From Comamonadaceae bacterium (GTDB lineage: Bacteria > Pseudomonadota > Gammaproteobacteria > Burkholderiales > Burkholderiaceae_C), in contig JAIYBZ010000037.1 of assembly GCA_027488255.1 (NCBI GenBank), positions 186,001 through 250,000 on the forward strand: DNA of 64,000 nucleotides. Direction: 5' to 3'. The position numbers and the translations under genes were made by a program. Positions 1-64,000 of the stretch are shown here, in pieces. The number at the start of each line of letters is the position of its first letter. Position 1 is the stretch's first letter. Below the pieces are notes generated by a model, which did not search any database, was not told where the DNA came from, and saw nothing but the letters and a program-made list of their open reading frames with translations.

Positions 1-5
1 ACCCC

Positions 6-326
6 TTGACGCCGGGTTTGTTGGGTGAAAACCTGAGCCTGCAAGGCGTGAGTGAAGCCGATTTGTACATTGGCGATGTTTTGATGTTTGAGTCGGTGCA
101 GTTGCGCGTGACCCAGCCGCGCGAACCTTGTGGCAAATTCAACGCGGTCATGGGCTACAGCCAAGCCGGTCGTGACATGGTGAAAAGTGGCCGAAGCGGT
201 TTTTATTTGGCGGTGGACGTGCCCGGCGTTTTGCGCATCGGTTCGGTCTTTGAGGTGCTCCCTGGGCCGCGCTCGATCGGTGTGGTGCAAGCCTTGCAGC
301 ACAAAGCGGGAAAGCATTTGCGCTGA
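6..326 (+). CDS. MOSC domain-containing protein (probably 5'-truncated by window edge)
   Basis: GENLSLQGVSEADLYIGDVL...VTQPREPCGKFNAVMG resembles YiiM-like MOSC proteins; ORF begins at window edge. Confidence 0.7.
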   Translation: MTPGLLGENLSLQGVSEADLYIGDVLMFESVQLRVTQPREPCGKFNAVMGYSQAGRDMVKSGRSGFYLAVDVPGVLRIGSVFEVLPGPRSIGVVQALQHKAGKHLR

Positions 327-524
327 ATGGACGGCCCAAAAATCGCCCACATTTGTGCACAAAAGTCAAAAGCTTCCTCACTCTGCATGTGGGTTTCCGC
401 AGTCAGTTGCCCTGCCGCCGGGGTCTACAATGAAATCGACACCAGCCGGGTTTTGGACCCGTCCCATCAGGCCGGTCGCTGAATTGCAGCGGGCCCAGCC
501 TTCATTCCCATAACGGAGCACAAG

Positions 525-2828
525 ATGACCAACAAGGTTCAAGCCGAAGTGAAACGCGCCCAATTGCGCAAAGCGGCTTTGGAATACCACGAGTTTCCCA
601 CCCCCGGAAAAGTGGCCATCGCTGCCACCAAGCAGTTGGTCAACCAGCACGATTTGGCTTTGGCCTATTCCCCCGGCGTTGCGGCGCCCTGCGAAGAAAT
701 CGTCAAAGACCCCTCCAATGCTTTCAAGTACACCAGCCGCGGCAACTTGGTCGGTGTGGTGACCAACGGCACCGCCGTGCTGGGGTTGGGCGACATCGGC
801 CCACTGGCCAGCAAGCCGGTGATGGAAGGCAAGGGCGTGTTGTTCAAGAAGTTCTCGGGCATTGACGTGTTCGACATCGAGATCAACGAAAAAGACCCCG
901 ACAAATTGGTCGAAATCATCGCGTCGTTGGAGCCCACATTTGGGGGCATCAACTTAGAAGACATCAAAGCGCCCGACTGCTTCTACATCGAGCGCAAATT
1001 GCGCGAGCGCATGAAGATTCCGGTCTTCCATGATGACCAACACGGCACCGCCATCGTGGTGGGCGCGGCCATTTTGAACGGCTTGAAAATCGTCGGCAAA
1101 GACCCGAAAAAGATCAAGCTGGTCACCTCCGGCGCGGGTGCGGCCGCACTGGCTTGCTTGGGTTTGTTGGTCAAGCTGGGCATTCCTCGCGAGAACATTT
1201 GGGTCACCGATTTGGCCGGTGTGGTCTACGAAGGCCGCACCGAGTTGATGGACGAAGACAAGATCCAGTTTGTGCAAAAAACCGACCACCGCACGCTGGC
1301 GCAGGTGATTGCCGGCGCCGATGTGTTCTTGGGCTTGTCGGCAGGCGGTGTGCTCAAGCAAGACATGGTCAAGTCAATGGCCGCCAAGCCCTTGATTTTT
1401 GCCTTGGCCAACCCCAACCCAGAAATCGATCCGGACGATGTCAAAGCCGTGCGCGACGACGCCATCATGGCGACCGGCCGCACCGACTATCCCAACCAAG
1501 TCAACAACGTCTTGTGCTTCCCCTACATCTTCAGGGGCGCTTTGGACAGTGGCGCCACCACCATCACCCTCGAGATGGAAATTGCTGCGGTGCATGCAAT
1601 TGCCGAGTTGGCGCAAGCCGAGCAAAGCGAAGTGGTGGCGGCCGCCTATGCCGGTGAGCCTTTGGCCTTTGGCCCGGAGTACCTCATTCCTAAGCCGTTT
1701 GATCCGCGCCTGATGATGAAGATTGCGCCTGCCGTGGCGCAAGCAGCGGCGGACAGCGGCGTGGCCCTGCGCCCCATCAAAGACCTGGAGGCTTATCGCG
1801 AAAAGCTGCAAGGCTTTGTCTACGCCTCGGGCACCATGATGAAGCCGATCTTCACCGCCGCCAAACGCGCCTTGAAAAAGCGCATCGCCTACAGCGAGGG
1901 CGAAGAAGAGCGCGTGTTGCGTGCGGCGCAAATCGTGGTGGACGAGGGCATTGCCCGGCCGACCCTGATTGGTCGCCCCGCCGTGATCGCCGAGCGCATC
2001 GAGAAGTTTGGCCTTCGCCTGAAAGAGGAACTCGACTACGACGTGGTCAACGTCGAGATGGACCACCGTTACCGCGATTTTTGGCAAACCTACCACCGCC
2101 TGACCGAGCGCAAGGGCGTTACCGAACAAATCGCCAAGATCGAGATGCGCCGACGCTTGTCGCTGATTGGGGCCATGTTGCTGCACAAGGGCGATGTGGA
2201 CGGCATGATTTGCGGCACTTGGGGCACCAACCCGATGCACCTGAATTACATCGACCAAGTGGTGGGCAAGCGCAAAGGCGTCACCACCTACGCGTGCATG
2301 AACGGTTTGATGCTGCCAGGGCGTCAGGTTTTCATGGTCGACACCCATGTGAACTACGACCCCACGGCCGAACAATTGGCCGAATTCACCATCATGGCGG
2401 CCGAAGAAATGCGCCGTTTTGGCATTCAGCCCAAAGCCGCTTTGTTGTCGCACTCCAACTTTGGTTCGTCCAACCAGCCCAGTGCCGTCAAGATGCGCCA
2501 GGTCTTGGAGTTGTTGCGCCGCGATGCCCCTTGGCTGGAGGTGGACGGAGAAATGCACGGCGATGTGGCGCTGGACAACGCGGCCCGCCATGCCCTGATG
2601 CCCAACAGCAGCTTGATCGGCGATGCCAATTTGTTGGTGCTGCCCAACATTGATGCGGCCAACATCGCTTACAACCTGCTCAAGACAGCGGCCGGCGGCA
2701 ACATTGCCGTGGGCCCGGTCCTGCTGGGCGCTGCCAAGCCGGTGCACATCCTCACCTCCAGCACCACCGTGCGCCGGATTGTGAACATGACAGCTTTGAC
2801 TGTTGCCGACGCCAACGCGGCCCGTTAA
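525..2828 (+). CDS. maeB: NADP-dependent malic enzyme with C-terminal phosphotransacetylase-like domain
   Basis: 767 aa; N-terminal malic enzyme motifs ([21 protein letters not shown]), C-terminal PTA-like half. Confidence 0.93.
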
Positions 2829-2857
2829 GCCATAAAGCCGTAGCAAGTACTCACTTG

Positions 2858-2913
2858 AGCGAGCGATTGCCCATGAGGCTTTGCCTGTTTAATGGGCAAT
2901 CGCTTGCTTTTTT
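2858..2913 (+). terminator. Rho-independent terminator after maeB
   Basis: AGCGAGCGATTGCCCAT (2858-2874) / ATGGGCAATCGCTTGCT (2892-2908), 16/17 complementary, followed by T6. Confidence 0.85.
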
Positions 2914-2982
2914 GTGTCAATTGCTTCACACTAGCGCCTTCGAGTTTTCGGGTTTACCCGAGGGCTTCTGAAAGGTGTTTTC

Positions 2983-3396
2983 ATGAAGGTGGCGCGAGCA
3001 TATGCCGCCCCAAAGCGCTGGGTTTCGGTGTTTCTGGGGTTGGTTTTGTCAATTTGCACTTTTTTGGTGCATTCTCAACCCGTCACCGACGCCCCAGTTT
3101 CACCGACGGTGTCGGTGACAGAGTTGCCCCGCGAAGGCCAAGAAACTTACCAACTCATCCGCAAGGGGGGTCCTTTTCCTTATGAAAAGGACGGGTCGGT
3201 TTTTGGCAATCGAGAGCGACTCCTGCCGCGTGAAGCGCGTGGGTTTTACCGTGAATACACCGTCAGAACTCCCGGGTTGAAGCACCGAGGAGCCAGGCGC
3301 ATCGTTTGTGGTGGGCTTGTTCCCCGGAATCCGCAGACCTGTTACTACACCTCTGACCATTACGCGAGTTTTCGCGTGATCGTTGAAAAGCGTTGA
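2983..3396 (+). CDS. Secreted barnase/RNase N1 family guanyl-specific ribonuclease
   Basis: N-terminal hydrophobic signal segment; ETYQLIRKGGPFPYEKDGSVFGNRERLLP...YREYTVRTPG...YYTSDHYASFRVI typical of microbial RNases. Confidence 0.85.
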   Translation: MKVARAYAAPKRWVSVFLGLVLSICTFLVHSQPVTDAPVSPTVSVTELPREGQETYQLIRKGGPFPYEKDGSVFGNRERLLPREARGFYREYTVRTPGLKHRGARRIVCGGLVPRNPQTCYYTSDHYASFRVIVEKR

Positions 3397-3425
3397 TTTT
3401 TAGACTTTAGAGAAAGACCACGGAG

Positions 3426-3851
3426 ATGGACACGCCGATTCGTCATGACCAAGAGCCGCCTTTGAAAGGCGTGCGGTCGAACATCGTGCAGTCGATTCGC
3501 GCTTACCGCGTGAGCGATTTGCAAGAGGCCGCCCAAGGCCTGGGCCACCACTTTTTGTACGCCAATCTGGCTGAAGCCCAGAGCAAGCAAGATGTGCTCG
3601 ATTTGATTGGGGCGCAATTCACCTTGCCTTCGCACTTTGGCAAAAATTTTGATGCCTTGTACGACTGCATGACCGACCCGCTGCACAAGTCGGGCCCACA
3701 GCCGGGCTTCATTGTGGTGTTGGAACAAATTCCAGCGCACGTGAAATTTGACAAAGAAGCCCGCGAGCAATTGCTGGACATCTTCCGTGACACGGCAGAT
3801 TACTGGGGAGACCGGAAGATACCCTTCCGATGCTTCTATTCTTTTCGGTAG
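3426..3851 (+). CDS. Barstar family ribonuclease inhibitor
   Basis: FTLPSHFGKNFDALYDCMTD...FIVVLEQIP...LLDIFRDTADYWGDRKIPFRCFYSF typical of barstar; directly downstream of the RNase. Confidence 0.88.
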   Translation: MDTPIRHDQEPPLKGVRSNIVQSIRAYRVSDLQEAAQGLGHHFLYANLAEAQSKQDVLDLIGAQFTLPSHFGKNFDALYDCMTDPLHKSGPQPGFIVVLEQIPAHVKFDKEAREQLLDIFRDTADYWGDRKIPFRCFYSFR

Positions 3852-4064
3852 CCCGTTCTGCACAAAACAGCCAAGCAGGACGGGCGATTGAGGCACAAAC
3901 CGAGGACGCCGAAATGGCCGAATTGGTCGAAGAAGGCGAAAAAATGCCCACCGACAAATTGGTGGACGTCTCGCCTTTGGCGCTGCGCATGAGCAGCCCC
4001 TTTAACGCGGGGTATTGGCTCGCAGCCGCCTGATCTCCGTTGAGCCGTTGATTCGGCCAGCCGC

Positions 4065-4092
4065 AAAAAAGCCCGCATCTGCGGGCTTTTTT
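4065..4092. terminator. Bidirectional intrinsic terminator between barstar and ksgA
   Basis: AAAAAAGCCCGC-ATCT-GCGGGCTTTTTT perfect inverted repeat. Confidence 0.88.
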
Positions 4093-4118
4093 CATGGACC
4101 GATGTGTCAAGTGTTCTG

Positions 4119-4898
4119 TCAGACCGCTTGCGCCAAGCCGATGAATTCAGCGACCGGCACTTCCTCAGCGCGACGTTGCAGATCAAACTCACCCGCAAAG
4201 TTTTTTTCTTCAAGCCACTTGCCCAGGGTGTTGCGCAAGATTTTGCGGCGCTGGCTGAAGGCCACTTGCACCAGCGTCTCGAGGGTTATCACATTGACAT
4301 CAGGGGGTTGGGCGAGTGGGCGCATGCGCACCACGGCGCTGTCGACACGCGGCGGCGGGTCAAAACTTTCTGGCGGCACAAACAGCACATTGCTCATCTC
4401 ATAACGCCACTGCAGCATCACCGACAAACGGCTGTAATCCGAAGTCGCAGGCTGCGCCACCATGCGGTCGATCACTTCCTTTTGCAACATGAAGTGCTGG
4501 TCTTCGATCACATCCACTTGGTCCAGCAAATGAAACAAGATGGGCGTGGAGATGTTGTAGGGCAAATTGCCCACGACTCGAATTTTGGCGGCGTTGGCGG
4601 CGCCGGTTGGCGGCTGCATCTGTTGTGCCAGCGAGCGGAAATCGACTTTCAGCACATCGGACTCGACCACCGTGAGGTGGGGGTGTTCGCGCAGCCGAAC
4701 CGCCAAGTCACGGTCCAGTTCGATCACCGTCAAATGGCCTAAGCGTTCGACCAAGGGTTGCGTCAGCGCTGCCAAGCCAGGCCCGATCTCCACCATGGGC
4801 TGACCCGCTTGGGGGTCGATCGCATCGACGATGGCATCGATGATGCCGCCGTCGGTTAAAAAGTGTTGACCAAACCGTTTGCGCGCAATGTGCTTCAT
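4119..4898 (-). CDS. ksgA: 16S rRNA (adenine1518/1519-N6)-dimethyltransferase
   Basis: [16 protein letters not shown]...[14 protein letters not shown]...[15 protein letters not shown]; start at 4898 overlaps the surA stop. Confidence 0.95.
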
Positions 4899-6253
4899 TG
4901 CGGCGGCTCGCGCATCTCGACATAGGCGCGGCTGCGAATGTCTTGCACCCAAGCGCCATAGGCTTCTTCGATCTTCTTTTCACGCAAGACATTGCGTGCC
5001 AAGTTGCGCTGTTCTTGGTCGGTCATGGGGGCATTGCGTCGGTCGGTCACCTCGATCAGGTGCACGCCAAAGCGAGAGACCAAAGGTTCTGCCACTTGGC
5101 CCGGACGCAGGCGGTTCATGACTTCTTCAAATTCGGGCACAAACATGCCAGGATTCGCCCAGCCCAAATCGCCGCCTTGTTGGGCGCTGCCGTCCTGTGA
5201 CATTTGACGGGCCTGTTCGGCAAAGTCTGCTTTGCCGGACACCACAGCTCGGCGCACATCGGCGAGTTTGGACACAGCTTGGGCTTGCGACAATTGTGCC
5301 GAGGGGCGCAACAAAATGTGGCGTGCGCGGGTTTGCGTCACGACCAGGGTGTTGATTTGACGACGCTCTAAAACTTTCAACACATGAAAGCCCGCGCCTG
5401 AGCGAACGGGGGCGGCCACTTCACCCGACTTCAGGTTGCGTGTGGCGTCGATGAACAAATCGGGGTAGCGATCGGCAGGGCGCAAGCCCATCTCCCCCCC
5501 ATTGGCGGCTCGGTCGGGGGCTTGAGAAAAAGCTTTGGCCAATTCAGCAAAGTTTTCACCACTCCGGGCGCGTTGAGCCAAATTGGCGGCGCGCTCACCG
5601 AAAGCTTTGACGTCGGCCTCGCTGCTGTTTTCGGGGACGGCAATCAAGATCATGCCCAGATTCACCAAGCCAGGAATTTGTGCCGCCTGTGCTTGCAGTT
5701 GCGTGCGCAAATACTGCTCGATGTCTTGTTCGCTGACGCGCACACGGCCTTCCACCTCCCGCTCACGCAAACGGGTCAGGGTGATTTGGGTGCGCAATTG
5801 CTCGCGAAAGGCGTTCAAAGAAATGCCATCTTGTGCCAGGGCTTTTTGTAGCTGCTCGGGGGTGAGCTGGTTGCTGGTGGCCACATTGAGTTCGGCTTGC
5901 TCGATGGCTTCGGGCTCTACTTTGATGCCGGCATCGCGGGCTTGCTGCAGCTGGGCTTTTTCGTTGATCAGTTGCTCGAGCGCGATTTGTGTGAGTTCTT
6001 GAGCGTCGGGTGCGATCCCGCCGCGCGCCTTGGCGTCGTTGGCGATCCGCTGACGCAAGCCCTGCACTTCACGGTTGGTGATGGGCTCTGAATTGACCAC
6101 CGCCACAATGAAATCGGCCTGACGGATGGGCGCGGCCGTTGCGGTTGCCGCTGCAGCTGTTTGAGGGGCTTGTGCCCAGGTGGCCCAAGGGCAGAGGGTG
6201 CCCAAGGCCAAAGCCAGCCAAGCTGTACGCGCAGGAGAAAACAAATTATTCAT
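4895..6253 (-). CDS. surA: Periplasmic peptidylprolyl isomerase SurA
   Basis: Signal peptide, two parvulin domains ([15 protein letters not shown]..., [16 protein letters not shown]...), between ksgA and lptD. Confidence 0.93.
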
Positions 6254-8687
6254 AGTGCTGGAACCGACTGGGTTGAACCGTGTTGTCACGCAGGAATTGG
6301 TAGCGCGGAATATTGTCACTCAGGCTCTTGAGGGGGCTGATGCCCACTCGAGCCAAGCCGATGTACTCCAGCTGGAAAAAAATACGGCTAGAAGCACTGC
6401 CCGTGATCACGTTGGAGAAGTTGGTTTGTTTTCGCTCAAATGCCACGCGCCCAATCCAGCACCCTGCATCGTATTCCAAGCCCAACAAGGAATCGACGAG
6501 GCTGCGTTCTCGCAAGCTGTAATTCAGGCGGCCTACCGTGTACCAACGGTTGGGCCCCAGCCCTTGGCCGGGTGTGCGTGACCACGCCGCATCGGCTTGA
6601 CGATCCGTTTCACCCACCAGGTCACTCAAGGGCCATTGCCAGCCCACGTCCATGAAGGTGGAGTTGGGGCTGGTTTGGTTGTTCACGCGGTAGGCTGCGT
6701 TGAGCACGCGGTAGGCGCTGTGGCTGTAACGGGCTTGCACGGTGGTGCGGGCCACATCGTGGGTTTGGTTGTTGGCTTGAAGGGTGGCGTCCAAGGACCA
6801 ACGGTCGTTCCAGCGCACAGTGGCTCCAAAGAGAATATCGCTGAGTCCTGTCGGGGTGGCGGCTTGACCGGGCAGTACCACCTGTTGGTCAGAGAAACGG
6901 ATGCGTTGCGCCACACCCACGCGCAGCATTTCGGCACCGTTGTCGGGGTCGAAAAACCGGCTGTTCACGCCGAGGGTCAGGGCGTTGTTGTCGGCCAAAC
7001 GGTCTTGTCCGACATAGGTGTTTTCGCTGTAAATGGTGGACAAGTTGAAGTCGGTGGCGCCGCTGTCGTAAACGGGCAGCATGCTTTGGTTTTTGTAGGG
7101 GGTGTAGGCGTAGAAAGCGCGGGGCTCGAGGGTTTGCAACACATTGCGACCAAACCAGCGGGTTTCACGTTCGAACACCAAGCCCGAGTTCAAGCTGAAA
7201 GTGGGCAGCACCCGATCCACCGTCATGGCGCCGTTGTCCAAGGCCCGGTCCATGCTGTAACGGGTGGCGTGCATTTGCAGTTTGGGCGTGATGAAACCCC
7301 AAGGGCGAAGCCAAGGGCGGCTGACTTGTGCGTGCACAAAACTGCGCTCGCCATTGCGCGGCAAAGTGCCGTTGGCCACCAGGCTGGCGACGCGTGAAAA
7401 ATCGGCTTCAAATCGGGTGGTGTCGCCCACCACCGACCAGTCCAGACCCTCGGCGTTCCACTCGCCATAGCGCATGCTGATTTGTGGCGCGCGGTCGTAT
7501 GGCGGGGCGGCTTCTTGCAGGTTTTGCCAACGCTGCATTAGAGCCGTCATGCTGAAGTTGCCACGTCCCCAAGACAAGACCCCGGTGGAAGGCAAGACCC
7601 GCTGTGTCAAGACCAAGCCAGAACGCGGAAAATCTCGCCAGTAGTTGTTGTCGCTCACCCGGTTCAGGGTCAGGCCCAGGCCGATGCGGCCCACACCCTC
7701 GAGGCCTGTGTCGATGCCCCCATTGTGTTGGCTGGTGAGGCCCCAGCGCCGGCTGTCGCGCAGTTGGTCGGAGGGCATGAAGTTCAAGCGAACCTGGCCG
7801 TTGTAGTCACGCTCTAAATAGCGAAACTCGGAGTCGGCCGCGATGCCGCGCTTGCTCATCACATGGGTCGTGATGGTGGCATCGCGGTTGGGTGCAATGT
7901 CAAAGTAATAAGGCTGCGCCACCTCAATGCCGTTCACTGTGTCGAGGCTCAACAAGGGCGTCAACAGACCCGATTTGCGTTGGTCGTTCAAGGGCAACTG
8001 GACGGAGGGCGCCGCAAAAACGGGGAAGTCTTTGAAGCGAAACTGCACACCCTTGGCCTCGATGGTGGACTCCTCTTCGTCGATCGTCATTTGCGTGGCT
8101 TTCAACAGCCATTCCGGCAGCCACTCAGGCCCCGGCGTGCGTCGGCACGTGGTGTAACTCGCTTGGCGGATCACCGAGCGTTGGTTGTCAATGAACTCCA
8201 CCTCGGCGGCTTGTCCGTAGCCCCCGCTGCTGTAAAGCTCAAACGACGGTTGTTCAAATTTGCCTTGAAAGCTGTCCACTTTCAGATTCAACCGAGGCCC
8301 GGTGAACACACTCGTGGGCGTGCTGACCCGCACTTGGCCTGTGGCCTTCACCACGTCTTGGGTTTGGTCGTAGTCCACCCGGTCGGCTCGCAGGGCCAGG
8401 CCTGGGCGACGCACGCTGGCCTGCCCCTCGACCACCAAGTCCATGTCGGGCCGGGCGGTCATTTGTTGGCCGTTGACAAAGACAGCGCCCTCTGACTTTT
8501 GCCGATCAGAGACGCGTTCTTCCAGCAGGGGGCTGCTGCGCAAGGGCAATCCTGTGGGTTGCGCTTGGGCGCCGCTGAGGCCCAACGTCAACAAGGCGGC
8601 CGCCACAGCCGTCGCACTGGGGGCTATGGGGGTCTTGGGGGTCAACGGCAGAGATGGCGAGTCGAAAGGGGTGGCCAAAATGAACAA
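6246..8687 (-). CDS. lptD: LPS-assembly protein LptD
   Basis: OstA-like N-terminus, large beta-barrel; C-terminal GLARVGISPLKSLSDNIPRY; upstream of surA. Confidence 0.92.
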   Translation of the reverse strand: MFILATPFDSPSLPLTPKTPIAPSATAVAAALLTLGLSGAQAQPTGLPLRSSPLLEERVSDRQKSEGAVFVNGQQMTARPDMDLVVEGQASVRRPGLALRADRVDYDQTQDVVKATGQVRVSTPTSVFTGPRLNLKVDSFQGKFEQPSFELYSSGGYGQAAEVEFIDNQRSVIRQASYTTCRRTPGPEWLPEWLLKATQMTIDEEESTIEAKGVQFRFKDFPVFAAPSVQLPLNDQRKSGLLTPLLSLDTVNGIEVAQPYYFDIAPNRDATITTHVMSKRGIAADSEFRYLERDYNGQVRLNFMPSDQLRDSRRWGLTSQHNGGIDTGLEGVGRIGLGLTLNRVSDNNYWRDFPRSGLVLTQRVLPSTGVLSWGRGNFSMTALMQRWQNLQEAAPPYDRAPQISMRYGEWNAEGLDWSVVGDTTRFEADFSRVASLVANGTLPRNGERSFVHAQVSRPWLRPWGFITPKLQMHATRYSMDRALDNGAMTVDRVLPTFSLNSGLVFERETRWFGRNVLQTLEPRAFYAYTPYKNQSMLPVYDSGATDFNLSTIYSENTYVGQDRLADNNALTLGVNSRFFDPDNGAEMLRVGVAQRIRFSDQQVVLPGQAATPTGLSDILFGATVRWNDRWSLDATLQANNQTHDVARTTVQARYSHSAYRVLNAAYRVNNQTSPNSTFMDVGWQWPLSDLVGETDRQADAAWSRTPGQGLGPNRWYTVGRLNYSLRERSLVDSLLGLEYDAGCWIGRVAFERKQTNFSNVITGSASSRIFFQLEYIGLARVGISPLKSLSDNIPRYQFLRDNTVQPSRFQHYE

Positions 8688-8756
8688 CAGTCTTCAAGGA
8701 AACGCCCAGCGGTCAACACCGAAGTGACCCAGGGGCTTTGTAGAATGCGATTATCC

Positions 8757-9875
8757 ATGAGCGCTCCCTCTTTATCCCCTATTTCTTCGTCTTCAGCCCA
8801 TTCGGGGGTCACTTGGTCTGACCCGGCGCGTGAGGCTTTGTTTCAAACTTGGTTGGCGGGCGTGGCCCCCAGCCTAGGGCTTTTGCCCAACACCTTGCGC
8901 ATCGCCTCGGCCGATGCCAGCTTTCGCCGTTACCTGCGGGTCGAAACCGCCCAAGGAGACAGCCGCATCGTCATGGATGCGCCCCCGGAGAAAGAAAATT
9001 CTGAGCCCTTTGTGCGCATCGCGGCCCTGATGAAAGAAGCGGGCCTGCGCGCGCCGGAGGTGTTGGCCTGGGATGCGCCGCATGGCTTCATGTTGCTGAC
9101 CGATCTGGGCGATGCCACCATGATGTCGGCGATCGATGCCGAGCGGCCACAAGCCAACCATGGGCTGTACATGCAAGCGGTGGAGGCTTTGGTGCAATGG
9201 CAATTGGCCTCGCGCCCCGGCGTCTTGCCGCCCTATGACGAGGCTTTGTTGAAGCGCGAGCTGAGCCTGTTCCCCGACTGGTATCTCGGCCAACACCGCC
9301 AGATCCAACTGGCCCCAAAAGACCAAGAGACACTGAACCACGCTTTTGCCTTGATCGTGCAACGCAACTTGGCCACGCCCCAGGTGTATGTGCACCGCGA
9401 CTTCATGCCGCGCAACCTCATGATGCCAACGGGCCATGGCCCGGGCCACGATCGCTTGGGGGTGTTGGATTTTCAGGACGCCGTTTACGGCCCTTTGAGC
9501 TACGACATCGCCAGCCTGATGCGCGATGCCTTTTTGACGTGGGACGAAGACTTCGTGTTGGACATCACCATCCGTTATTGGGAAAAAGCCCGCAAAGCCG
9601 GGCTGATGGACTTTGAAGATTGGCACAGCGACTTTGGCGCTTTTTACCGTGCGGTGGAGTGGATGGGGCTGCAACGCCACCTGAAGGTCGCAGGCATTTT
9701 TGCCCGACTCACTTTACGCGATGGCAAGCCCAAATACTTGGCCGATGCGCCACGCTTCATTCAGTACATCCGCAAGACCTGTGACCGCTACCGTGAGCTG
9801 GGCCCCTTGCTCAAACTGATCGACGAGATCGAGGGCACCACCCCCGTAGTGGGATTTGCCTACGGGCGCATGTGA
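8757..9875 (+). CDS. amgK: Aminoglycoside phosphotransferase-family kinase, AmgK-like (cell wall sugar kinase)
   Basis: VYVHRDFMPRNLM...GVLDFQDAVYGPLSYDIASLMRDAF; divergent from lptD as known for amgK. Confidence 0.8.
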   Translation: MSAPSLSPISSSSAHSGVTWSDPAREALFQTWLAGVAPSLGLLPNTLRIASADASFRRYLRVETAQGDSRIVMDAPPEKENSEPFVRIAALMKEAGLRAPEVLAWDAPHGFMLLTDLGDATMMSAIDAERPQANHGLYMQAVEALVQWQLASRPGVLPPYDEALLKRELSLFPDWYLGQHRQIQLAPKDQETLNHAFALIVQRNLATPQVYVHRDFMPRNLMMPTGHGPGHDRLGVLDFQDAVYGPLSYDIASLMRDAFLTWDEDFVLDITIRYWEKARKAGLMDFEDWHSDFGAFYRAVEWMGLQRHLKVAGIFARLTLRDGKPKYLADAPRFIQYIRKTCDRYRELGPLLKLIDEIEGTTPVVGFAYGRM

Positions 9876-10582
9876 CCATGCCCCGTTTTTATTGCCCGGC
9901 CCCGCTGGCCACTGGCTTGAGCCTCGAGTTGCCACCGGGCGCTGCGCGGCATGTGCAGGTGCTGCGCCTTCAGCCTGGAGACAGCATCACGCTGTTCAAT
10001 GGCGAAGGCGGTGAGTTTGCCGCCACCGTGACCCGCATGGGCCGCAGCGATGTAGAGGTGACCGTCGGCCCACACGCGGCAGTGGAAAGAGAAGCGAGCC
10101 GGGCCGTGCACGTATTGGCCGGCATCACCGCCAACGAGCGCATGGACTGGTTGGTCGAAAAAGCCACCGAGTTGGGCGTGGCCAGCATCACCCCGCTGGT
10201 GGCCGAGCGCAGTGTGCTCAAACTCAAAGGCGAACGGGCGGACAAAAAACGGGCGCATTGGCAAGGCATTGCCGTGGCGGCAGCGGAGCAATGCGGCCGC
10301 AACCGTGTGCCTGCGGTGCACCCTGCGGTGACCTTGGCCGAGTGGCTCAAGCAAGCCGCTGTTGGGGAACGCTGGGTTTTGTCTCTGTCGGAAGGCACGC
10401 GTCCTGTGCCTGTCGGAGCGGGGGCCACCGCCGTCACGCTGTTGAGCGGTCCAGAGGGGGGCTTGAGCCCCGCCGAAGAAGCAGCGGCCTTGGCGGCCGG
10501 ATTTAGCCCTGTCACCTTGGGCCCGCGTGTGTTGCGCGCTGAAACAGCGCCCCTCGCCGTGTTGGCGATGTTGAACTCTTAA
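9872..10582 (+). CDS. rsmE: 16S rRNA (uracil1498-N3)-methyltransferase
   Basis: MPRFYCPAPL...ANERMDWLVEKATELGVASITPLVAERS...LLSGPEGGLSPAEE...LGPRVLRAETA; ATGA overlap with upstream gene. Confidence 0.93.
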   Translation: MTMPRFYCPAPLATGLSLELPPGAARHVQVLRLQPGDSITLFNGEGGEFAATVTRMGRSDVEVTVGPHAAVEREASRAVHVLAGITANERMDWLVEKATELGVASITPLVAERSVLKLKGERADKKRAHWQGIAVAAAEQCGRNRVPAVHPAVTLAEWLKQAAVGERWVLSLSEGTRPVPVGAGATAVTLLSGPEGGLSPAEEAAALAAGFSPVTLGPRVLRAETAPLAVLAMLNS

Positions 10583-10625
10583 GCCGCGAGGGCTGCTTGG
10601 CCCCAGTGAGTGGCTGGCTTTATAA

Positions 10626-11828
10626 GTGGCAAGCGATACACTGGTCTCCATGAATGCCAATTTGATCTTGCTCACCCTCTGCCAGGGGCTTTTCTTCACC
10701 AACAATGTGACCTTCATCGCCATCAATGGTTTGGTGGGTTTGTCTCTGGCGCCTTTGGGTTGGATGGCCACTTTGCCCGTCATGGGCTATGTGGTGGGTG
10801 GCGCGCTTTCGACCGGCTTGGTGGCCAAAAGCCAGTCGCTGTGGGGCCGCAAAGTGTCGTTTCAGCTGGGTCTGGCGGTGGCCTTTTTCTCTGCCCTCTT
10901 GGCCGCCTATGCGGCCTACAGTCACAACTTCTGGTTGCTCGTGGCGGCCACGGTCATCGCGGGTTATTACAGTGCCAACGGCCAGTTGTACCGGTTTGCT
11001 GCGGCCGAATTGGCGGCAGACCGTTTTCGTGAAAAAGCCGTCTCGTTGGTCTTGGCGGGCGGTTTGATCGGGGCCATCGTGGGGCCCAATTTGGCCTCGC
11101 GCACGCGCACGCTGTACGACACCCCGTTTTTAGGGGCTTATTTGGCCTTGGGCATCGTGGCGCTCTTGGCCATGGGGTGCATGGCCTGCATCCGATTTCC
11201 TGCCGCCCCAGCCCGCAAGACTGGCGAGAGCGCAGGACGGCCCCTGGCCGAAATCATGCGCCAGCCGGTGTTCATTGTGGCTGCGGCTGCCGCCGCGCTG
11301 AGTTATGGCGTGATGAATTTGCTGATGGCGGCCACCCCTTTGGCCATGCAGGTGTGCGGCTTCAGTTTCGACGATGCCGCGCTGGTGCTGGAGTGGCACG
11401 TGATTGGCATGTTCGCACCCGGTTTTTTCACCGGTCACTTGATCAAAAAGTTTGGCACTTTGCCGATCATGGGAGTGGGGGTGGCACTCAACTTTGCTTG
11501 CATCGCTTTGGCCCTGTCTGGGCTTGAGTTGCAGCAATTTTTGGTGGCCTTGTTTTTGCTGGGGGTGGGCTGGAACTTTTTGTTCACCGGCAGCACCACC
11601 TTGGCCCTGCAGGCCTGGACGCCCGTAGAAAAAGACCGGGGTCAAGCGGCCATTAATTTTTTTGTCTTTGCCACCATGGCCTTGACCTCATTCGCTTCCG
11701 GTGCATTGGTCACCACGCAAGGCTGGACATGGCTCAATGTGGGCTCTTTGGTGCCCGTGGCCTTGACGGCGGGTGCGTTGATTTGGAAGGCAGTCAAGCA
11801 GAAAAGCGTGTCAGCAACCAGTCCTTGA
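10626..11828 (+). CDS. MFS transporter
   Basis: ~12 hydrophobic segments, MFS-like halves. Confidence 0.8.
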   Translation: MASDTLVSMNANLILLTLCQGLFFTNNVTFIAINGLVGLSLAPLGWMATLPVMGYVVGGALSTGLVAKSQSLWGRKVSFQLGLAVAFFSALLAAYAAYSHNFWLLVAATVIAGYYSANGQLYRFAAAELAADRFREKAVSLVLAGGLIGAIVGPNLASRTRTLYDTPFLGAYLALGIVALLAMGCMACIRFPAAPARKTGESAGRPLAEIMRQPVFIVAAAAAALSYGVMNLLMAATPLAMQVCGFSFDDAALVLEWHVIGMFAPGFFTGHLIKKFGTLPIMGVGVALNFACIALALSGLELQQFLVALFLLGVGWNFLFTGSTTLALQAWTPVEKDRGQAAINFFVFATMALTSFASGALVTTQGWTWLNVGSLVPVALTAGALIWKAVKQKSVSATSP

Positions 11829-12648
11829 GGACCGCGAACACCTGGTCGGCTTCAGGGTCGTTAAAAATCTCGTGGTACATGGGCGCAAAGCACTGGGCTT
11901 GCGCCGTGTTGGCGGGAGCGCTTTGCGCAAAGCGGGCGCTGGCCTGCGCATCCACCAAGTGGTCTTGCCCGGCATACAAGAGCAATGTGGGGACCGTCCA
12001 CTGTGAGGCGTGGGCCACGGTATCGGCGCCGTTTTGCAAAATCCAAGCGGCCAAACCAGCTGAAATGCGCCGATGCACCAGCGGGTCTGCGGTGTAGGCC
12101 ATCACCACCTCAGGGTCTCGCGCGACAAACTCGGGCTTTAACCCGTTGTCCACTTGCAAATGGGGCCACACGCGCGGCAAAGTGGCCAGCAATAATTTTT
12201 GCACCCAGTTCGGCGACGCGCCCAAAGCCGGCGACGACAAAATGGCCGCGTCGACCGGCCTCAGCCCTTCGGCCAGCGTGCGTGCCACCACCAAACCACC
12301 CATGCTGTGGCCCAGCAAGATGAGCGGGCTGCTGGCCTCTGCGTTGTGCTGCCTGGTGTCGTCAATGACCCGACACAAATCGGCTTGCAAACTGCCAGGC
12401 CGCAGCAGGTCGCCACGCGCCCCATCTGAATGGCCGTGGCCTTGCTGGTCATATGCCCGCACTGAAAACCCCCAACTGTTCAAGTGCTGCGCCACACCGG
12501 CATGGCGCCCCGCGTGTTCGCCCAGCCCGTGCACCAGCAACACGGTGCCCAAGTGGTGCGGGCTTGCCACGGGCCAGTCATAAACGGCCAGCTGACCGGC
12601 TTCGCCGGGCAAATACAAAGGGGCAGACAGGGGCTGAACAGCGCGCAT
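11794..12648 (-). CDS. Alpha/beta hydrolase (monoacylglycerol lipase-like)
   Basis: VLLVHGLGEHAGRHAGVAQHLNSWGFSVRAYDQQGHGHSDG...LILLGHSMGGLVVAR. Confidence 0.88.
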   Translation of the reverse strand: MRAVQPLSAPLYLPGEAGQLAVYDWPVASPHHLGTVLLVHGLGEHAGRHAGVAQHLNSWGFSVRAYDQQGHGHSDGARGDLLRPGSLQADLCRVIDDTRQHNAEASSPLILLGHSMGGLVVARTLAEGLRPVDAAILSSPALGASPNWVQKLLLATLPRVWPHLQVDNGLKPEFVARDPEVVMAYTADPLVHRRISAGLAAWILQNGADTVAHASQWTVPTLLLYAGQDHLVDAQASARFAQSAPANTAQAQCFAPMYHEIFNDPEADQVFAVLKDWLLTRFSA

Positions 12649-12659
12649 GGCGGGGGCCT

Positions 12660-14141
12660 TCAGGGCATCCGCGCCATGACTTCGGCCACAGCTGCCGTGA
12701 GTTTTTTGGCATAAGGCACATGCAAAAACTCGTTGGGCCCGTGTGCGTTGCTCTTGGGCCCCAGCACCCCGCACACCATCATTTGTGCTTGGGGGAAGCC
12801 GGCGCTCAACATGTTCATGAGCGGAATCGTGCCGCCTTGACCGATGTAGCCAACCGGCGCGGCAAAGTGCGCTTGGCTGGCGCTGTTCAGCGCTTGCTCA
12901 AACCAAGGCAAAGTGGCCGGCGCGTTCCAACCGGTCGCGCCGCCGCTCGCTTCAAAGGTCACCTTGGCTTGATAAGGGGCGTTGTCTTCCAGCAAGGCTT
13001 TCATTTCGGCCACCGCCTGGGCTGCATCCACCAGTGGTGGCAAGCGCAGACTCAGTTTGAATGCGGTGTAGGGGCGCAGCACATTGCCTGCGTCTTTCAG
13101 GGCCGGAAAACCATCGGCACCGGTCACGCTCAAGGTGGGAGTCCATGTGCGGTTGAGCAAAGCTTGGGTCGGGTCGGTGGTGGTGGGCAAAGCAAAAGCC
13201 GTGGCTCCACCGCAGTCGTAGTGCGCCCACGGAAAGCGCTTGTAGACCTCGTCTCCCAAAATCGCCGCGGTGGCTTGGGCTTGCGCCAAGCGTTCGGCGG
13301 GCACCTCGCAGTGAAAGCTGGCGGGCAGCAAGCGACCGGTGGCGCTGTCTTCGAGTCGGTCGAGCACTTGCCGCATGATACGAAAACTGGAAGGCACCAG
13401 CCCCGAGGCATCCCCCGAGTGAATGCCTTCGGTCAGCACCTCCACCTTGAGGGTGCCGCTGGCCATGCCACGCAGGCTGGTGGTCAGCCACAGTTGGTCG
13501 TAGTTGCCGGCGCCGCTGTCCAGGCAAATCACCAGACCCACATCGCCCAATCGGGTGCGCAAGGCGTCCACATAAGGCAGCAAGTCATACGAGCCAGATT
13601 CTTCGCAAGTCTCGATCAAACCCACGATACGGGGGTGCGGTGTGTTTTGGCTTTTCAGCGCTTGAATTGCGGCCACGCTGGCGTAGACCGCATAGCCATC
13701 GTCGGCAGCTCCCCGGCCATACAGCTTGCCGTCTTCCAGCACGGGGGTCCACGGACCCAAGTCGTTGCGCCAGCCATTGAATTCGGGTTGTTTGTCCAAG
13801 TGGCCGTACATCAAGACGGTTTGGCCCGAGCCCTCACTGGCCGCGCGGGTGGCCGCCACTTCAAAGAACAAGACCGGGGTGCGCCCGGGCAGCTGAATGA
13901 TCTCCAGTTGCAGACCTTCCACCTTTTGCGCCTCAACCCACTGCGCGGCGCGGCGCAGCACCGTTTCAATGTGGCCGTGTTCTGACCATTGCGCATCGAA
14001 GGCCGGTGATTTGGCCGGAATCTCGATGTACTGCTTCAACTCGGGCAGGATGCTGCGGTCCCAGCGTTCGGTCACCTCGGTCAAGGCGCGGACGCTGTCC
14101 ATCAAGTTGGCAGGCAAATCACGGTGCAGAGGAGCGTTCAT
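12660..14141 (-). CDS. M20 family metallopeptidase
   Basis: VLMYGHLDKQPEFNGW...LYGRGAADDGYAV...LIETCEESGS; GYIGQGGTIPLMNML. Confidence 0.9.
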   Translation of the reverse strand: MNAPLHRDLPANLMDSVRALTEVTERWDRSILPELKQYIEIPAKSPAFDAQWSEHGHIETVLRRAAQWVEAQKVEGLQLEIIQLPGRTPVLFFEVAATRAASEGSGQTVLMYGHLDKQPEFNGWRNDLGPWTPVLEDGKLYGRGAADDGYAVYASVAAIQALKSQNTPHPRIVGLIETCEESGSYDLLPYVDALRTRLGDVGLVICLDSGAGNYDQLWLTTSLRGMASGTLKVEVLTEGIHSGDASGLVPSSFRIMRQVLDRLEDSATGRLLPASFHCEVPAERLAQAQATAAILGDEVYKRFPWAHYDCGGATAFALPTTTDPTQALLNRTWTPTLSVTGADGFPALKDAGNVLRPYTAFKLSLRLPPLVDAAQAVAEMKALLEDNAPYQAKVTFEASGGATGWNAPATLPWFEQALNSASQAHFAAPVGYIGQGGTIPLMNMLSAGFPQAQMMVCGVLGPKSNAHGPNEFLHVPYAKKLTAAVAEVMARMP

Positions 14142-14354
14142 TTGACAAATTCCGATCAAGAGTCAACAACAAATCCACTGTAACGGGTTTGGAAAAGTTC
14201 AGTGGCAGAATGGGCCGGCTTTGAAATTGATTTTGATCATTTCGGCAACTTGAATGCAAGTTTGCTGGTTCGTCGATTTCAAGCAGGCTGCTCCGAAGGG
14301 CGCCCCAAGAGGTGGCCGCGGGCAGGCGCTTTGCTGAGTGTCCAGGAGACCCTA

Positions 14355-15098
14355 ATGGATTCCAAGAACGCCACCCATCCGGGTCTGTATGTGTTTGAAA
14401 AGTTCGAGGCCGGAGTGATCCACCTGGACGCGCAACGCCATGTGCTGGCCATGAACGACTATGCGCGCCGTGTTTTGCCGGTGGACGCCAAGCAGCCATT
14501 TGACAAACTGGTCACCTCGTTTCACCCCGAGCGCTCTAAACCCAAAGTCAATTTTTTGCTGGACGAGGCGGCGGGTTGTCCCATGGCCAATGCGGTGCCG
14601 ATGACCATGATCATCAACATTCCTGAGCAGGTGTTGTTGATCAAAGTGAGCCGATTGGCCGATGTCAAAGGGGTGACCACGGGCTTTGCTTTGGTGTTTT
14701 ACGACGTCTCGCAAGTGGTCGGTCAAGAGTCCACCAGCGCCGAGCCCCCGGCACGCAACATGCGGCTTTCACGCATTCCCATGGTGGCCGATCAAAAAGT
14801 GTCGTTTGTGGACACCAGCGATGTGTTGAGCCTGGAGTCGCAAGCGCATTACACCCGGGTGCTGACGCGAGAGGGGTATCACTTCTGCAACTTGAGCATT
14901 GGTGATTTGGCGTTGCGGCTCGATCCGGCCCAGTTCATGCGGGTGCACCGGTGTTTCATTGTCAATTTGCAAGCCGTGCAAGCACTGGGGCGTGATGGCA
15001 GCAAAACCCACGTGATCTTGAAAGGCAAAAACAGTCCGCTGGTGCCTGTCTCGCGGGGTGAAGTGGCCCACCTGCGCAAAGCCTTGGGCTTGAGCTGA
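14355..15098 (+). CDS. rcoM: PAS-LytTR transcriptional regulator, RcoM-like heme/CO sensor
   Basis: PAS-like N-terminus with conserved FHPERSKPKVNFLL / GCPMANAVPMTMIINIPEQVLLIKVS and C-terminal LytTR domain; located immediately upstream of coxMSL; ATG preceded by CAGGAGAC. Confidence 0.85.
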   Translation: MDSKNATHPGLYVFEKFEAGVIHLDAQRHVLAMNDYARRVLPVDAKQPFDKLVTSFHPERSKPKVNFLLDEAAGCPMANAVPMTMIINIPEQVLLIKVSRLADVKGVTTGFALVFYDVSQVVGQESTSAEPPARNMRLSRIPMVADQKVSFVDTSDVLSLESQAHYTRVLTREGYHFCNLSIGDLALRLDPAQFMRVHRCFIVNLQAVQALGRDGSKTHVILKGKNSPLVPVSRGEVAHLRKALGLS

Positions 15099-15218
15099 AC
15101 CTCTGCCGCCTCCAGTGCGGCGGCTTCACTTCTTTATGGGGCCTGCACTCAGGGTTTTGCCTGATCTTCTCGCGCCCTAGGACATTCCCTGATTGCGATG
15201 GGGTGAAAGTCTGTTCAA

Positions 15219-15251
15219 TGCATTTCGTGCTCAATAAAGTGCATTTCGTGC
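15219..15251 (+). promoter_or_regulatory. Tandem direct repeat, candidate RcoM (LytTR) operator of the cox operon
   Basis: TGCATTTCGTGC at 15219-15230 and 15240-15251 (identical, 21-bp period), each followed by CAATAAA. Confidence 0.6.
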
Positions 15252-15362
15252 AATAAATAGACTAATGAATGACGATTTTGCCTAAAACCTGACTCTTTAG
15301 TAGGAATACGACTCTCCCCAATACTGTTCTCCTGTTTGAACACAAAACCACAGGAGACCCTG

Positions 15363-16226
15363 ATGATTCCACCGCGTTTTGAATACCACGCGCCCAAAAC
15401 AGTCGGCGAGGCCGTGGCCTTGCTGGGCCAATGGGGCTCAGATGCCAAGCTGCTGGCCGGCGGGCACAGCTTGTTGCCGATGATGAAGTTGCGTTTTGCG
15501 CAACCCGAGCACTTGATTGACATCAACCGAATTCCTGAACTCAAGGGCATTCGCGAAGAGGGCAACACCGTGGTCATTGGCGCCATGACGGTGGAAAACG
15601 AGTTGATCAACTCCAAAGTCTTGCAAGCCAAAGTGCCCTTGTTGTGCGAGGCCGCCAAACTGATCGCCGATCCCCAAGTGCGCAACCGCGGCACGATCGG
15701 CGGCGACATTGCGCACGGCGACCCCGGCAACGATCACCCCGCTTTGTCGATCGTGCTGGAGGCTTCGTTTGTGCTGCAAGGCCCCAACGGCCGCCGCACG
15801 GTGTCGGCCGATGGCTTCTTTTTGGGCACCTACATGACCCAGCTGGAAGAAAACGAAGTCATGTGCGAGATCCGCGTGCCCGCTTTTGCACAAGGCACCG
15901 GTTATGCCTACGAAAAACTCAAGCGCAAAACTGGCGACTGGGCGACGGCCGGCTGCGCCGTGGTTATTCGCAAAAACGGCGACCAAGTCAGCCATGTGCG
16001 CATTGCATTGACCAACGTGGCCCCCACCGCTTTGCGAGCGGAAGCCGCTGAAGCCGCATTGCTGAACAAGCCCTTCACCGCCGCCAACATCCAAGCTGCT
16101 GCGGAAGCGGCGATTGCGATATGCGATCCCGCCGAAGACCTGCGGGGCGACGTCGAATACAAAACCGCCATGGCCGGTGCCATGGTCAAACGTGCCCTGG
16201 CCAAAGCCTGGTCGCGTTGCGCTTAA
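15363..16226 (+). CDS. coxM: Aerobic CO dehydrogenase, FAD-binding medium subunit
   Basis: MIPPRFEYHAPKTVGEAVALLGQWGSDAKLLAGGHSLLPMMKLR, RNRGTIGGDIAHGDPGND. Confidence 0.93.
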   Translation: MIPPRFEYHAPKTVGEAVALLGQWGSDAKLLAGGHSLLPMMKLRFAQPEHLIDINRIPELKGIREEGNTVVIGAMTVENELINSKVLQAKVPLLCEAAKLIADPQVRNRGTIGGDIAHGDPGNDHPALSIVLEASFVLQGPNGRRTVSADGFFLGTYMTQLEENEVMCEIRVPAFAQGTGYAYEKLKRKTGDWATAGCAVVIRKNGDQVSHVRIALTNVAPTALRAEAAEAALLNKPFTAANIQAAAEAAIAICDPAEDLRGDVEYKTAMAGAMVKRALAKAWSRCA

Positions 16227-16241
16227 TGGAAGGAAATCAAC

Positions 16242-16727
16242 ATGTCTAAAAAACTCGTCACCGTTTCTGTCAATGGCAAGAAAGAAGAGAAAGCCGTTGA
16301 ACCCCGCACCCTGCTGATCCATTTCCTGCGCGAAGAACTCAACCTGACGGGCGCACACATTGGTTGCGAAACCAGCCATTGCGGCGCTTGCACCGTGGAT
16401 GTCGATGGCCAGTCCGTCAAGTCATGCACCCACTTGGCGGTGCAGTGTGACGGCTCTGAAGTGCTCACCGTGGAAGGCTTGGCCAACAAGGGCGTGCTGC
16501 ACGCCGTGCAAGAAGGCTTTTACAAAGAGCACGGCCTGCAGTGCGGCTTTTGCACACCCGGCATGTTGATGCGTGCCTACCGCTTTTTGCAAGAGAACCC
16601 CAACCCCAGCGAAGACGAAATTCGCCACGGCATGGCGGGCAATCTGTGCCGTTGCACCGGTTACCAAAACATTGTCAAAGCCGTCCAGTACGCCGCCAAA
16701 AAACTGCAAGAGCCCGTTGCGGCTTGA
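16242..16727 (+). CDS. coxS: Aerobic CO dehydrogenase, [2Fe-2S] small subunit
   Basis: [16 protein letters not shown]...[14 protein letters not shown]...[19 protein letters not shown]. Confidence 0.95.
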
Positions 16728-16755
16728 TGCGAAAACCATTTGATCGGAGACCCAC

Positions 16756-19167
16756 ATGAACGCACCGGTACAAAACGCTGAAGCCCGTGAACTCGCATTG
16801 GCGGGCATGGGCGCCTCGCGCTTGCGCAAAGAGGATGCCCGCTTTATCCAAGGCAAGGGCAATTATGTCGACGACATCAAAATGCCCGGCATGCTGCACA
16901 TGGACATCGTGCGCTCGCCCATCGCGCATGGCCGCATTGTCAAGATCAACAAAGAAGCTGCACTGGCCATGCCCGGCGTGCACGCGGTGTTGACCGCCGA
17001 CGACCTGAAGCCGCTCAAGCTGCACTGGATGCCCACCTTGGCGGGTGACGTAGCGGCCGTGTTGGCCGATGAAAAGGTCCACTTCCAAATGCAAGAAGTG
17101 GCCATCGTGATTGCCGATGACCGCTACATCGCCGCCGACGCGGTTGAGGCGGTGGAGATCGAATACGAAGAACTGCCCGTGGTGCTCGACCCCTATGCGG
17201 CGCTGCAACCCGGTGCGCCGGTGATCCGCGATGACTTGGCGGGCAAGACCGAAGGCGCCCACGGCAAGCGCGACCACCACAACCACATCTTCACCTGGGA
17301 TGCCGGTGACAAGTCGGCCGCCGATGCCGCTTTTGCCAAAGCCGAAGTCACCGTCTCGCAGCACATGCATTACCCCCGCGTGCACCCCTGCCCGCTGGAG
17401 ACTTGCGGTTGCGTGGCCTCGTTCGATCCGATCAAAGGCGACTTGACCACCTTCATCACCAGCCAAGCGCCACACGTGGTGCGCACGGTGGTGTCGATGT
17501 TGTCGGGCATTCCTGAATCGAAGGTGCGCATTGTCAGCCCCGACATTGGCGGTGGCTTTGGCAACAAAGTGGGCATCTATCCGGGTTATGTGTGTGCCAT
17601 CGTGGCCTCGATCGTGTTGGGTCGTCCCGTCAAGTGGGTGGAAGACCGCATCGAAAACATCTCGTCCACGGCCTTCGCCCGCGACTACCACATGGACGGC
17701 GAATTGGCGGCCACCGCCGACGGCAAGATCACCGGCCTGCGCGTGAACGTGGTGGCCGACCACGGCGCGTTTGACGCCTGCGCCGATCCCACCAAGTTCC
17801 CTGCCGGCATGTTCCACATTGTCTCGGGCAGCTACGACATTCCGGCGGCGCACGCCAGCGTCAAAGGGGTCTACACCAACAAGGCGCCCGGTGGCGTGGC
17901 TTACCGCTGCTCTTTCCGCGTGACCGAAGCGGTGTACCTGATCGAGCGCATGGTCGATGTGCTGGCGCAAAAACTGGGCATGGACAAAGCCGAAATCCGC
18001 GCCAAGAACTTTGTCAAGAAAGAGCAGTTCCCCTACACCAGCGCCTTCGGTTTCGAATACGACTCGGGTGACTACCACACTGCTTTGGACAAGGTGTTGG
18101 AAGCGGTGGACTACAAAGGTCTGCGTGCCGAACAAGCCGCCAAACGCGCCGACCCCAACAGCCCGACCTTGATGGGCATTGGCTTGGTCACCTTCACCGA
18201 AGTGGTCGGGGCAGGCCCCTCCAAGATGTGCGACATCTTGGGTGTGGGCATGTTCGACTCGTGTGAAATCCGCATTCACCCCACCGGCAGCGCCATTGCG
18301 CGCATGGGCACCATCACGCAAGGTCAGGGCCACCAGACCACTTACGCGCAGATCATTGCCACCGAGTTGGGTATTCCGTCTGAAGTGATTCAGGTGGAAG
18401 AAGGCGACACCAGCACGGCGCCTTATGGCTTGGGTACATACGGCTCACGCTCCACGCCCGTGGCCGGTGCCGCGATTGCCTTGGCCGCCCGCAAAATTCA
18501 TGCAAAGGCCCGCAAGATTGCCGCCCACATGCTCGAAGTCAACGAAAACGACCTCGACTGGGAAGTCGACCGCTTCAAGGTCAAGGGCGACGACAGCAAG
18601 TTCAAAACCATGGCCGAAGTGGCTTGGCAGGCTTACCACCAGCCACCCGAAGGCTTGGAGCCCGGACTGGAGGCCGTGCACTACTACGACCCACCGAACT
18701 TCACCTTCCCCTTTGGTATTTACCTGTGCGTGGTGGACATTGACCGCGCCACGGGCGAGACCAAGATCCGCCGGTTCTATGCCTTGGACGATTGCGGCAC
18801 CCGCATCAACCCGATGATCATCGACGGCCAGATCCATGGCGGTTTGACCGAAGGTTTTGCCGTGGCCATGGGCCAGCAAATGCCGTTCGATGCGCAAGGC
18901 AACTTGCTGGGCAACACCTTGATGGACTATTTCTTGCCCACCTTTGTGGAAACCCCGCACTGGGAAACCGACCACACCGTGACCCCTTCGCCGCACCATC
19001 CGCTGGGTGCCAAGGGCGTGGCCGAATCGCCGCACGTGGGCTCGATCCCCACCTTCACTTCGGCTGTGGTGGATGCGTTCTCGCATTTGGGTGTGACGCA
19101 TCTGGACATGCCACACAACGCTTTCCGCACTTGGAAAGCCTTGCGCGAAAACGGCGCAGCTTTGTAA
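16756..19167 (+). CDS. coxL: Aerobic CO dehydrogenase, molybdopterin large subunit, form I
   Basis: 803 aa; AYRCSFR active-site loop matches form I AYXCSFR; GGGFGNKVGIYPGYV; CoxL length and context. Confidence 0.96.
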   Translation: MNAPVQNAEARELALAGMGASRLRKEDARFIQGKGNYVDDIKMPGMLHMDIVRSPIAHGRIVKINKEAALAMPGVHAVLTADDLKPLKLHWMPTLAGDVAAVLADEKVHFQMQEVAIVIADDRYIAADAVEAVEIEYEELPVVLDPYAALQPGAPVIRDDLAGKTEGAHGKRDHHNHIFTWDAGDKSAADAAFAKAEVTVSQHMHYPRVHPCPLETCGCVASFDPIKGDLTTFITSQAPHVVRTVVSMLSGIPESKVRIVSPDIGGGFGNKVGIYPGYVCAIVASIVLGRPVKWVEDRIENISSTAFARDYHMDGELAATADGKITGLRVNVVADHGAFDACADPTKFPAGMFHIVSGSYDIPAAHASVKGVYTNKAPGGVAYRCSFRVTEAVYLIERMVDVLAQKLGMDKAEIRAKNFVKKEQFPYTSAFGFEYDSGDYHTALDKVLEAVDYKGLRAEQAAKRADPNSPTLMGIGLVTFTEVVGAGPSKMCDILGVGMFDSCEIRIHPTGSAIARMGTITQGQGHQTTYAQIIATELGIPSEVIQVEEGDTSTAPYGLGTYGSRSTPVAGAAIALAARKIHAKARKIAAHMLEVNENDLDWEVDRFKVKGDDSKFKTMAEVAWQAYHQPPEGLEPGLEAVHYYDPPNFTFPFGIYLCVVDIDRATGETKIRRFYALDDCGTRINPMIIDGQIHGGLTEGFAVAMGQQMPFDAQGNLLGNTLMDYFLPTFVETPHWETDHTVTPSPHHPLGAKGVAESPHVGSIPTFTSAVVDAFSHLGVTHLDMPHNAFRTWKALRENGAAL

Positions 19168-19179
19168 TCAGGAACTCAC

Positions 19180-19800
19180 ATGGAAGTCAAACTCGACAAA
19201 CAATACCCGCTCGATGTGGATGCCGCACGGGCGTGGGCCTTGCTCACCGACCTGAAGGCCACTGCGGGCTGCATGCCTGGTGCCGAGATCACCGAGCAAC
19301 TGTCGGACACGTCTTACAAAGGCGGCGTCAAAGTCAAAGTGGGTCCTGCAGTGGCCCAGTTTGGCGGCACAGTGGACGTGATCGAATCGGTGGCGGCAGA
19401 ACGCAAGATGGTGTTGCGCGGCAAAGGCGCCGACAAGGGCGGCTCTTCGGCCTCGATGGACCTGACGGCCATCATCGTCCCAGATCCGGCCAATCCGGCG
19501 CATTGCGTGCTGAACGGCCAAGCGGCGGTGATCGTGAACGGCAAGTTCGCGCAGTTTGGCGGTCGCATGATGGTGCAAGTTTCCGACATGTTGCTGGCGC
19601 AGTTTGTCGAAAACTTCCGCCAAACCGCCTTGACCTTGCCTGCTGGCGAAGGGACCGCTGTGTCTTCCGCTGCAGCAACGGCCACGGCTGCTGCCCCCGC
19701 TACGGCGGCGCCTGTGGTGGCGCGCGAAATCAACGGCCTGGCCATCTTCTGGGCTTTGCTCAAGAGTTGGTTCGGGGGTTTGATGGGCAAGAAAGCCTGA
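19180..19800 (+). CDS. coxG: SRPBCC / CO dehydrogenase subunit G family protein
   Basis: AWALLTDLKATAGCMPGAEITEQLSDTSYKGGVKVKVGPAVAQFGGTV. Confidence 0.9.
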   Translation: MEVKLDKQYPLDVDAARAWALLTDLKATAGCMPGAEITEQLSDTSYKGGVKVKVGPAVAQFGGTVDVIESVAAERKMVLRGKGADKGGSSASMDLTAIIVPDPANPAHCVLNGQAAVIVNGKFAQFGGRMMVQVSDMLLAQFVENFRQTALTLPAGEGTAVSSAAATATAAAPATAAPVVAREINGLAIFWALLKSWFGGLMGKKA

Positions 19801-19802
19801 GC

Positions 19803-20771
19803 ATGGGCCAGCCAGATACGCCCACACGCCCTGCCACCGAAGAGCGCTTGCTGCGCGAGCGTCTGCAGCGTGTCGGCTATCTGGCCGATGCCGATTTGGC
19901 CACCACCGTGTGGCTGGCTTCGGCATTGCAGCGTCCCTTGTTGATTGAAGGCGATGCCGGTGTGGGTAAAACCGCATTGGCTTCTGCTTTGGCGCGGGCC
20001 GGCAGCGAGCAAGGCGCGACCTTGGTGCGCTTGCAGTGCTTTGAAGGGCTCGATTTGGCGCAGGCCGCTTACGAGTGGAATTACGGCCGCCAACTGATGG
20101 CCATTCGCTTGAACGAGGCGGACAAAGACAGCGCGGGCAAGGTGCGTGAATCGGACATTTTTAGCCGCGAGTATTTGTTGGAGCGCCCGCTGTTGCGCGC
20201 CATCAGTCAATCGCACCCTTGCGTGCTGTTGATCGATGAAATCGACCGTGCTGATGAAGCCTTCGAGGCCTTTTTGTTGGAAGTCTTGGCCGACTACCAG
20301 ATCACCGTGCCTGAGATGGGGACGGTCAGTGCCACGCACATTCCGCAAGTCATTTTGACCAGCAATGGCACCCGCGAATTGTCCGACGCCTTGCGCCGCC
20401 GGTGCCTTTACCACTACTTGGACTATCCCTCATTGGCGCGCGAAATCGCCATCGTCAAAACCGCTTTGCCACAAGCCGACACGCGTTTGGTGGAAGAAGC
20501 GGTTGAGTTTGTACAACGCTTGCGCCGCGAAGACCTGAGCAAAATTCCTGGCATTGCCGAGACCTTGGACTGGGTATCCGCCTTGTTCAAGTTGGGTCAC
20601 CAGCACTTGCCCGAAGACATGGCTGCCGTGTTGGGCACCTTGGGCTGTTTGCTCAAGACCCGCGAAGACCGATTTGTCATGGGGCCTGACCGTCTGCGCC
20701 AATTGGTCGAAGGCCGCCGCTCGGTGGGTGTGGCCGAAAAGTCGCCCGGCTTGCATCAGGTGAGCCCATGA
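19803..20771 (+). CDS. coxD: MoxR-family AAA+ ATPase, CoxD
   Basis: Walker A IEGDAGVGKTALA, Walker B VLLIDEIDRADEAFEAFLLEVL; MoxR signature; precedes VWA protein. Confidence 0.92.
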   Translation: MGQPDTPTRPATEERLLRERLQRVGYLADADLATTVWLASALQRPLLIEGDAGVGKTALASALARAGSEQGATLVRLQCFEGLDLAQAAYEWNYGRQLMAIRLNEADKDSAGKVRESDIFSREYLLERPLLRAISQSHPCVLLIDEIDRADEAFEAFLLEVLADYQITVPEMGTVSATHIPQVILTSNGTRELSDALRRRCLYHYLDYPSLAREIAIVKTALPQADTRLVEEAVEFVQRLRREDLSKIPGIAETLDWVSALFKLGHQHLPEDMAAVLGTLGCLLKTREDRFVMGPDRLRQLVEGRRSVGVAEKSPGLHQVSP

Positions 20772-21952
20772 TCGAAACCCCCGCCACCGCGCCGTCGGAG
20801 CGTTTGGCGGGGTTTGCCGCGCTGCTGCGCGAGCATGGTCTCACTGTGGGTGTGGCCGAACAACAAGCCATGATGCAAGCGGCCTTGTTGTGGGGGCCAT
20901 TGCAAGAGCGGCCTTTGCAAGCGGCTTGGCGCGCCATTGCTTGCCACAGCCACCGCGAGTGGCGGCTTTGGCCCGATGTGTACGAGCGCTATTGGCATCC
21001 TGAAAAACTGCGTGGTGGCGTCAAGGTCAGCGGTCAGACCCGGCCCAGCCGAAATCTGCGCCAACAGGTGCAAGCTCTGCACGAGCAAATGGACGCCGCC
21101 CAAACACCAGCGAGCCAAGCGGGCGCACAAAAATCAGCGCCTCATACCGCGGGCGACAACCCGTCGATTGGGCAAGATGAGCAAGGCGCAGGCTCGCCGC
21201 GTGCCCAAGGTGGGGCCAGCCGAACCGAGGCCTTGCACCAGCGCGATGGCCAAATGTGGATGCCACAAGAACTCAGCGCCTTGCAGCAGATTGCCCGTCA
21301 GATCACGGCCCAATTGCAAGCGCGCCCCACCCGCCGTTGGCGCATGGACGCCAGGGGCTCGCGTTTGGATTTACGTCAAACCATGCGCCGTAGCGTGGGC
21401 TGGGGCGGCGAGTTGATGCAGCCGGCTTGGAAAGTCAAACGCGTGGAGCCGCCCCAGCTGTTCATCTTGGCCGATGTGAGCCGCTCGATGGAGTCGCATG
21501 CCGCGCTGTTTTTGCGGGTGGCCCGTGCTTTTGCCCTCGAAGCTGAGGCCCGTGTGTTTGTCTTTCACACCCGCTTGACCGAAGTCACGCCCTATATGCA
21601 CCGAGACACGCCGGCCATTCAAGAAAAAGTCAATGCGGTGACGGCCGGCTTTGGCGGTGGCACGCGCATCGCGGCCAGCCTGCAAGACTTTGCGCGGCAC
21701 CATGCACGCGCTCAACTCAACCGAGGCTCGCGGGTGTGGGTTTTTTCGGATGGCTTTGACACCGACGAGCCCGACCAGTTGGCCCTGGCACTGCAAGATG
21801 TGAGTGCAAGGGGGGCCCGCATCAGCTGGTTTTACCCGACTCGGCAAGTGCCGGCGTCGGCCGCATTGCAGCTGGCTTGCCGCCACATCGAACGTTTCGT
21901 CCCGCTGGCCAGTTTGGCCGACCTCAAGGCCGCGCGGCATGTGCTGCACTGA
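20768..21952 (+). CDS. coxE: VWA-domain protein, CoxE
   Basis: LFILADVSRSMESHAALFLRVARAF (MIDAS); ATGA coupling to coxD. Confidence 0.92.
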   Translation: MIETPATAPSERLAGFAALLREHGLTVGVAEQQAMMQAALLWGPLQERPLQAAWRAIACHSHREWRLWPDVYERYWHPEKLRGGVKVSGQTRPSRNLRQQVQALHEQMDAAQTPASQAGAQKSAPHTAGDNPSIGQDEQGAGSPRAQGGASRTEALHQRDGQMWMPQELSALQQIARQITAQLQARPTRRWRMDARGSRLDLRQTMRRSVGWGGELMQPAWKVKRVEPPQLFILADVSRSMESHAALFLRVARAFALEAEARVFVFHTRLTEVTPYMHRDTPAIQEKVNAVTAGFGGGTRIAASLQDFARHHARAQLNRGSRVWVFSDGFDTDEPDQLALALQDVSARGARISWFYPTRQVPASAALQLACRHIERFVPLASLADLKAARHVLH

Positions 21953-21991
21953 GCCCTATTTGAATTCAAGATGGACCCCAAGGAGAGCGCC

Positions 21992-22873
21992 ATGAACCGC
22001 AACGAATGGATCAACCAAGCCAGCAAATTGCAAGCGGCCGAGCAGCCCTTTGCTTTGGTCACCGTGCTGCGTGCCCAAGCCCCCACCTCCGGCAAAGCTG
22101 GCGACAAAGCTGTGGTCACAGCCGATGGCCAAATTCACGGCTGGATCGGTGGCGGTTGCGCTCAACCTGCGGTCATCAAGACGGTGCGACGCGCCCTGTT
22201 GGACGGCCAGCCACGCACCATCCGAATTGCGCCCGCTGACGAAAGTGCCGAACGCGATTTGGGCGAAGTGCTCGAGTTCGGCATGGCTTGCCACTCCGGC
22301 GGCACGCTCGAATTGTTCATTGATCCGATCATGCCCTCGGCAATGCTCACCGTGGTGGGCGACTCGCCGGTGGCCCGCGCCATTGCGTGCTTGGCGCCTC
22401 GCGTTGGCTTGCGCGTGGCGGTGGTGGCGCATGGCGCGCAGGCCGCGGACTTCCCCGATGCCGACACCGTGCAGAGCACCGACCAAATTGAAACTGTGGG
22501 CGCGCAATTGGCGTCAACGCCGTTTGTGGTGGTGGCCACTCAAGGCCGCCGCGATTTGCAGGGACTCAAGGTGGCGCTGGCCTTGCAACCACAAGGGCTG
22601 TGGTTTGTCTCCAGCGCACGCAAGGCCCAAGTCATGTTGGACAGCTTGGTCAGCAGCGGCGAAGACCCAGCAGCCGTGGCCCGCATCGTGGCACCTGCAG
22701 GCGAATCCATTGGCGCGCAAACCCCCGAAGAAATTGCGCTGTCTGTGTTGACCTCGGTGGTCGCCGCCCGCAGAGGCCGTGAGCCCCAGCCGGTCTCCAA
22801 GCGGACGCCCGTGGTCACTGAGGCGCCGGTGTCTGTGGCAGCATCTGGCAAACCGTCTTGCTGTGGAGGCTGA
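21992..22873 (+). CDS. coxF: XdhC-family Mo-cofactor maturation protein, CoxF-like
   Basis: DGQIHGWIGGGCAQPAV...ECHSGGTLELFIDP-type motif (FGMACHSGGTLELFIDP); RBS AAGGAGAG. Confidence 0.85.
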   Translation: MNRNEWINQASKLQAAEQPFALVTVLRAQAPTSGKAGDKAVVTADGQIHGWIGGGCAQPAVIKTVRRALLDGQPRTIRIAPADESAERDLGEVLEFGMACHSGGTLELFIDPIMPSAMLTVVGDSPVARAIACLAPRVGLRVAVVAHGAQAADFPDADTVQSTDQIETVGAQLASTPFVVVATQGRRDLQGLKVALALQPQGLWFVSSARKAQVMLDSLVSSGEDPAAVARIVAPAGESIGAQTPEEIALSVLTSVVAARRGREPQPVSKRTPVVTEAPVSVAASGKPSCCGG

Positions 22874-23556
22874 ACATGGGTTGCATTCTTAAAGGAGGAG
22901 GCGGGCTTTACAGCCGTGTCACCGTGGGCGCGGTGCTGTTGGCGGCCGGTTCGGCCTCGCGCATGGGGCACCGACCCAAGTGCTTGTTGGAGTTGGGCGG
23001 CGTGCCGCTGATTCGTCGTCAATTGATTGCTTTGTCGGGCGCGGGTGTGGACGAAGTGGTGGTGGTGCTCGGCCATTACGCCGATCGCATCGAAGAGGTG
23101 GTGAAAGAGTTTCCGGTCACCTTGGTGCGCAACCCCGACCCCGATGCCGGACAAATCTCCTCTCTGCGTTTGGGCTTGCAAAGCCTGTCTCAAAAACTGG
23201 ATGCTGTGTTGGTGGCATTGGCCGACCAGCCGCTCATCCACTCGCAGGACATCAATGACCTGATTGGCGCCTACAAAAAGCGACCCGCAGGAACCCAAGT
23301 GGTGCAGCCCACGGTGGACGGTTTGCCCGGCAATCCGGTGATGTTCAGCAACGAAGTGCGGGAACAAATTTTGGCGGGTGACGCCCGCATCGGCTGCCGT
23401 CAATGGCAAGCGGCCAACCCTGAACAAGTGCACCCCTGGAGCAGCAGCAACAGCCGCTATCGCACCGATGTCGATACGCCCGAAGACATCGAAGCTTTGG
23501 CGGCACGCACGGGGCATCGGCTCAAGTGGCCAGCAGACTTTTTGAGTGTGGTCTGA
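22873..23556 (+). CDS. MobA-like NTP transferase (MocA-type molybdopterin cytidylyltransferase); exact start uncertain
   Basis: VGAVLLAAGSASRMGHRPKCLLELGGVPLIRRQ...ALADQPLI...GLPGNPVMF; overlaps or abuts coxF. Confidence 0.85.
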   Translation, partial: NMGCILKGGGGLYSRVTVGAVLLAAGSASRMGHRPKCLLELGGVPLIRRQLIALSGAGVDEVVVVLGHYADRIEEVVKEFPVTLVRNPDPDAGQISSLRLGLQSLSQKLDAVLVALADQPLIHSQDINDLIGAYKKRPAGTQVVQPTVDGLPGNPVMFSNEVREQILAGDARIGCRQWQAANPEQVHPWSSSNSRYRTDVDTPEDIEALAARTGHRLKWPADFLSVV

Positions 23557-23590
23557 ATCGACCCCCGCTCAATTCAAACACGCGCTGCCC

Positions 23591-24310
23591 ATGATCCCCG
23601 CTGATCCTTTGCACCAGTTTTGGCAAACGCCGATCGGTGTGCACCGTTTTGCAGAGGCCGAGTCGGTCAATGCGGTGTTGGTACGCGTCTTTCAGTCCAT
23701 GCGCGCCACCGATCTCGCTGCCGGTCAGCAAGGCAACAACGGGCATCCTGTGCCGAAGGCTTTTTATGCCAGTCGCGATGATTTGTTGCAGCGCATTCGA
23801 TTGGCCGAATGGGAACAGTTGGTGGGCTTCTTGGTGGACAGCGTGCGGCAAACGGTGGTGTTGGCCAACCAGGGTGCTTGGCCCGAGGGCAAGCCGGGGT
23901 TTCAGATCGCCCTGCGTGGCATTTGGTTTCAGATATCCAGCCAAGGCAGCCACCACGACGTGCATACCCACGGCAACTGTTCTTGGTCGGGGGTGTATTG
24001 CTTGCAGGTGGATCCGCCAGAGCAACGCAGTGCCCACCCGGTGTTGGGCGCAGCCAATGGGGTGACCCGTTTTTATGGCCCACACTTCAACCGGCTAGGC
24101 GGCGCGGCGATGGATTTTGGCAATGCGTATTTGCAAAATGCCCACCTCGACATCGCGCCTGTACCCGGTCAGTTGGTGGTGTTTCCTTCGTGGTTGCCGC
24201 ACCAAGCCATGCCTTATCACGGCACGACCGATCGGGTGATCGTGTCCTTCAATGTCAGTGTGCACGCCGCCGGCGGCTCGGACCAACTGCATGGCTATGC
24301 CCCGGTTTGA
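23591..24310 (+). CDS. 2OG-Fe(II) oxygenase superfamily protein, TIGR02466-like
   Basis: HHDVHTHGNCSWSGVYCLQVD ... GQLVVFPSWLPHQAMPYHGTTDRVIVSFNV: His/His/Arg arrangement of this family. Confidence 0.8.
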   Translation: MIPADPLHQFWQTPIGVHRFAEAESVNAVLVRVFQSMRATDLAAGQQGNNGHPVPKAFYASRDDLLQRIRLAEWEQLVGFLVDSVRQTVVLANQGAWPEGKPGFQIALRGIWFQISSQGSHHDVHTHGNCSWSGVYCLQVDPPEQRSAHPVLGAANGVTRFYGPHFNRLGGAAMDFGNAYLQNAHLDIAPVPGQLVVFPSWLPHQAMPYHGTTDRVIVSFNVSVHAAGGSDQLHGYAPV

Positions 24311-25424
24311 AAGTGCCCCTTCAGTGACCCATGTGCCGCGTGCCCTGGCGCATGCGGGCGAGTTGGCGCAGTGGAGCGTGACCCTGCTGGCGTGGCTTTG
24401 GCTGGGCGAGCAAGGCATGCGCTGGGGCTGGGGTTGGGCCAGTGGCGTGCTGGCTGTGGCGCTGTGGTGGTCGGCCCGTTTGTGGGTGCGCGGCAGCACT
24501 TGGGCCTTGCAGTCCCATCCCTTGCGCATGGCGACCTTGGGTTTTTTGACGGCCTTGGGTGTGGGCTTGCCCGAGGTCTTGACCCAATCGGAAGGCGCGC
24601 ATCTTGGCTTGTTGTTGCTGGCTGGGGTCTGGGGTGTTTGGAGCGGCTGTTTGGAAACGCGCAACCGCGTCAGCACCTTTCAACTCGGCAAATTGGCCTG
24701 GCACCCCTTGGTGGCGGGTGCGTTGGTCGCGTTGATTGCTCAAGCGTCGAAGGGCTCATGGCTTTCCCATGGGGCCGTGATGCTGGTGCTGGCCTTTTCG
24801 GCGGCGGTCTTTTCGGCCCGAGATCGTTGGGGGGCAGCGCCTTCGCTGACTTGTGCAGGGCCCCGCAGCGGTGCCTCAGAGCTGTTGGCACCTTCCGCCA
24901 TGGGCTTGATGATGGGCAGTTTGTGGTTGGGCAATGTTTGGTGTGCGGGACTGGGCTGGCGCACCGAAACCATGCTGGGGGTGCACCTTGCCCTCATGGC
25001 CGGCGCACCTCCTCTTGTAGCCGGGCTCATGCGCTGGCAGGGAACATGGGCGGCCAATCGCTTGGCGCACCGCAACGTTACTTTTCTAAGCCTTGCCTTG
25101 TTGGTCGTGGGCGCGCTCATGCTGTTGGGCCAGTCGCCGGTACACGGCCTCTTGGCCATGTTGTTGCCCTCTCTTGCTTGGGCCTTGCATTGTGTGGCGC
25201 CTCGTGAGGGCCGCGATCTATTGCATCGGATGCCGCCATGGCTGGCCCGCGCCACGGCGCTGCTGCTCGGTCCGGGCTTGTTGCTGTGGGTAGGCACTCT
25301 CAGTCCGGTGGTTGGCCCGGCGGCCGTGCAATGGGCCATGGCTTTGTTGGGCACTTTGGCGGCCTTGCAGCTCGTGGTGCAGTGGACCAGCCCTGCGCGA
25401 CAAGCCCGGTGGTCCGCGCTGTGA
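24291..25424 (+). CDS. Polytopic integral membrane protein of unknown function within cox island
   Basis: Roughly 10-12 hydrophobic segments, Leu/Ala/Trp-rich; overlaps the upstream oxygenase gene; no family confidently recognised. Confidence 0.75.
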   Translation: MAMPRFESAPSVTHVPRALAHAGELAQWSVTLLAWLWLGEQGMRWGWGWASGVLAVALWWSARLWVRGSTWALQSHPLRMATLGFLTALGVGLPEVLTQSEGAHLGLLLLAGVWGVWSGCLETRNRVSTFQLGKLAWHPLVAGALVALIAQASKGSWLSHGAVMLVLAFSAAVFSARDRWGAAPSLTCAGPRSGASELLAPSAMGLMMGSLWLGNVWCAGLGWRTETMLGVHLALMAGAPPLVAGLMRWQGTWAANRLAHRNVTFLSLALLVVGALMLLGQSPVHGLLAMLLPSLAWALHCVAPREGRDLLHRMPPWLARATALLLGPGLLLWVGTLSPVVGPAAVQWAMALLGTLAALQLVVQWTSPARQARWSAL

Positions 25425-25476
25425 GCGCGGCCTTTCACGCCGATGAAGACGATGACCTTTTGAATGGAGACCCTGC

Positions 25477-26481
25477 ATGAACAGCATTGACATCGATGTG
25501 ATCCGAACCGCCCTCGATTGGCAAAGTCGGGGACACCGCGTGGTGATGGGCACCGTGGTTCGCACTTGGGGCTCGGCGCCTCGTCCACCGGGTTCGCTCA
25601 TGATCATTCGGGGTGATGGCCAGGTTGCTGGCTCGGTCTCGGGCGGTTGCATTGAAGACGATTTGATTCGCCGCGTCGCCGCCGGCGAGCTGGCCATGCG
25701 TTTGCCCGAAACCACCACCTATGGCCAAACCGCCGAAGAGGTGCGCCGCTTTGGACTGCCTTGCGGCGGCTCGGTGCAAGTGGTGCTAGAGCCTCTGTCG
25801 CCGCAATCGCAGCTGCGTGAGTTGTTGGTTCACATCGAGCAACACCAGCGTGTTGAAAGGCGTCTGGACATGGCCACTGGCATGGTGCGCATGGCCACCG
25901 CGCAAGACGGCGACAAGCTGCAATTTGACGGAGACTGCCTGACCACGGTGCACGGCCCGCGCCTGCGCTTGTTGGTCATTGGCGGCGGTCAGTTGTCGCG
26001 TTACTTGGCGGCCATGGCCGTCATGTTGGACTACCAAGTCACAGTGTGCGAGCCGCGCGTGGAATACCACGAGGGCTGGGAAACCATGGCCGGCGTGACC
26101 TTGTCAACGCAAATGCCCGACGACTTGGTGCTGGCCATGCGCCTCGACCACAACAGCGCCGTGGTGGCGGTGACGCACGACCCCAAGTTGGACGATTTGG
26201 CCCTGATGGAGGCTCTGCGCACACCCGCCTTCTATGTGGGCGCATTGGGCTCGTTGCACAACAACCAGCAGCGCCGCAAGCGCTTGCTCGAGTTTGATGT
26301 CACAGAAGAAGAAGTGCGTCAGCTGCACGGCCCGGTGGGCTTGAATTTGGGCGCCTTGACGCCGCCTGAGATCGCCATGAGCATCGTGGCCGAAATGACC
26401 GCCATGCGGCGCGGCACCGATTTGAGCCAAGCCCTCAGCAATTGGTCAGGCTCGAAAACCGTGTGTGGTTTGTCGGTTTGA
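25477..26481 (+). CDS. XdhC/CoxI family maturation protein
   Basis: GSVSGGCIEDDLIRR...RFGLPCGGSVQVVLEPL...LLVIGGGQLSRYLAAMAVMLDYQVTVCEPR...GLNLGALTPPEIAMSIVAEMTAMR. Confidence 0.88.
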   Translation: MNSIDIDVIRTALDWQSRGHRVVMGTVVRTWGSAPRPPGSLMIIRGDGQVAGSVSGGCIEDDLIRRVAAGELAMRLPETTTYGQTAEEVRRFGLPCGGSVQVVLEPLSPQSQLRELLVHIEQHQRVERRLDMATGMVRMATAQDGDKLQFDGDCLTTVHGPRLRLLVIGGGQLSRYLAAMAVMLDYQVTVCEPRVEYHEGWETMAGVTLSTQMPDDLVLAMRLDHNSAVVAVTHDPKLDDLALMEALRTPAFYVGALGSLHNNQQRRKRLLEFDVTEEEVRQLHGPVGLNLGALTPPEIAMSIVAEMTAMRRGTDLSQALSNWSGSKTVCGLSV

Positions 26482-26654
26482 TTCAGGGTTTGCCCGATGT
26501 TGAGCCTTGAGTGACAGTCCGATGGGGCGGGTCACTTTAATTTGCGGGGTTGAGATTTAAAGCACGGCGAAACCAGCCCGTAGCCGTTGTCTTGCGTGTG
26601 CAGTTTGGTGGGGCAAAGCCCTGTTCATCAGTCAGCGTTCAACAGGAGAAACGC

Positions 26655-27128
26655 ATGGTTCGATTCAAAGTGAATGGCGAGGCCGTCTCGGTCGATGCCA
26701 CGCCAGAGACCCCTTTGCTGTGGGTCATCCGCGAAAAGCTCAACCTCACCGGCACCAAGTTCGGTTGCGGCATTGCCCAGTGCGGCGCCTGCACGGTGCA
26801 CCTGAACGGCGAACCCGTGCGTTCTTGTGCGCTGCCCGTATCGGCTGTGGACGGCAAAAACATCACCACCGTCGAAGGCCTGATGAAGACCCCCACCGGT
26901 CAAGCCCTGCAAGCCGGGTGGGTCAAGGCCCAAGCCCCGCAGTGTGGCTATTGCCAGTCGGGTCAGCTCATGACGGCGGCCAAGGTGATCAGCGTGGTCA
27001 AGAAAAACCTGAGTCGCACCGAAATTTTGGAAGCCATGAGCGGCAACATTTGCCGCTGTGGCACTTACAACCAGATCGCCACCGCTGTCTCGCACGCCCA
27101 GAAAACCCTCAAAGGAGGCAAGGCATGA
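26655..27128 (+). CDS. (2Fe-2S)-binding small subunit, isoquinoline 1-oxidoreductase/aldehyde oxidase type
   Basis: GCGIAQCGACTVHLNGEPVRSC...QCGYCQSGQLMTA...MSGNICRCGTYNQI. Confidence 0.92.
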   Translation: MVRFKVNGEAVSVDATPETPLLWVIREKLNLTGTKFGCGIAQCGACTVHLNGEPVRSCALPVSAVDGKNITTVEGLMKTPTGQALQAGWVKAQAPQCGYCQSGQLMTAAKVISVVKKNLSRTEILEAMSGNICRCGTYNQIATAVSHAQKTLKGGKA

Positions 27129-29302
27129 AAACGATGAACAACCCATTGACACCCAGCGTCTCTCGCCGCTCTTTCATCCTCGGCTCTGGCGGTTTGGCTT
27201 TGGGCCTGTCCTTTGGCCTGACGCAAACCGAATTGGCACTGGCCCAAACACCCGGCGCAGGCGGCTTTGGCCCCAACAGCTGGATCAACATTGGCTTGGA
27301 TGGCGTGGTGACGTTGATGTCGCCCGCCGCTGAAATGGGCCAAGGCACCATGACCGCCATGCCCCTGCTGCTGGCTGAAGAAATGGATCTGGACTGGAGC
27401 CAAGTGCGCGTGGTGCAGTCTCCCAGCGACCCCAAGCGCTTTGGCAATCCCCGCTTTGGTGGCGGCATGACCACAGGCGCATCCCGCACGGTGCAAGGCT
27501 ACTACGAACCACTGCGCCTGGCGGGTGCCCAAGCCCGCTTGGTGATGGTGAACGCCGCGGCGCAAGCCATGGGCGTGCCCGCTGCCGAGCTGCGCACCGA
27601 AGCCAGCCGCGTGATCCACAGCAGTGGACGTGCCATGACTTATGCAGACATTGCCAAGGTGGCAGCGGTTCCTGCCGAGTTGCCCAAAGTCGACAAGAGC
27701 ATGCTCAAGCCGATGGCGCAGTTCCGCTTGATCGGCAAAGACATTCCCCGAGTGGATGTGCCTGCCAAGTCGAGCGGACAGGCCAAGTACGGTATTGACC
27801 AGCGTTTGCCGGGCATGCTGTGGGCCTCGGTGTTGCGCGCACCGGTGCAAGGCGAAGTGCCTGAGAGCGTTGACGACACAGCCGCACGTGCAGTGGCGGG
27901 CGTGAAGAATGTGGTGCGTTTGCCTTATGGCGTGGCCGTGGTGGCCGATTCGTTTTACACCGCCAAAGTGGCGCGCGACAAACTCAAGGTGGTCTGGAGT
28001 CAAAAATCCAAAGCCCGGACGCAATACACCGATCAAATGCGCGTGGAATACACCAAGCGTGCAGAAGATTTGTACGACAAAGGGGTCGCCTTCATTGCCC
28101 ACGGTGACGCAGCCAAGCAGTTGGCGGGTGCGACGCGCACCTTCAGCGCCACCTACATCAGCGAAATGGTCAGCCACATTTGCCTCGAGCCCATGAACTG
28201 CACAGCGCGTGTGGATGGCGACAAGATCGAAGTTTGGGCACCTGCCCAGTCGGCCTCGTTTGTCACCGGCACCGTTGCCGGTGCGGCCGGCTTCAAGCCT
28301 GAAAACATCACCGTCAACATCACCTTGCTGGGCGGTGGTTTTGGTCGACGTGTGGAAGCCGACTACTCGGCAGATGCGGCTTTGGTGGCCAAGGCCATGC
28401 CCGGCACTCCGATTCAGGTGATCTGGACCCGTGAAGACGACATGGTCCACGACAAGTACCGCCCGATGACCGGACAGCATTTGGTGGCCGGTGTGGACGC
28501 CCAAGGCAAGATCGTCGGCCTGTTGCACCGCGTGGTGTCTGAGGGCATTTACGCCCGGGTGGTGCCGCCTGCTTTCAAAGCCTCGGGCGGCAAAGACGCG
28601 CCCGTCATGGAAGGCACCGAAATCACCTACGACATTCCCGACCACAGCGTGCAGTTCATGATCGAAGAGCGCGGCATTCAAGCCGGCTTTTGGCGTGCCG
28701 TGGGCCCTGGCTATACCAAGTTCGCGATCGAGACCCTGATCGACGAAGTCGCGCGTGGCGTGAAAGCAGACCCCCTGGACTACCGCATGGATCTGCTGAA
28801 GAAACACCCGCGCGGTCAAGCCGTGCTCAAAGCGGTGGCCGACATGTCGCAATGGGGCAAGGCCAAGTTGCCCAAAGGCCACGCGCTGGGTCTGGCGTTC
28901 TCAGATGCCTGGAACACCTACTGCGGCATGGTGGTGCAGGTGTCTATCGTCAATGGCCGTCCCAAGGTGCACAAGGTCTGGTCTGCGGTGGATTGCGGCC
29001 ACGCCTTGCAACCGCAAAATGTGCAGGTGCAAATTGAAGGCTCGGTGATCTATGGTTTGTCAGCGGCTTTGCACGAGCACATGGACTTCCGCGCGGGCGA
29101 GCCTCTGCAAACCAACCTGAACAAATACCAAGTGCTGCGTGCCCACGAAGCCCCCGAAGTGTTTGTCAAGGTGATGCCCACCGACAACCACCCCGGCGGC
29201 ATTGGTGAAGTGGGCCTGCCCCCCTTGGCACCCGCTATTGCCAACGCGATCGCGTCGATCAATGGCAAACGCTTGCGGGCCTTGCCGTTGCCAATGGTGT
29301 GA
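27125..29302 (+). CDS. Molybdopterin-binding large subunit, IorB-like, Tat-exported
   Basis: SRRSFILGSGGLALGL Tat motif; GGGFGRRVEADYSADAAL; GFWRAVGPGYTKFAIETLIDEVA; GGIGEVGLPPLAPAIANAI. Confidence 0.9.
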   Translation: MKTMNNPLTPSVSRRSFILGSGGLALGLSFGLTQTELALAQTPGAGGFGPNSWINIGLDGVVTLMSPAAEMGQGTMTAMPLLLAEEMDLDWSQVRVVQSPSDPKRFGNPRFGGGMTTGASRTVQGYYEPLRLAGAQARLVMVNAAAQAMGVPAAELRTEASRVIHSSGRAMTYADIAKVAAVPAELPKVDKSMLKPMAQFRLIGKDIPRVDVPAKSSGQAKYGIDQRLPGMLWASVLRAPVQGEVPESVDDTAARAVAGVKNVVRLPYGVAVVADSFYTAKVARDKLKVVWSQKSKARTQYTDQMRVEYTKRAEDLYDKGVAFIAHGDAAKQLAGATRTFSATYISEMVSHICLEPMNCTARVDGDKIEVWAPAQSASFVTGTVAGAAGFKPENITVNITLLGGGFGRRVEADYSADAALVAKAMPGTPIQVIWTREDDMVHDKYRPMTGQHLVAGVDAQGKIVGLLHRVVSEGIYARVVPPAFKASGGKDAPVMEGTEITYDIPDHSVQFMIEERGIQAGFWRAVGPGYTKFAIETLIDEVARGVKADPLDYRMDLLKKHPRGQAVLKAVADMSQWGKAKLPKGHALGLAFSDAWNTYCGMVVQVSIVNGRPKVHKVWSAVDCGHALQPQNVQVQIEGSVIYGLSAALHEHMDFRAGEPLQTNLNKYQVLRAHEAPEVFVKVMPTDNHPGGIGEVGLPPLAPAIANAIASINGKRLRALPLPMV

Positions 29303-29403
29303 GCGCGCTCACGTCAAGGCCAAGGTGATTATCTTGGCCTTGGCGTCTGGTGTCTGGGTTCATGCGTCAGGCGGGCTACAGCCTTGGCCCCAGTCAACCT
29401 GAT

Positions 29404-30237
29404 TCACTGATAAGGACGTATCCAGTCCAGGCCCCGTGATGTGCCGCCTGCGGAGGCATCGGCCGGGTTGTACTCGCAGCCGATCCAGCCATGCCAGCCA
29501 CATTCGGCCGAGACCTTGTCGATGGTCTTAAAAATGTGTGCCCAGTTCACTTCGCCCGTGCCAGGTTCGTGGCGGTGTGGCACTTCGGCGATTTGGAAAT
29601 GCCCCACCCGGCCTGTCGGCAAGTACTGTGCAATTTTGCTGCTCAAGTCGCCTTCCACAATTTGGCAGTGGAACAAATCCATTTGTACTTTCACATGCGC
29701 AGCACCCACGACCTGCACGATGCGGTGGGCATGGTCTTGTCGGTTCACGTGAAAGCCGGGCACGCTGCGGGGGTTGATGGGCTCGATCAACACCTCGCGC
29801 CCGGCCTTGGCCGCTTCGCCAGCGGCCCATTTCAAGTTGGCCACCAAAGTGGCGTCGGCGACTTCGGCGCTGGCACCTTCGGCCCGCAGACCCACCATGG
29901 CGTGAATGCGTGGGCAGTCCAGCACTTCGGCATAGGCTAAGGCCTGCGCAAAGCCGGTGCGGAACTCGGCTTCACGTCCGGGCACACTCGCGGTGCCCCG
30001 GCTGCCGCTCTCCCAGGCCTGCGCAAAGCCGGCGGTGTCGGTGCCCCCCGAGGGGGTGTTGAACAACACCTGCTGCAAACCATGGGTGCGCAAACGGGCG
30101 GCCAATTCTGCAGCGGGATAAGCATAAGGAAACAAATACTCCACGGCCTTGAAGCCGTCTTTGGCCGCCGCTTCAAAGCGGTCCAAAAACGGCAAGTCGG
30201 GGTACATCATGCTGAGGTTGGCGGCAAAACGAGGCAT
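29404..30237 (-). CDS. otnI: 2-oxo-tetronate isomerase / hydroxypyruvate isomerase family
   Basis: MPRFAANLSMMYPDLPFLDRFEAAAKDGFKAVEYLFPY...LIEPINPRSVPGFHVNRQDHAHRIV. Confidence 0.9.
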   Translation of the reverse strand: MPRFAANLSMMYPDLPFLDRFEAAAKDGFKAVEYLFPYAYPAAELAARLRTHGLQQVLFNTPSGGTDTAGFAQAWESGSRGTASVPGREAEFRTGFAQALAYAEVLDCPRIHAMVGLRAEGASAEVADATLVANLKWAAGEAAKAGREVLIEPINPRSVPGFHVNRQDHAHRIVQVVGAAHVKVQMDLFHCQIVEGDLSSKIAQYLPTGRVGHFQIAEVPHRHEPGTGEVNWAHIFKTIDKVSAECGWHGWIGCEYNPADASAGGTSRGLDWIRPYQ

Positions 30238-30272
30238 CGGTTTTCTTTCTAGAAACGAGGGGCAAACGGCCT

Positions 30273-30938
30273 TTACCAACGCGCGCCAAAGGTCTGCCGC
30301 AGTTCATCCAAATCACTCGCCTTCAGCGGCGCAGCGCCGGGCTGCAGCAGCATCAGCCGAGCGGTTTCTTCTAACTCTTCCAGCGTGGCCATGGCCGCTT
30401 GCGGGCTGTCGTGCCAGACATTGGGGCCCAAGCGCGGCAGCATCACGGCGCGGATCGGGGTGCCTTGCGCGGCGTGTTGTCGAATCAGCGCGGCCACCTC
30501 TTTGGCGGCATCAGGGCTGCCGGGGCGGTGGTAGCGGAGCAGCGGCACATGGCCCACTTTCATGACAAAGTAAGGCGTGATGGGCGGCAGCAATTCGGGG
30601 CCATGCGCTTGCAAGCTGAGCGCCACGCAATGCGTGCTGTGGGTGTGGATCACGCAGCGGGTGTCGGTGTCGTGCTCGCAGGCGGCTGAATAAATTTGCC
30701 GATGCAAAGCCAAGGTTTTGCTGGCTTTGTCGCCACTGATCTGTTGGCCCTGCAAGTCCAGTTTAGCCAGACTTTCGGCTTGCAAAAAGCCCAGGCAGGC
30801 ATCGGTGGGCGTGATCAAAAAACCATCGTCCAGCCGCACGCTGATGTTGCCCGCTGTGGCGTGCACATAGCCGCGCTCAAACAGGCTGCGGCCGACACGG
30901 CAAATTTCTTCACGGGCTTGGTGTTCGGTCAGGTTCAT
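30273..30938 (-). CDS. otnC: 3-oxo-tetronate 4-phosphate decarboxylase (class II aldolase/adducin)
   Basis: EEICRVGRSLFERGYVHATAGNISVRLDDGFLITPTDACLG...VIHTHSTHCVALS. Confidence 0.9.
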   Translation of the reverse strand: MNLTEHQAREEICRVGRSLFERGYVHATAGNISVRLDDGFLITPTDACLGFLQAESLAKLDLQGQQISGDKASKTLALHRQIYSAACEHDTDTRCVIHTHSTHCVALSLQAHGPELLPPITPYFVMKVGHVPLLRYHRPGSPDAAKEVAALIRQHAAQGTPIRAVMLPRLGPNVWHDSPQAAMATLEELEETARLMLLQPGAAPLKASDLDELRQTFGARW

Positions 30939-32203
30939 GCCATCACTTTAAAGGCTTTGGTGAAAAAATCTTCGCTGCCAAAGTTGCCCGATTTCAGCGC
31001 AATGTGCACGCCACCCGATGCGGTGGGGGCGTAACACCAAGGCACGCCAGGATCGATCTGGGGGCCAATTTGCAATTGCAGCAGCGACAGCGCTTGCACG
31101 CACGCGCCCGAGGTCTCGCCGCCGGCCACCACCAACTGTTGCACCCCTAAAGCAACCAAGCCACGCGCCACTTCGGCCAGGGCGTGTTCAACCAACGCAC
31201 CGGCTTGCGCCACGCCCAGTTGGTCTTGCACTTGCTTGACCGATGCAGGCTCGGCCGTGGAATACACCAGCACCGGACCCTCTTTCAGGTGCGGTGCAGC
31301 CCAGGCCAACACCTGCTGCACCACCGAGGCTGTTTGCCCCTGCATCAGGCTCGTGGGATCGATCGAGCGGGCGGGCCGACCGCTGGCAATGAAGTGCGCC
31401 ACTTGGGCATTGGTGGCCACCGAGCAACTGCCCGAGACCACCGCTTGCAAGCCCTTGGCGGGGGGCAATTGGCTGGCTTGCGCTGAGGGCGACAAGCCAA
31501 AATTGGCCGGCAGCCCAATCGCCACGCCCGAACCGGCGGTGACCAAGGGCAGGTCTTGCAAAGCGGGTCCGAGCCGGTGCAGGTCGGCGTTGCTGGTGGC
31601 ATCCACCACCGCCACCCCCACGCCCTCGGCGCGCAGTGCTTGGATGCGTGCTTCAATCGCCGGTGGCCCTTGGCTCACGGTGGTGTGGTCGATCAAACCG
31701 ACCTTGCGCCGTGTCTGGGCTTGCATCACGCGCACCAAGTTCGAATCGGTCATGGGCGTGAGCGGGTGGTTTTGCATGCCGCTTTCGTGCAACAGCACGG
31801 GGCCTGCAAAAAGATAGCCCTTGAAAACGGTGCGACCGTTGTCAGGAAAAGCCGGCGTGGCGATGGTGAAGTCGGTGCCCAAGGCGTCCATCAGCGCTTC
31901 GGTCACCGGGCCGATATTGCCTTCGGGTGTGCTGTCAAAGGTTGAGCAATATTTGAAATAAATTTGTGTGGCCCCTTGCGCTTGCAGCCACTGGAGGGCG
32001 TTGAGCGATTGCTCAATCGCTTCCGCGGGCGCGATGGTGCGCGACTTCAGCGCCACCACCACGGCATCGACCTCGGCGGCCAAGGGCGCATCGGGGACCC
32101 CAATGGTTTGCACCACCCGCATGCCCGCGCGCACCAAGTTGTTGGCCAGGTCGGTGGCGCCTGTGAAGTCGTCGGCAATGCAACCGAGTTTCAAAGCGCT
32201 CAT
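30935..32203 (-). CDS. otnK: 3-oxo-tetronate kinase (four-carbon acid sugar kinase)
   Basis: MSALKLGCIADDFTGATDLANNLVRAGMRVVQTIG...GGETSGACVQAL. Confidence 0.92.
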   Translation of the reverse strand: MSALKLGCIADDFTGATDLANNLVRAGMRVVQTIGVPDAPLAAEVDAVVVALKSRTIAPAEAIEQSLNALQWLQAQGATQIYFKYCSTFDSTPEGNIGPVTEALMDALGTDFTIATPAFPDNGRTVFKGYLFAGPVLLHESGMQNHPLTPMTDSNLVRVMQAQTRRKVGLIDHTTVSQGPPAIEARIQALRAEGVGVAVVDATSNADLHRLGPALQDLPLVTAGSGVAIGLPANFGLSPSAQASQLPPAKGLQAVVSGSCSVATNAQVAHFIASGRPARSIDPTSLMQGQTASVVQQVLAWAAPHLKEGPVLVYSTAEPASVKQVQDQLGVAQAGALVEHALAEVARGLVALGVQQLVVAGGETSGACVQALSLLQLQIGPQIDPGVPWCYAPTASGGVHIALKSGNFGSEDFFTKAFKVMA

Positions 32204-33099
32204 GCATTCCCCTTGGGCAGTTCAATGCCCGGAAAGATTTTGATGACCGCGCTGTCGTCTTCTTTGGCAAAGCCGGCGGTGCTGGCTTGCATGAACATTT
32301 GGTGGGCCGTGCTCGACAGTGGCAGCGGAAACTTGCTGGCGCGGGCCATGTCCAACACGATGCCCAAATCTTTCACAAAAATATCCACCGCCGACAAGGG
32401 CGTGTAGTCGGCCGCCAGCACATGGGCCATGCGGTTTTCAAACATCCAGCTGTTGCCCGCGCTGTGTGTGATGACTTCGTACAAGGCCGCAGGGTCCACG
32501 CCCTCACGCAGGCCCAGCGCCATGGCCTCGGCCGCAGCGGCGATGTGCACGCCCGCCAGCAACTGGTTGATGATTTTCACTTTGCTGCCCGCTCCAGCGC
32601 TGTCGCCCAGCTTGTAGACCTTGGCGGCCATGGCGTTCAAAAAAGACTCGGCCAAGGCATAAGCCTCGGGCTTGCCGGCGGTCATCATGGTCATCTGGCC
32701 GCTGGCCGCTTTGGCGGCGCCGCCCGAAATCGGCGCATCGATGTAGCGCAAACCCATCGACTCTAGGCGCGACTCCAGCGCCACCGACCAATTGGGATCA
32801 ACGGTGGAGCACATCACAAACACACTGCCCGGCTTCATGCTGGCGGCGCAACCCGGCGTCTGGCCATCGCCAAACAAAACGCTCTCGGTTTGCGCGGCGT
32901 TCACCACCACCGAGATCACCACATCACAGGCCGCACCCAGCGAGGCCAGCGTGTCGTGCGCCACGCCACCGTCTTTGGCAAAGGCGGCGGCCACATCGCG
33001 GCGCACATCAAACACCTGCACCTTGTGCCCGGCGCGGCGCAACGACTGCGCCATGCCCGAGCCCATCGCGCCCAAGCCAATCAATCCCACTGTGCTCAT
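32200..33099 (-). CDS. ltnD: L-threonate dehydrogenase (beta-hydroxyacid dehydrogenase family)
   Basis: TVGLIGLGAMGSGMAQSLRRAGHKVQVFDV...YIDAPISGGAAKAASGQMTMM...GAGSKVKIINQLLAGVHIA. Confidence 0.9.
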   Translation of the reverse strand: MSTVGLIGLGAMGSGMAQSLRRAGHKVQVFDVRRDVAAAFAKDGGVAHDTLASLGAACDVVISVVVNAAQTESVLFGDGQTPGCAASMKPGSVFVMCSTVDPNWSVALESRLESMGLRYIDAPISGGAAKAASGQMTMMTAGKPEAYALAESFLNAMAAKVYKLGDSAGAGSKVKIINQLLAGVHIAAAAEAMALGLREGVDPAALYEVITHSAGNSWMFENRMAHVLAADYTPLSAVDIFVKDLGIVLDMARASKFPLPLSSTAHQMFMQASTAGFAKEDDSAVIKIFPGIELPKGNA

Positions 33100-33153
33100 G
33101 TTTTGTTCTCCATCAATCGCGCATGCCAAGCAGGGCTGCGCATGTGGCAAATC

Positions 33154-34128
33154 TCATTCCAAAGTGATCTTGGCGTAGGCCGCGACACGCTTCCATTGCG
33201 CGGTGTCGGCTTGCATAAAAGTGGCCATGCCTTGGGCATTCACCCAGGTTGGTTCGGCGCCCGCTTTTTGCATGGCCGACTTCACCTCGGCTTGGTTGGC
33301 CACACGCTCCAAGGCCTGCTCTAGCTTTTGTTGAATGGGCGCGGGCAAGCCGGCGGGGGCCGCCAAGCCAAACCAAGCAAACACCTGATAGCCCTTGACG
33401 CCGGCTTCTTCCATGGTGGGCACGTTGGGCAAAACGCTGCTGCGCTGCGGTGTGGTGACCGCCAGCGCCTTGAGCTTGCCGCTGTTGATCAAGCCCAAAG
33501 CCGACGGCAAGTTGTCAAACATCAGGTTGACTTCATCGGCCATCACGGCGGTCAGCCCCGCCGCCGCACCGCGGTAAGGAATGTGGGTGACAAACAAGCC
33601 GGACTGGCTTTTGTACAGCTCGGCACTCAGGTGCAAGGACGTGCCCTGCCCGTTGGAGGCGTAATTGAGTTGGCCGGGTTTGGCCTTGATGCGCGCTGTC
33701 AAATCGGCCACAGACTGGATGCCCGAACTCGGGTTCACCACCAGCACATTGGGCACCCGACCGAGCAGGCCCACGGGGGCGATTTGCTCGGGTTTGTAGG
33801 GCAACTTGGCATACAGCGCAGGACTGATCGTGAGGGGCGGCGAAGCCATCAACAGGGTGTAACCATCGGCGGCAGCGCGCGCGGCTTCAGCGGCCCCCAA
33901 GTTGCCGCCTGCCCCGGGTTTGTTGTCAATAACGATCGACTGGCCCAGCTCTTGCGCCAGTTTGGGGGCAACCAAGCGGGCCATGTTGTCGACCAGACCA
34001 CCGGGCGGAAAAGGCACCACCAGTTTGATTGGGCGTGCCGGCCAAGTTTGCGCCGCAACGGGCGTTGTCAAGACGGGCGTGGCCGCCACCACAAGGGTGG
34101 CCAAGGTGATCCAGTGTCTGCGCTGCAT
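33154..34128 (-). CDS. Bug-family tripartite tricarboxylate transporter substrate-binding protein
   Basis: Signal peptide; WPARPIKLVVPFPPGGLVDNMARLVAPKLAQELGQSIVIDNKPGAGGNLG. Confidence 0.92.
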   Translation of the reverse strand: MQRRHWITLATLVVAATPVLTTPVAAQTWPARPIKLVVPFPPGGLVDNMARLVAPKLAQELGQSIVIDNKPGAGGNLGAAEAARAAADGYTLLMASPPLTISPALYAKLPYKPEQIAPVGLLGRVPNVLVVNPSSGIQSVADLTARIKAKPGQLNYASNGQGTSLHLSAELYKSQSGLFVTHIPYRGAAAGLTAVMADEVNLMFDNLPSALGLINSGKLKALAVTTPQRSSVLPNVPTMEEAGVKGYQVFAWFGLAAPAGLPAPIQQKLEQALERVANQAEVKSAMQKAGAEPTWVNAQGMATFMQADTAQWKRVAAYAKITLE

Positions 34129-34212
34129 GGGGGCTCCTGATGATTGATCAGGTCATCATACAAATTTTGACCGACCTTCACATCAGGGTGAACACGGGGC
34201 ACCAGCCCTCGC

Positions 34213-34998
34213 TCAGTGAAAGGTGTACCCGTCCATGGCAATCACATGGTCACTGATGCCCCTGAAAAATGGCACGGCTTGCGCGCCCTCGCCGGCTGAG
34301 CCCATGGCTGTAAATAAGGGCAACAGGTGTTCATCCGTGGGGTGCGCGCTTTGGCCCGCAGCTTGTTGGCGGTAGGCCAATAGGCCGGACACATCGTTTT
34401 GTGTCAGATGGTCGTGAATCCAGTCTGCAAAGGTCTGCACATAAGCCGGTGTGCCGCCGCCTTGCATGCTGACGCGCATGAAATCTCGCAAGTTGTGCGT
34501 GATGTTGCCCGAAGCAATGACCCACACCCCCTGCTGAGAAAGCCCGCTCAGGGCTTGGCCCACGCGGTAGGCGTGGTCGGGCCCCAGGTGGCTTTGCACC
34601 GACAGGGGCACCACCGGAATACCCGCTTCGGGAAACATCTGACGCAAAGGGATCCAAGCCCCGTGGTCGAGTCCGCGCGTTGGGTCTTGTGCCATCGGCA
34701 AGCCGGCTTGTTGCAGCGCTTGGACGACCTCGGCCGCCACATCGGGGCTGCCCGGCGCCGGGTACTGCATGTCATACAGACGCGGGTCAAAGCCACCAAA
34801 GTCGTGAATCGTTTCGGGCTGAGTGGCAAAGCCCACGGTCGGTATGGCGGTTTCCCAGTGCGGACTGACCACCACAATGGCCCGGGGTTTTCCCATCTGG
34901 CCGGCCACTTGGCGCATCGCCGCGCCGGCCGCACCGGGGTGCAAAGCGAACATGGGTGAGCCGTGAGGGACAAAAAGAACGGGACGCAAAGAAGTCAT
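34213..34998 (-). CDS. LigB/DODA-type extradiol ring-cleavage dioxygenase (YgiD-like)
   Basis: LFVPHGSPMFALHPGAAG...IVVVSPHWETAIPTVGF...PVVPLSVQSHLGPDHAYRVGQAL...WVIASGNITHNL. Confidence 0.9.
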   Translation of the reverse strand: MTSLRPVLFVPHGSPMFALHPGAAGAAMRQVAGQMGKPRAIVVVSPHWETAIPTVGFATQPETIHDFGGFDPRLYDMQYPAPGSPDVAAEVVQALQQAGLPMAQDPTRGLDHGAWIPLRQMFPEAGIPVVPLSVQSHLGPDHAYRVGQALSGLSQQGVWVIASGNITHNLRDFMRVSMQGGGTPAYVQTFADWIHDHLTQNDVSGLLAYRQQAAGQSAHPTDEHLLPLFTAMGSAGEGAQAVPFFRGISDHVIAMDGYTFH

Positions 34999-35072
34999 TG
35001 CAGGAGAGGAAAAAGTAAGACCGGTCAGGTCAGTCAAGTGGGTCGAGCAAGATGAACAGCGTTGAAGCAAAA

Positions 35073-35140
35073 GCGCTGAAAGGACAGTGCTGAAGGAACA
35101 GTGCTGAAAGAACAGTGCTGAAAGAACAGTGCTGAAGAAG
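35073..35140. repeat. 14-bp minisatellite (about 4.9 copies)
   Basis: GCGCTGAAAGGACA-GTGCTGAAGGAACA-GTGCTGAAAGAACA-GTGCTGAAAGAACA-GTGCTGAAGAAG. Confidence 0.93.
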
Positions 35141-35240
35141 CCTTGATTGTCGCGGGCTTGACCGCTGATTGCACAAAGTACGACACAATTTACAGAATGC
35201 ACAGCCCTTTTTTCTGTGCCCTTCGCTTGGAAGACCTGCC

Positions 35241-36677
35241 ATGACCTACCCCCACACCCGACTCTTCATCAACGGCGAATGGTGCGATGCCGAAAGCGGC
35301 CGCACCTTGCCCGTCTTCAATCCCGCAACAGGCCTTGAGATTGGCCGCTTGGCCCACGCCGGAGTGCCTGACCTCGAGCGAGCCGCCCAAGCCGCACAAA
35401 AAGGCTTTGAGTTGTGGCGTGACACGCCCGCCAATGAACGCAGCGCGATCATGCGCAAAGCCGCGGCGCTGATGCGCGAGCGCGCGCCGCAAATTGCCGA
35501 GTTGTTGACCCAAGAGCAAGGCAAGCCTTTGGCAGAAGCCAAGGTGGAGGCGATGTCGGCCGCCGACATCATCGAATGGTTTGCCGAGGAAGGTCGGCGT
35601 GTTTATGGCCGCATCGTGCCGCCGCGCAACATTCAAGTGCAGCAACAAGTGCTCAAGTTGCCGGTGGGTCCTGTGGCCGCTTTCACACCGTGGAACTTCC
35701 CGATCAACCAAGCGGTTCGCAAAATGTCCGCCGCCTTGGCCACGGGGTGCTCCATCATCGTCAAGGCCCCCGAAGAAACTCCGGCGGCACCCGCCGAGTT
35801 GATCCGCGCCTTTCATGATGCAGGCGTGCCTGCGGGCGTCATTGGGCTGGTCTATGGCACACCGGCCGAAATTTCGAACTACCTGATTGCGCATCCCTTG
35901 ATTCGCAAAATCACCTTCACCGGGTCCACGCCAGTGGGCAAGCAATTGGCGGCCTTGGCGGGGCAGCACATGAAGCGTGTGACCATGGAGTTGGGCGGCC
36001 ACGCGCCGGTGATCTTGGCCGAAGATGCCGACATTGGACTGGCCTTGAAAACCGCCGGTGCGGCCAAGTTTCGCAATGCCGGTCAAGTTTGCATTTCGCC
36101 CACGCGCTTTTTGGTGCACCACACTTTGGCCGAAGAATTTGCACAGCGTTTTGCCGAGCAAGCGCAAGCCTTGAAGGTGGGCGATGGCCTGAGCGCTGGT
36201 GTTCAGATGGGGCCGTTGGCCAACGAGCGGCGCTTGCAAGCCATGCAGGCCATCGTGCAAGACGCGCGGGCCAAAGGCGCCAAAGTGTTGACGGGTGGCG
36301 AGCGCATGGGCACGCAAGGCAATTTCTTTGCACCCACTGTGTTGTCGCATGTGCCGCTGAACGCCGATGTGTTCACGCACGAGCCCTTTGGCCCGATTGC
36401 AGCGGTGCGCAGTTTTGAAAACATCGAAGATGCGATTGCCGAAGCCAACCGCCTGCCGTTTGGTCTGGCCGGTTATGCCTTCACCAACGCCATGAAGACC
36501 CTGCATCTGTTGAGCCAACGTCTCGATGTCGGCATGTTGTGGGTCAACCAACCTGCAGCGCCGTGGCCTGAGTTGCCTTTTGGCGGCATGAAAGATTCGG
36601 GCTATGGCTCTGAGGGCGGCCCAGAGGCTTTAGAGGCTTACTTGAACAGCAAAACGGTGTCGGTGTTCAACGCCTGA
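35241..36677 (+). CDS. NAD(P)-dependent succinate-semialdehyde dehydrogenase family ALDH
   Basis: [34 protein letters not shown]...[19 protein letters not shown]...[14 protein letters not shown]. Confidence 0.92.
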
Positions 36678-36769
36678 TGAGGCTCTGGCCCTAGGCCAAA
36701 GGCCAAAGGCCTTGGGTCTTGGAGCTTGGGTCTTTTAACCAGTGCCGTGTTGCTCAGGTCTTTGGGGTT

Positions 36770-37318
36770 TCAGGGTCGGCTGAGTTCCAGGCGCGAGAGG
36801 TCAAAGCCTGCGCTGGCCAATTGGCCTCGGAGTTGTTGCAAGGTGGCATCCGGCAATTGCGGGGTGCGCGACAAGATCCACAAATACTCGCGTTGCGGTT
36901 CGCTCACCACCACCCATTGGTAGTTCGGGTCTAGCTCAATGATCCAGTAATTCCCCCACAGCAGGGGAATGAACGACAACCATTCGGGTGCAAAGCGCAC
37001 TTGCAATCGTGGCGATGTGGGGCCGCCTATTTGGCGCGCCGCCCCCAGCGCTTCGCTCCATTCGCCTTTGTCGGTTTTGCAGCGGTTCAGCACTTGCACT
37101 TGGCCATTGGCTTGCAGACTGTAGATGGCCTGGGTGCTGCTGACGCATTTTTTTTGAAACCAGTTGGGGTATTTGGCGATCTCGTACCACGTGCCCATGT
37201 AGCGCGCGACATCGACGGCGGGCACCGTGGTGAGGGGTGGCGGTGCCGCTGGGGTTTGGGCCCATGCCGTTGATGCGCCCCAGCAAAAGCCGAGCAGCAG
37301 AATAAAAGTCTTGATCAT
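36770..37318 (-). CDS. Lipocalin family protein (Blc-like)
   Basis: Signal peptide; VPAVDVARYMGTWYEIAKYPNWFQKKCVSSTQAIYSL...YWIIELDPNYQWVVVSEPQREYLWILSRTP. Confidence 0.92.
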   Translation of the reverse strand: MIKTFILLLGFCWGASTAWAQTPAAPPPLTTVPAVDVARYMGTWYEIAKYPNWFQKKCVSSTQAIYSLQANGQVQVLNRCKTDKGEWSEALGAARQIGGPTSPRLQVRFAPEWLSFIPLLWGNYWIIELDPNYQWVVVSEPQREYLWILSRTPQLPDATLQQLRGQLASAGFDLSRLELSRP

Positions 37319-37380
37319 GGGGTGTCTCGGGTTGTGGCGTGTGAATGGGCGCTGCCCGTGAGGGTACAGGTTTGTCGCTG

Positions 37381-38154
37381 TCAGTGTTGTAAACCCTTGA
37401 CCAAGGGTTGCGCCAGGCGCTCGCCTTCTTGCTGCCAAAAGTCGGGGGGCGCGCCCTGAATGCGGCGAATGGCGTTGCCCATGTGCGCCGCCGCCGCGTG
37501 CCGCGCCGCCTCGACATCGCCCGCTTGCACGGCGTGCAAGATGGCTTGGTGTTCGGTCTGCACTTCGGCCGCAAAGTCCATGCGGCGGGCCTCGTTGGCG
37601 CGGGTCACTTGCGTGGCGCCATGCAAAAACTGGCCCAAATATTCGAGCGTCTGAATCAAAAAGGGGTTGCGCGCGGCATCTGCAATGGCCCGGTGAAACT
37701 TCACATCTTCCGCCACGCCATTGCTGCCCGCTTTCACCGCGGTGTCCAGCGCCTTGACGGCATTTTTGATGGCCCGGATATCGCTGGCCGTGCGGCGTTG
37801 CGCGGCCAAGGCGGCCACTTCGGCTTCGAGTGCGCGGCGCACCTCCACCATTTGGATCACGGCCTCTTGCGATGCCGCATGCCGCGATTCAAAGTTGAGT
37901 GGGGCAAAGGGCAGTTTTGCGTTGACAAACACGCCGCTGCCCTGACGCGAGTCGACCAAGCCCAAGGATTTCAGTCGCGACACCGCTTCACGCACCACCG
38001 TGCGACTGACCTGAAACTGCGTCACCAATCGGGCCTCGGTGGGCAATTTGTCGCCGGGCAACAGCCGGCCTTGTTTGATCTCGGCGGTCAGTTGCTCGGC
38101 CACTTGGTCAGACAAGCGCGCGCCACTCGAAACGGGGGTGAAATGTTGGACCAT
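37381..38154 (-). CDS. FadR/GntR-family transcriptional regulator
   Basis: LLPGDKLPTEARLVTQFQVSRTVVREAVSRLKSLGLVDSRQGSGVFV plus FCD domain. Confidence 0.9.
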   Translation of the reverse strand: MVQHFTPVSSGARLSDQVAEQLTAEIKQGRLLPGDKLPTEARLVTQFQVSRTVVREAVSRLKSLGLVDSRQGSGVFVNAKLPFAPLNFESRHAASQEAVIQMVEVRRALEAEVAALAAQRRTASDIRAIKNAVKALDTAVKAGSNGVAEDVKFHRAIADAARNPFLIQTLEYLGQFLHGATQVTRANEARRMDFAAEVQTEHQAILHAVQAGDVEAARHAAAAHMGNAIRRIQGAPPDFWQQEGERLAQPLVKGLQH

Positions 38155-38297
38155 AAAGTTGTCATACAAAAGACAGGCTTTGAGCATACACAAAAGGCAA
38201 TGCGCACGTAAAATTACGCATAGGTAAATTCATTTATCTATAGTAAATTACGCTTTGTCGCACCGACCGGTGCTTTTCTCATGGCCGGAGACCACGC

Positions 38298-40016
38298 ATG
38301 GGTGCCTATATCAACCCCATTTATCCCTACAAGTCGCCTGCCGACTTGATGTCCACGCCGCCACAGCGCAAGCCTTTGATCGTGATTGGCGCTGGCCCCG
38401 TGGGCTTGGCGGCCGCCATCGATGCGCGACTGCAAGGCCTCGACGTGTTGGTGTTGGACGATGACAAAACCGTCTCGGTCGGCTCGCGTGCGGTGTGCTA
38501 CGCCAAACGCTCGCTCGAGATATTGGACCGTTTGGGCATCGCCGAGCAAGCGTGCCAGATGGGCGTGAGCTGGAACATTGGCCGCACGTTTTTAGAGCAA
38601 GACGAGGTGTACCAGTTCAACCTGGTGCCCGATGCGGGGCACAAGCGCCCGGGCATGATCAATTTGCAGCAGTACCACGTGGAAGAAATGCTGATCGCCC
38701 GCGCCTTGTCCCTGGGCGCCGATATCCGCTGGCAACACAAAGTCACCGCCGTCACGCCGGCCGAGACGCACGCCAGCCTGCGGGTTGAAACGCCCGACGG
38801 CACTTTTGACATTGAAGCCAATTGGCTGGTGGTGGCCGATGGCGCGCGCAGTCCCGTGCGGCGGCATTTGGGTTTGGACATCGAGGGCCGTGTGTTTCAA
38901 GACCGCTTTTTGATTGCCGATGTGATCATGAAAGCCGACTACCCTGCCGAGCGGTGGTTTTGGTTTGACCCGCCCTTTCACCCCAACCAAAGCGTGTTGC
39001 TGCACAAGCAAAGCAACAACGTGTGGCGCATCGACTTTCAGCTGGGTTGGGATGCCGATCCTGAGGAAGAAAAGAAGCCCGAGAAAGTCATCCCGCGCCT
39101 GCAAGCCATGCTCGGAGACGATCGTCCCTTTGAGTTGGAGTGGGTCAGCATTTACACCTTTCAGTGCCGCCGCATGACCGATTTTCGGCATGGGCGCGTG
39201 CTGTTTGTGGGCGATGCGGCGCATCAGGTGTCGCCCTTTGGCGCGCGCGGCGCCAACTCGGGCTTTCAAGATGCCGACGACCTGATGTGGAAATTGGCCT
39301 TGGTGATCCAAGGCCGGGCGCATGAAAGATTGCTCGACAGTTATGCGCTGGATCGGCAATTTGCAGCCGATGAAAACATCTTGAACTCGACGCGCTCGAC
39401 CGATTTCATCACGCCAAAAAGCCGCACCAGCAAAACTTTTCGCAACCAAGTGTTGGCGCTGGCCAAGCACCATCCCTTTGCCCGCAAATTGGTCAACTCG
39501 GGCCGCTTGTCGGTGCCCTCGTTTTTGACGCAGTCGGTGCTCAACACGCCCGACACCGAGGTCTTTCAGGGCCAGATGGTGCCGGGCGCGCCGATGGACG
39601 ACGCCCCTGTGCAGCTGATGCGAGAGCAAGAGCAAGAGCAAGGGCAAGGGCAAGGGCAAGGGCAAGGGCAAGGGCAAGGCGGTTGGTTGCTTGACCACAT
39701 GGGCCAGGGTTTTCAGGCCTTGCTGTTTGTCGATGCCGCTCCCTCGGCAGAGATGCTGGCCACATTGCAAGCCCTGCAACAAGGCCCTGTGCCGGTGCAC
39801 ACCACGTTGGTGTCTTCTCACGCCTTGGTCGTGCCGGGATGGCCGGTCTTGGTGGACACCGAAGGGCGCATGGCCCAACGGTACGACGGCCAAGCAGGCA
39901 CCACCTATTTGGTGCGACCAGACCAACATGTGGTGGCGCGCTGGCGCCGATTCGATGGCCCGCTGTTGCAGGCCGCGTTGCAACGCGCCATTGGCGGTCA
40001 TGCGCCCGCGCATTGA
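38298..40016 (+). CDS. FAD-dependent aromatic hydroxylase/monooxygenase (MhpA/PheA-like)
   Basis: PLIVIGAGPVGLAAAIDARLQGLDVLVLDDD...GRVLFVGDAAHQVSPFGARGANSGFQDADDLMWKL. Confidence 0.9.
   Translation: MGAYINPIYPYKSPADLMSTPPQRKPLIVIGAGPVGLAAAIDARLQGLDVLVLDDDKTVSVGSRAVCYAKRSLEILDRLGIAEQACQMGVSWNIGRTFLEQDEVYQFNLVPDAGHKRPGMINLQQYHVEEMLIARALSLGADIRWQHKVTAVTPAETHASLRVETPDGTFDIEANWLVVADGARSPVRRHLGLDIEGRVFQDRFLIADVIMKADYPAERWFWFDPPFHPNQSVLLHKQSNNVWRIDFQLGWDADPEEEKKPEKVIPRLQAMLGDDRPFELEWVSIYTFQCRRMTDFRHGRVLFVGDAAHQVSPFGARGANSGFQDADDLMWKLALVIQGRAHERLLDSYALDRQFAADENILNSTRSTDFITPKSRTSKTFRNQVLALAKHHPFARKLVNSGRLSVPSFLTQSVLNTPDTEVFQGQMVPGAPMDDAPVQLMREQEQEQGQGQGQGQGQGQGGWLLDHMGQGFQALLFVDAAPSAEMLATLQALQQGPVPVHTTLVSSHALVVPGWPVLVDTEGRMAQRYDGQAGTTYLVRPDQHVVARWRRFDGPLLQAALQRAIGGHAPAH
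39624..39677 (+). repeat. In-frame hexanucleotide repeat (GAGCAA)3(GGGCAA)6 encoding (EQ)3(GQ)6
   Basis: Direct reading; lies in the FAD-monooxygenase gene between catalytic region and C-terminal domain. Confidence 0.97.
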
Positions 40017-40034
40017 ACAGCAGCAAGGAATGAC

Positions 40035-40265
40035 ATGAGCACGGCATTGAAAACAGACCCCAACTTCCACGAAGCGGGGCGTCGCTTTTTCAGAGACTTT
40101 TCACCAGGTGACGAGTTTTATGACCACCTGATTGCCGCCCACAACGGCCTGAGTGACGAGCAAAGCGAAGCCCTCAACGCGCGCTTGATCTTGCTGTTGG
40201 CCAACCACATTGGCGACTTGAAAGTGTTGCGCGAAGCGCTGCAGGCGGCGCGCGCTGGAGGCTAA
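40035..40265 (+). CDS. DUF2783-like small protein, partner of FAD monooxygenase
   Basis: DEFYDHLIAAHNGLSDEQSEALNARLILLLANHIGDLKVLREAL; directly downstream of monooxygenase. Confidence 0.75.
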   Translation: MSTALKTDPNFHEAGRRFFRDFSPGDEFYDHLIAAHNGLSDEQSEALNARLILLLANHIGDLKVLREALQAARAGG

Positions 40266-40283
40266 GCAGCCGCCCCGGCGCGC

Positions 40284-40868
40284 TCAGCTGCGCTGCAATT
40301 TGTAGACCGCTGTGCCCGCCATCAGGTTGGGCCACGTGCGGACCTCTTGGCCGTTTTGCAGGCCAAATGCGTCCATCACTTGAAGCTGATTTTTGCGCGC
40401 CAAGTCACCAAAGTCAGCAAAGGTGCCGACGCGGATGTTGGGCGTGTCGTACCACTGGTAAGGCAGGCGTTTGGTCACGGGCATGCGGCCTTGCACCACA
40501 CTCAGGCGGTTGAACCAGTGCGCAAAGTTGGGGAATGCCACAACGCCCACACGGCCCACACGCACGGTTTCGCGCAACATGGTTTCGGCATTGCGCAAGT
40601 GCTGCAAGGTATCGATTTGCAGCACCACATCGAAAGACTGGTCGGCAAACAAGCTTAGGCCTTCGTCCAGGTTGAGCTGCAAGACATTCACGCCCCGTTG
40701 CACGCAAGCGTGCACATTGGCATCGCTCAGTTCGACCCCGTAACCGGTGCAGGCCTTGTGCTGCTGCAAATAGGCCAGCAAGGCACCATCGCCGCAGCCC
40801 AAGTCGAGCACCCGTGCGCCTTGGGGCACCAGACGGGCAATGGCTTGCATGATCAGTGGGTCGCTCAT
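40284..40868 (-). CDS. metW: Methionine biosynthesis protein MetW
   Basis: [22 protein letters not shown]...[28 protein letters not shown]. Confidence 0.94.
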
Positions 40869-42022
40869 GCCGCACCTCCTTCGCGCAAGTCATCGGCCAT
40901 GTTGTCGAAGTAAGAGCGCACCACCTTCAGGTAGCGCGCATCGTCCAACAAAAAGGCGTCGTGGCCGTGTGGCGCATTGATCTCGGCATAGCTGACATCG
41001 CGGCGGTTGTCCAACAAGGCTTTCACCATTTCGCGGCTTCGGGCCGGCGAAAACCGCCAGTCGGTGGTGAAACTGACGAGCAAAAATTTGCAACGGGCGC
41101 GGCTGAATGCCGCCGACAAATCACCGCCATACGCGCGCGCAGGGTCAAAGTAGTCCAGTGCGCGGGTGATCAGCAAATAGGTGTTGGCGTCAAAGTACTC
41201 GCTGAATTTGTCGCCTTGGTAGCGCAGGTAGCTTTCGATCTGAAACTCCACCTCTTGCGTGGAATATTTGTAGCCCGTGGCGTTGTGTGTGACGGCTTCG
41301 CGCAACTGACGGCCAAACTTTTCGTTCATCACATCGTCGCTCAAGTATGTGATGTGTCCAATCATGCGGGCAATGCGCAGACCCCGTTTGGGCACCACGC
41401 CGTGTTGGTAAAAGTGGCCGTCATGAAAATCGGGGTCAGTCACGATGGCGCGTCGCGCCACTTCGTTGAAAGCGATGTTTTCGGCGTTCAGGTTGGGCGC
41501 GCTGGCCACCACCACCGCGTGTTTCACGCGGTCGGGGTATTGCAGCGTCCAGCTCAGGGCTTGCATGCCGCCCAAACTGCCGCCCATCACCGCGGCGAGT
41601 TGTTCGATGCCCAGGGCATCCAGCAAGCGGGCTTGCGCGTTCACCCAGTCTTCTACAGTGACCACCGGAAAATCTGCGCCATACACGCGGCCCGTGTCAG
41701 GGTGCGGGTGCATGGGGCCGGTAGAGCCAAAGCACGAGCCCAAGTTGTTCACGCCAATGACAAAAAATTTGTCGGTGTCCACCGATTTGCCGGGCCCGAT
41801 CATGTTGTCCCACCAGCCCCGGTTTTCGGGTTGGTCGGCGTACACACCGGCCACATGGTGCGAGGCGTTCAGGGCATGGCAAATCAACACCGCGTTGGAT
41901 TTGTCGGCGTTCAGCGTGCCATAGGTTTCGTAGCTGAGCGAATAGCCACGGATGGACGCACCGCTTTGCAAAGGCAAGGCGGCTTCAAAGGTCATCGACT
42001 GTGGCGTGGCAATCAACTTCAT
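40865..42022 (-). CDS. metX: Homoserine O-acyltransferase
   Basis: [55 protein letters not shown]...[14 protein letters not shown]; overlaps metW. Confidence 0.95.
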
Positions 42023-42031
42023 GGTGCAAAT

Positions 42032-42067
42032 AAAAAACCCGATAACGCTCAAGAAGCGATACCGGGT
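42032..42067 (-). terminator. Intrinsic terminator-like hairpin immediately upstream of metX start
   Basis: Minus strand ACCCGGTATCGCT-TCTTG-AGCGTTATCGGGT followed by T-run; 12/13 paired incl. one G-T. Confidence 0.85.
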
Positions 42068-42074
42068 GGGTCCT

Positions 42075-42145
42075 GCCTCTTTAGCTGTATTTTGGGATCG
42101 GTGAGATTCCTGCGCCCGCAAGCTGGAGCAAATCGGCGCGCCGCC
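42075..42145 (-). ncRNA. SAM-II-like (SAM-alpha) riboswitch aptamer upstream of metX
   Basis: Minus strand GGCGGCGCGCCGAUUUGCUCCAGCUUGCGGGCGC...ACAGCUAAAGAGG: P1 GCGCC/GGCGC, loop blocks GAUUUG and GCUUGC, 3' GCUAAAG, in SAM-II order; cognate gene metX. Confidence 0.72.
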
Positions 42146-42153
42146 AGTATAAA

Positions 42154-42723
42154 TCAGCCCCAGCCTAGGCCCAGCAAGGCCACAGTGCCCAGCATGGCAA
42201 AGATGGCCGCCGAGATCAGGTGCACCCAGCGCAAGGGCACTCGGCGGGTGATGGCTTCACCCAACCAAACCACCGGTGCGTTGGCCAGCATCATGCCCAG
42301 AGTGGTGCCCGTCACCACCATGAACCAGGCTTGGTATTGCGCGGCCAGCATGACGGTTGCGATCTGGGTTTTGTCGCCCATTTCGGCCAGAAAGAACGCC
42401 ACCACCGTGGTCAAAAACACGCCAAAGCGGGGGGCCTTGTCGACTTCTTCTTCGTCCAGCTTGTCGGGGATCAGCATCCAGACCGCCATGGCCAAGAACG
42501 AACCGCCCAACACCCAGCGCAACACGTCGGGCCCCAGCACCGTGGTGACCCAACTGCCTACTGCGCCCGCCAGTCCGTGGTTGGCCAGTGTGGCCACCAA
42601 AATGCCCAACACAATGGGCCATGGTTTGCGAAAGCGCGCGGCCAGCACCAAGGACAAAAGTTGGGTTTTGTCCCCCATCTCGGCCAAGGCCACGATGCCG
42701 GTAGAGACGAGGAATGCTTCCAT
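42154..42723 (-). CDS. TMEM165/GDT1 (UPF0016) family cation exporter
   Basis: Two EMGDKTQ motifs ([41 protein letters not shown]). Confidence 0.92.
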
Positions 42724-42798
42724 GTGCGCGCGCCGAACAGGTGTGAAAAGCGCCATCTTAATGGACGACTTGGCGCACCTGAGCTGACATGCATCAAT

Positions 42799-42860
42799 TT
42801 GGGCGTGCTTCTTGCTTGTGTTTGGTGCAAAAATCGGATTTGGTCTGTTTATGCACCAAA
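42799..42860 (+). promoter_or_regulatory. Candidate sigma54 promoter plus NtrC-like half-sites upstream of amt
   Basis: TTGGGCGTGCTTCTTGCTT with GG-N10-GC spacing (GG 42802-42803, GC 42814-42815); TTTGGTGCA 42821-42829 and TGCACCAAA 42852-42860. Confidence 0.5.
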
Positions 42861-42882
42861 TAAATTCATAAAACCTCTCGAG

Positions 42883-44091
42883 ATGGCTATGGAAGCACTG
42901 AAACAGGGCGCGGATGCGCTATTTATTTTGTTGGGCGGCATCATGGTGTTGGCCATGCACGCAGGATTTGCATTTTTAGAGCTGGGCACGGTCCGCAAAA
43001 AGAACCAAGTGAACGCCTTGGTGAAGATCTTGGTCGATTTTTCAGTCTCCACCGTGGTCTATTTTGTGGTCGGTTACAGCGTGGCTTATGGCACCACCTT
43101 TTTTGTGGGCGCCGAGCAATTGGCGGCTAAAAACGGCTATGACCTCGTTAAATTCTTCTTTTTGCTGACATTTGCAGCAGCCATTCCAGCCATCATTTCA
43201 GGCGGCATTGCCGAGAGGGCCAAGTTTTGGCCACAACTCATCGCCACGGCTGTGATCGTGGGTTTCATTTATCCCTTCTTTGAGGGCATTGTATGGAATC
43301 AACATTTTGGCGTGCAGGCTTGGATCAAAGCGGTGACCGGCGATGAGTTTCATGATTTCGCCGGCTCGGTGGTGGTGCATGCGATGGGCGGCTGGATTGC
43401 CTTGCCCGCCGTGATTTTGTTGGGAGCCCGCTACAACCGCTACCGCAAAGACGGCGTGATCTCGGCCCATCCTCCTTCTAGCATCCCCTTTTTGGCCTTG
43501 GGTTCGTGGATTCTGATCGTGGGTTGGTTTGGCTTCAACGTGATGAGTGCCCAGACGGTGGACAAAATTTCCGGCTTGGTCGCCGTGAACTCTTTGATGG
43601 CCATGGTGGGCGGCACCTTGGTCGCCTTGGTGATGGGCAAAAATGACCCCGGTTTTGTGCACAACGGCCCCTTGGCTGGGTTGGTGGCGGTGTGTGCCGG
43701 TTCTGACTTGATGCACCCATTTGGTGCATTGGTGGTGGGGGCGGTGGCTGGCGGTCTGTTTGTCGTGATGTTCACCCTGACCCAAAACAAATGGAAGATC
43801 GACGACGTGTTGGGGGTTTGGCCCTTGCACGGCATTTGTGGTGCCTGGGGCGGCATTGCGGCCGGTATTTTTGGTGCCCAGTCGATGGGCGGCTTGGGCG
43901 GCGTCAATTTGAGCGCGCAACTTTTGGGCACGGTTTTGGGCGTGGCTTGGGCCTTGCTGGGCGGCATCGTGGTTTACGGCATCTTGAAATCGACGCTGGG
44001 TTTGAAGCTCAGCCAAGAAGAAGAGTTCGATGGTGCCGATCTTTCCGTCCACAAAATCAGCGCCACACCCGACCGCGAAGTGAGTTGGTAA
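42883..44091 (+). CDS. amt: Ammonium transporter
   Basis: LFILLGGIMVLAMHAGFAFLELGTVRKKNQVNALVKILVDF...DFAGSVVVHAMGGWIALPAVILLGAR. Confidence 0.93.
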   Translation: MAMEALKQGADALFILLGGIMVLAMHAGFAFLELGTVRKKNQVNALVKILVDFSVSTVVYFVVGYSVAYGTTFFVGAEQLAAKNGYDLVKFFFLLTFAAAIPAIISGGIAERAKFWPQLIATAVIVGFIYPFFEGIVWNQHFGVQAWIKAVTGDEFHDFAGSVVVHAMGGWIALPAVILLGARYNRYRKDGVISAHPPSSIPFLALGSWILIVGWFGFNVMSAQTVDKISGLVAVNSLMAMVGGTLVALVMGKNDPGFVHNGPLAGLVAVCAGSDLMHPFGALVVGAVAGGLFVVMFTLTQNKWKIDDVLGVWPLHGICGAWGGIAAGIFGAQSMGGLGGVNLSAQLLGTVLGVAWALLGGIVVYGILKSTLGLKLSQEEEFDGADLSVHKISATPDREVSW

Positions 44092-44319
44092 AACAACAGA
44101 TTCACGCTGGAAAGCACATTCTGCGGGGCTTGTGGGCTTTTCGGCTTGTGTTTTTCGCGGTTTTATCACTCATAATTGCCAGACTTCACTGTCTGAAGCA
44201 GCGAAGTCATGTTTGCGGTGACCAGATCAGTTTCGCTTCCCTTCCGTAGTTTTCAGGTTTGTTGAATGCGTTTTCGGAGCTACATCGCTTTTATCTCTGT
44301 GTTTTGAGGAGTCCCTTTC

Positions 44320-44868
44320 ATGGGCAACAAACTTTACGTCGGCAACCTGCCTTACTCGGTTCGCGACGGCGATCTGGAACAAGCTTTTGGTGAATTTGGT
44401 GCGGTCACAAGCGCCAAAGTCATGATGGAGCGTGACACTGGCCGTTCCAAAGGCTTCGGCTTTGTGGAAATGGGCAGCGACGAGGAAGCGCAAGCAGCGA
44501 TCAACGGCATGAACGGTCAGCCTTTGGGTGGCCGCAATGTGGTCGTGAACGAAGCACGTCCCATGGAAGCACGTCCTCCCCGTTCCGGTGGCGGCGGCTT
44601 TGGTGGCGGCGGTGGCTACGGTGGCGGTCGTCGCGAAGGCGGTGGCGGTTACGGTGGTGGCCGTGAAGGCGGCGGCGGTTACGGCGGCGGTCGCGAAGGC
44701 GGCGGCGGTGGTTATGGTGGCGGTCGTCGCGAAGGCGGTGGCGGCTACGGCGGCGGCGAAGGCGGCGGCGGTGGTTTTCGCAGCCCCTACGGTGCAGGCC
44801 CACGCGGTGGCGCAGGAGGCGGTCGCCGTGAAGGTGGCGGTGGCGGCTACGGTGGTGGCGGTTACTGA
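44320..44868 (+). CDS. RRM-domain glycine-rich RNA-binding protein
   Basis: NKLYVGNLPYSVRDGDLEQAFGEFGAV...RSKGFGFVEM; C-terminal GGGGYGGGRREGG repeats. Confidence 0.94.
   Translation: MGNKLYVGNLPYSVRDGDLEQAFGEFGAVTSAKVMMERDTGRSKGFGFVEMGSDEEAQAAINGMNGQPLGGRNVVVNEARPMEARPPRSGGGGFGGGGGYGGGRREGGGGYGGGREGGGGYGGGREGGGGGYGGGRREGGGGYGGGEGGGGGFRSPYGAGPRGGAGGGRREGGGGGYGGGGY
44583..44860 (+). repeat. Glycine-rich imperfect coding repeats (GGGGYGGGR(R)EG)
   Basis: Repeated GGCGGTGGCGGTTACGGTGGTGGCCGTGAAGGC-like units. Confidence 0.88.
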
Positions 44869-44910
44869 TTCACTTTCAAGGCACATCTTCTTGATGGGCC
44901 TTTGAAGCGG

Positions 44911-44937
44911 AAAGCCCTGCACTGCAGGGCTTTTTTT
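44911..44937 (+). terminator. Intrinsic terminator after RRM gene
   Basis: AAAGCCCTGCACTGCAGGGCTTTTTTT. Confidence 0.85.
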
Positions 44938-45011
44938 ATGCCTGTTGAATGCTGCTCAATCGCACCAGTAGTCCGCGCAGACGGCGGGTGCTCGGGCTAA
45001 GCGAGCCAAGT

Positions 45012-45611
45012 TCAAGGTTTGGCTTTGGGGGCCAAAGTGCCACGCACACGGCCATTCAAGGCGTATTGGCCGCTTTGGCTGTTGAAGTCCATGCTGGCGG
45101 CCGTGAAGACGTCGCGGTCTCGCACAATGCGCACGGGGTCATCCGACACCAAGCGGTCTTCGTCGGGCAAGGCGACCAAGCGCTCGCTGTGCAGCTCGAT
45201 CTTGGGGAGGTTGTTGAAGGCGTGCCGCACCGCAAAAGCCTCGCCGGTCAAGATGACTTTTTGACCATCGTCTGTGGCAACACCTTGACGGGCGCTGGCG
45301 TTCAGTGTGCTGCCCTCGTCGTTAGCGGCAAAAATTCGAATTTGCTCGATGTGCATTTCTTCGCTGGCCGGGTAGTGTTGCGCTTTTTCTCCCTTGACTT
45401 CGCGGGTCATTCGGCCACTGGCATCAAAAGACTTGACGGAAAACTGCGCCAATCGGTAGTCGGGTTCTTGCCGCACCGGCTTTTGCGCGTCTGGCGCCAG
45501 AAGGGTCGGCACGCTTCGAACCAACCACCAACTGGCAGAAGCCAACAAAGCCATCACGATCAAGGGCAAGTAAGTGCTCAGTCGGTCGAGCAATTGGCGC
45601 AGCAGGTTCAT
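45012..45611 (-). CDS. lptC: LPS export ABC transporter periplasmic protein LptC
   Basis: N-terminal TM; DYRLAQFSVKSFDASGRMTREVKGEKAQHYPASEEMHIEQIRI; next to kdsC/kdsD. Confidence 0.88.
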   Translation of the reverse strand: MNLLRQLLDRLSTYLPLIVMALLASASWWLVRSVPTLLAPDAQKPVRQEPDYRLAQFSVKSFDASGRMTREVKGEKAQHYPASEEMHIEQIRIFAANDEGSTLNASARQGVATDDGQKVILTGEAFAVRHAFNNLPKIELHSERLVALPDEDRLVSDDPVRIVRDRDVFTAASMDFNSQSGQYALNGRVRGTLAPKAKP

Positions 45612-46186
45612 GCGGACGGGCCCGTTGGAGCGTGTTGGCCCAGTTGGTTCAGCAAGCGCGCATAGTGACCACTGGCCACCAACAACACATCACAAAAAGC
45701 ACGGGCAGCGCCTTCGCCGCCTCGCTCGGTGGTCACATGGTGCGCCACGGCTTTGGCTTGCGCATGGCCGTTGGCGGGCGCACAGGCAAAGGCCACCCGC
45801 TGCATCACGGGCAAGTCGGGCCAGTCATCGCCCATGGCAGCGGCTTGCTCCCAAGACAGCCCCAGTGTTTGCAAAAACGCTTCGGCAGCGGGGCGTTTGT
45901 CTTCGGTGCCCAAACGCATATGGTTGATGCCCAAGGCCTTCAGGCGGGTGCGCAAGGCCGGTGAGTCGCGGCCAGAGATGACAACGGGTGTGATGCCGGC
46001 CTGCTGCAACAACTTGAGCCCTTGTCCATCCAAGGTGTGAAAGCGTTTCAAGGCTTCGCCCGATTCCGAGAAATACAAACCCCCATCGGTGAGCACGCCA
46101 TCGACATCAAAAAAAGCGACCCGAATGCCCTGCGCTTGCAGCAACAACTCGGGTGAGAAATGGAGGGCGGGGGTCAGGGGTTGCAT
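45608..46186 (-). CDS. kdsC: 3-deoxy-D-manno-octulosonate 8-phosphate phosphatase
   Basis: IRVAFFDVDGVLTDGGLYFSESGEALKRFHTLDGQGLKLLQQAGI. Confidence 0.93.
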   Translation of the reverse strand: MQPLTPALHFSPELLLQAQGIRVAFFDVDGVLTDGGLYFSESGEALKRFHTLDGQGLKLLQQAGITPVVISGRDSPALRTRLKALGINHMRLGTEDKRPAAEAFLQTLGLSWEQAAAMGDDWPDLPVMQRVAFACAPANGHAQAKAVAHHVTTERGGEGAARAFCDVLLVASGHYARLLNQLGQHAPTGPSA

Positions 46187-46187
46187 G

Positions 46188-47186
46188 TCAGATCACCTTG
46201 GCCCGCATCAGGTCGTTGGAGTTGAGTGCGCCACACAGGCAGCCGGCTTCGTCAACCACCAGCAGGCTTGTGATGCGGCATTGCTCCATCATTTCTGCCG
46301 CCTCGACGGCCAGTGCATCCAGACGAATCGTGCGGGGTTGGGCGTGCATCACATCGCTGGCTTTGAGGCTGCGCAGGTCGGCACCGTTTTCAACCAAGCG
46401 GCGCAAATCGCCATCGGTAAAGATGCCCAGCACGTGGCCGTTGGCGTTCACCACCGCTGAAGCGCCCAGCCCTTTTTGGCTCATCTCGCGCATCAGAACC
46501 GTGAAAGCCACTTCGGGTGCGACCTGCGGCACCGCATCGCCTTTGCGCATGACATCGGCCACATGGGTCAACAGCCGTCGACCCAAAGAACCGCCGGGGT
46601 GTGAACGGGCAAAGTCTTCTGGCTTGAAGCCTCGGGCATCCAGCAAAGTCACAGCCAATGCATCCCCCATGGCCAGTTGGGCGGTGGTGCTGGCCGTTGG
46701 GGCCAAATTGAGCGGGCAGGCTTCTTTTTCAACCGAGCAATCGAGCACCACATCGGCATGCTGTGCCAGCGAGGATTGCAGGCCGCCGGTCATGGCAATC
46801 AGCGGCACTCCCAAGCGTTTGAGCACGGGCAATATGGCCACCAATTCATCGCTTTCGCCACTGTTAGAGATCGCCAGCACGACATCGATGGCTTGGATCA
46901 TGCCCAGATCACCGTGACTCGCCTCGCCCGGATGGACAAACATGGCGGGGGTGCCGGTAGAGGCCAAGGTGGCGGCAATTTTGCGGCCAATGTGCCCACT
47001 CTTGCCCATGCCCGTCACGACCACACGGCCTTGGACATTCAGCACCATATTGACGGCTTGCACAAACCGATCATCCAAGCGAGATTTGATTTGCAACAAG
47101 GCCGAAGCCTCGATGTCGAGCGTCTCCCGAGCAAGTTGAAGGGTGGGGGCGGTTTGGGCGAGCATGGACTGCATTTTATCGGGCAT
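46188..47186 (-). CDS. kdsD: D-arabinose-5-phosphate isomerase (KpsF/GutQ)
   Basis: VVVTGMGKSGHIGRKIAATLASTGTPAMFVHPGEASHGDLGMI; CBS pair. Confidence 0.93.
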   Translation of the reverse strand: MPDKMQSMLAQTAPTLQLARETLDIEASALLQIKSRLDDRFVQAVNMVLNVQGRVVVTGMGKSGHIGRKIAATLASTGTPAMFVHPGEASHGDLGMIQAIDVVLAISNSGESDELVAILPVLKRLGVPLIAMTGGLQSSLAQHADVVLDCSVEKEACPLNLAPTASTTAQLAMGDALAVTLLDARGFKPEDFARSHPGGSLGRRLLTHVADVMRKGDAVPQVAPEVAFTVLMREMSQKGLGASAVVNANGHVLGIFTDGDLRRLVENGADLRSLKASDVMHAQPRTIRLDALAVEAAEMMEQCRITSLLVVDEAGCLCGALNSNDLMRAKVI

Positions 47187-47281
47187 GGCCCAAGAGGGTC
47201 TGGGGCCCTGCGCTGTTTTTTAATGTCCTTGTTGGCGGGAGATCTGAAACCATTTTCACATCGGCTTGATACTATCGACGC

Positions 47282-49267
47282 ATGAGCGCATTGGAGTTGA
47301 CCCTGTTGTATTTGCTGGCCGCCGTGTTGGGGGTCGTGGGGTGCCGCATGCTCAAATTGCCCCCGATGTTGGGCTATCTGGCGGTGGGCGTGGTCATTGG
47401 CCCCAACGCGCTGGCGCTGGCGCAAAACTCAGAGGGCGTGAAGCACTTGGCTGAATTTGGCGTGGTGTTTCTGATGTTCGTGATCGGGCTTGAATTCAAT
47501 TTGGCCAAATTGCGCTCCATGCGCAAGCATGTTTTTGGTTTGGGTGTGTTGCAGGTGTTGTTGACCCTGCTCATCGTGACCACCTTGTCTTTGTTTTTGG
47601 CCACCCTGGCCCCCACGCTGTGGAAGATGGAGTGGCAAACCGCTTTGGCCTTGTCCAGCGCGATGGCCATGAGCAGTACGGCCATCGTGATCAAGTTGCT
47701 CGCGGACCGGCTTGAGCTCGAGTCGGAGCATGGCAAGCGTGTGGTGGGCGTCTTGTTGTTTCAAGACTTGGCCGTGGTGCCGTTGATTGTGATGATTCCG
47801 GCCTTGAGTGCGCCCGCCGATGAGTTGTTTTCAGCCTTGCTGCTGGCCGCTGCCAAAGCCACGGTGCTCATCACCTTGCTCATGACGGGAGGCCAGCGGG
47901 TCATGCGCTGGTGGCTGACCTTGGTGGCGCGGCGCAAGAGCGAAGAGTTGTTTGTCTTGAACCTGTTGCTGGTGACTTTGGGCTTGGCCTGGATCACAGA
48001 GTTGGCCGGTTTGAGCCTGGCCTTGGGTGCCTTCATTGCCGGCATGCTGATTTCTGAAACCGAATACAAGCACCAAGTGGAGCTGGACATCCGGCCCTTC
48101 CACGATGTCTTGCTGGGCTTGTTCTTCATCACCATCGGCATGATGTTGGACTGGCACATCGTGGTTGAAAAATGGCATTTGGTGTTGTTGTTGACCACCT
48201 TGCCGGTGCTGTTCAAATTGTTTTTGGTCACCGCATTGGCCAAGTTCACCGGGGCGCCCAATGGGGTGGCCTTGCGTACGGGTTTGTACTTGGCGCAAGC
48301 CGGCGAGTTCGGTTTTGTTTTGCTGTCGCTGGGCTCGCAGAGTCGCTTGATTCCACCTGAGCTGCTGAACCCGGTGCTGGCCAGCATGGTTTTGTCCATG
48401 ATGGCCACGCCGTTCATCATCATGCACAGCAACCGCATTGTTATGAAGGTGGTGGCCAGTGAATGGCTGCAACAGTCTTTGCAAATGACCACCATCGCGC
48501 GCAAGTCCATCAACACCAGCAAGCACGTCATCATTTGCGGCTATGGGCGTTGCGGCCAAAACTTGGCGCGCATGTTGGAAAAAGAAAACATTCCTTACAT
48601 GGCGCTCGACCTCGACCCCGATCGGGTGCGCCAGGCGGCAGCGGCGGGGGACTCGGTGGTGTTTGGTGACGCCGGGCGCTTGCAATCGCTGATGGCCGCA
48701 GGTCTGGCGCGCGCCAGTGCCGTGGTCATCACTTACCTTGATGTGCCCGCCGCCATGAAGGTGCTGGACCACGCGCACAGCCATGCGCCGCAAGTGCCCG
48801 TGATTGTGCGCACGCAAGACGACCTCGACCTCGAAAAACTGCAGCTCGCGGGGGCCACCGAAGTGGTGCCCGAGGCACTCGAGGGCTCGCTCATGCTGGC
48901 CAGCCATGCGCTGGCGCTGGTGGGGGTTCCCATGCGCCGCGTGATTCGCCTTGTGCAAGAGCAGCGCGATGCCCGATACAACCTGTTGCGTGGCTATTTC
49001 CACGGGGCCGACGATGACACGCTCGAAGAAATAGACCACGAGCGTCTGACCACGGTGAGTTTGCCGATGGCATCGCCTTGGCTCGGCAAACAAGTGCAAG
49101 ACTTGGCGTTTCATGCCATGGGTGTGCGTGTGGTCAGCTTGCGCCGCGCGCAAGGCCAGTCTGAGGGCGTGACCGATGAGACCGAATTGCAGTCCGGCGA
49201 CACCTTGGTGCTGTCTGGAAAATCGCAGACTTTGGCCGTGGCCGAGCAAAAATTGCTGCGCGGCTGA
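47282..49267 (+). CDS. CPA2-family monovalent cation:proton antiporter with RCK/TrkA domain (Kef-type)
   Basis: Kef-type TM domain; HVIICGYGRCGQNLARMLEKENIPYMALDLDPDRV Rossmann; C-terminal TrkA-C. Confidence 0.92.
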   Translation: MSALELTLLYLLAAVLGVVGCRMLKLPPMLGYLAVGVVIGPNALALAQNSEGVKHLAEFGVVFLMFVIGLEFNLAKLRSMRKHVFGLGVLQVLLTLLIVTTLSLFLATLAPTLWKMEWQTALALSSAMAMSSTAIVIKLLADRLELESEHGKRVVGVLLFQDLAVVPLIVMIPALSAPADELFSALLLAAAKATVLITLLMTGGQRVMRWWLTLVARRKSEELFVLNLLLVTLGLAWITELAGLSLALGAFIAGMLISETEYKHQVELDIRPFHDVLLGLFFITIGMMLDWHIVVEKWHLVLLLTTLPVLFKLFLVTALAKFTGAPNGVALRTGLYLAQAGEFGFVLLSLGSQSRLIPPELLNPVLASMVLSMMATPFIIMHSNRIVMKVVASEWLQQSLQMTTIARKSINTSKHVIICGYGRCGQNLARMLEKENIPYMALDLDPDRVRQAAAAGDSVVFGDAGRLQSLMAAGLARASAVVITYLDVPAAMKVLDHAHSHAPQVPVIVRTQDDLDLEKLQLAGATEVVPEALEGSLMLASHALALVGVPMRRVIRLVQEQRDARYNLLRGYFHGADDDTLEEIDHERLTTVSLPMASPWLGKQVQDLAFHAMGVRVVSLRRAQGQSEGVTDETELQSGDTLVLSGKSQTLAVAEQKLLRG

Positions 49268-49281
49268 TGGCCGCTGAATTT

Positions 49282-50694
49282 TTATTTGCCGATGCAAAAG
49301 CTGGAAAAAATCACGCCCAGCAAATCGTCCGCGCTGAATTCGCCGGTGATCTCATTCAAAGCGTTTTGACCCAAACGCAACTCTTCAGCCAACAAATCTA
49401 AATTTTGCGCATGTGCCGCCAAGTGCGCATCGGCGGTATGCAAGTGTTCTTCAACCCGGCGCAAAGCTTGAACATGCCGCTCGCGTGCGATGAACAAGCC
49501 TTCGCTGGCCTGTTGCCAGCCGGCTTGTTGCAACAGGCGTTGTCGCAAAGTTTGCAGACCTTCGCCGGTGCGGGCGGACAAGCAGAGCCCTGCCGTCAGG
49601 GTCTTCAAAGCGGCTGCATCGGCTTTGTTCCACACCTCGATCACGCTCACGCTGGCTGGCAATCGGTCTTGCAGTGATTGGGCAATGTCGGCATCGGCCT
49701 TGTCGTAATCGGGCTGACCTGCGCGTGTCAGGTCGTGCAAAAAAATCACCGCATCGGCATTTTCAATTTGGCCCCAAGCGCGGGCAATGCCAATTTGCTC
49801 CACCTCATCCACGCCGGCACCTTCGCGCAGGCCGGCCGTGTCGATCACATGCAAGGGCACGCCCTCGATCTGAATGGTCTGTTGCACCAAATCACGGGTG
49901 GTGCCGGCAATTGGCGTCACGATGGCCAACTCGGCACCCGCCAACGCATTGAGCAACGAGCTCTTGCCCGCATTTGGCTGGCCTGCAATCACGACTTTGA
50001 TGCCCTCACGCAACAAGGCCCCTTGCTTGGCTTTGCCCAACACCGCCGACACGGCGGTTTGCAAGTGCTGCAACTGCCCTTGCGCGTCGGCTTTTTTCAA
50101 GAAGTCAATTTCTTCTTCGGGAAAATCCAAAGTGGCTTCCACCAACATGCGCAAGTGGATCAAAGCGTCGCGCAGTTGGTGAATCTCTTTGGAAAAATCG
50201 CCCGCCAGCGAGCGACTCGCACTGCGTGCGGCGGCCTCGGTGCTGGCGTCAATCAGGTCGGCAATGGCCTCGGCTTGCGCCAGGTCTATTTTGTCGTTCA
50301 GAAAAGCGCGCTCAGAAAATTCACCGGGTTGCGCCACCCGCAAACCGGGCAACAGTGGCAAGCCCGTTACAGGGTCAGGCGATGCGGCAGCTTGCAGGCA
50401 GCGTGCCAACAACAGTTGCAACACCACTGGGCCCCCGTGGGCTTGCAGCTCCAGCACATCTTCACCCGTGAACGAATGCGGCGCGGCAAAGTGGAGCGCC
50501 AAACCATGGTCAATCGGGCTGCCATCGGCATCGGCAAATGGCAAGTAAGTGGCTTCCCGGGGCTTTAGGCGCCGGCCGCACAAGACTTCGATCAGTGGCG
50601 CGAGGTGCTTGCCCGACACCCGAACAATGCCCACCGCACCCCGACCGGGGGCGGTGGCGATGGCAACGATGGGTTCTTGATGGCGGGCGAGCAT
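49282..50694 (-). CDS. mnmE: tRNA uridine-5-carboxymethylaminomethyl(34) GTPase MnmE
   Basis: [22 protein letters not shown]...[19 protein letters not shown]...[14 protein letters not shown]...C-terminal CIGK. Confidence 0.95.
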
Positions 50695-50743
50695 GGCGGT
50701 GGTGGCGGATATGAAGCCTGGGTGAATGGATGAATGGGTGAAG

Positions 50744-50766
50744 CAAAAAAGGCCGCTTACGCGGCC
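50744..50766 (-). terminator. Intrinsic terminator of yidC operon
   Basis: Minus strand GGGCCGCGTAAGCGGCCTTTTTT. Confidence 0.82.
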
Positions 50767-50783
50767 CTTTGGGTGGGGTGGTT

Positions 50784-52475
50784 TTACTTGAACTTGGGCA
50801 TGTTGAATTGCGGTGGTACGCCCATCCGGGTGTTGATGACCCACTGCTGGGCAATCGACAAGATGTTGTTGGTGATCCAGTACAGCACCAAGCCAGCTGG
50901 GAAGAAGAAGAACATCACGCTGAACACCAGCGGCATGATCCACATCAGCTTGGCTTGCATGGGGTCTGGTGGCGCGGGGTTGAGCGCTGTTTGCAGCAAA
51001 GTGGTCAAAGTCATGACCAGCGGCAAGATGAAGTAAGGGTCGGGCGCTGAAAGGTCTTTGATCCACAAAATCCAAGGCGCATTGCGCATCTCAACGCTGG
51101 ACAACAGCACCCAATACAAGGCAATGAAGACCGGAATCTGCACCATGATCGGGAAGCAGCCGCCCATGGGGTTGACCTTTTCCTCGCGGTAGATCTTCAT
51201 CATCTCTTGCTGCATTTTTTGCGGGTCGTTCTTCAGGCGCTCACGCATTTCCATGATCTTGGGATTGATGGCTTTCATTTTGGCCATGCTGGCATAGGCC
51301 TTGGCATTGAGCCAATAAAAAGCGATCTTCAGCAACAGCACCAAGGCCACAATGGCCCAGCCCCAGTTCTGAATGAAGCCAAATAATTTGTCCAGCAACC
51401 AATACAAAGGCTTGGACAACATGGCCAACCAACCGTAGTCTTTCACCAAGTCCAGGCCAGGGGCCAAGGCTTCCAAGACTTTTTCTTCTTGCGGGCCACT
51501 GAACAACTGGGTGTTCACTGTTTTGCTTTGACCGGGCGCCAACTCGGCCAAGGGCGTGATCATGCCCACGGCGTACAAATTGGTGTCGACTTTGCGCACG
51601 AAGTTTTCGCGTTGAATGCCGTCGGCCAACAACCAAGCGCTGGCAAAGTAGTGCTGCACCATGGCCACATAGCCGTTGGGTGAAGACTTTTCAATGTCGG
51701 CTTTGTTCTTTTCGATGTCGCTGAACTCCACCTTTTGGTATTTTTTAGCCTCGGTATAAATGGCCGGGCCCGTGAAGGTGGAATAAAAAGCAGATTCGCC
51801 AGCAGGCTTGTTGCCGTCGCGCACCAGCTGCAAATAAAGCTGCGGAGAGACGGGGGTGCTGCCGGTGTTGACCACTTCATGCTTCACGCCAATCGCATAG
51901 CTGCCACGTTGCAGGGTGTAGGTCTTGACCAACTTCACGCCGTTTTGTGCATCCGACTCGAAGCGCAAGGTCAATTCGTCTTGACCGTCTTTCAGGCTGC
52001 GCTCGCCGCTGAATTTCATGGGCGATTTGTGGGTCGGGAAGTCCCCGCCAATCAAGCCCGTCTGTGCGTTGTAGACCCGGCTGCTGCTCTGGTCGAGCAA
52101 CACAAAAGGCTTGCTGCTGTCGACAAAATCGGCATGCCGAGTGAACTCGGTGCGCACCAAAGAGCCGCCTTCGGTGTCAAAGTTGAGTTTGAGCACATCG
52201 GTGACCACCTCGATCGTTTCGCGCGCACTGGCCGCAGCATTGGGGCCCGACGTAGGCACTTGTGCGGGCGTGGCTGCAGGTGCGGTGGTTGTGGCGGTCG
52301 GAACGCTGTTGTTGCTGGCCATTGCAGCCGGTGCTGCAGTGGAAGCAGGGGCGGCGGCTTCGGGCTTGGGGAAGAAAGTGGCTTTGTGTCCGTTAGACAA
52401 CTGCCATTGGTCCCACAGCAGGACCATGGAAAAACCAAAAATCACCCAAAGGATGGTGCGACGGATATCGTTCAT
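50784..52475 (-). CDS. yidC: Membrane protein insertase YidC
   Basis: [24 protein letters not shown]...[31 protein letters not shown]. Confidence 0.97.
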
Positions 52476-52747
52476 GGAAGCTTCTTTGACGAAGTAGGAG
52501 AAAACAAATCAGAGAACAAGCGCGAGGCTTGTGGGGGAACGGGGTCATGGCCGCCTTGGCACCATGGGCCGCAACGCACCAAGCGGTGCACGGTCAAGTA
52601 ACTGCCTTTGGCGGAGCCATGCTGTTCCAGGGCTTGCAAGGCATAAACCGAGCAAGTGGGCTCAAAGCGACAAGACGAACCCAGCCACGGGCTCAACAAC
52701 AAACGGTAGCCTTTCACCACGCCCATCAACAAACGCTGCACGATCAT
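52472..52747 (-). CDS. yidD: Membrane protein insertion efficiency factor YidD
   Basis: LLMGVVKGYRLLLSPWLGSSCRFEPTCSVYALQALEQHG. Confidence 0.95.
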   Translation of the reverse strand: MIVQRLLMGVVKGYRLLLSPWLGSSCRFEPTCSVYALQALEQHGSAKGSYLTVHRLVRCGPWCQGGHDPVPPQASRLFSDLFSPTSSKKLP

Positions 52748-53190
52748 GAGCGGGCCCCTTGAGGCAGGGCACGCTCAAACAACTGCACCAGTTCTTGCCG
52801 AACGGCCAGTTTGAGGGGGTCTGAGGTGGCGCTGGTGAATTGCTGACGGTCAAATGTGGTGCGCAAACGGACCACATGGGCAGCCACAGGCAAGCGGTCG
52901 CAAAAGCTTTCGCTCACGTTGTAGATTTGGCGTTTGATGGCATTGCGTGTCACGGCGCGACGAGCCCAGCGTTTGGGCACCATGGCGCCCAGCCACACGT
53001 CGGACAAGTCAAAAAGGGCCTGCTCCGGTGAAGGTGCAGGCCCAATTTGTTCAGCAGGTGCCAAAGGCTTGTCTGTGGGGTGAGTCAAGGTCAGTCGGTG
53101 CAACGCAAAATGCGCTGTGCGCGAGACTGTTCCACCCGCCAGGGCGGCCTGAAATTGTGGGCGTGTTTTTAAACGCTGCACGATGGCCAA
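52744..53190 (-). CDS. rnpA: Ribonuclease P protein component
   Basis: LGAMVPKRWARRAVTRNAIKRQIYNV; syntenic between yidD and rpmH. Confidence 0.93.
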   Translation of the reverse strand: MAIVQRLKTRPQFQAALAGGTVSRTAHFALHRLTLTHPTDKPLAPAEQIGPAPSPEQALFDLSDVWLGAMVPKRWARRAVTRNAIKRQIYNVSESFCDRLPVAAHVVRLRTTFDRQQFTSATSDPLKLAVRQELVQLFERALPQGARS

Positions 53191-53248
53191 ACCCTGGAAT
53201 CAACCGCCCGAAGTGGCAACAGGCCACCGCCAGACGGTTGAAAAGGCA

Positions 53249-53383
53249 TTAGACAGCCAGACGCTTGCGGCCTTTGGCGCGGCGTGCGTTGATCACAGCG
53301 CGGCCGCCACGGGTTTTCATGCGAACCAGAAAGCCGTGGGTACGGGCGCGACGTGTCTTAGACGGTTGGTAGGTGCGTTTCAT
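53249..53383 (-). CDS. rpmH: 50S ribosomal protein L34
   Basis: [44 protein letters not shown]. Confidence 0.98.
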
Positions 53384-53623
53384 AACTCTTCCTTTGTGCC
53401 CAATGCCACGAATCAGCTTTGGGCGAAACCCAAGATTATCGCAAACTTTCGGGCGCTCGGCAAATTCACCCACTTTAATGCCTTCGGGTGTTCCCGAGTT
53501 GAATCCGGAAAGATGTGGTTTATGATGTCCGAACAAATGCATTGCGGCATGTGGATAAGCTCTGAATAAGTTGCTTTCCACGGCCATTTTCTCTGCCCAC
53601 TGTCCACAAAAAATAAATACAAC
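53384..53623. other. rpmH-dnaA intergenic region, candidate oriC
   Basis: Canonical rpmH//dnaA divergent arrangement; perfect DnaA box TGTGGATAA at 53550-53558; near-match CTGTCCACA 53600-53608. Confidence 0.65.
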
Positions 53624-55024
53624 ATGTCTGAGGGAAACTCCCCCAATTTCCAGATGGATGCCGGCCAGGCTTTGTGGCAGGCTTGCGTGGATGAGCTGTC
53701 CCGCGAACTGCCCGAACAGCAGTTCAACACCTGGATCAAGCCCCTCACGGCCCAAGTTTCTGAAGACCAGCAACGCCTCACTTTGTTTGTCGCCAACCGG
53801 TTCAAATTGGACTGGATTCGGGCGCAGTACGCCGGCCGTTTAGCGGCCTTGCTGGAAAGCTTTCAAGGCCATCCTGTTCAAATCGAGTTAGTGCTCACTC
53901 CTCGTGAAGACGGCGCCAAAGCTGTGCGTCAGTCCACCCCTTCGTCGATGGAAAACGGGCCTGAGCCGATCGACTTGCCCGAAGAGCCCAGCACCAACAC
54001 CTTCCGAAGCCGGCTCAACACAGCCCTGACTTTTGACAACCTGGTGGAAGGCACGGCGAACCGCATGGCGCGCGCGGCGGCGATGCATGTGTCCGGCTCG
54101 CCCGGGCACTTGTACAACCCCCTGTTCATCTACGGCGGCGTGGGTTTGGGCAAGACCCACTTGATGCACGCGATTGGCAACAAATTGCTGGCCGAGCGCC
54201 CTGAGGCCAAGGTTCTCTACATCCACGCCGAACAATTTGTCTCGGATGTGGTTAAAGCCTACCAACGCAAGACATTTGACGAGTTCAAGCAGCACTACCA
54301 TTCGCTGGATTTGTTGCTGATTGACGATGTGCAGTTCTTTGCCAACAAAGACCGCACCCAAGAAGAGTTTTTCAACGCATTTGAGGCCTTGTTGGCCAAA
54401 AAATCGCACATCGTGATGACCAGCGACACCTACCCCAAGGGGCTGGCTGACATTCACGAGCGCTTGGTGTCGCGCTTTGACTCCGGCCTGACGGTGGCGA
54501 TCGAGCCGCCCGAGCTCGAAATGCGGGTGGCCATTCTGATCAACAAGGCCATCAGCGAAGGCAGCGAAATGCCCGAAGAAGTGGCCTTCTTTGTGGCCAA
54601 AAACGTGCGCTCGAACGTGCGTGAGCTGGAAGGCGCTTTGCGCAAAATCTTGGCCTACTCGCGCTTCAACCAAAAAGAAATCTCCATCCAGCTCGCCCGC
54701 GATGCGCTGCGTGATTTGCTGTCCATTCAAAACCGCCAAATCAGTGTCGAAAACATCCAAAAAACGGTGGCCGACTACTACAAGATCAAGGTGGCCGACA
54801 TGTACAGCAAGAAGCGCCCTGCCAGCATTGCCCGGCCGCGCCAAATTGCCATGTATTTGGCCAAAGAAATGACCCAAAAGTCTCTGCCCGAAATTGGCGA
54901 GCTGTTTGGTGGGCGTGACCACACCACCGTGCTGCATGCCGTGCGCAAAATCAATGCCGAGCGGCAGCAGTTGACCGAACTCAACCAGCAGCTGCATGTG
55001 CTGGAGCAGACGCTGAAAGGCTAA
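53624..55024 (+). CDS. dnaA: Chromosomal replication initiator DnaA
   Basis: [23 protein letters not shown]...[10 protein letters not shown]...[14 protein letters not shown]. Confidence 0.99.
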
Positions 55025-55176
55025 AGCCCCATGAGTCCGAATATGTTCCCCGTTTTTAAGTGCGTTGACCCGTTTGGAGGCTGTTTTGAGGCCAAAAAAC
55101 AGCGAAAATGCTGCTTATCGTCAAAGTCGTACACAGCCCCTGGCTGTCGCGTGAAAATCACCAGAGGTAGACACCC

Positions 55177-56286
55177 ATGATCGTCCTGAAGGCCACCCAA
55201 GACAAATTGTTGTCGGTCCTGCAATCCGTGTCCGGCATTGTCGAGCGCCGTCACACCCTGCCGGTGCTGGCCAATGTCTTGATTCGCAAATCTGGCCACG
55301 CGGTGCAACTGACCACCAGCGATCTTGAAATCCAGATCCGCACCACGGCTGAAATGGAAGGCGATCCCGGCGACTTCACCACCACTGTGGGCGCGCGCAA
55401 GCTGATCGACATTCTGCGCACCATGCCGGCCGACCAAACCGTCAGCCTCGAGTCGTCGCAAGCCAAGTTGATTTTGAAGGGCGGCAAGTCCAAGTTCACC
55501 TTGCAAACCTTGCCCGCAGAAGACTTCCCGCTGGTGCAAGAAGCGGCCTCGTTTGGCCCAGCGTTCAGCGTGCCCCAAAAAACGCTCAAGCAATTGCTGG
55601 GGCAGGTGTCGTTTGCCATGGCGGTGCACGACATTCGTTACTACCTGAACGGCATTTTGTTTGTGGCCGAGGGCAACCGCCTGAGCTTGGTGGCCACCGA
55701 CGGCCACCGCTTGGCGTTCACGGCGGCCACGCTCGACGTCGCTGTGCCCACCAAACAAGAAGTCATCTTGCCGCGCAAGACGGTGCTCGAATTGCAGCGT
55801 TTGCTGTCTGAGAACGACGGCGCTATCGAGATGCAATTTGCCAACAACCAAGCCAAGTTCAGCTTTGACGGCATGGAGTTTGTGACCAAGTTGGTCGAAG
55901 GCAAATTCCCCGACTACAACCGCGTCATCCCCAAAGGCCACAGCAACAACCTCACACTGGGCCGCCAAGCCTTGTTGTCTTGCTTGCAGCGCACCGCCAT
56001 CCTGACCAGCGACAAGTTCAAAGGCGTGCGCCTGAACCTCGACCCCGGCAGCCTGCGCGTCGCCTCGACCAACGCCGAGCAAGAAGAAGCCGTGGACGAG
56101 CTCGATATTGATTACTCCGGTGACAGCATCGAGATTGGCTTCAATGTCACTTACATCATCGACGTGCTCAGCAACATGGGCCAAGACATGGTGCGCATCG
56201 ACCTGGCCGATGCCAACAGCTCCGCACTGATCACCATTCCCGAAAACGACAACTTCAAATACGTGGTGATGCCCATGCGCATTTGA
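55177..56286 (+). CDS. dnaN: DNA polymerase III beta clamp
   Basis: MIVLKATQDKLLSVLQSVSGIVERRHTLPVLANVLI...YVVMPMRI. Confidence 0.98.
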   Translation: MIVLKATQDKLLSVLQSVSGIVERRHTLPVLANVLIRKSGHAVQLTTSDLEIQIRTTAEMEGDPGDFTTTVGARKLIDILRTMPADQTVSLESSQAKLILKGGKSKFTLQTLPAEDFPLVQEAASFGPAFSVPQKTLKQLLGQVSFAMAVHDIRYYLNGILFVAEGNRLSLVATDGHRLAFTAATLDVAVPTKQEVILPRKTVLELQRLLSENDGAIEMQFANNQAKFSFDGMEFVTKLVEGKFPDYNRVIPKGHSNNLTLGRQALLSCLQRTAILTSDKFKGVRLNLDPGSLRVASTNAEQEEAVDELDIDYSGDSIEIGFNVTYIIDVLSNMGQDMVRIDLADANSSALITIPENDNFKYVVMPMRI

Positions 56287-56308
56287 GGCGCTCATTAACA
56301 GGCGATAG

Positions 56309-58975
<2,667 letters not shown>

Positions 58976-59103
58976 GCAGCTGATGACGAGGGGTCGCGGC
59001 AGCACTCTAGTCGGTCGCGCGCTCGCTCAGCTTGTTTGTATTGATGGTTTTCCAGTCACGCATGCAGCGATTTTTGCAAGACCACCCATGCAAACGGGTT
59101 CCA

Positions 59104-59123
59104 AATTAAAGAATTCTTTAATT
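59104..59123. repeat. 20-bp perfect AT-rich palindrome
   Basis: AATTAAAGAATTCTTTAATT. Confidence 0.97.
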
Positions 59124-59207
59124 CGAAGCAAGCCTGTGAAAGCAGGGTTTAATCAGCGTTCTTTTGGGGCATGAGCCCAGCCCACTTGCAACCGAGTTTG
59201 ATTGCCC

Positions 59208-59864
59208 ATGTCTTGCATCGCCATCATCGACTTCGAAACCACCGGCATTTCTCCGAACATGGGCGACCGCGCCACCGAGGTGGCCATTGTGTTGTTGCAA
59301 GACGGGCAAGTGGTCGACCGATTTCAGAGCCTGATGAATGCCGGGGTGCGCGTCAACAGTTTCATCACCCAGCTCACCGGCATCACCAACGACATGGTGC
59401 AAGCCGCTCCGCCCGCCGAGCAGGTGATGCGCGAGGCGGCGCGCTTTGTCGGCGATCTGCCCATGGTGGCGCACAACGCGTCGTTTGACAAAAAGTTTTG
59501 GCAGGCCGAACTGGCCCGATGCGGGCAAGCGGCGGCACATCCTTTTGCTTGCACGGTCTTGTTGTCGCGCCGTCTGTATCCGCAAGCGCCGAACCACAAG
59601 CTGGGCACATTGGCGGCGCTGCACCATTTGCCTGCTTCAGGTCGCGCCCACCGGGCCTTGGCCGATGCTGAGATGGCTGCGCAATTGCTGGCACAGATGC
59701 AGCACGATTTAAAAACCCGCTACGGCTGTGCCCATGTTGACCATGCCTTGCTGATGGGGCTGCAGCGCACCAGCCGTCACATGGTGGGCGGCTATTTAAA
59801 GCAGAGAGCGGCCACTGTTAGCCCTGCACCACTTCCCAATAGGCCTGCCGTGTCTCTGGGCTGA
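59208..59864 (+). CDS. DnaQ-like 3'-5' exonuclease
   Basis: CIAIIDFETTGISPNMGDRATEVAIV...MVAHNASFDKKFW...HRALADAEMAAQLL (DEDDh). Confidence 0.9.
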   Translation: MSCIAIIDFETTGISPNMGDRATEVAIVLLQDGQVVDRFQSLMNAGVRVNSFITQLTGITNDMVQAAPPAEQVMREAARFVGDLPMVAHNASFDKKFWQAELARCGQAAAHPFACTVLLSRRLYPQAPNHKLGTLAALHHLPASGRAHRALADAEMAAQLLAQMQHDLKTRYGCAHVDHALLMGLQRTSRHMVGGYLKQRAATVSPAPLPNRPAVSLG

Positions 59865-60417
59865 CCGCGTCCAGGGCCTGTTCGTAGTGGGTTTGGTGCT
59901 GGGCCAGCATGCGGGCCGAAGCGATGGTTTTGGATTTGCAAAACCAGTGACAGCTGTGTTGCATCAAAAACATCTCGCCCATCATGCGAAATGAACGCTC
60001 TTTGGCCCCCATGCCGTGTGAATGGTTAACCACTTGGTCAATGCCTCGCGCATGCACTTCCAGCATGCGGCGCATGTCAAAGGTGGCTTTGGGAGAGAGT
60101 TGGTCAATATAGGGCAGAGAAATTTTGAAGGCCCGAGTCACTGGCGCGGGTAATTTTGCAAATTCGCGCGCCAGGTTTTGAAATTCGGTGGCCAGTTGTT
60201 GTTCGGTGCTTTCTTGCAATTGCAAGATTTGGTGCTGTCTTTCTGAGTCGGTTTCGCCCAACGCACGCATGTAGGCGCTGGTGAGTTGTTCCATGTGTTT
60301 TTCGATGTGGTACGGGCGCAAATACTCGGCCAGCAAAGCGGTGCGTTGGCGCCGACCTTGGGTGTTGAGCCAGTGGATACCCACGGCCAAGATCAACAAA
60401 AGACTGAAAAATTCCAT
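59818..60417 (-). CDS. Conserved-looking single-TM protein of unknown function
   Basis: MEFFSLLLILAVGIHWL TM anchor followed by soluble helical region; 3' end overlaps the exonuclease gene. Confidence 0.65.
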   Translation of the reverse strand: MEFFSLLLILAVGIHWLNTQGRRQRTALLAEYLRPYHIEKHMEQLTSAYMRALGETDSERQHQILQLQESTEQQLATEFQNLAREFAKLPAPVTRAFKISLPYIDQLSPKATFDMRRMLEVHARGIDQVVNHSHGMGAKERSFRMMGEMFLMQHSCHWFCKSKTIASARMLAQHQTHYEQALDAVSPETRQAYWEVVQG

Positions 60418-60592
60418 AACGGCATGCGTGTCTGGCCGGGATGGCCGATGCGCCGAGTGTAGGGGCTTGGCCGCTACGCTCTTTTGAGCACTAATATGGA
60501 GAGGGCACTCTAAAGTGAGGGTAATCCCTTGCCTCGGTCCGTGGGCGGTGTTCAAATTGCTGCATTGCAACAAATTTCAAAAGGACCTCACC

Positions 60593-61150
60593 ATGAACTT
60601 CAGCGCCGAACAATTCTCCGCCGCCCAACAAGCCAACCTGGCTGCTGCTGCTGACCTGTCTCAAACCGCTTTCGCCGGTTTTGAGCGTTTGGTCGAGCTG
60701 AACATGGCCGCTGGCAAAGCCGCCGTGGGCGAGTCTTTCGCCAACGTGCAAGCCATGATGGCTGCCAAGTCGCCTCAAGACCTGATGGCTGTGCAAGCCG
60801 CTTTGGTGCAGCCTGCTTTCGAAAAGTCGGTGTCTTACGGCCGTCACTTGGCTGAAATCGCCAACAGCACCGGCGCCGTGTTCACCAAAGCTGTCGAAAG
60901 CAAAGTGGCCGAGTCTGAGAAAGCCGTCAAAAGCTTGGTGGAAAACAGCCTGAAAAACGCTCCTGCAGGTTCTGACGCTGCTGTGGCCGTGCTCAAGACC
61001 GCTTTCGAAGCCAGCCAAACTGCTGCCGAAACCCTGAAAAAAGTGGCCAAGCAAGCCGCTGACACCGCCGAGTCCAACATCAAGGCCGCCACAGCCCAAG
61101 CCGAAGCTTCGGTCAAGGCCGCCATGTCCAAGGCCAAAGCCAAGGCCTAA
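60593..61150 (+). CDS. phaP: Phasin family protein
   Basis: Ala/Lys-rich helical, AAADLSQTAFAGFERLVELNMAAGKAAVGESFANVQAMMAAKSPQDLMAVQ. Confidence 0.92.
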   Translation: MNFSAEQFSAAQQANLAAAADLSQTAFAGFERLVELNMAAGKAAVGESFANVQAMMAAKSPQDLMAVQAALVQPAFEKSVSYGRHLAEIANSTGAVFTKAVESKVAESEKAVKSLVENSLKNAPAGSDAAVAVLKTAFEASQTAAETLKKVAKQAADTAESNIKAATAQAEASVKAAMSKAKAKA

Positions 61151-61195
61151 TTTGCCGATACAAAAGCGGGCCTGAAGGGTCGGCTTTCTACAATC

Positions 61196-61219
61196 AGGGC
61201 GTCTTAGGACGCCCTTTTT
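61196..61219 (+). terminator. Intrinsic terminator after phasin gene
   Basis: AGGGCGTC-TTAG-GACGCCCT + T-rich. Confidence 0.85.
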
Positions 61220-61235
61220 GTTTTTGGATAACCCC

Positions 61236-62024
61236 ATGACCGTTGATATGGCACCCGCTTCTGCTCCTGTTTTGCACATTTCTGGGGGCGTGGCCACCAT
61301 CACCTTGAACCGCCCTGCCCAGCGCAATCGGCTGGAGAACGCCGACCTCAAGGCTTTGCTGGCGCACTTTGAGGTGGTCAACCAACAAACCGATGTGCGG
61401 GTGCTGGTGATCACCGCCCAAACAACTGGCCAACCCCAACCGGTGTTTTGCGCGGGTTATGACATTGGGGGTTTTGACGAGCCGGGGCATGGCGCGAGCT
61501 TTTTTGAAACAATTCCCAACGCCTTGGCCGCCCTGCGCCCTGTCACGGTGTGTGCGTTGAACGGCAGTGTCTATGGCGGCGCCACCGATTTGGTGTTGGC
61601 CTGTGATTTGCGCGTGGGTTTGCAAGGCCTCGAGTGGCGCATGCCGGCAACGGCACTCGGCCTGCACTATTACCCCAGCGGCTTACAGCGCTATGTGAGT
61701 CGCTTCGGCATGGCCGGCGCGCGGCGGGCGTTTTTGACAGCACGCCCATTTACCGACCGACAGCTCGAGGCAATGGGCTTGTTTGAGGCGCTGGTCACGG
61801 CCGAAGATTGGGACAACACGGTGCAGGCTTTGGTCTCCGATGTTTTGGCTTTGGCGCCCTTGGCGGTGCAGGCCACCAAGCGGTCGTTGCAAGAGCTGGA
61901 GACCGGGCAGTTTGACGAAGCGGTGGTGCGCGAACGCGAGCACATAACCAGCCGCAGTGCCGACTTTGCCGAAGGGCGCGCAGCGTTTGCTGAGCGTCGC
62001 AAGCCGGTGTTTGTGGGTCGTTAA
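61236..62024 (+). CDS. Enoyl-CoA hydratase/isomerase family protein
   Basis: VATITLNRPAQRNRLENADLKALLAHF...ALNGSVYGGATDLVLACDLRVG. Confidence 0.9.
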   Translation: MTVDMAPASAPVLHISGGVATITLNRPAQRNRLENADLKALLAHFEVVNQQTDVRVLVITAQTTGQPQPVFCAGYDIGGFDEPGHGASFFETIPNALAALRPVTVCALNGSVYGGATDLVLACDLRVGLQGLEWRMPATALGLHYYPSGLQRYVSRFGMAGARRAFLTARPFTDRQLEAMGLFEALVTAEDWDNTVQALVSDVLALAPLAVQATKRSLQELETGQFDEAVVREREHITSRSADFAEGRAAFAERRKPVFVGR

Positions 62025-62054
62025 CCCGAATCGGCGCTGGTCTCTGGCCTAGGC

Positions 62055-62897
62055 CTAGGCCGAAGTTGGGGCCGATCGCCCGGCAGACCATGCCGTGCCC
62101 ATCGAAGCGACCATGACCAAGGCAATGGCCAAACCCTGAAGCAGGCTCAAGTGTTCGGCCAACACGAGCCAGCCGGCCAAAGCGCCAACAGCGGGCTCGA
62201 GGCTGAGCAAAATACTGAAGGTGTTTTTAGGCAGGTGGTTCAGTGCAAACATTTCCAGCGCATAGGGAATGGCGCTGGACAGCAGGGCCACGGCCAAGCC
62301 GGCGACTAGCCACTGCGGATTGAGCAAGGCACTGCCCGCATGCCCCACCCCGATCGGGACCACCACAAGAGCCGCGGCCAACATGCCCATCGGGGTGGCC
62401 ATGCCGCCATAACGCAGGGCCACGCGTTGCCCAAAAACGATGTACAGCGCCCAACAAATACCCGCCGCCAAGGCCAAGGCCATGCCTTGCGGGTCGAGTG
62501 CCGTGGTCTGCTGTGTCCATGGCCAGGGCAGGAGCAAGCCCAAACCCAAAACCGCCAGCACCACCCACAGCCAGTCGCTGGCTTTTTTAGAGGTCCAAAC
62601 GGCAACAGCCAAGGGGCCGGTGAATTCAATGGCGATGGCGACGCCAAAAGGGATGGTTTTGATGGCGCTGTAAAACAAAAGGTTCATGACGCCCAAAGTG
62701 ACGCCATACAAACCCAGCGGCAGGGCATCGGCCCAAACCCATTTGCGGCGCCATGGACGAAACACGGCCATCAGCATCAGCATGGCGAAAAAGAGGCGAT
62801 AGGCCGTGGTGCCCTCAGCGCCCAAAGCAGGAAACAGGCTTTTGGCAAACGAGGTGCCAACGGCCAAAGACACCAGGCTGCACATCAAGGCCAGCAT
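62055..62897 (-). CDS. EamA/RhtA-type DMT family transporter
   Basis: Ten hydrophobic segments, GVAIAIEFTGPLAVAVWTSKK...FSILLSLEPAVGALAGWLVLAEHLS; start codon uncertain. Confidence 0.88.
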   Translation of the reverse strand: MLALMCSLVSLAVGTSFAKSLFPALGAEGTTAYRLFFAMLMLMAVFRPWRRKWVWADALPLGLYGVTLGVMNLLFYSAIKTIPFGVAIAIEFTGPLAVAVWTSKKASDWLWVVLAVLGLGLLLPWPWTQQTTALDPQGMALALAAGICWALYIVFGQRVALRYGGMATPMGMLAAALVVVPIGVGHAGSALLNPQWLVAGLAVALLSSAIPYALEMFALNHLPKNTFSILLSLEPAVGALAGWLVLAEHLSLLQGLAIALVMVASMGTAWSAGRSAPTSA

Positions 62898-63077
62898 GGC
62901 CCATAAACGCAAATTCAAAGGGGATTTTCTCTCGGTGGGGCACGGTTTGCAGAGGCATTCCGTCAAGTCAAAAGGCTTTTTAGCGGCATCATAGCGCCGC
63001 ATACAATGGCGGCTTCGTCTTTGGGGCACAACTGGGTGCCCCGATACACATCCAATTAGCCTTTTTGTGGAGCTTTC

Positions 63078-63410
63078 ATGTTCATTTCTTCCGCTTTTGC
63101 CCAGACCGCTCCTGCCGCTGCCGCTGGTGGCGACATGCAGTCCACATTGATGAGCATGTTGCCTTTGTTGTTGATGTTCGCCGTTTTGTATTTCGTCATG
63201 ATTCGCCCTCAGATGAAAAAGCAAAAAGAGCACCGCGCCATGATCGATGCCTTGGCCAAGGGCGACGAAGTCGTCACCGCCGGTGGCATGTTGGGCAAGG
63301 TCAGCAAAATTGGCGATGCCTACATTGGTGTTGAACTGACCGCAGGGGTCGAAGTGCAATTGCAGCGCAGCGCTGTGATTCAGGTGTTGCCCAAAGGAAC
63401 TTTGAAGTAA
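63078..63410 (+). CDS. yajC: Preprotein translocase subunit YajC
   Basis: LLLMFAVLYFVMIRPQMKKQKEHRAMIDALAKGDEVVTAGGMLGKV. Confidence 0.96.
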   Translation: MFISSAFAQTAPAAAAGGDMQSTLMSMLPLLLMFAVLYFVMIRPQMKKQKEHRAMIDALAKGDEVVTAGGMLGKVSKIGDAYIGVELTAGVEVQLQRSAVIQVLPKGTLK

Positions 63411-63481
63411 TTCAACCGGGGCGTCCTTGAGGGGCCGCTGTCACCGCTGGCCCCGTTTCTTTTTTCTGTACGCGAGTCACT

Positions 63482-64000
63482 ATGAACCGTTATCCGGTCT
63501 GGAAGTACGCGATCATCGTGATCGCCACATTGCTGGGTGTCATCTACACGCTGCCCAATTTTTATGGTGAAGCGCCTGCGGTGCAGGTCTCCTCGGGCAA
63601 AGCCACCATCAAGGTGGACACCCAAGTGCTGCAAAAAGTCGAAGAAGCCCTCAAGGCCGCTGACTTAAATGCCGACAGCATTGCATTGGAGGGGGGTTCG
63701 GTCCGTGCTCGGTTTGGCAGCACCGACCAGCAACTGAAAGCCAAAGACGCGATTCAAAGAGCACTGACACCCGAGGGTGCCGACCCACAGTTTGTCGTGG
63801 CCTTGAATTTGGTCTCGCGTTCACCAGCTTGGTTGACCGCCCTGCACGCCTCGCCCATGTACTTGGGGCTGGATTTGCGCGGCGGCGTGCACTTCATGTT
63901 GGAAGTGGACATGCAAGCGGCGCTGACACAAAAGGTCGAGTCTATTGGCGGCGATCTGCGCAGCTTGTTGCGTGAAAAAGATGTGCGCCATGGCGGGATC
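63482..64000 (+). CDS. secD: Protein translocase subunit SecD (3' truncated by window)
   Basis: MNRYPVWKYAIIVIATLLGVIYTLPNFYGE...YLGLDLRGGVHFMLEVD. Confidence 0.95.
   Translation, partial: MNRYPVWKYAIIVIATLLGVIYTLPNFYGEAPAVQVSSGKATIKVDTQVLQKVEEALKAADLNADSIALEGGSVRARFGSTDQQLKAKDAIQRALTPEGADPQFVVALNLVSRSPAWLTALHASPMYLGLDLRGGVHFMLEVDMQAALTQKVESIGGDLRSLLREKDVRHGGI

Follow-up and report, generated by a model that had tools for sequence, protein, structure and literature searches.

A diverged SAM-II-type leader RNA with a hairpin at the SAM-V P3 position, predicted to control metXW by transcription termination

Background

What kind of RNA stands in front of metX in a freshwater member of the Comamonadaceae, and how might it act on the gene? 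The leader lies on the minus strand of a 64-kb window (the whole stretch of 64,000 nucleotides that was analysed), and a first-pass annotation had described it as a SAM-II-like riboswitch joined to a terminator. SAM-II RNAs that have promoter elements ahead of P1 and a terminator downstream were described in 2005 (PMC1273637), and the class is mostly transcriptional, betaproteobacteria included (PMC2258182, PMC6061858), rather than often translational as the annotation had it. For metZ of S. meliloti, experiments lend support to levels of a terminated SAM-II leader that depend on SAM (PMC9373788). Termination in a betaproteobacterial SAM-II is thus ordinary for its kind, and the annotation's sense that it was out of place there did not survive: the passages of a 2014 survey that treat an RNA called metXZ report that 35 betaproteobacterial genomes, including 10 of 11 Comamonadaceae, carry it with its terminator ahead of metX or metZ (PMC4239095). 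The unusual part of the window leader is instead the position of a small hairpin, which matches P3 of SAM-V.

The metX locus and its promoter

The leader occupies a gap of 131 nt, read directly from the minus strand, between a GDT1-family exporter gene (42154-42756; PF01169) and metX, encoding homoserine O-acyltransferase (40865-42022, minus strand; NF047916, 658 bits), for whose product the best NCBIfam model is O-succinyltransferase MetX. The next gene, metW (40284-40868, minus strand; TIGR02081, 239 bits), overlaps metX by 4 nt and belongs to the same operon. MetX of the window genome shares 93% identity with that of several Limnohabitans, and the source genome is that of a Limnohabitans-like, freshwater bacterium. 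The metX start codon (ATG, 42022-42020, minus strand) follows the U-run of the terminator by 9 nt, and direct reading finds no Shine-Dalgarno sequence near it, as the annotation had also observed.

A -10 box, TATACT, lies at 42146-42151 (minus strand), 6 nt 5' of P1. A box of the form TATA[ACG]T occurs no more than 45 nt 5' of P1 in 82 of 86 related leaders, against a chance expectation of about 0.006 per leader, and because it lies 6-9 nt from P1 in most of them, the metX transcript probably begins close to the first P1 base, that is, at the aptamer itself. A consensus promoter scan of the leader gave no match, with no -35 box above threshold. In two relatives a manganese riboswitch (RF00080) lies upstream (L005 655-834, L028 547-733), probably that of the GDT1-family exporter gene; neither it nor any other Rfam family has a match at gathering thresholds within the 64-kb window.

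Anatomy of the aptamer

Read along the minus strand, the leader consists of TATACT, GCGCC, GAUUUG, CUCCA, GCUUGC (42123-42118), GGCGC, a linker of 26 nt, GCUAAAGAGG (the GCUAAAG region, 42085-42076), the terminator and the ATG, so that a SAM-II layout of P1, GAUUUG, UUGC and GCUAAAG spans 42139-42076. The stem that the annotation had drawn, GCGCC/GGCGC enclosing GAUUUG...GCUUGC, is read directly at 42139-42112, with the 5' strand of P1 at 42135-42139 and its 3' strand at 42112-42116 (both minus strand). P1 is nearly invariant within Burkholderiales; across a set of ten proteobacterial sequences, three of the five P1 pairs show changes in both partners (in alignment A5 the comparison row 'L032like' carries hand-typed flanking bases, its P1 letters being those of L032). 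The loop sequence L1, GAUUUG (42129-42134, minus strand), is nearly invariant across aligned homologues; in SAM-II and SAM-V it forms the third strand of the SAM-binding triplex (PMC6061858).

The remainder of the core is a pseudoknot between the P1 loop and the 3' GCUAAA strand. In the binding core of SAM-II and SAM-V the U's and A's of the UUGC and GCUAAA strands form a triplex (PMC6061858), and our own mapping from that description would pair UUGC (P2b 5' strand, 42118-42121, minus strand) with GC-U-AA of GCUAAA (P2b 3' strand, 42081-42085, minus strand), an arrangement that fits the known core. Both strands are invariant in the 50 model-aligned sequences of alignment A1; their invariance in a larger set of 169 distinct core sequences holds by construction, the extraction pattern having required TTGC and GCTAAA. 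P2a is a stem of 2 bp in the window leader, CC (42125-42126) with GG (42077-42076, minus strand), and mutual information between loop and 3' side peaks on this pair: the column pair 23-75 of A1 (n=50) holds CG 19 times, UA 9, AU 5, UG 3, GC once and GU once. P1, P2a and the inserted hairpin described below are thus supported by covariation among homologues, and P2b by invariance. The sequences behind these counts are related, so that shuffle controls overstate significance; slid-register controls, in which kinship is kept, also fall well below the structure.

Homology to SAM-II

The Rfam model of SAM-II, RF00521, scores the window leader at 13.1 bits (E 3.5) and aligns P1 and its loop only, far from the gathering cut-off of 36 bits, a limit set for detection and not a feature of anatomy. 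On homologues from other families of Burkholderiales the same model reaches up to 45.2 bits over its full length, and 16 of 100 Burkholderiales genomes have a match above the cut-off, whereas the 14 control genomes have none. A further covariance model, R3, was built from 28 hairpin-less sequences from outside the window's family, several of them above the Rfam cut-off; its top two matches in the 64 kb are 42139-42112 (28.2 bits, E 9e-7) and 42107-42068 (14.5 bits, E 0.012), E-values that are rough, and the break between the two falls within the inserted hairpin. Homology to members of RF00521 therefore holds with a model that lacks the window's own family. Another model, R1, has its P1 pairs one column out of register and so acts as a sequence profile; the correct P1 columns underlie R2, R3 and every pair count.

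Judged by its features, the window leader has the P1 stem enclosing GAUUU(G) and UUGC, and it has the P2 pseudoknot. It departs from the known SAM-II RNAs in that P3, said to be absent from them (PMC6061858; a property reported for the known set and not one that defines the class), has a hairpin in its place. Since its score lies below the Rfam cut-off we call it a diverged variant, homologous to SAM-II, and it probably works like SAM-II. The energy of the whole-leader fold resembles that of shuffled sequences (z -0.46), so the case rests on comparison. The annotation had tied abandonment of a SAM-II-like riboswitch to a sub-threshold RF00521 score together with loss of the conserved pseudoknot and of any SAM-dependent change in probing or termination. 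The score is indeed below threshold, and SAM-V (RF01826) has no match in the leader region among Rfam matches up to E 10 and none from Rfam in the scanned related loci; because the pseudoknot is nevertheless conserved, with P2b invariant and P2a covarying, the identification stands, as a SAM-II-like aptamer that carries an inserted hairpin and precedes a terminator.

One further Rfam family touches the locus. RF02424 (the Burkholderia sRNA Bp2_287) scores, below its cut-off, the antisense of SAM-II elements in the window (42032-42171, plus strand) and at three related loci (L037, L031, L021), which suggests that RF02424 may have been built from the opposite strand of a SAM-II leader. Bp2_287 as a separate plus-strand RNA was rejected, its match being antisense of the leader element.

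Distribution among relatives

DNA similar to the window leader occurs in 114 of 151 genomes of the family Comamonadaceae. A strict pattern with a short linker was found in 106 of the 151 and one with a long linker in 19, from 17 genera; reversed-pattern controls matched none of the family genomes. In the order as a whole the lineage model R1, used as a sequence profile, found the element in 232 of 300 genomes, against 16 of 100 by RF00521 at its cut-off, so the Rfam cut-off misses most betaproteobacterial members. The element adjoins metX in relatives fetched through MetX. Several Limnohabitans and related genomes have a different sequence upstream of metX (L079, L083, L088, L099, L109, L119, L124, L126, L137), and in these nine loci no SAM-II element lies within about 400 nt upstream of the gene.

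A second SAM-II-like element (GAUUUAAU...ACUUGCGGGGC...GCUAAAGCG) lies about 160 nt past the first at five loci (L043 1674, L049 1403, L053, L157, L159), and several of these second elements combine a P3-position hairpin with a Shine-Dalgarno-like sequence. The tandem arrangement suggests that termination and translation control may be combined on one gene.

A hairpin at the position of P3

The small hairpin that the annotation had thought possible is GGAAUC/GAUCCC with the loop UCACC (42094-42110, minus strand). In the window it is weak, five pairs and one A.C mismatch at -2.8 kcal/mol, and the weakest among the relatives that were folded, close relatives having up to 7-8 pairs; in 36 relatives, however, both partners have changed at six of its seven pairs, and 87% of cells are paired. 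The impression of a long internal linker was also borne out. Between P1 and GCUAAA the window leader has 26 nt, and linker lengths among 199 elements are bimodal, 12-14 nt in 148 and 24-42 nt in the 51 others, which fold a hairpin. The hairpin is present as well in another family of Burkholderiales and in other families of the class (L303, L305, L309, L310, L312, L314-L318). On the MetX tree the long-linker state requires 13 changes by parsimony, at least four of them forced by well-supported branches, and the long linker has therefore been gained or lost several times.

The comparison that makes sense of this hairpin is with SAM-V, in which P3 follows immediately on the P1 3' strand and leads into three stacked A's contacting the minor groove of P1 (PMC6061858). 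In the window leader the hairpin occupies the same position, which makes the annotation's mini-hairpin the P3-like part of a SAM-II aptamer. Next comes AAAAUACA (42086-42093, minus strand), in which A is nearly invariant at two positions across 169 elements; by analogy with the contacts described in PMC6061858, these A's would correspond to the A-minor strand after SAM-V P3, and the hairpin would probably stack below P1, outside the pocket, as in SAM-V. No published description of P3 in SAM-II was found in the open-licence literature.

Might the hairpin instead be a neutral insertion that contributes nothing to binding or switching? Such a reading, otherwise compatible with SAM-dependent control of metXW, is rather unlikely in our estimation. 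It would account for the patchy occurrence on the MetX tree, for linkers that vary between 24 and 42 nt and for the weakness of the hairpin in the window genome itself. The covariation at six of seven pairs argues against it, as do its confinement to one fixed place and the retention of the A's after it across several families, and these observations together indicate that base pairing of the hairpin has been selected. The elements on either side of the bimodal distribution supply natural SAM-II RNAs with and without P3, on which P3 function could be tested.

Terminator and candidate antiterminator

The aptamer is followed by an intrinsic terminator (42032-42067, minus strand) made of a hairpin at 42067-42037 and a U-run at 42037-42032. 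The first-pass annotation had placed it correctly before the ATG, and its energy of -17.5 kcal/mol (z -5.5) was equalled by none of 200 shuffles. A terminator follows 108 of 116 related elements. A consensus terminator scan of the leader did not list this hairpin, which has mismatches breaking up its stem.

A transcriptional OFF switch calls for an antiterminator that cannot coexist with the ligand-bound fold, and the candidate is a pairing of AAGAGGC (42075-42081, minus strand), which overlaps the 3' strand of P2b, with GCUUCUU (42051-42057, minus strand) from the loop and the upper part of the terminator's 5' arm. In the window this pairing, at -11.1 kcal/mol, is equalled by 20 of 200 shuffles, and a separate comparison with shuffled controls gave z 0.1; were it to form, it would be incompatible with P2a, with part of P2b and with the upper stem of the terminator. 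Across related leaders, pairing of the GCUAAAG strand with the 5' arm and loop of the terminator averages -10.96 kcal/mol, compared with -9.53 when partners are swapped (0 of 200). Taken class-wide, with one sequence from each of 28 families, the values are -11.8 and -10.6 kcal/mol (p = 3/5000 permutations), and within hairpin-bearing leaders only the complementarity is reached in 44 of 5000. These statistics suggest that the GCUAAAG strand and the terminator 5' arm may act as an antiterminator in the class, and for the window leader itself the suggestion is weak. Antiterminators that pair the P1 strands, UUGC/P1 or the hairpin with the terminator arm were rejected as no better than shuffles. 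The GCUAAAG pairing offers a testable antiterminator for transcriptional SAM-II switches, where experimental work is thin.

Mechanism and competing explanations

We consider it highly likely that the leader acts as a SAM-II-type riboswitch and governs metXW through transcription termination that depends on SAM. Judging from the -10 box, the mRNA would begin at P1; P1, P2b (UUGC with GC-U-AA) and P2a (CC/GG) would form the SAM pocket, its layout established by comparison and its ligand presumed. When SAM is scarce, AAGAGGC would pair with the 5' arm and loop of the terminator and allow readthrough into metX; with SAM bound, the 3' strand of the aptamer would be held in the pseudoknot, the terminator would form and transcription would stop about 10 nt before the start codon. 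The RNA would then be an OFF switch, with abundant S-adenosylmethionine probably ending metX transcription early.

The main competitor to such SAM-dependent termination is a constitutive attenuator, in which the aptamer does not govern the terminator and acts on RNA stability or translation, or in which the terminated leader serves as a small RNA. The S. meliloti metA leader, where a terminator follows a SAM-II aptamer without a predicted antiterminator (PMC9373788), offers a precedent, and shuffled sequences do as well as the antiterminator of the window leader. Set against these are the class-level complementarity between the aptamer 3' strand and the terminator arm, above that of swapped controls, and a metX start at which the aptamer has no Shine-Dalgarno sequence to mask; we regard the attenuator as improbable. 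A SAM-II layout that has been kept for another or an additional ligand, such as S-adenosylhomocysteine, or that has lost ligand binding, is less probable still: a related element at metK has a U-to-G change in its binding loop, so the class tolerates changes there, but GAUUUG, UUGC and GCUAAA in the metX leader are the core letters of RF00521, and the regulated genes make a methionine precursor, as would fit feedback by SAM.

It is hardly credible that the leader is a new metX RNA whose likeness to SAM-II is convergent, although this is implied by the first description of metXZ in 2014, whose passages on the element present it as novel and place SAM_alpha only in Rhizobiales and Rhodobacterales (PMC4239095). 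Full-length alignments to RF00521 above its cut-off in Burkholderiales genomes speak for common descent, as does covariation in the same pseudoknot. To judge by gene, taxon and the layout described, the window leader is the metXZ element: as set out by Leyn et al. (2014), metXZ shares with it the gene, the taxa, the terminator and pairings that resemble P1 and the pseudoknot, whereas those passages draw no link to SAM-II, contain no inserted hairpin and suggest a different antiterminator (PMC4239095). The metXZ element would thereby be explained as SAM-II.

Comparison with known SAM riboswitches

With SAM-II (RF00521) the window leader shares P1, the GAUUUG loop, the UUGC/GC-U-AA pseudoknot, P2a and a methionine gene, as well as promoter elements close before P1 and an intrinsic terminator downstream (PMC1273637, PMC2258182). 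It differs in reaching 13.1 of the 36 bits required, in its hairpin-bearing linker of 26 nt after P1, and in a P2a of 2 bp where 60% of SAM-II RNAs have 5 bp (PMC6061858). The SAM-V metY structure (PDB 6FZ0) is alike in the succession of P1, P3, A's and P2, in a 2-bp P2a and in the same binding core (PMC6061858), but SAM-V is translational and marine, whereas the window leader is followed by a terminator and masks no Shine-Dalgarno sequence. The SAM-II long-loops family (RF01726), of Bacteroidetes and marine origin, has the same core letters and a consensus without a hairpin after P1; it matches a Burkholderiales homologue weakly, at 21 bits.

These likenesses raise the plausible if tentative view, to which we give slightly less than even weight, that SAM-II and SAM-V are one continuum, in which proteobacterial SAM-II RNAs have repeatedly gained or lost a SAM-V-type P3 stacking under P1, here with a terminator rather than a masked ribosome site and with a second SAM-II-like RNA at metK. 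If true, the entry to methionine synthesis and the synthesis of SAM would both be under SAM-II-type RNAs in a Limnohabitans genome.

A SAM-II-like RNA at metK

In the window's genome a SAM-II-like RNA lies directly upstream of metK, the SAM synthetase gene (L172 1501-1568; contig C12 of G000, 338200-338267, plus strand), a gene that the 2014 survey, in its relevant passages, lists as not under known regulators in betaproteobacteria (PMC4239095). Model R3 scores this leader at 41.5 bits (E 3.6e-9), and it has no Rfam SAM match up to E 10. Similar metK leader DNA occurs in 96 of 101 family genomes. The loop reads GAGUUA, not GAUUUG, and P2a, GAAC/GUUC, is nearly invariant. In three metK leaders of the family (L274 112, L280 145, L286) insertions of about 50 nt are likewise found at the P3 position.
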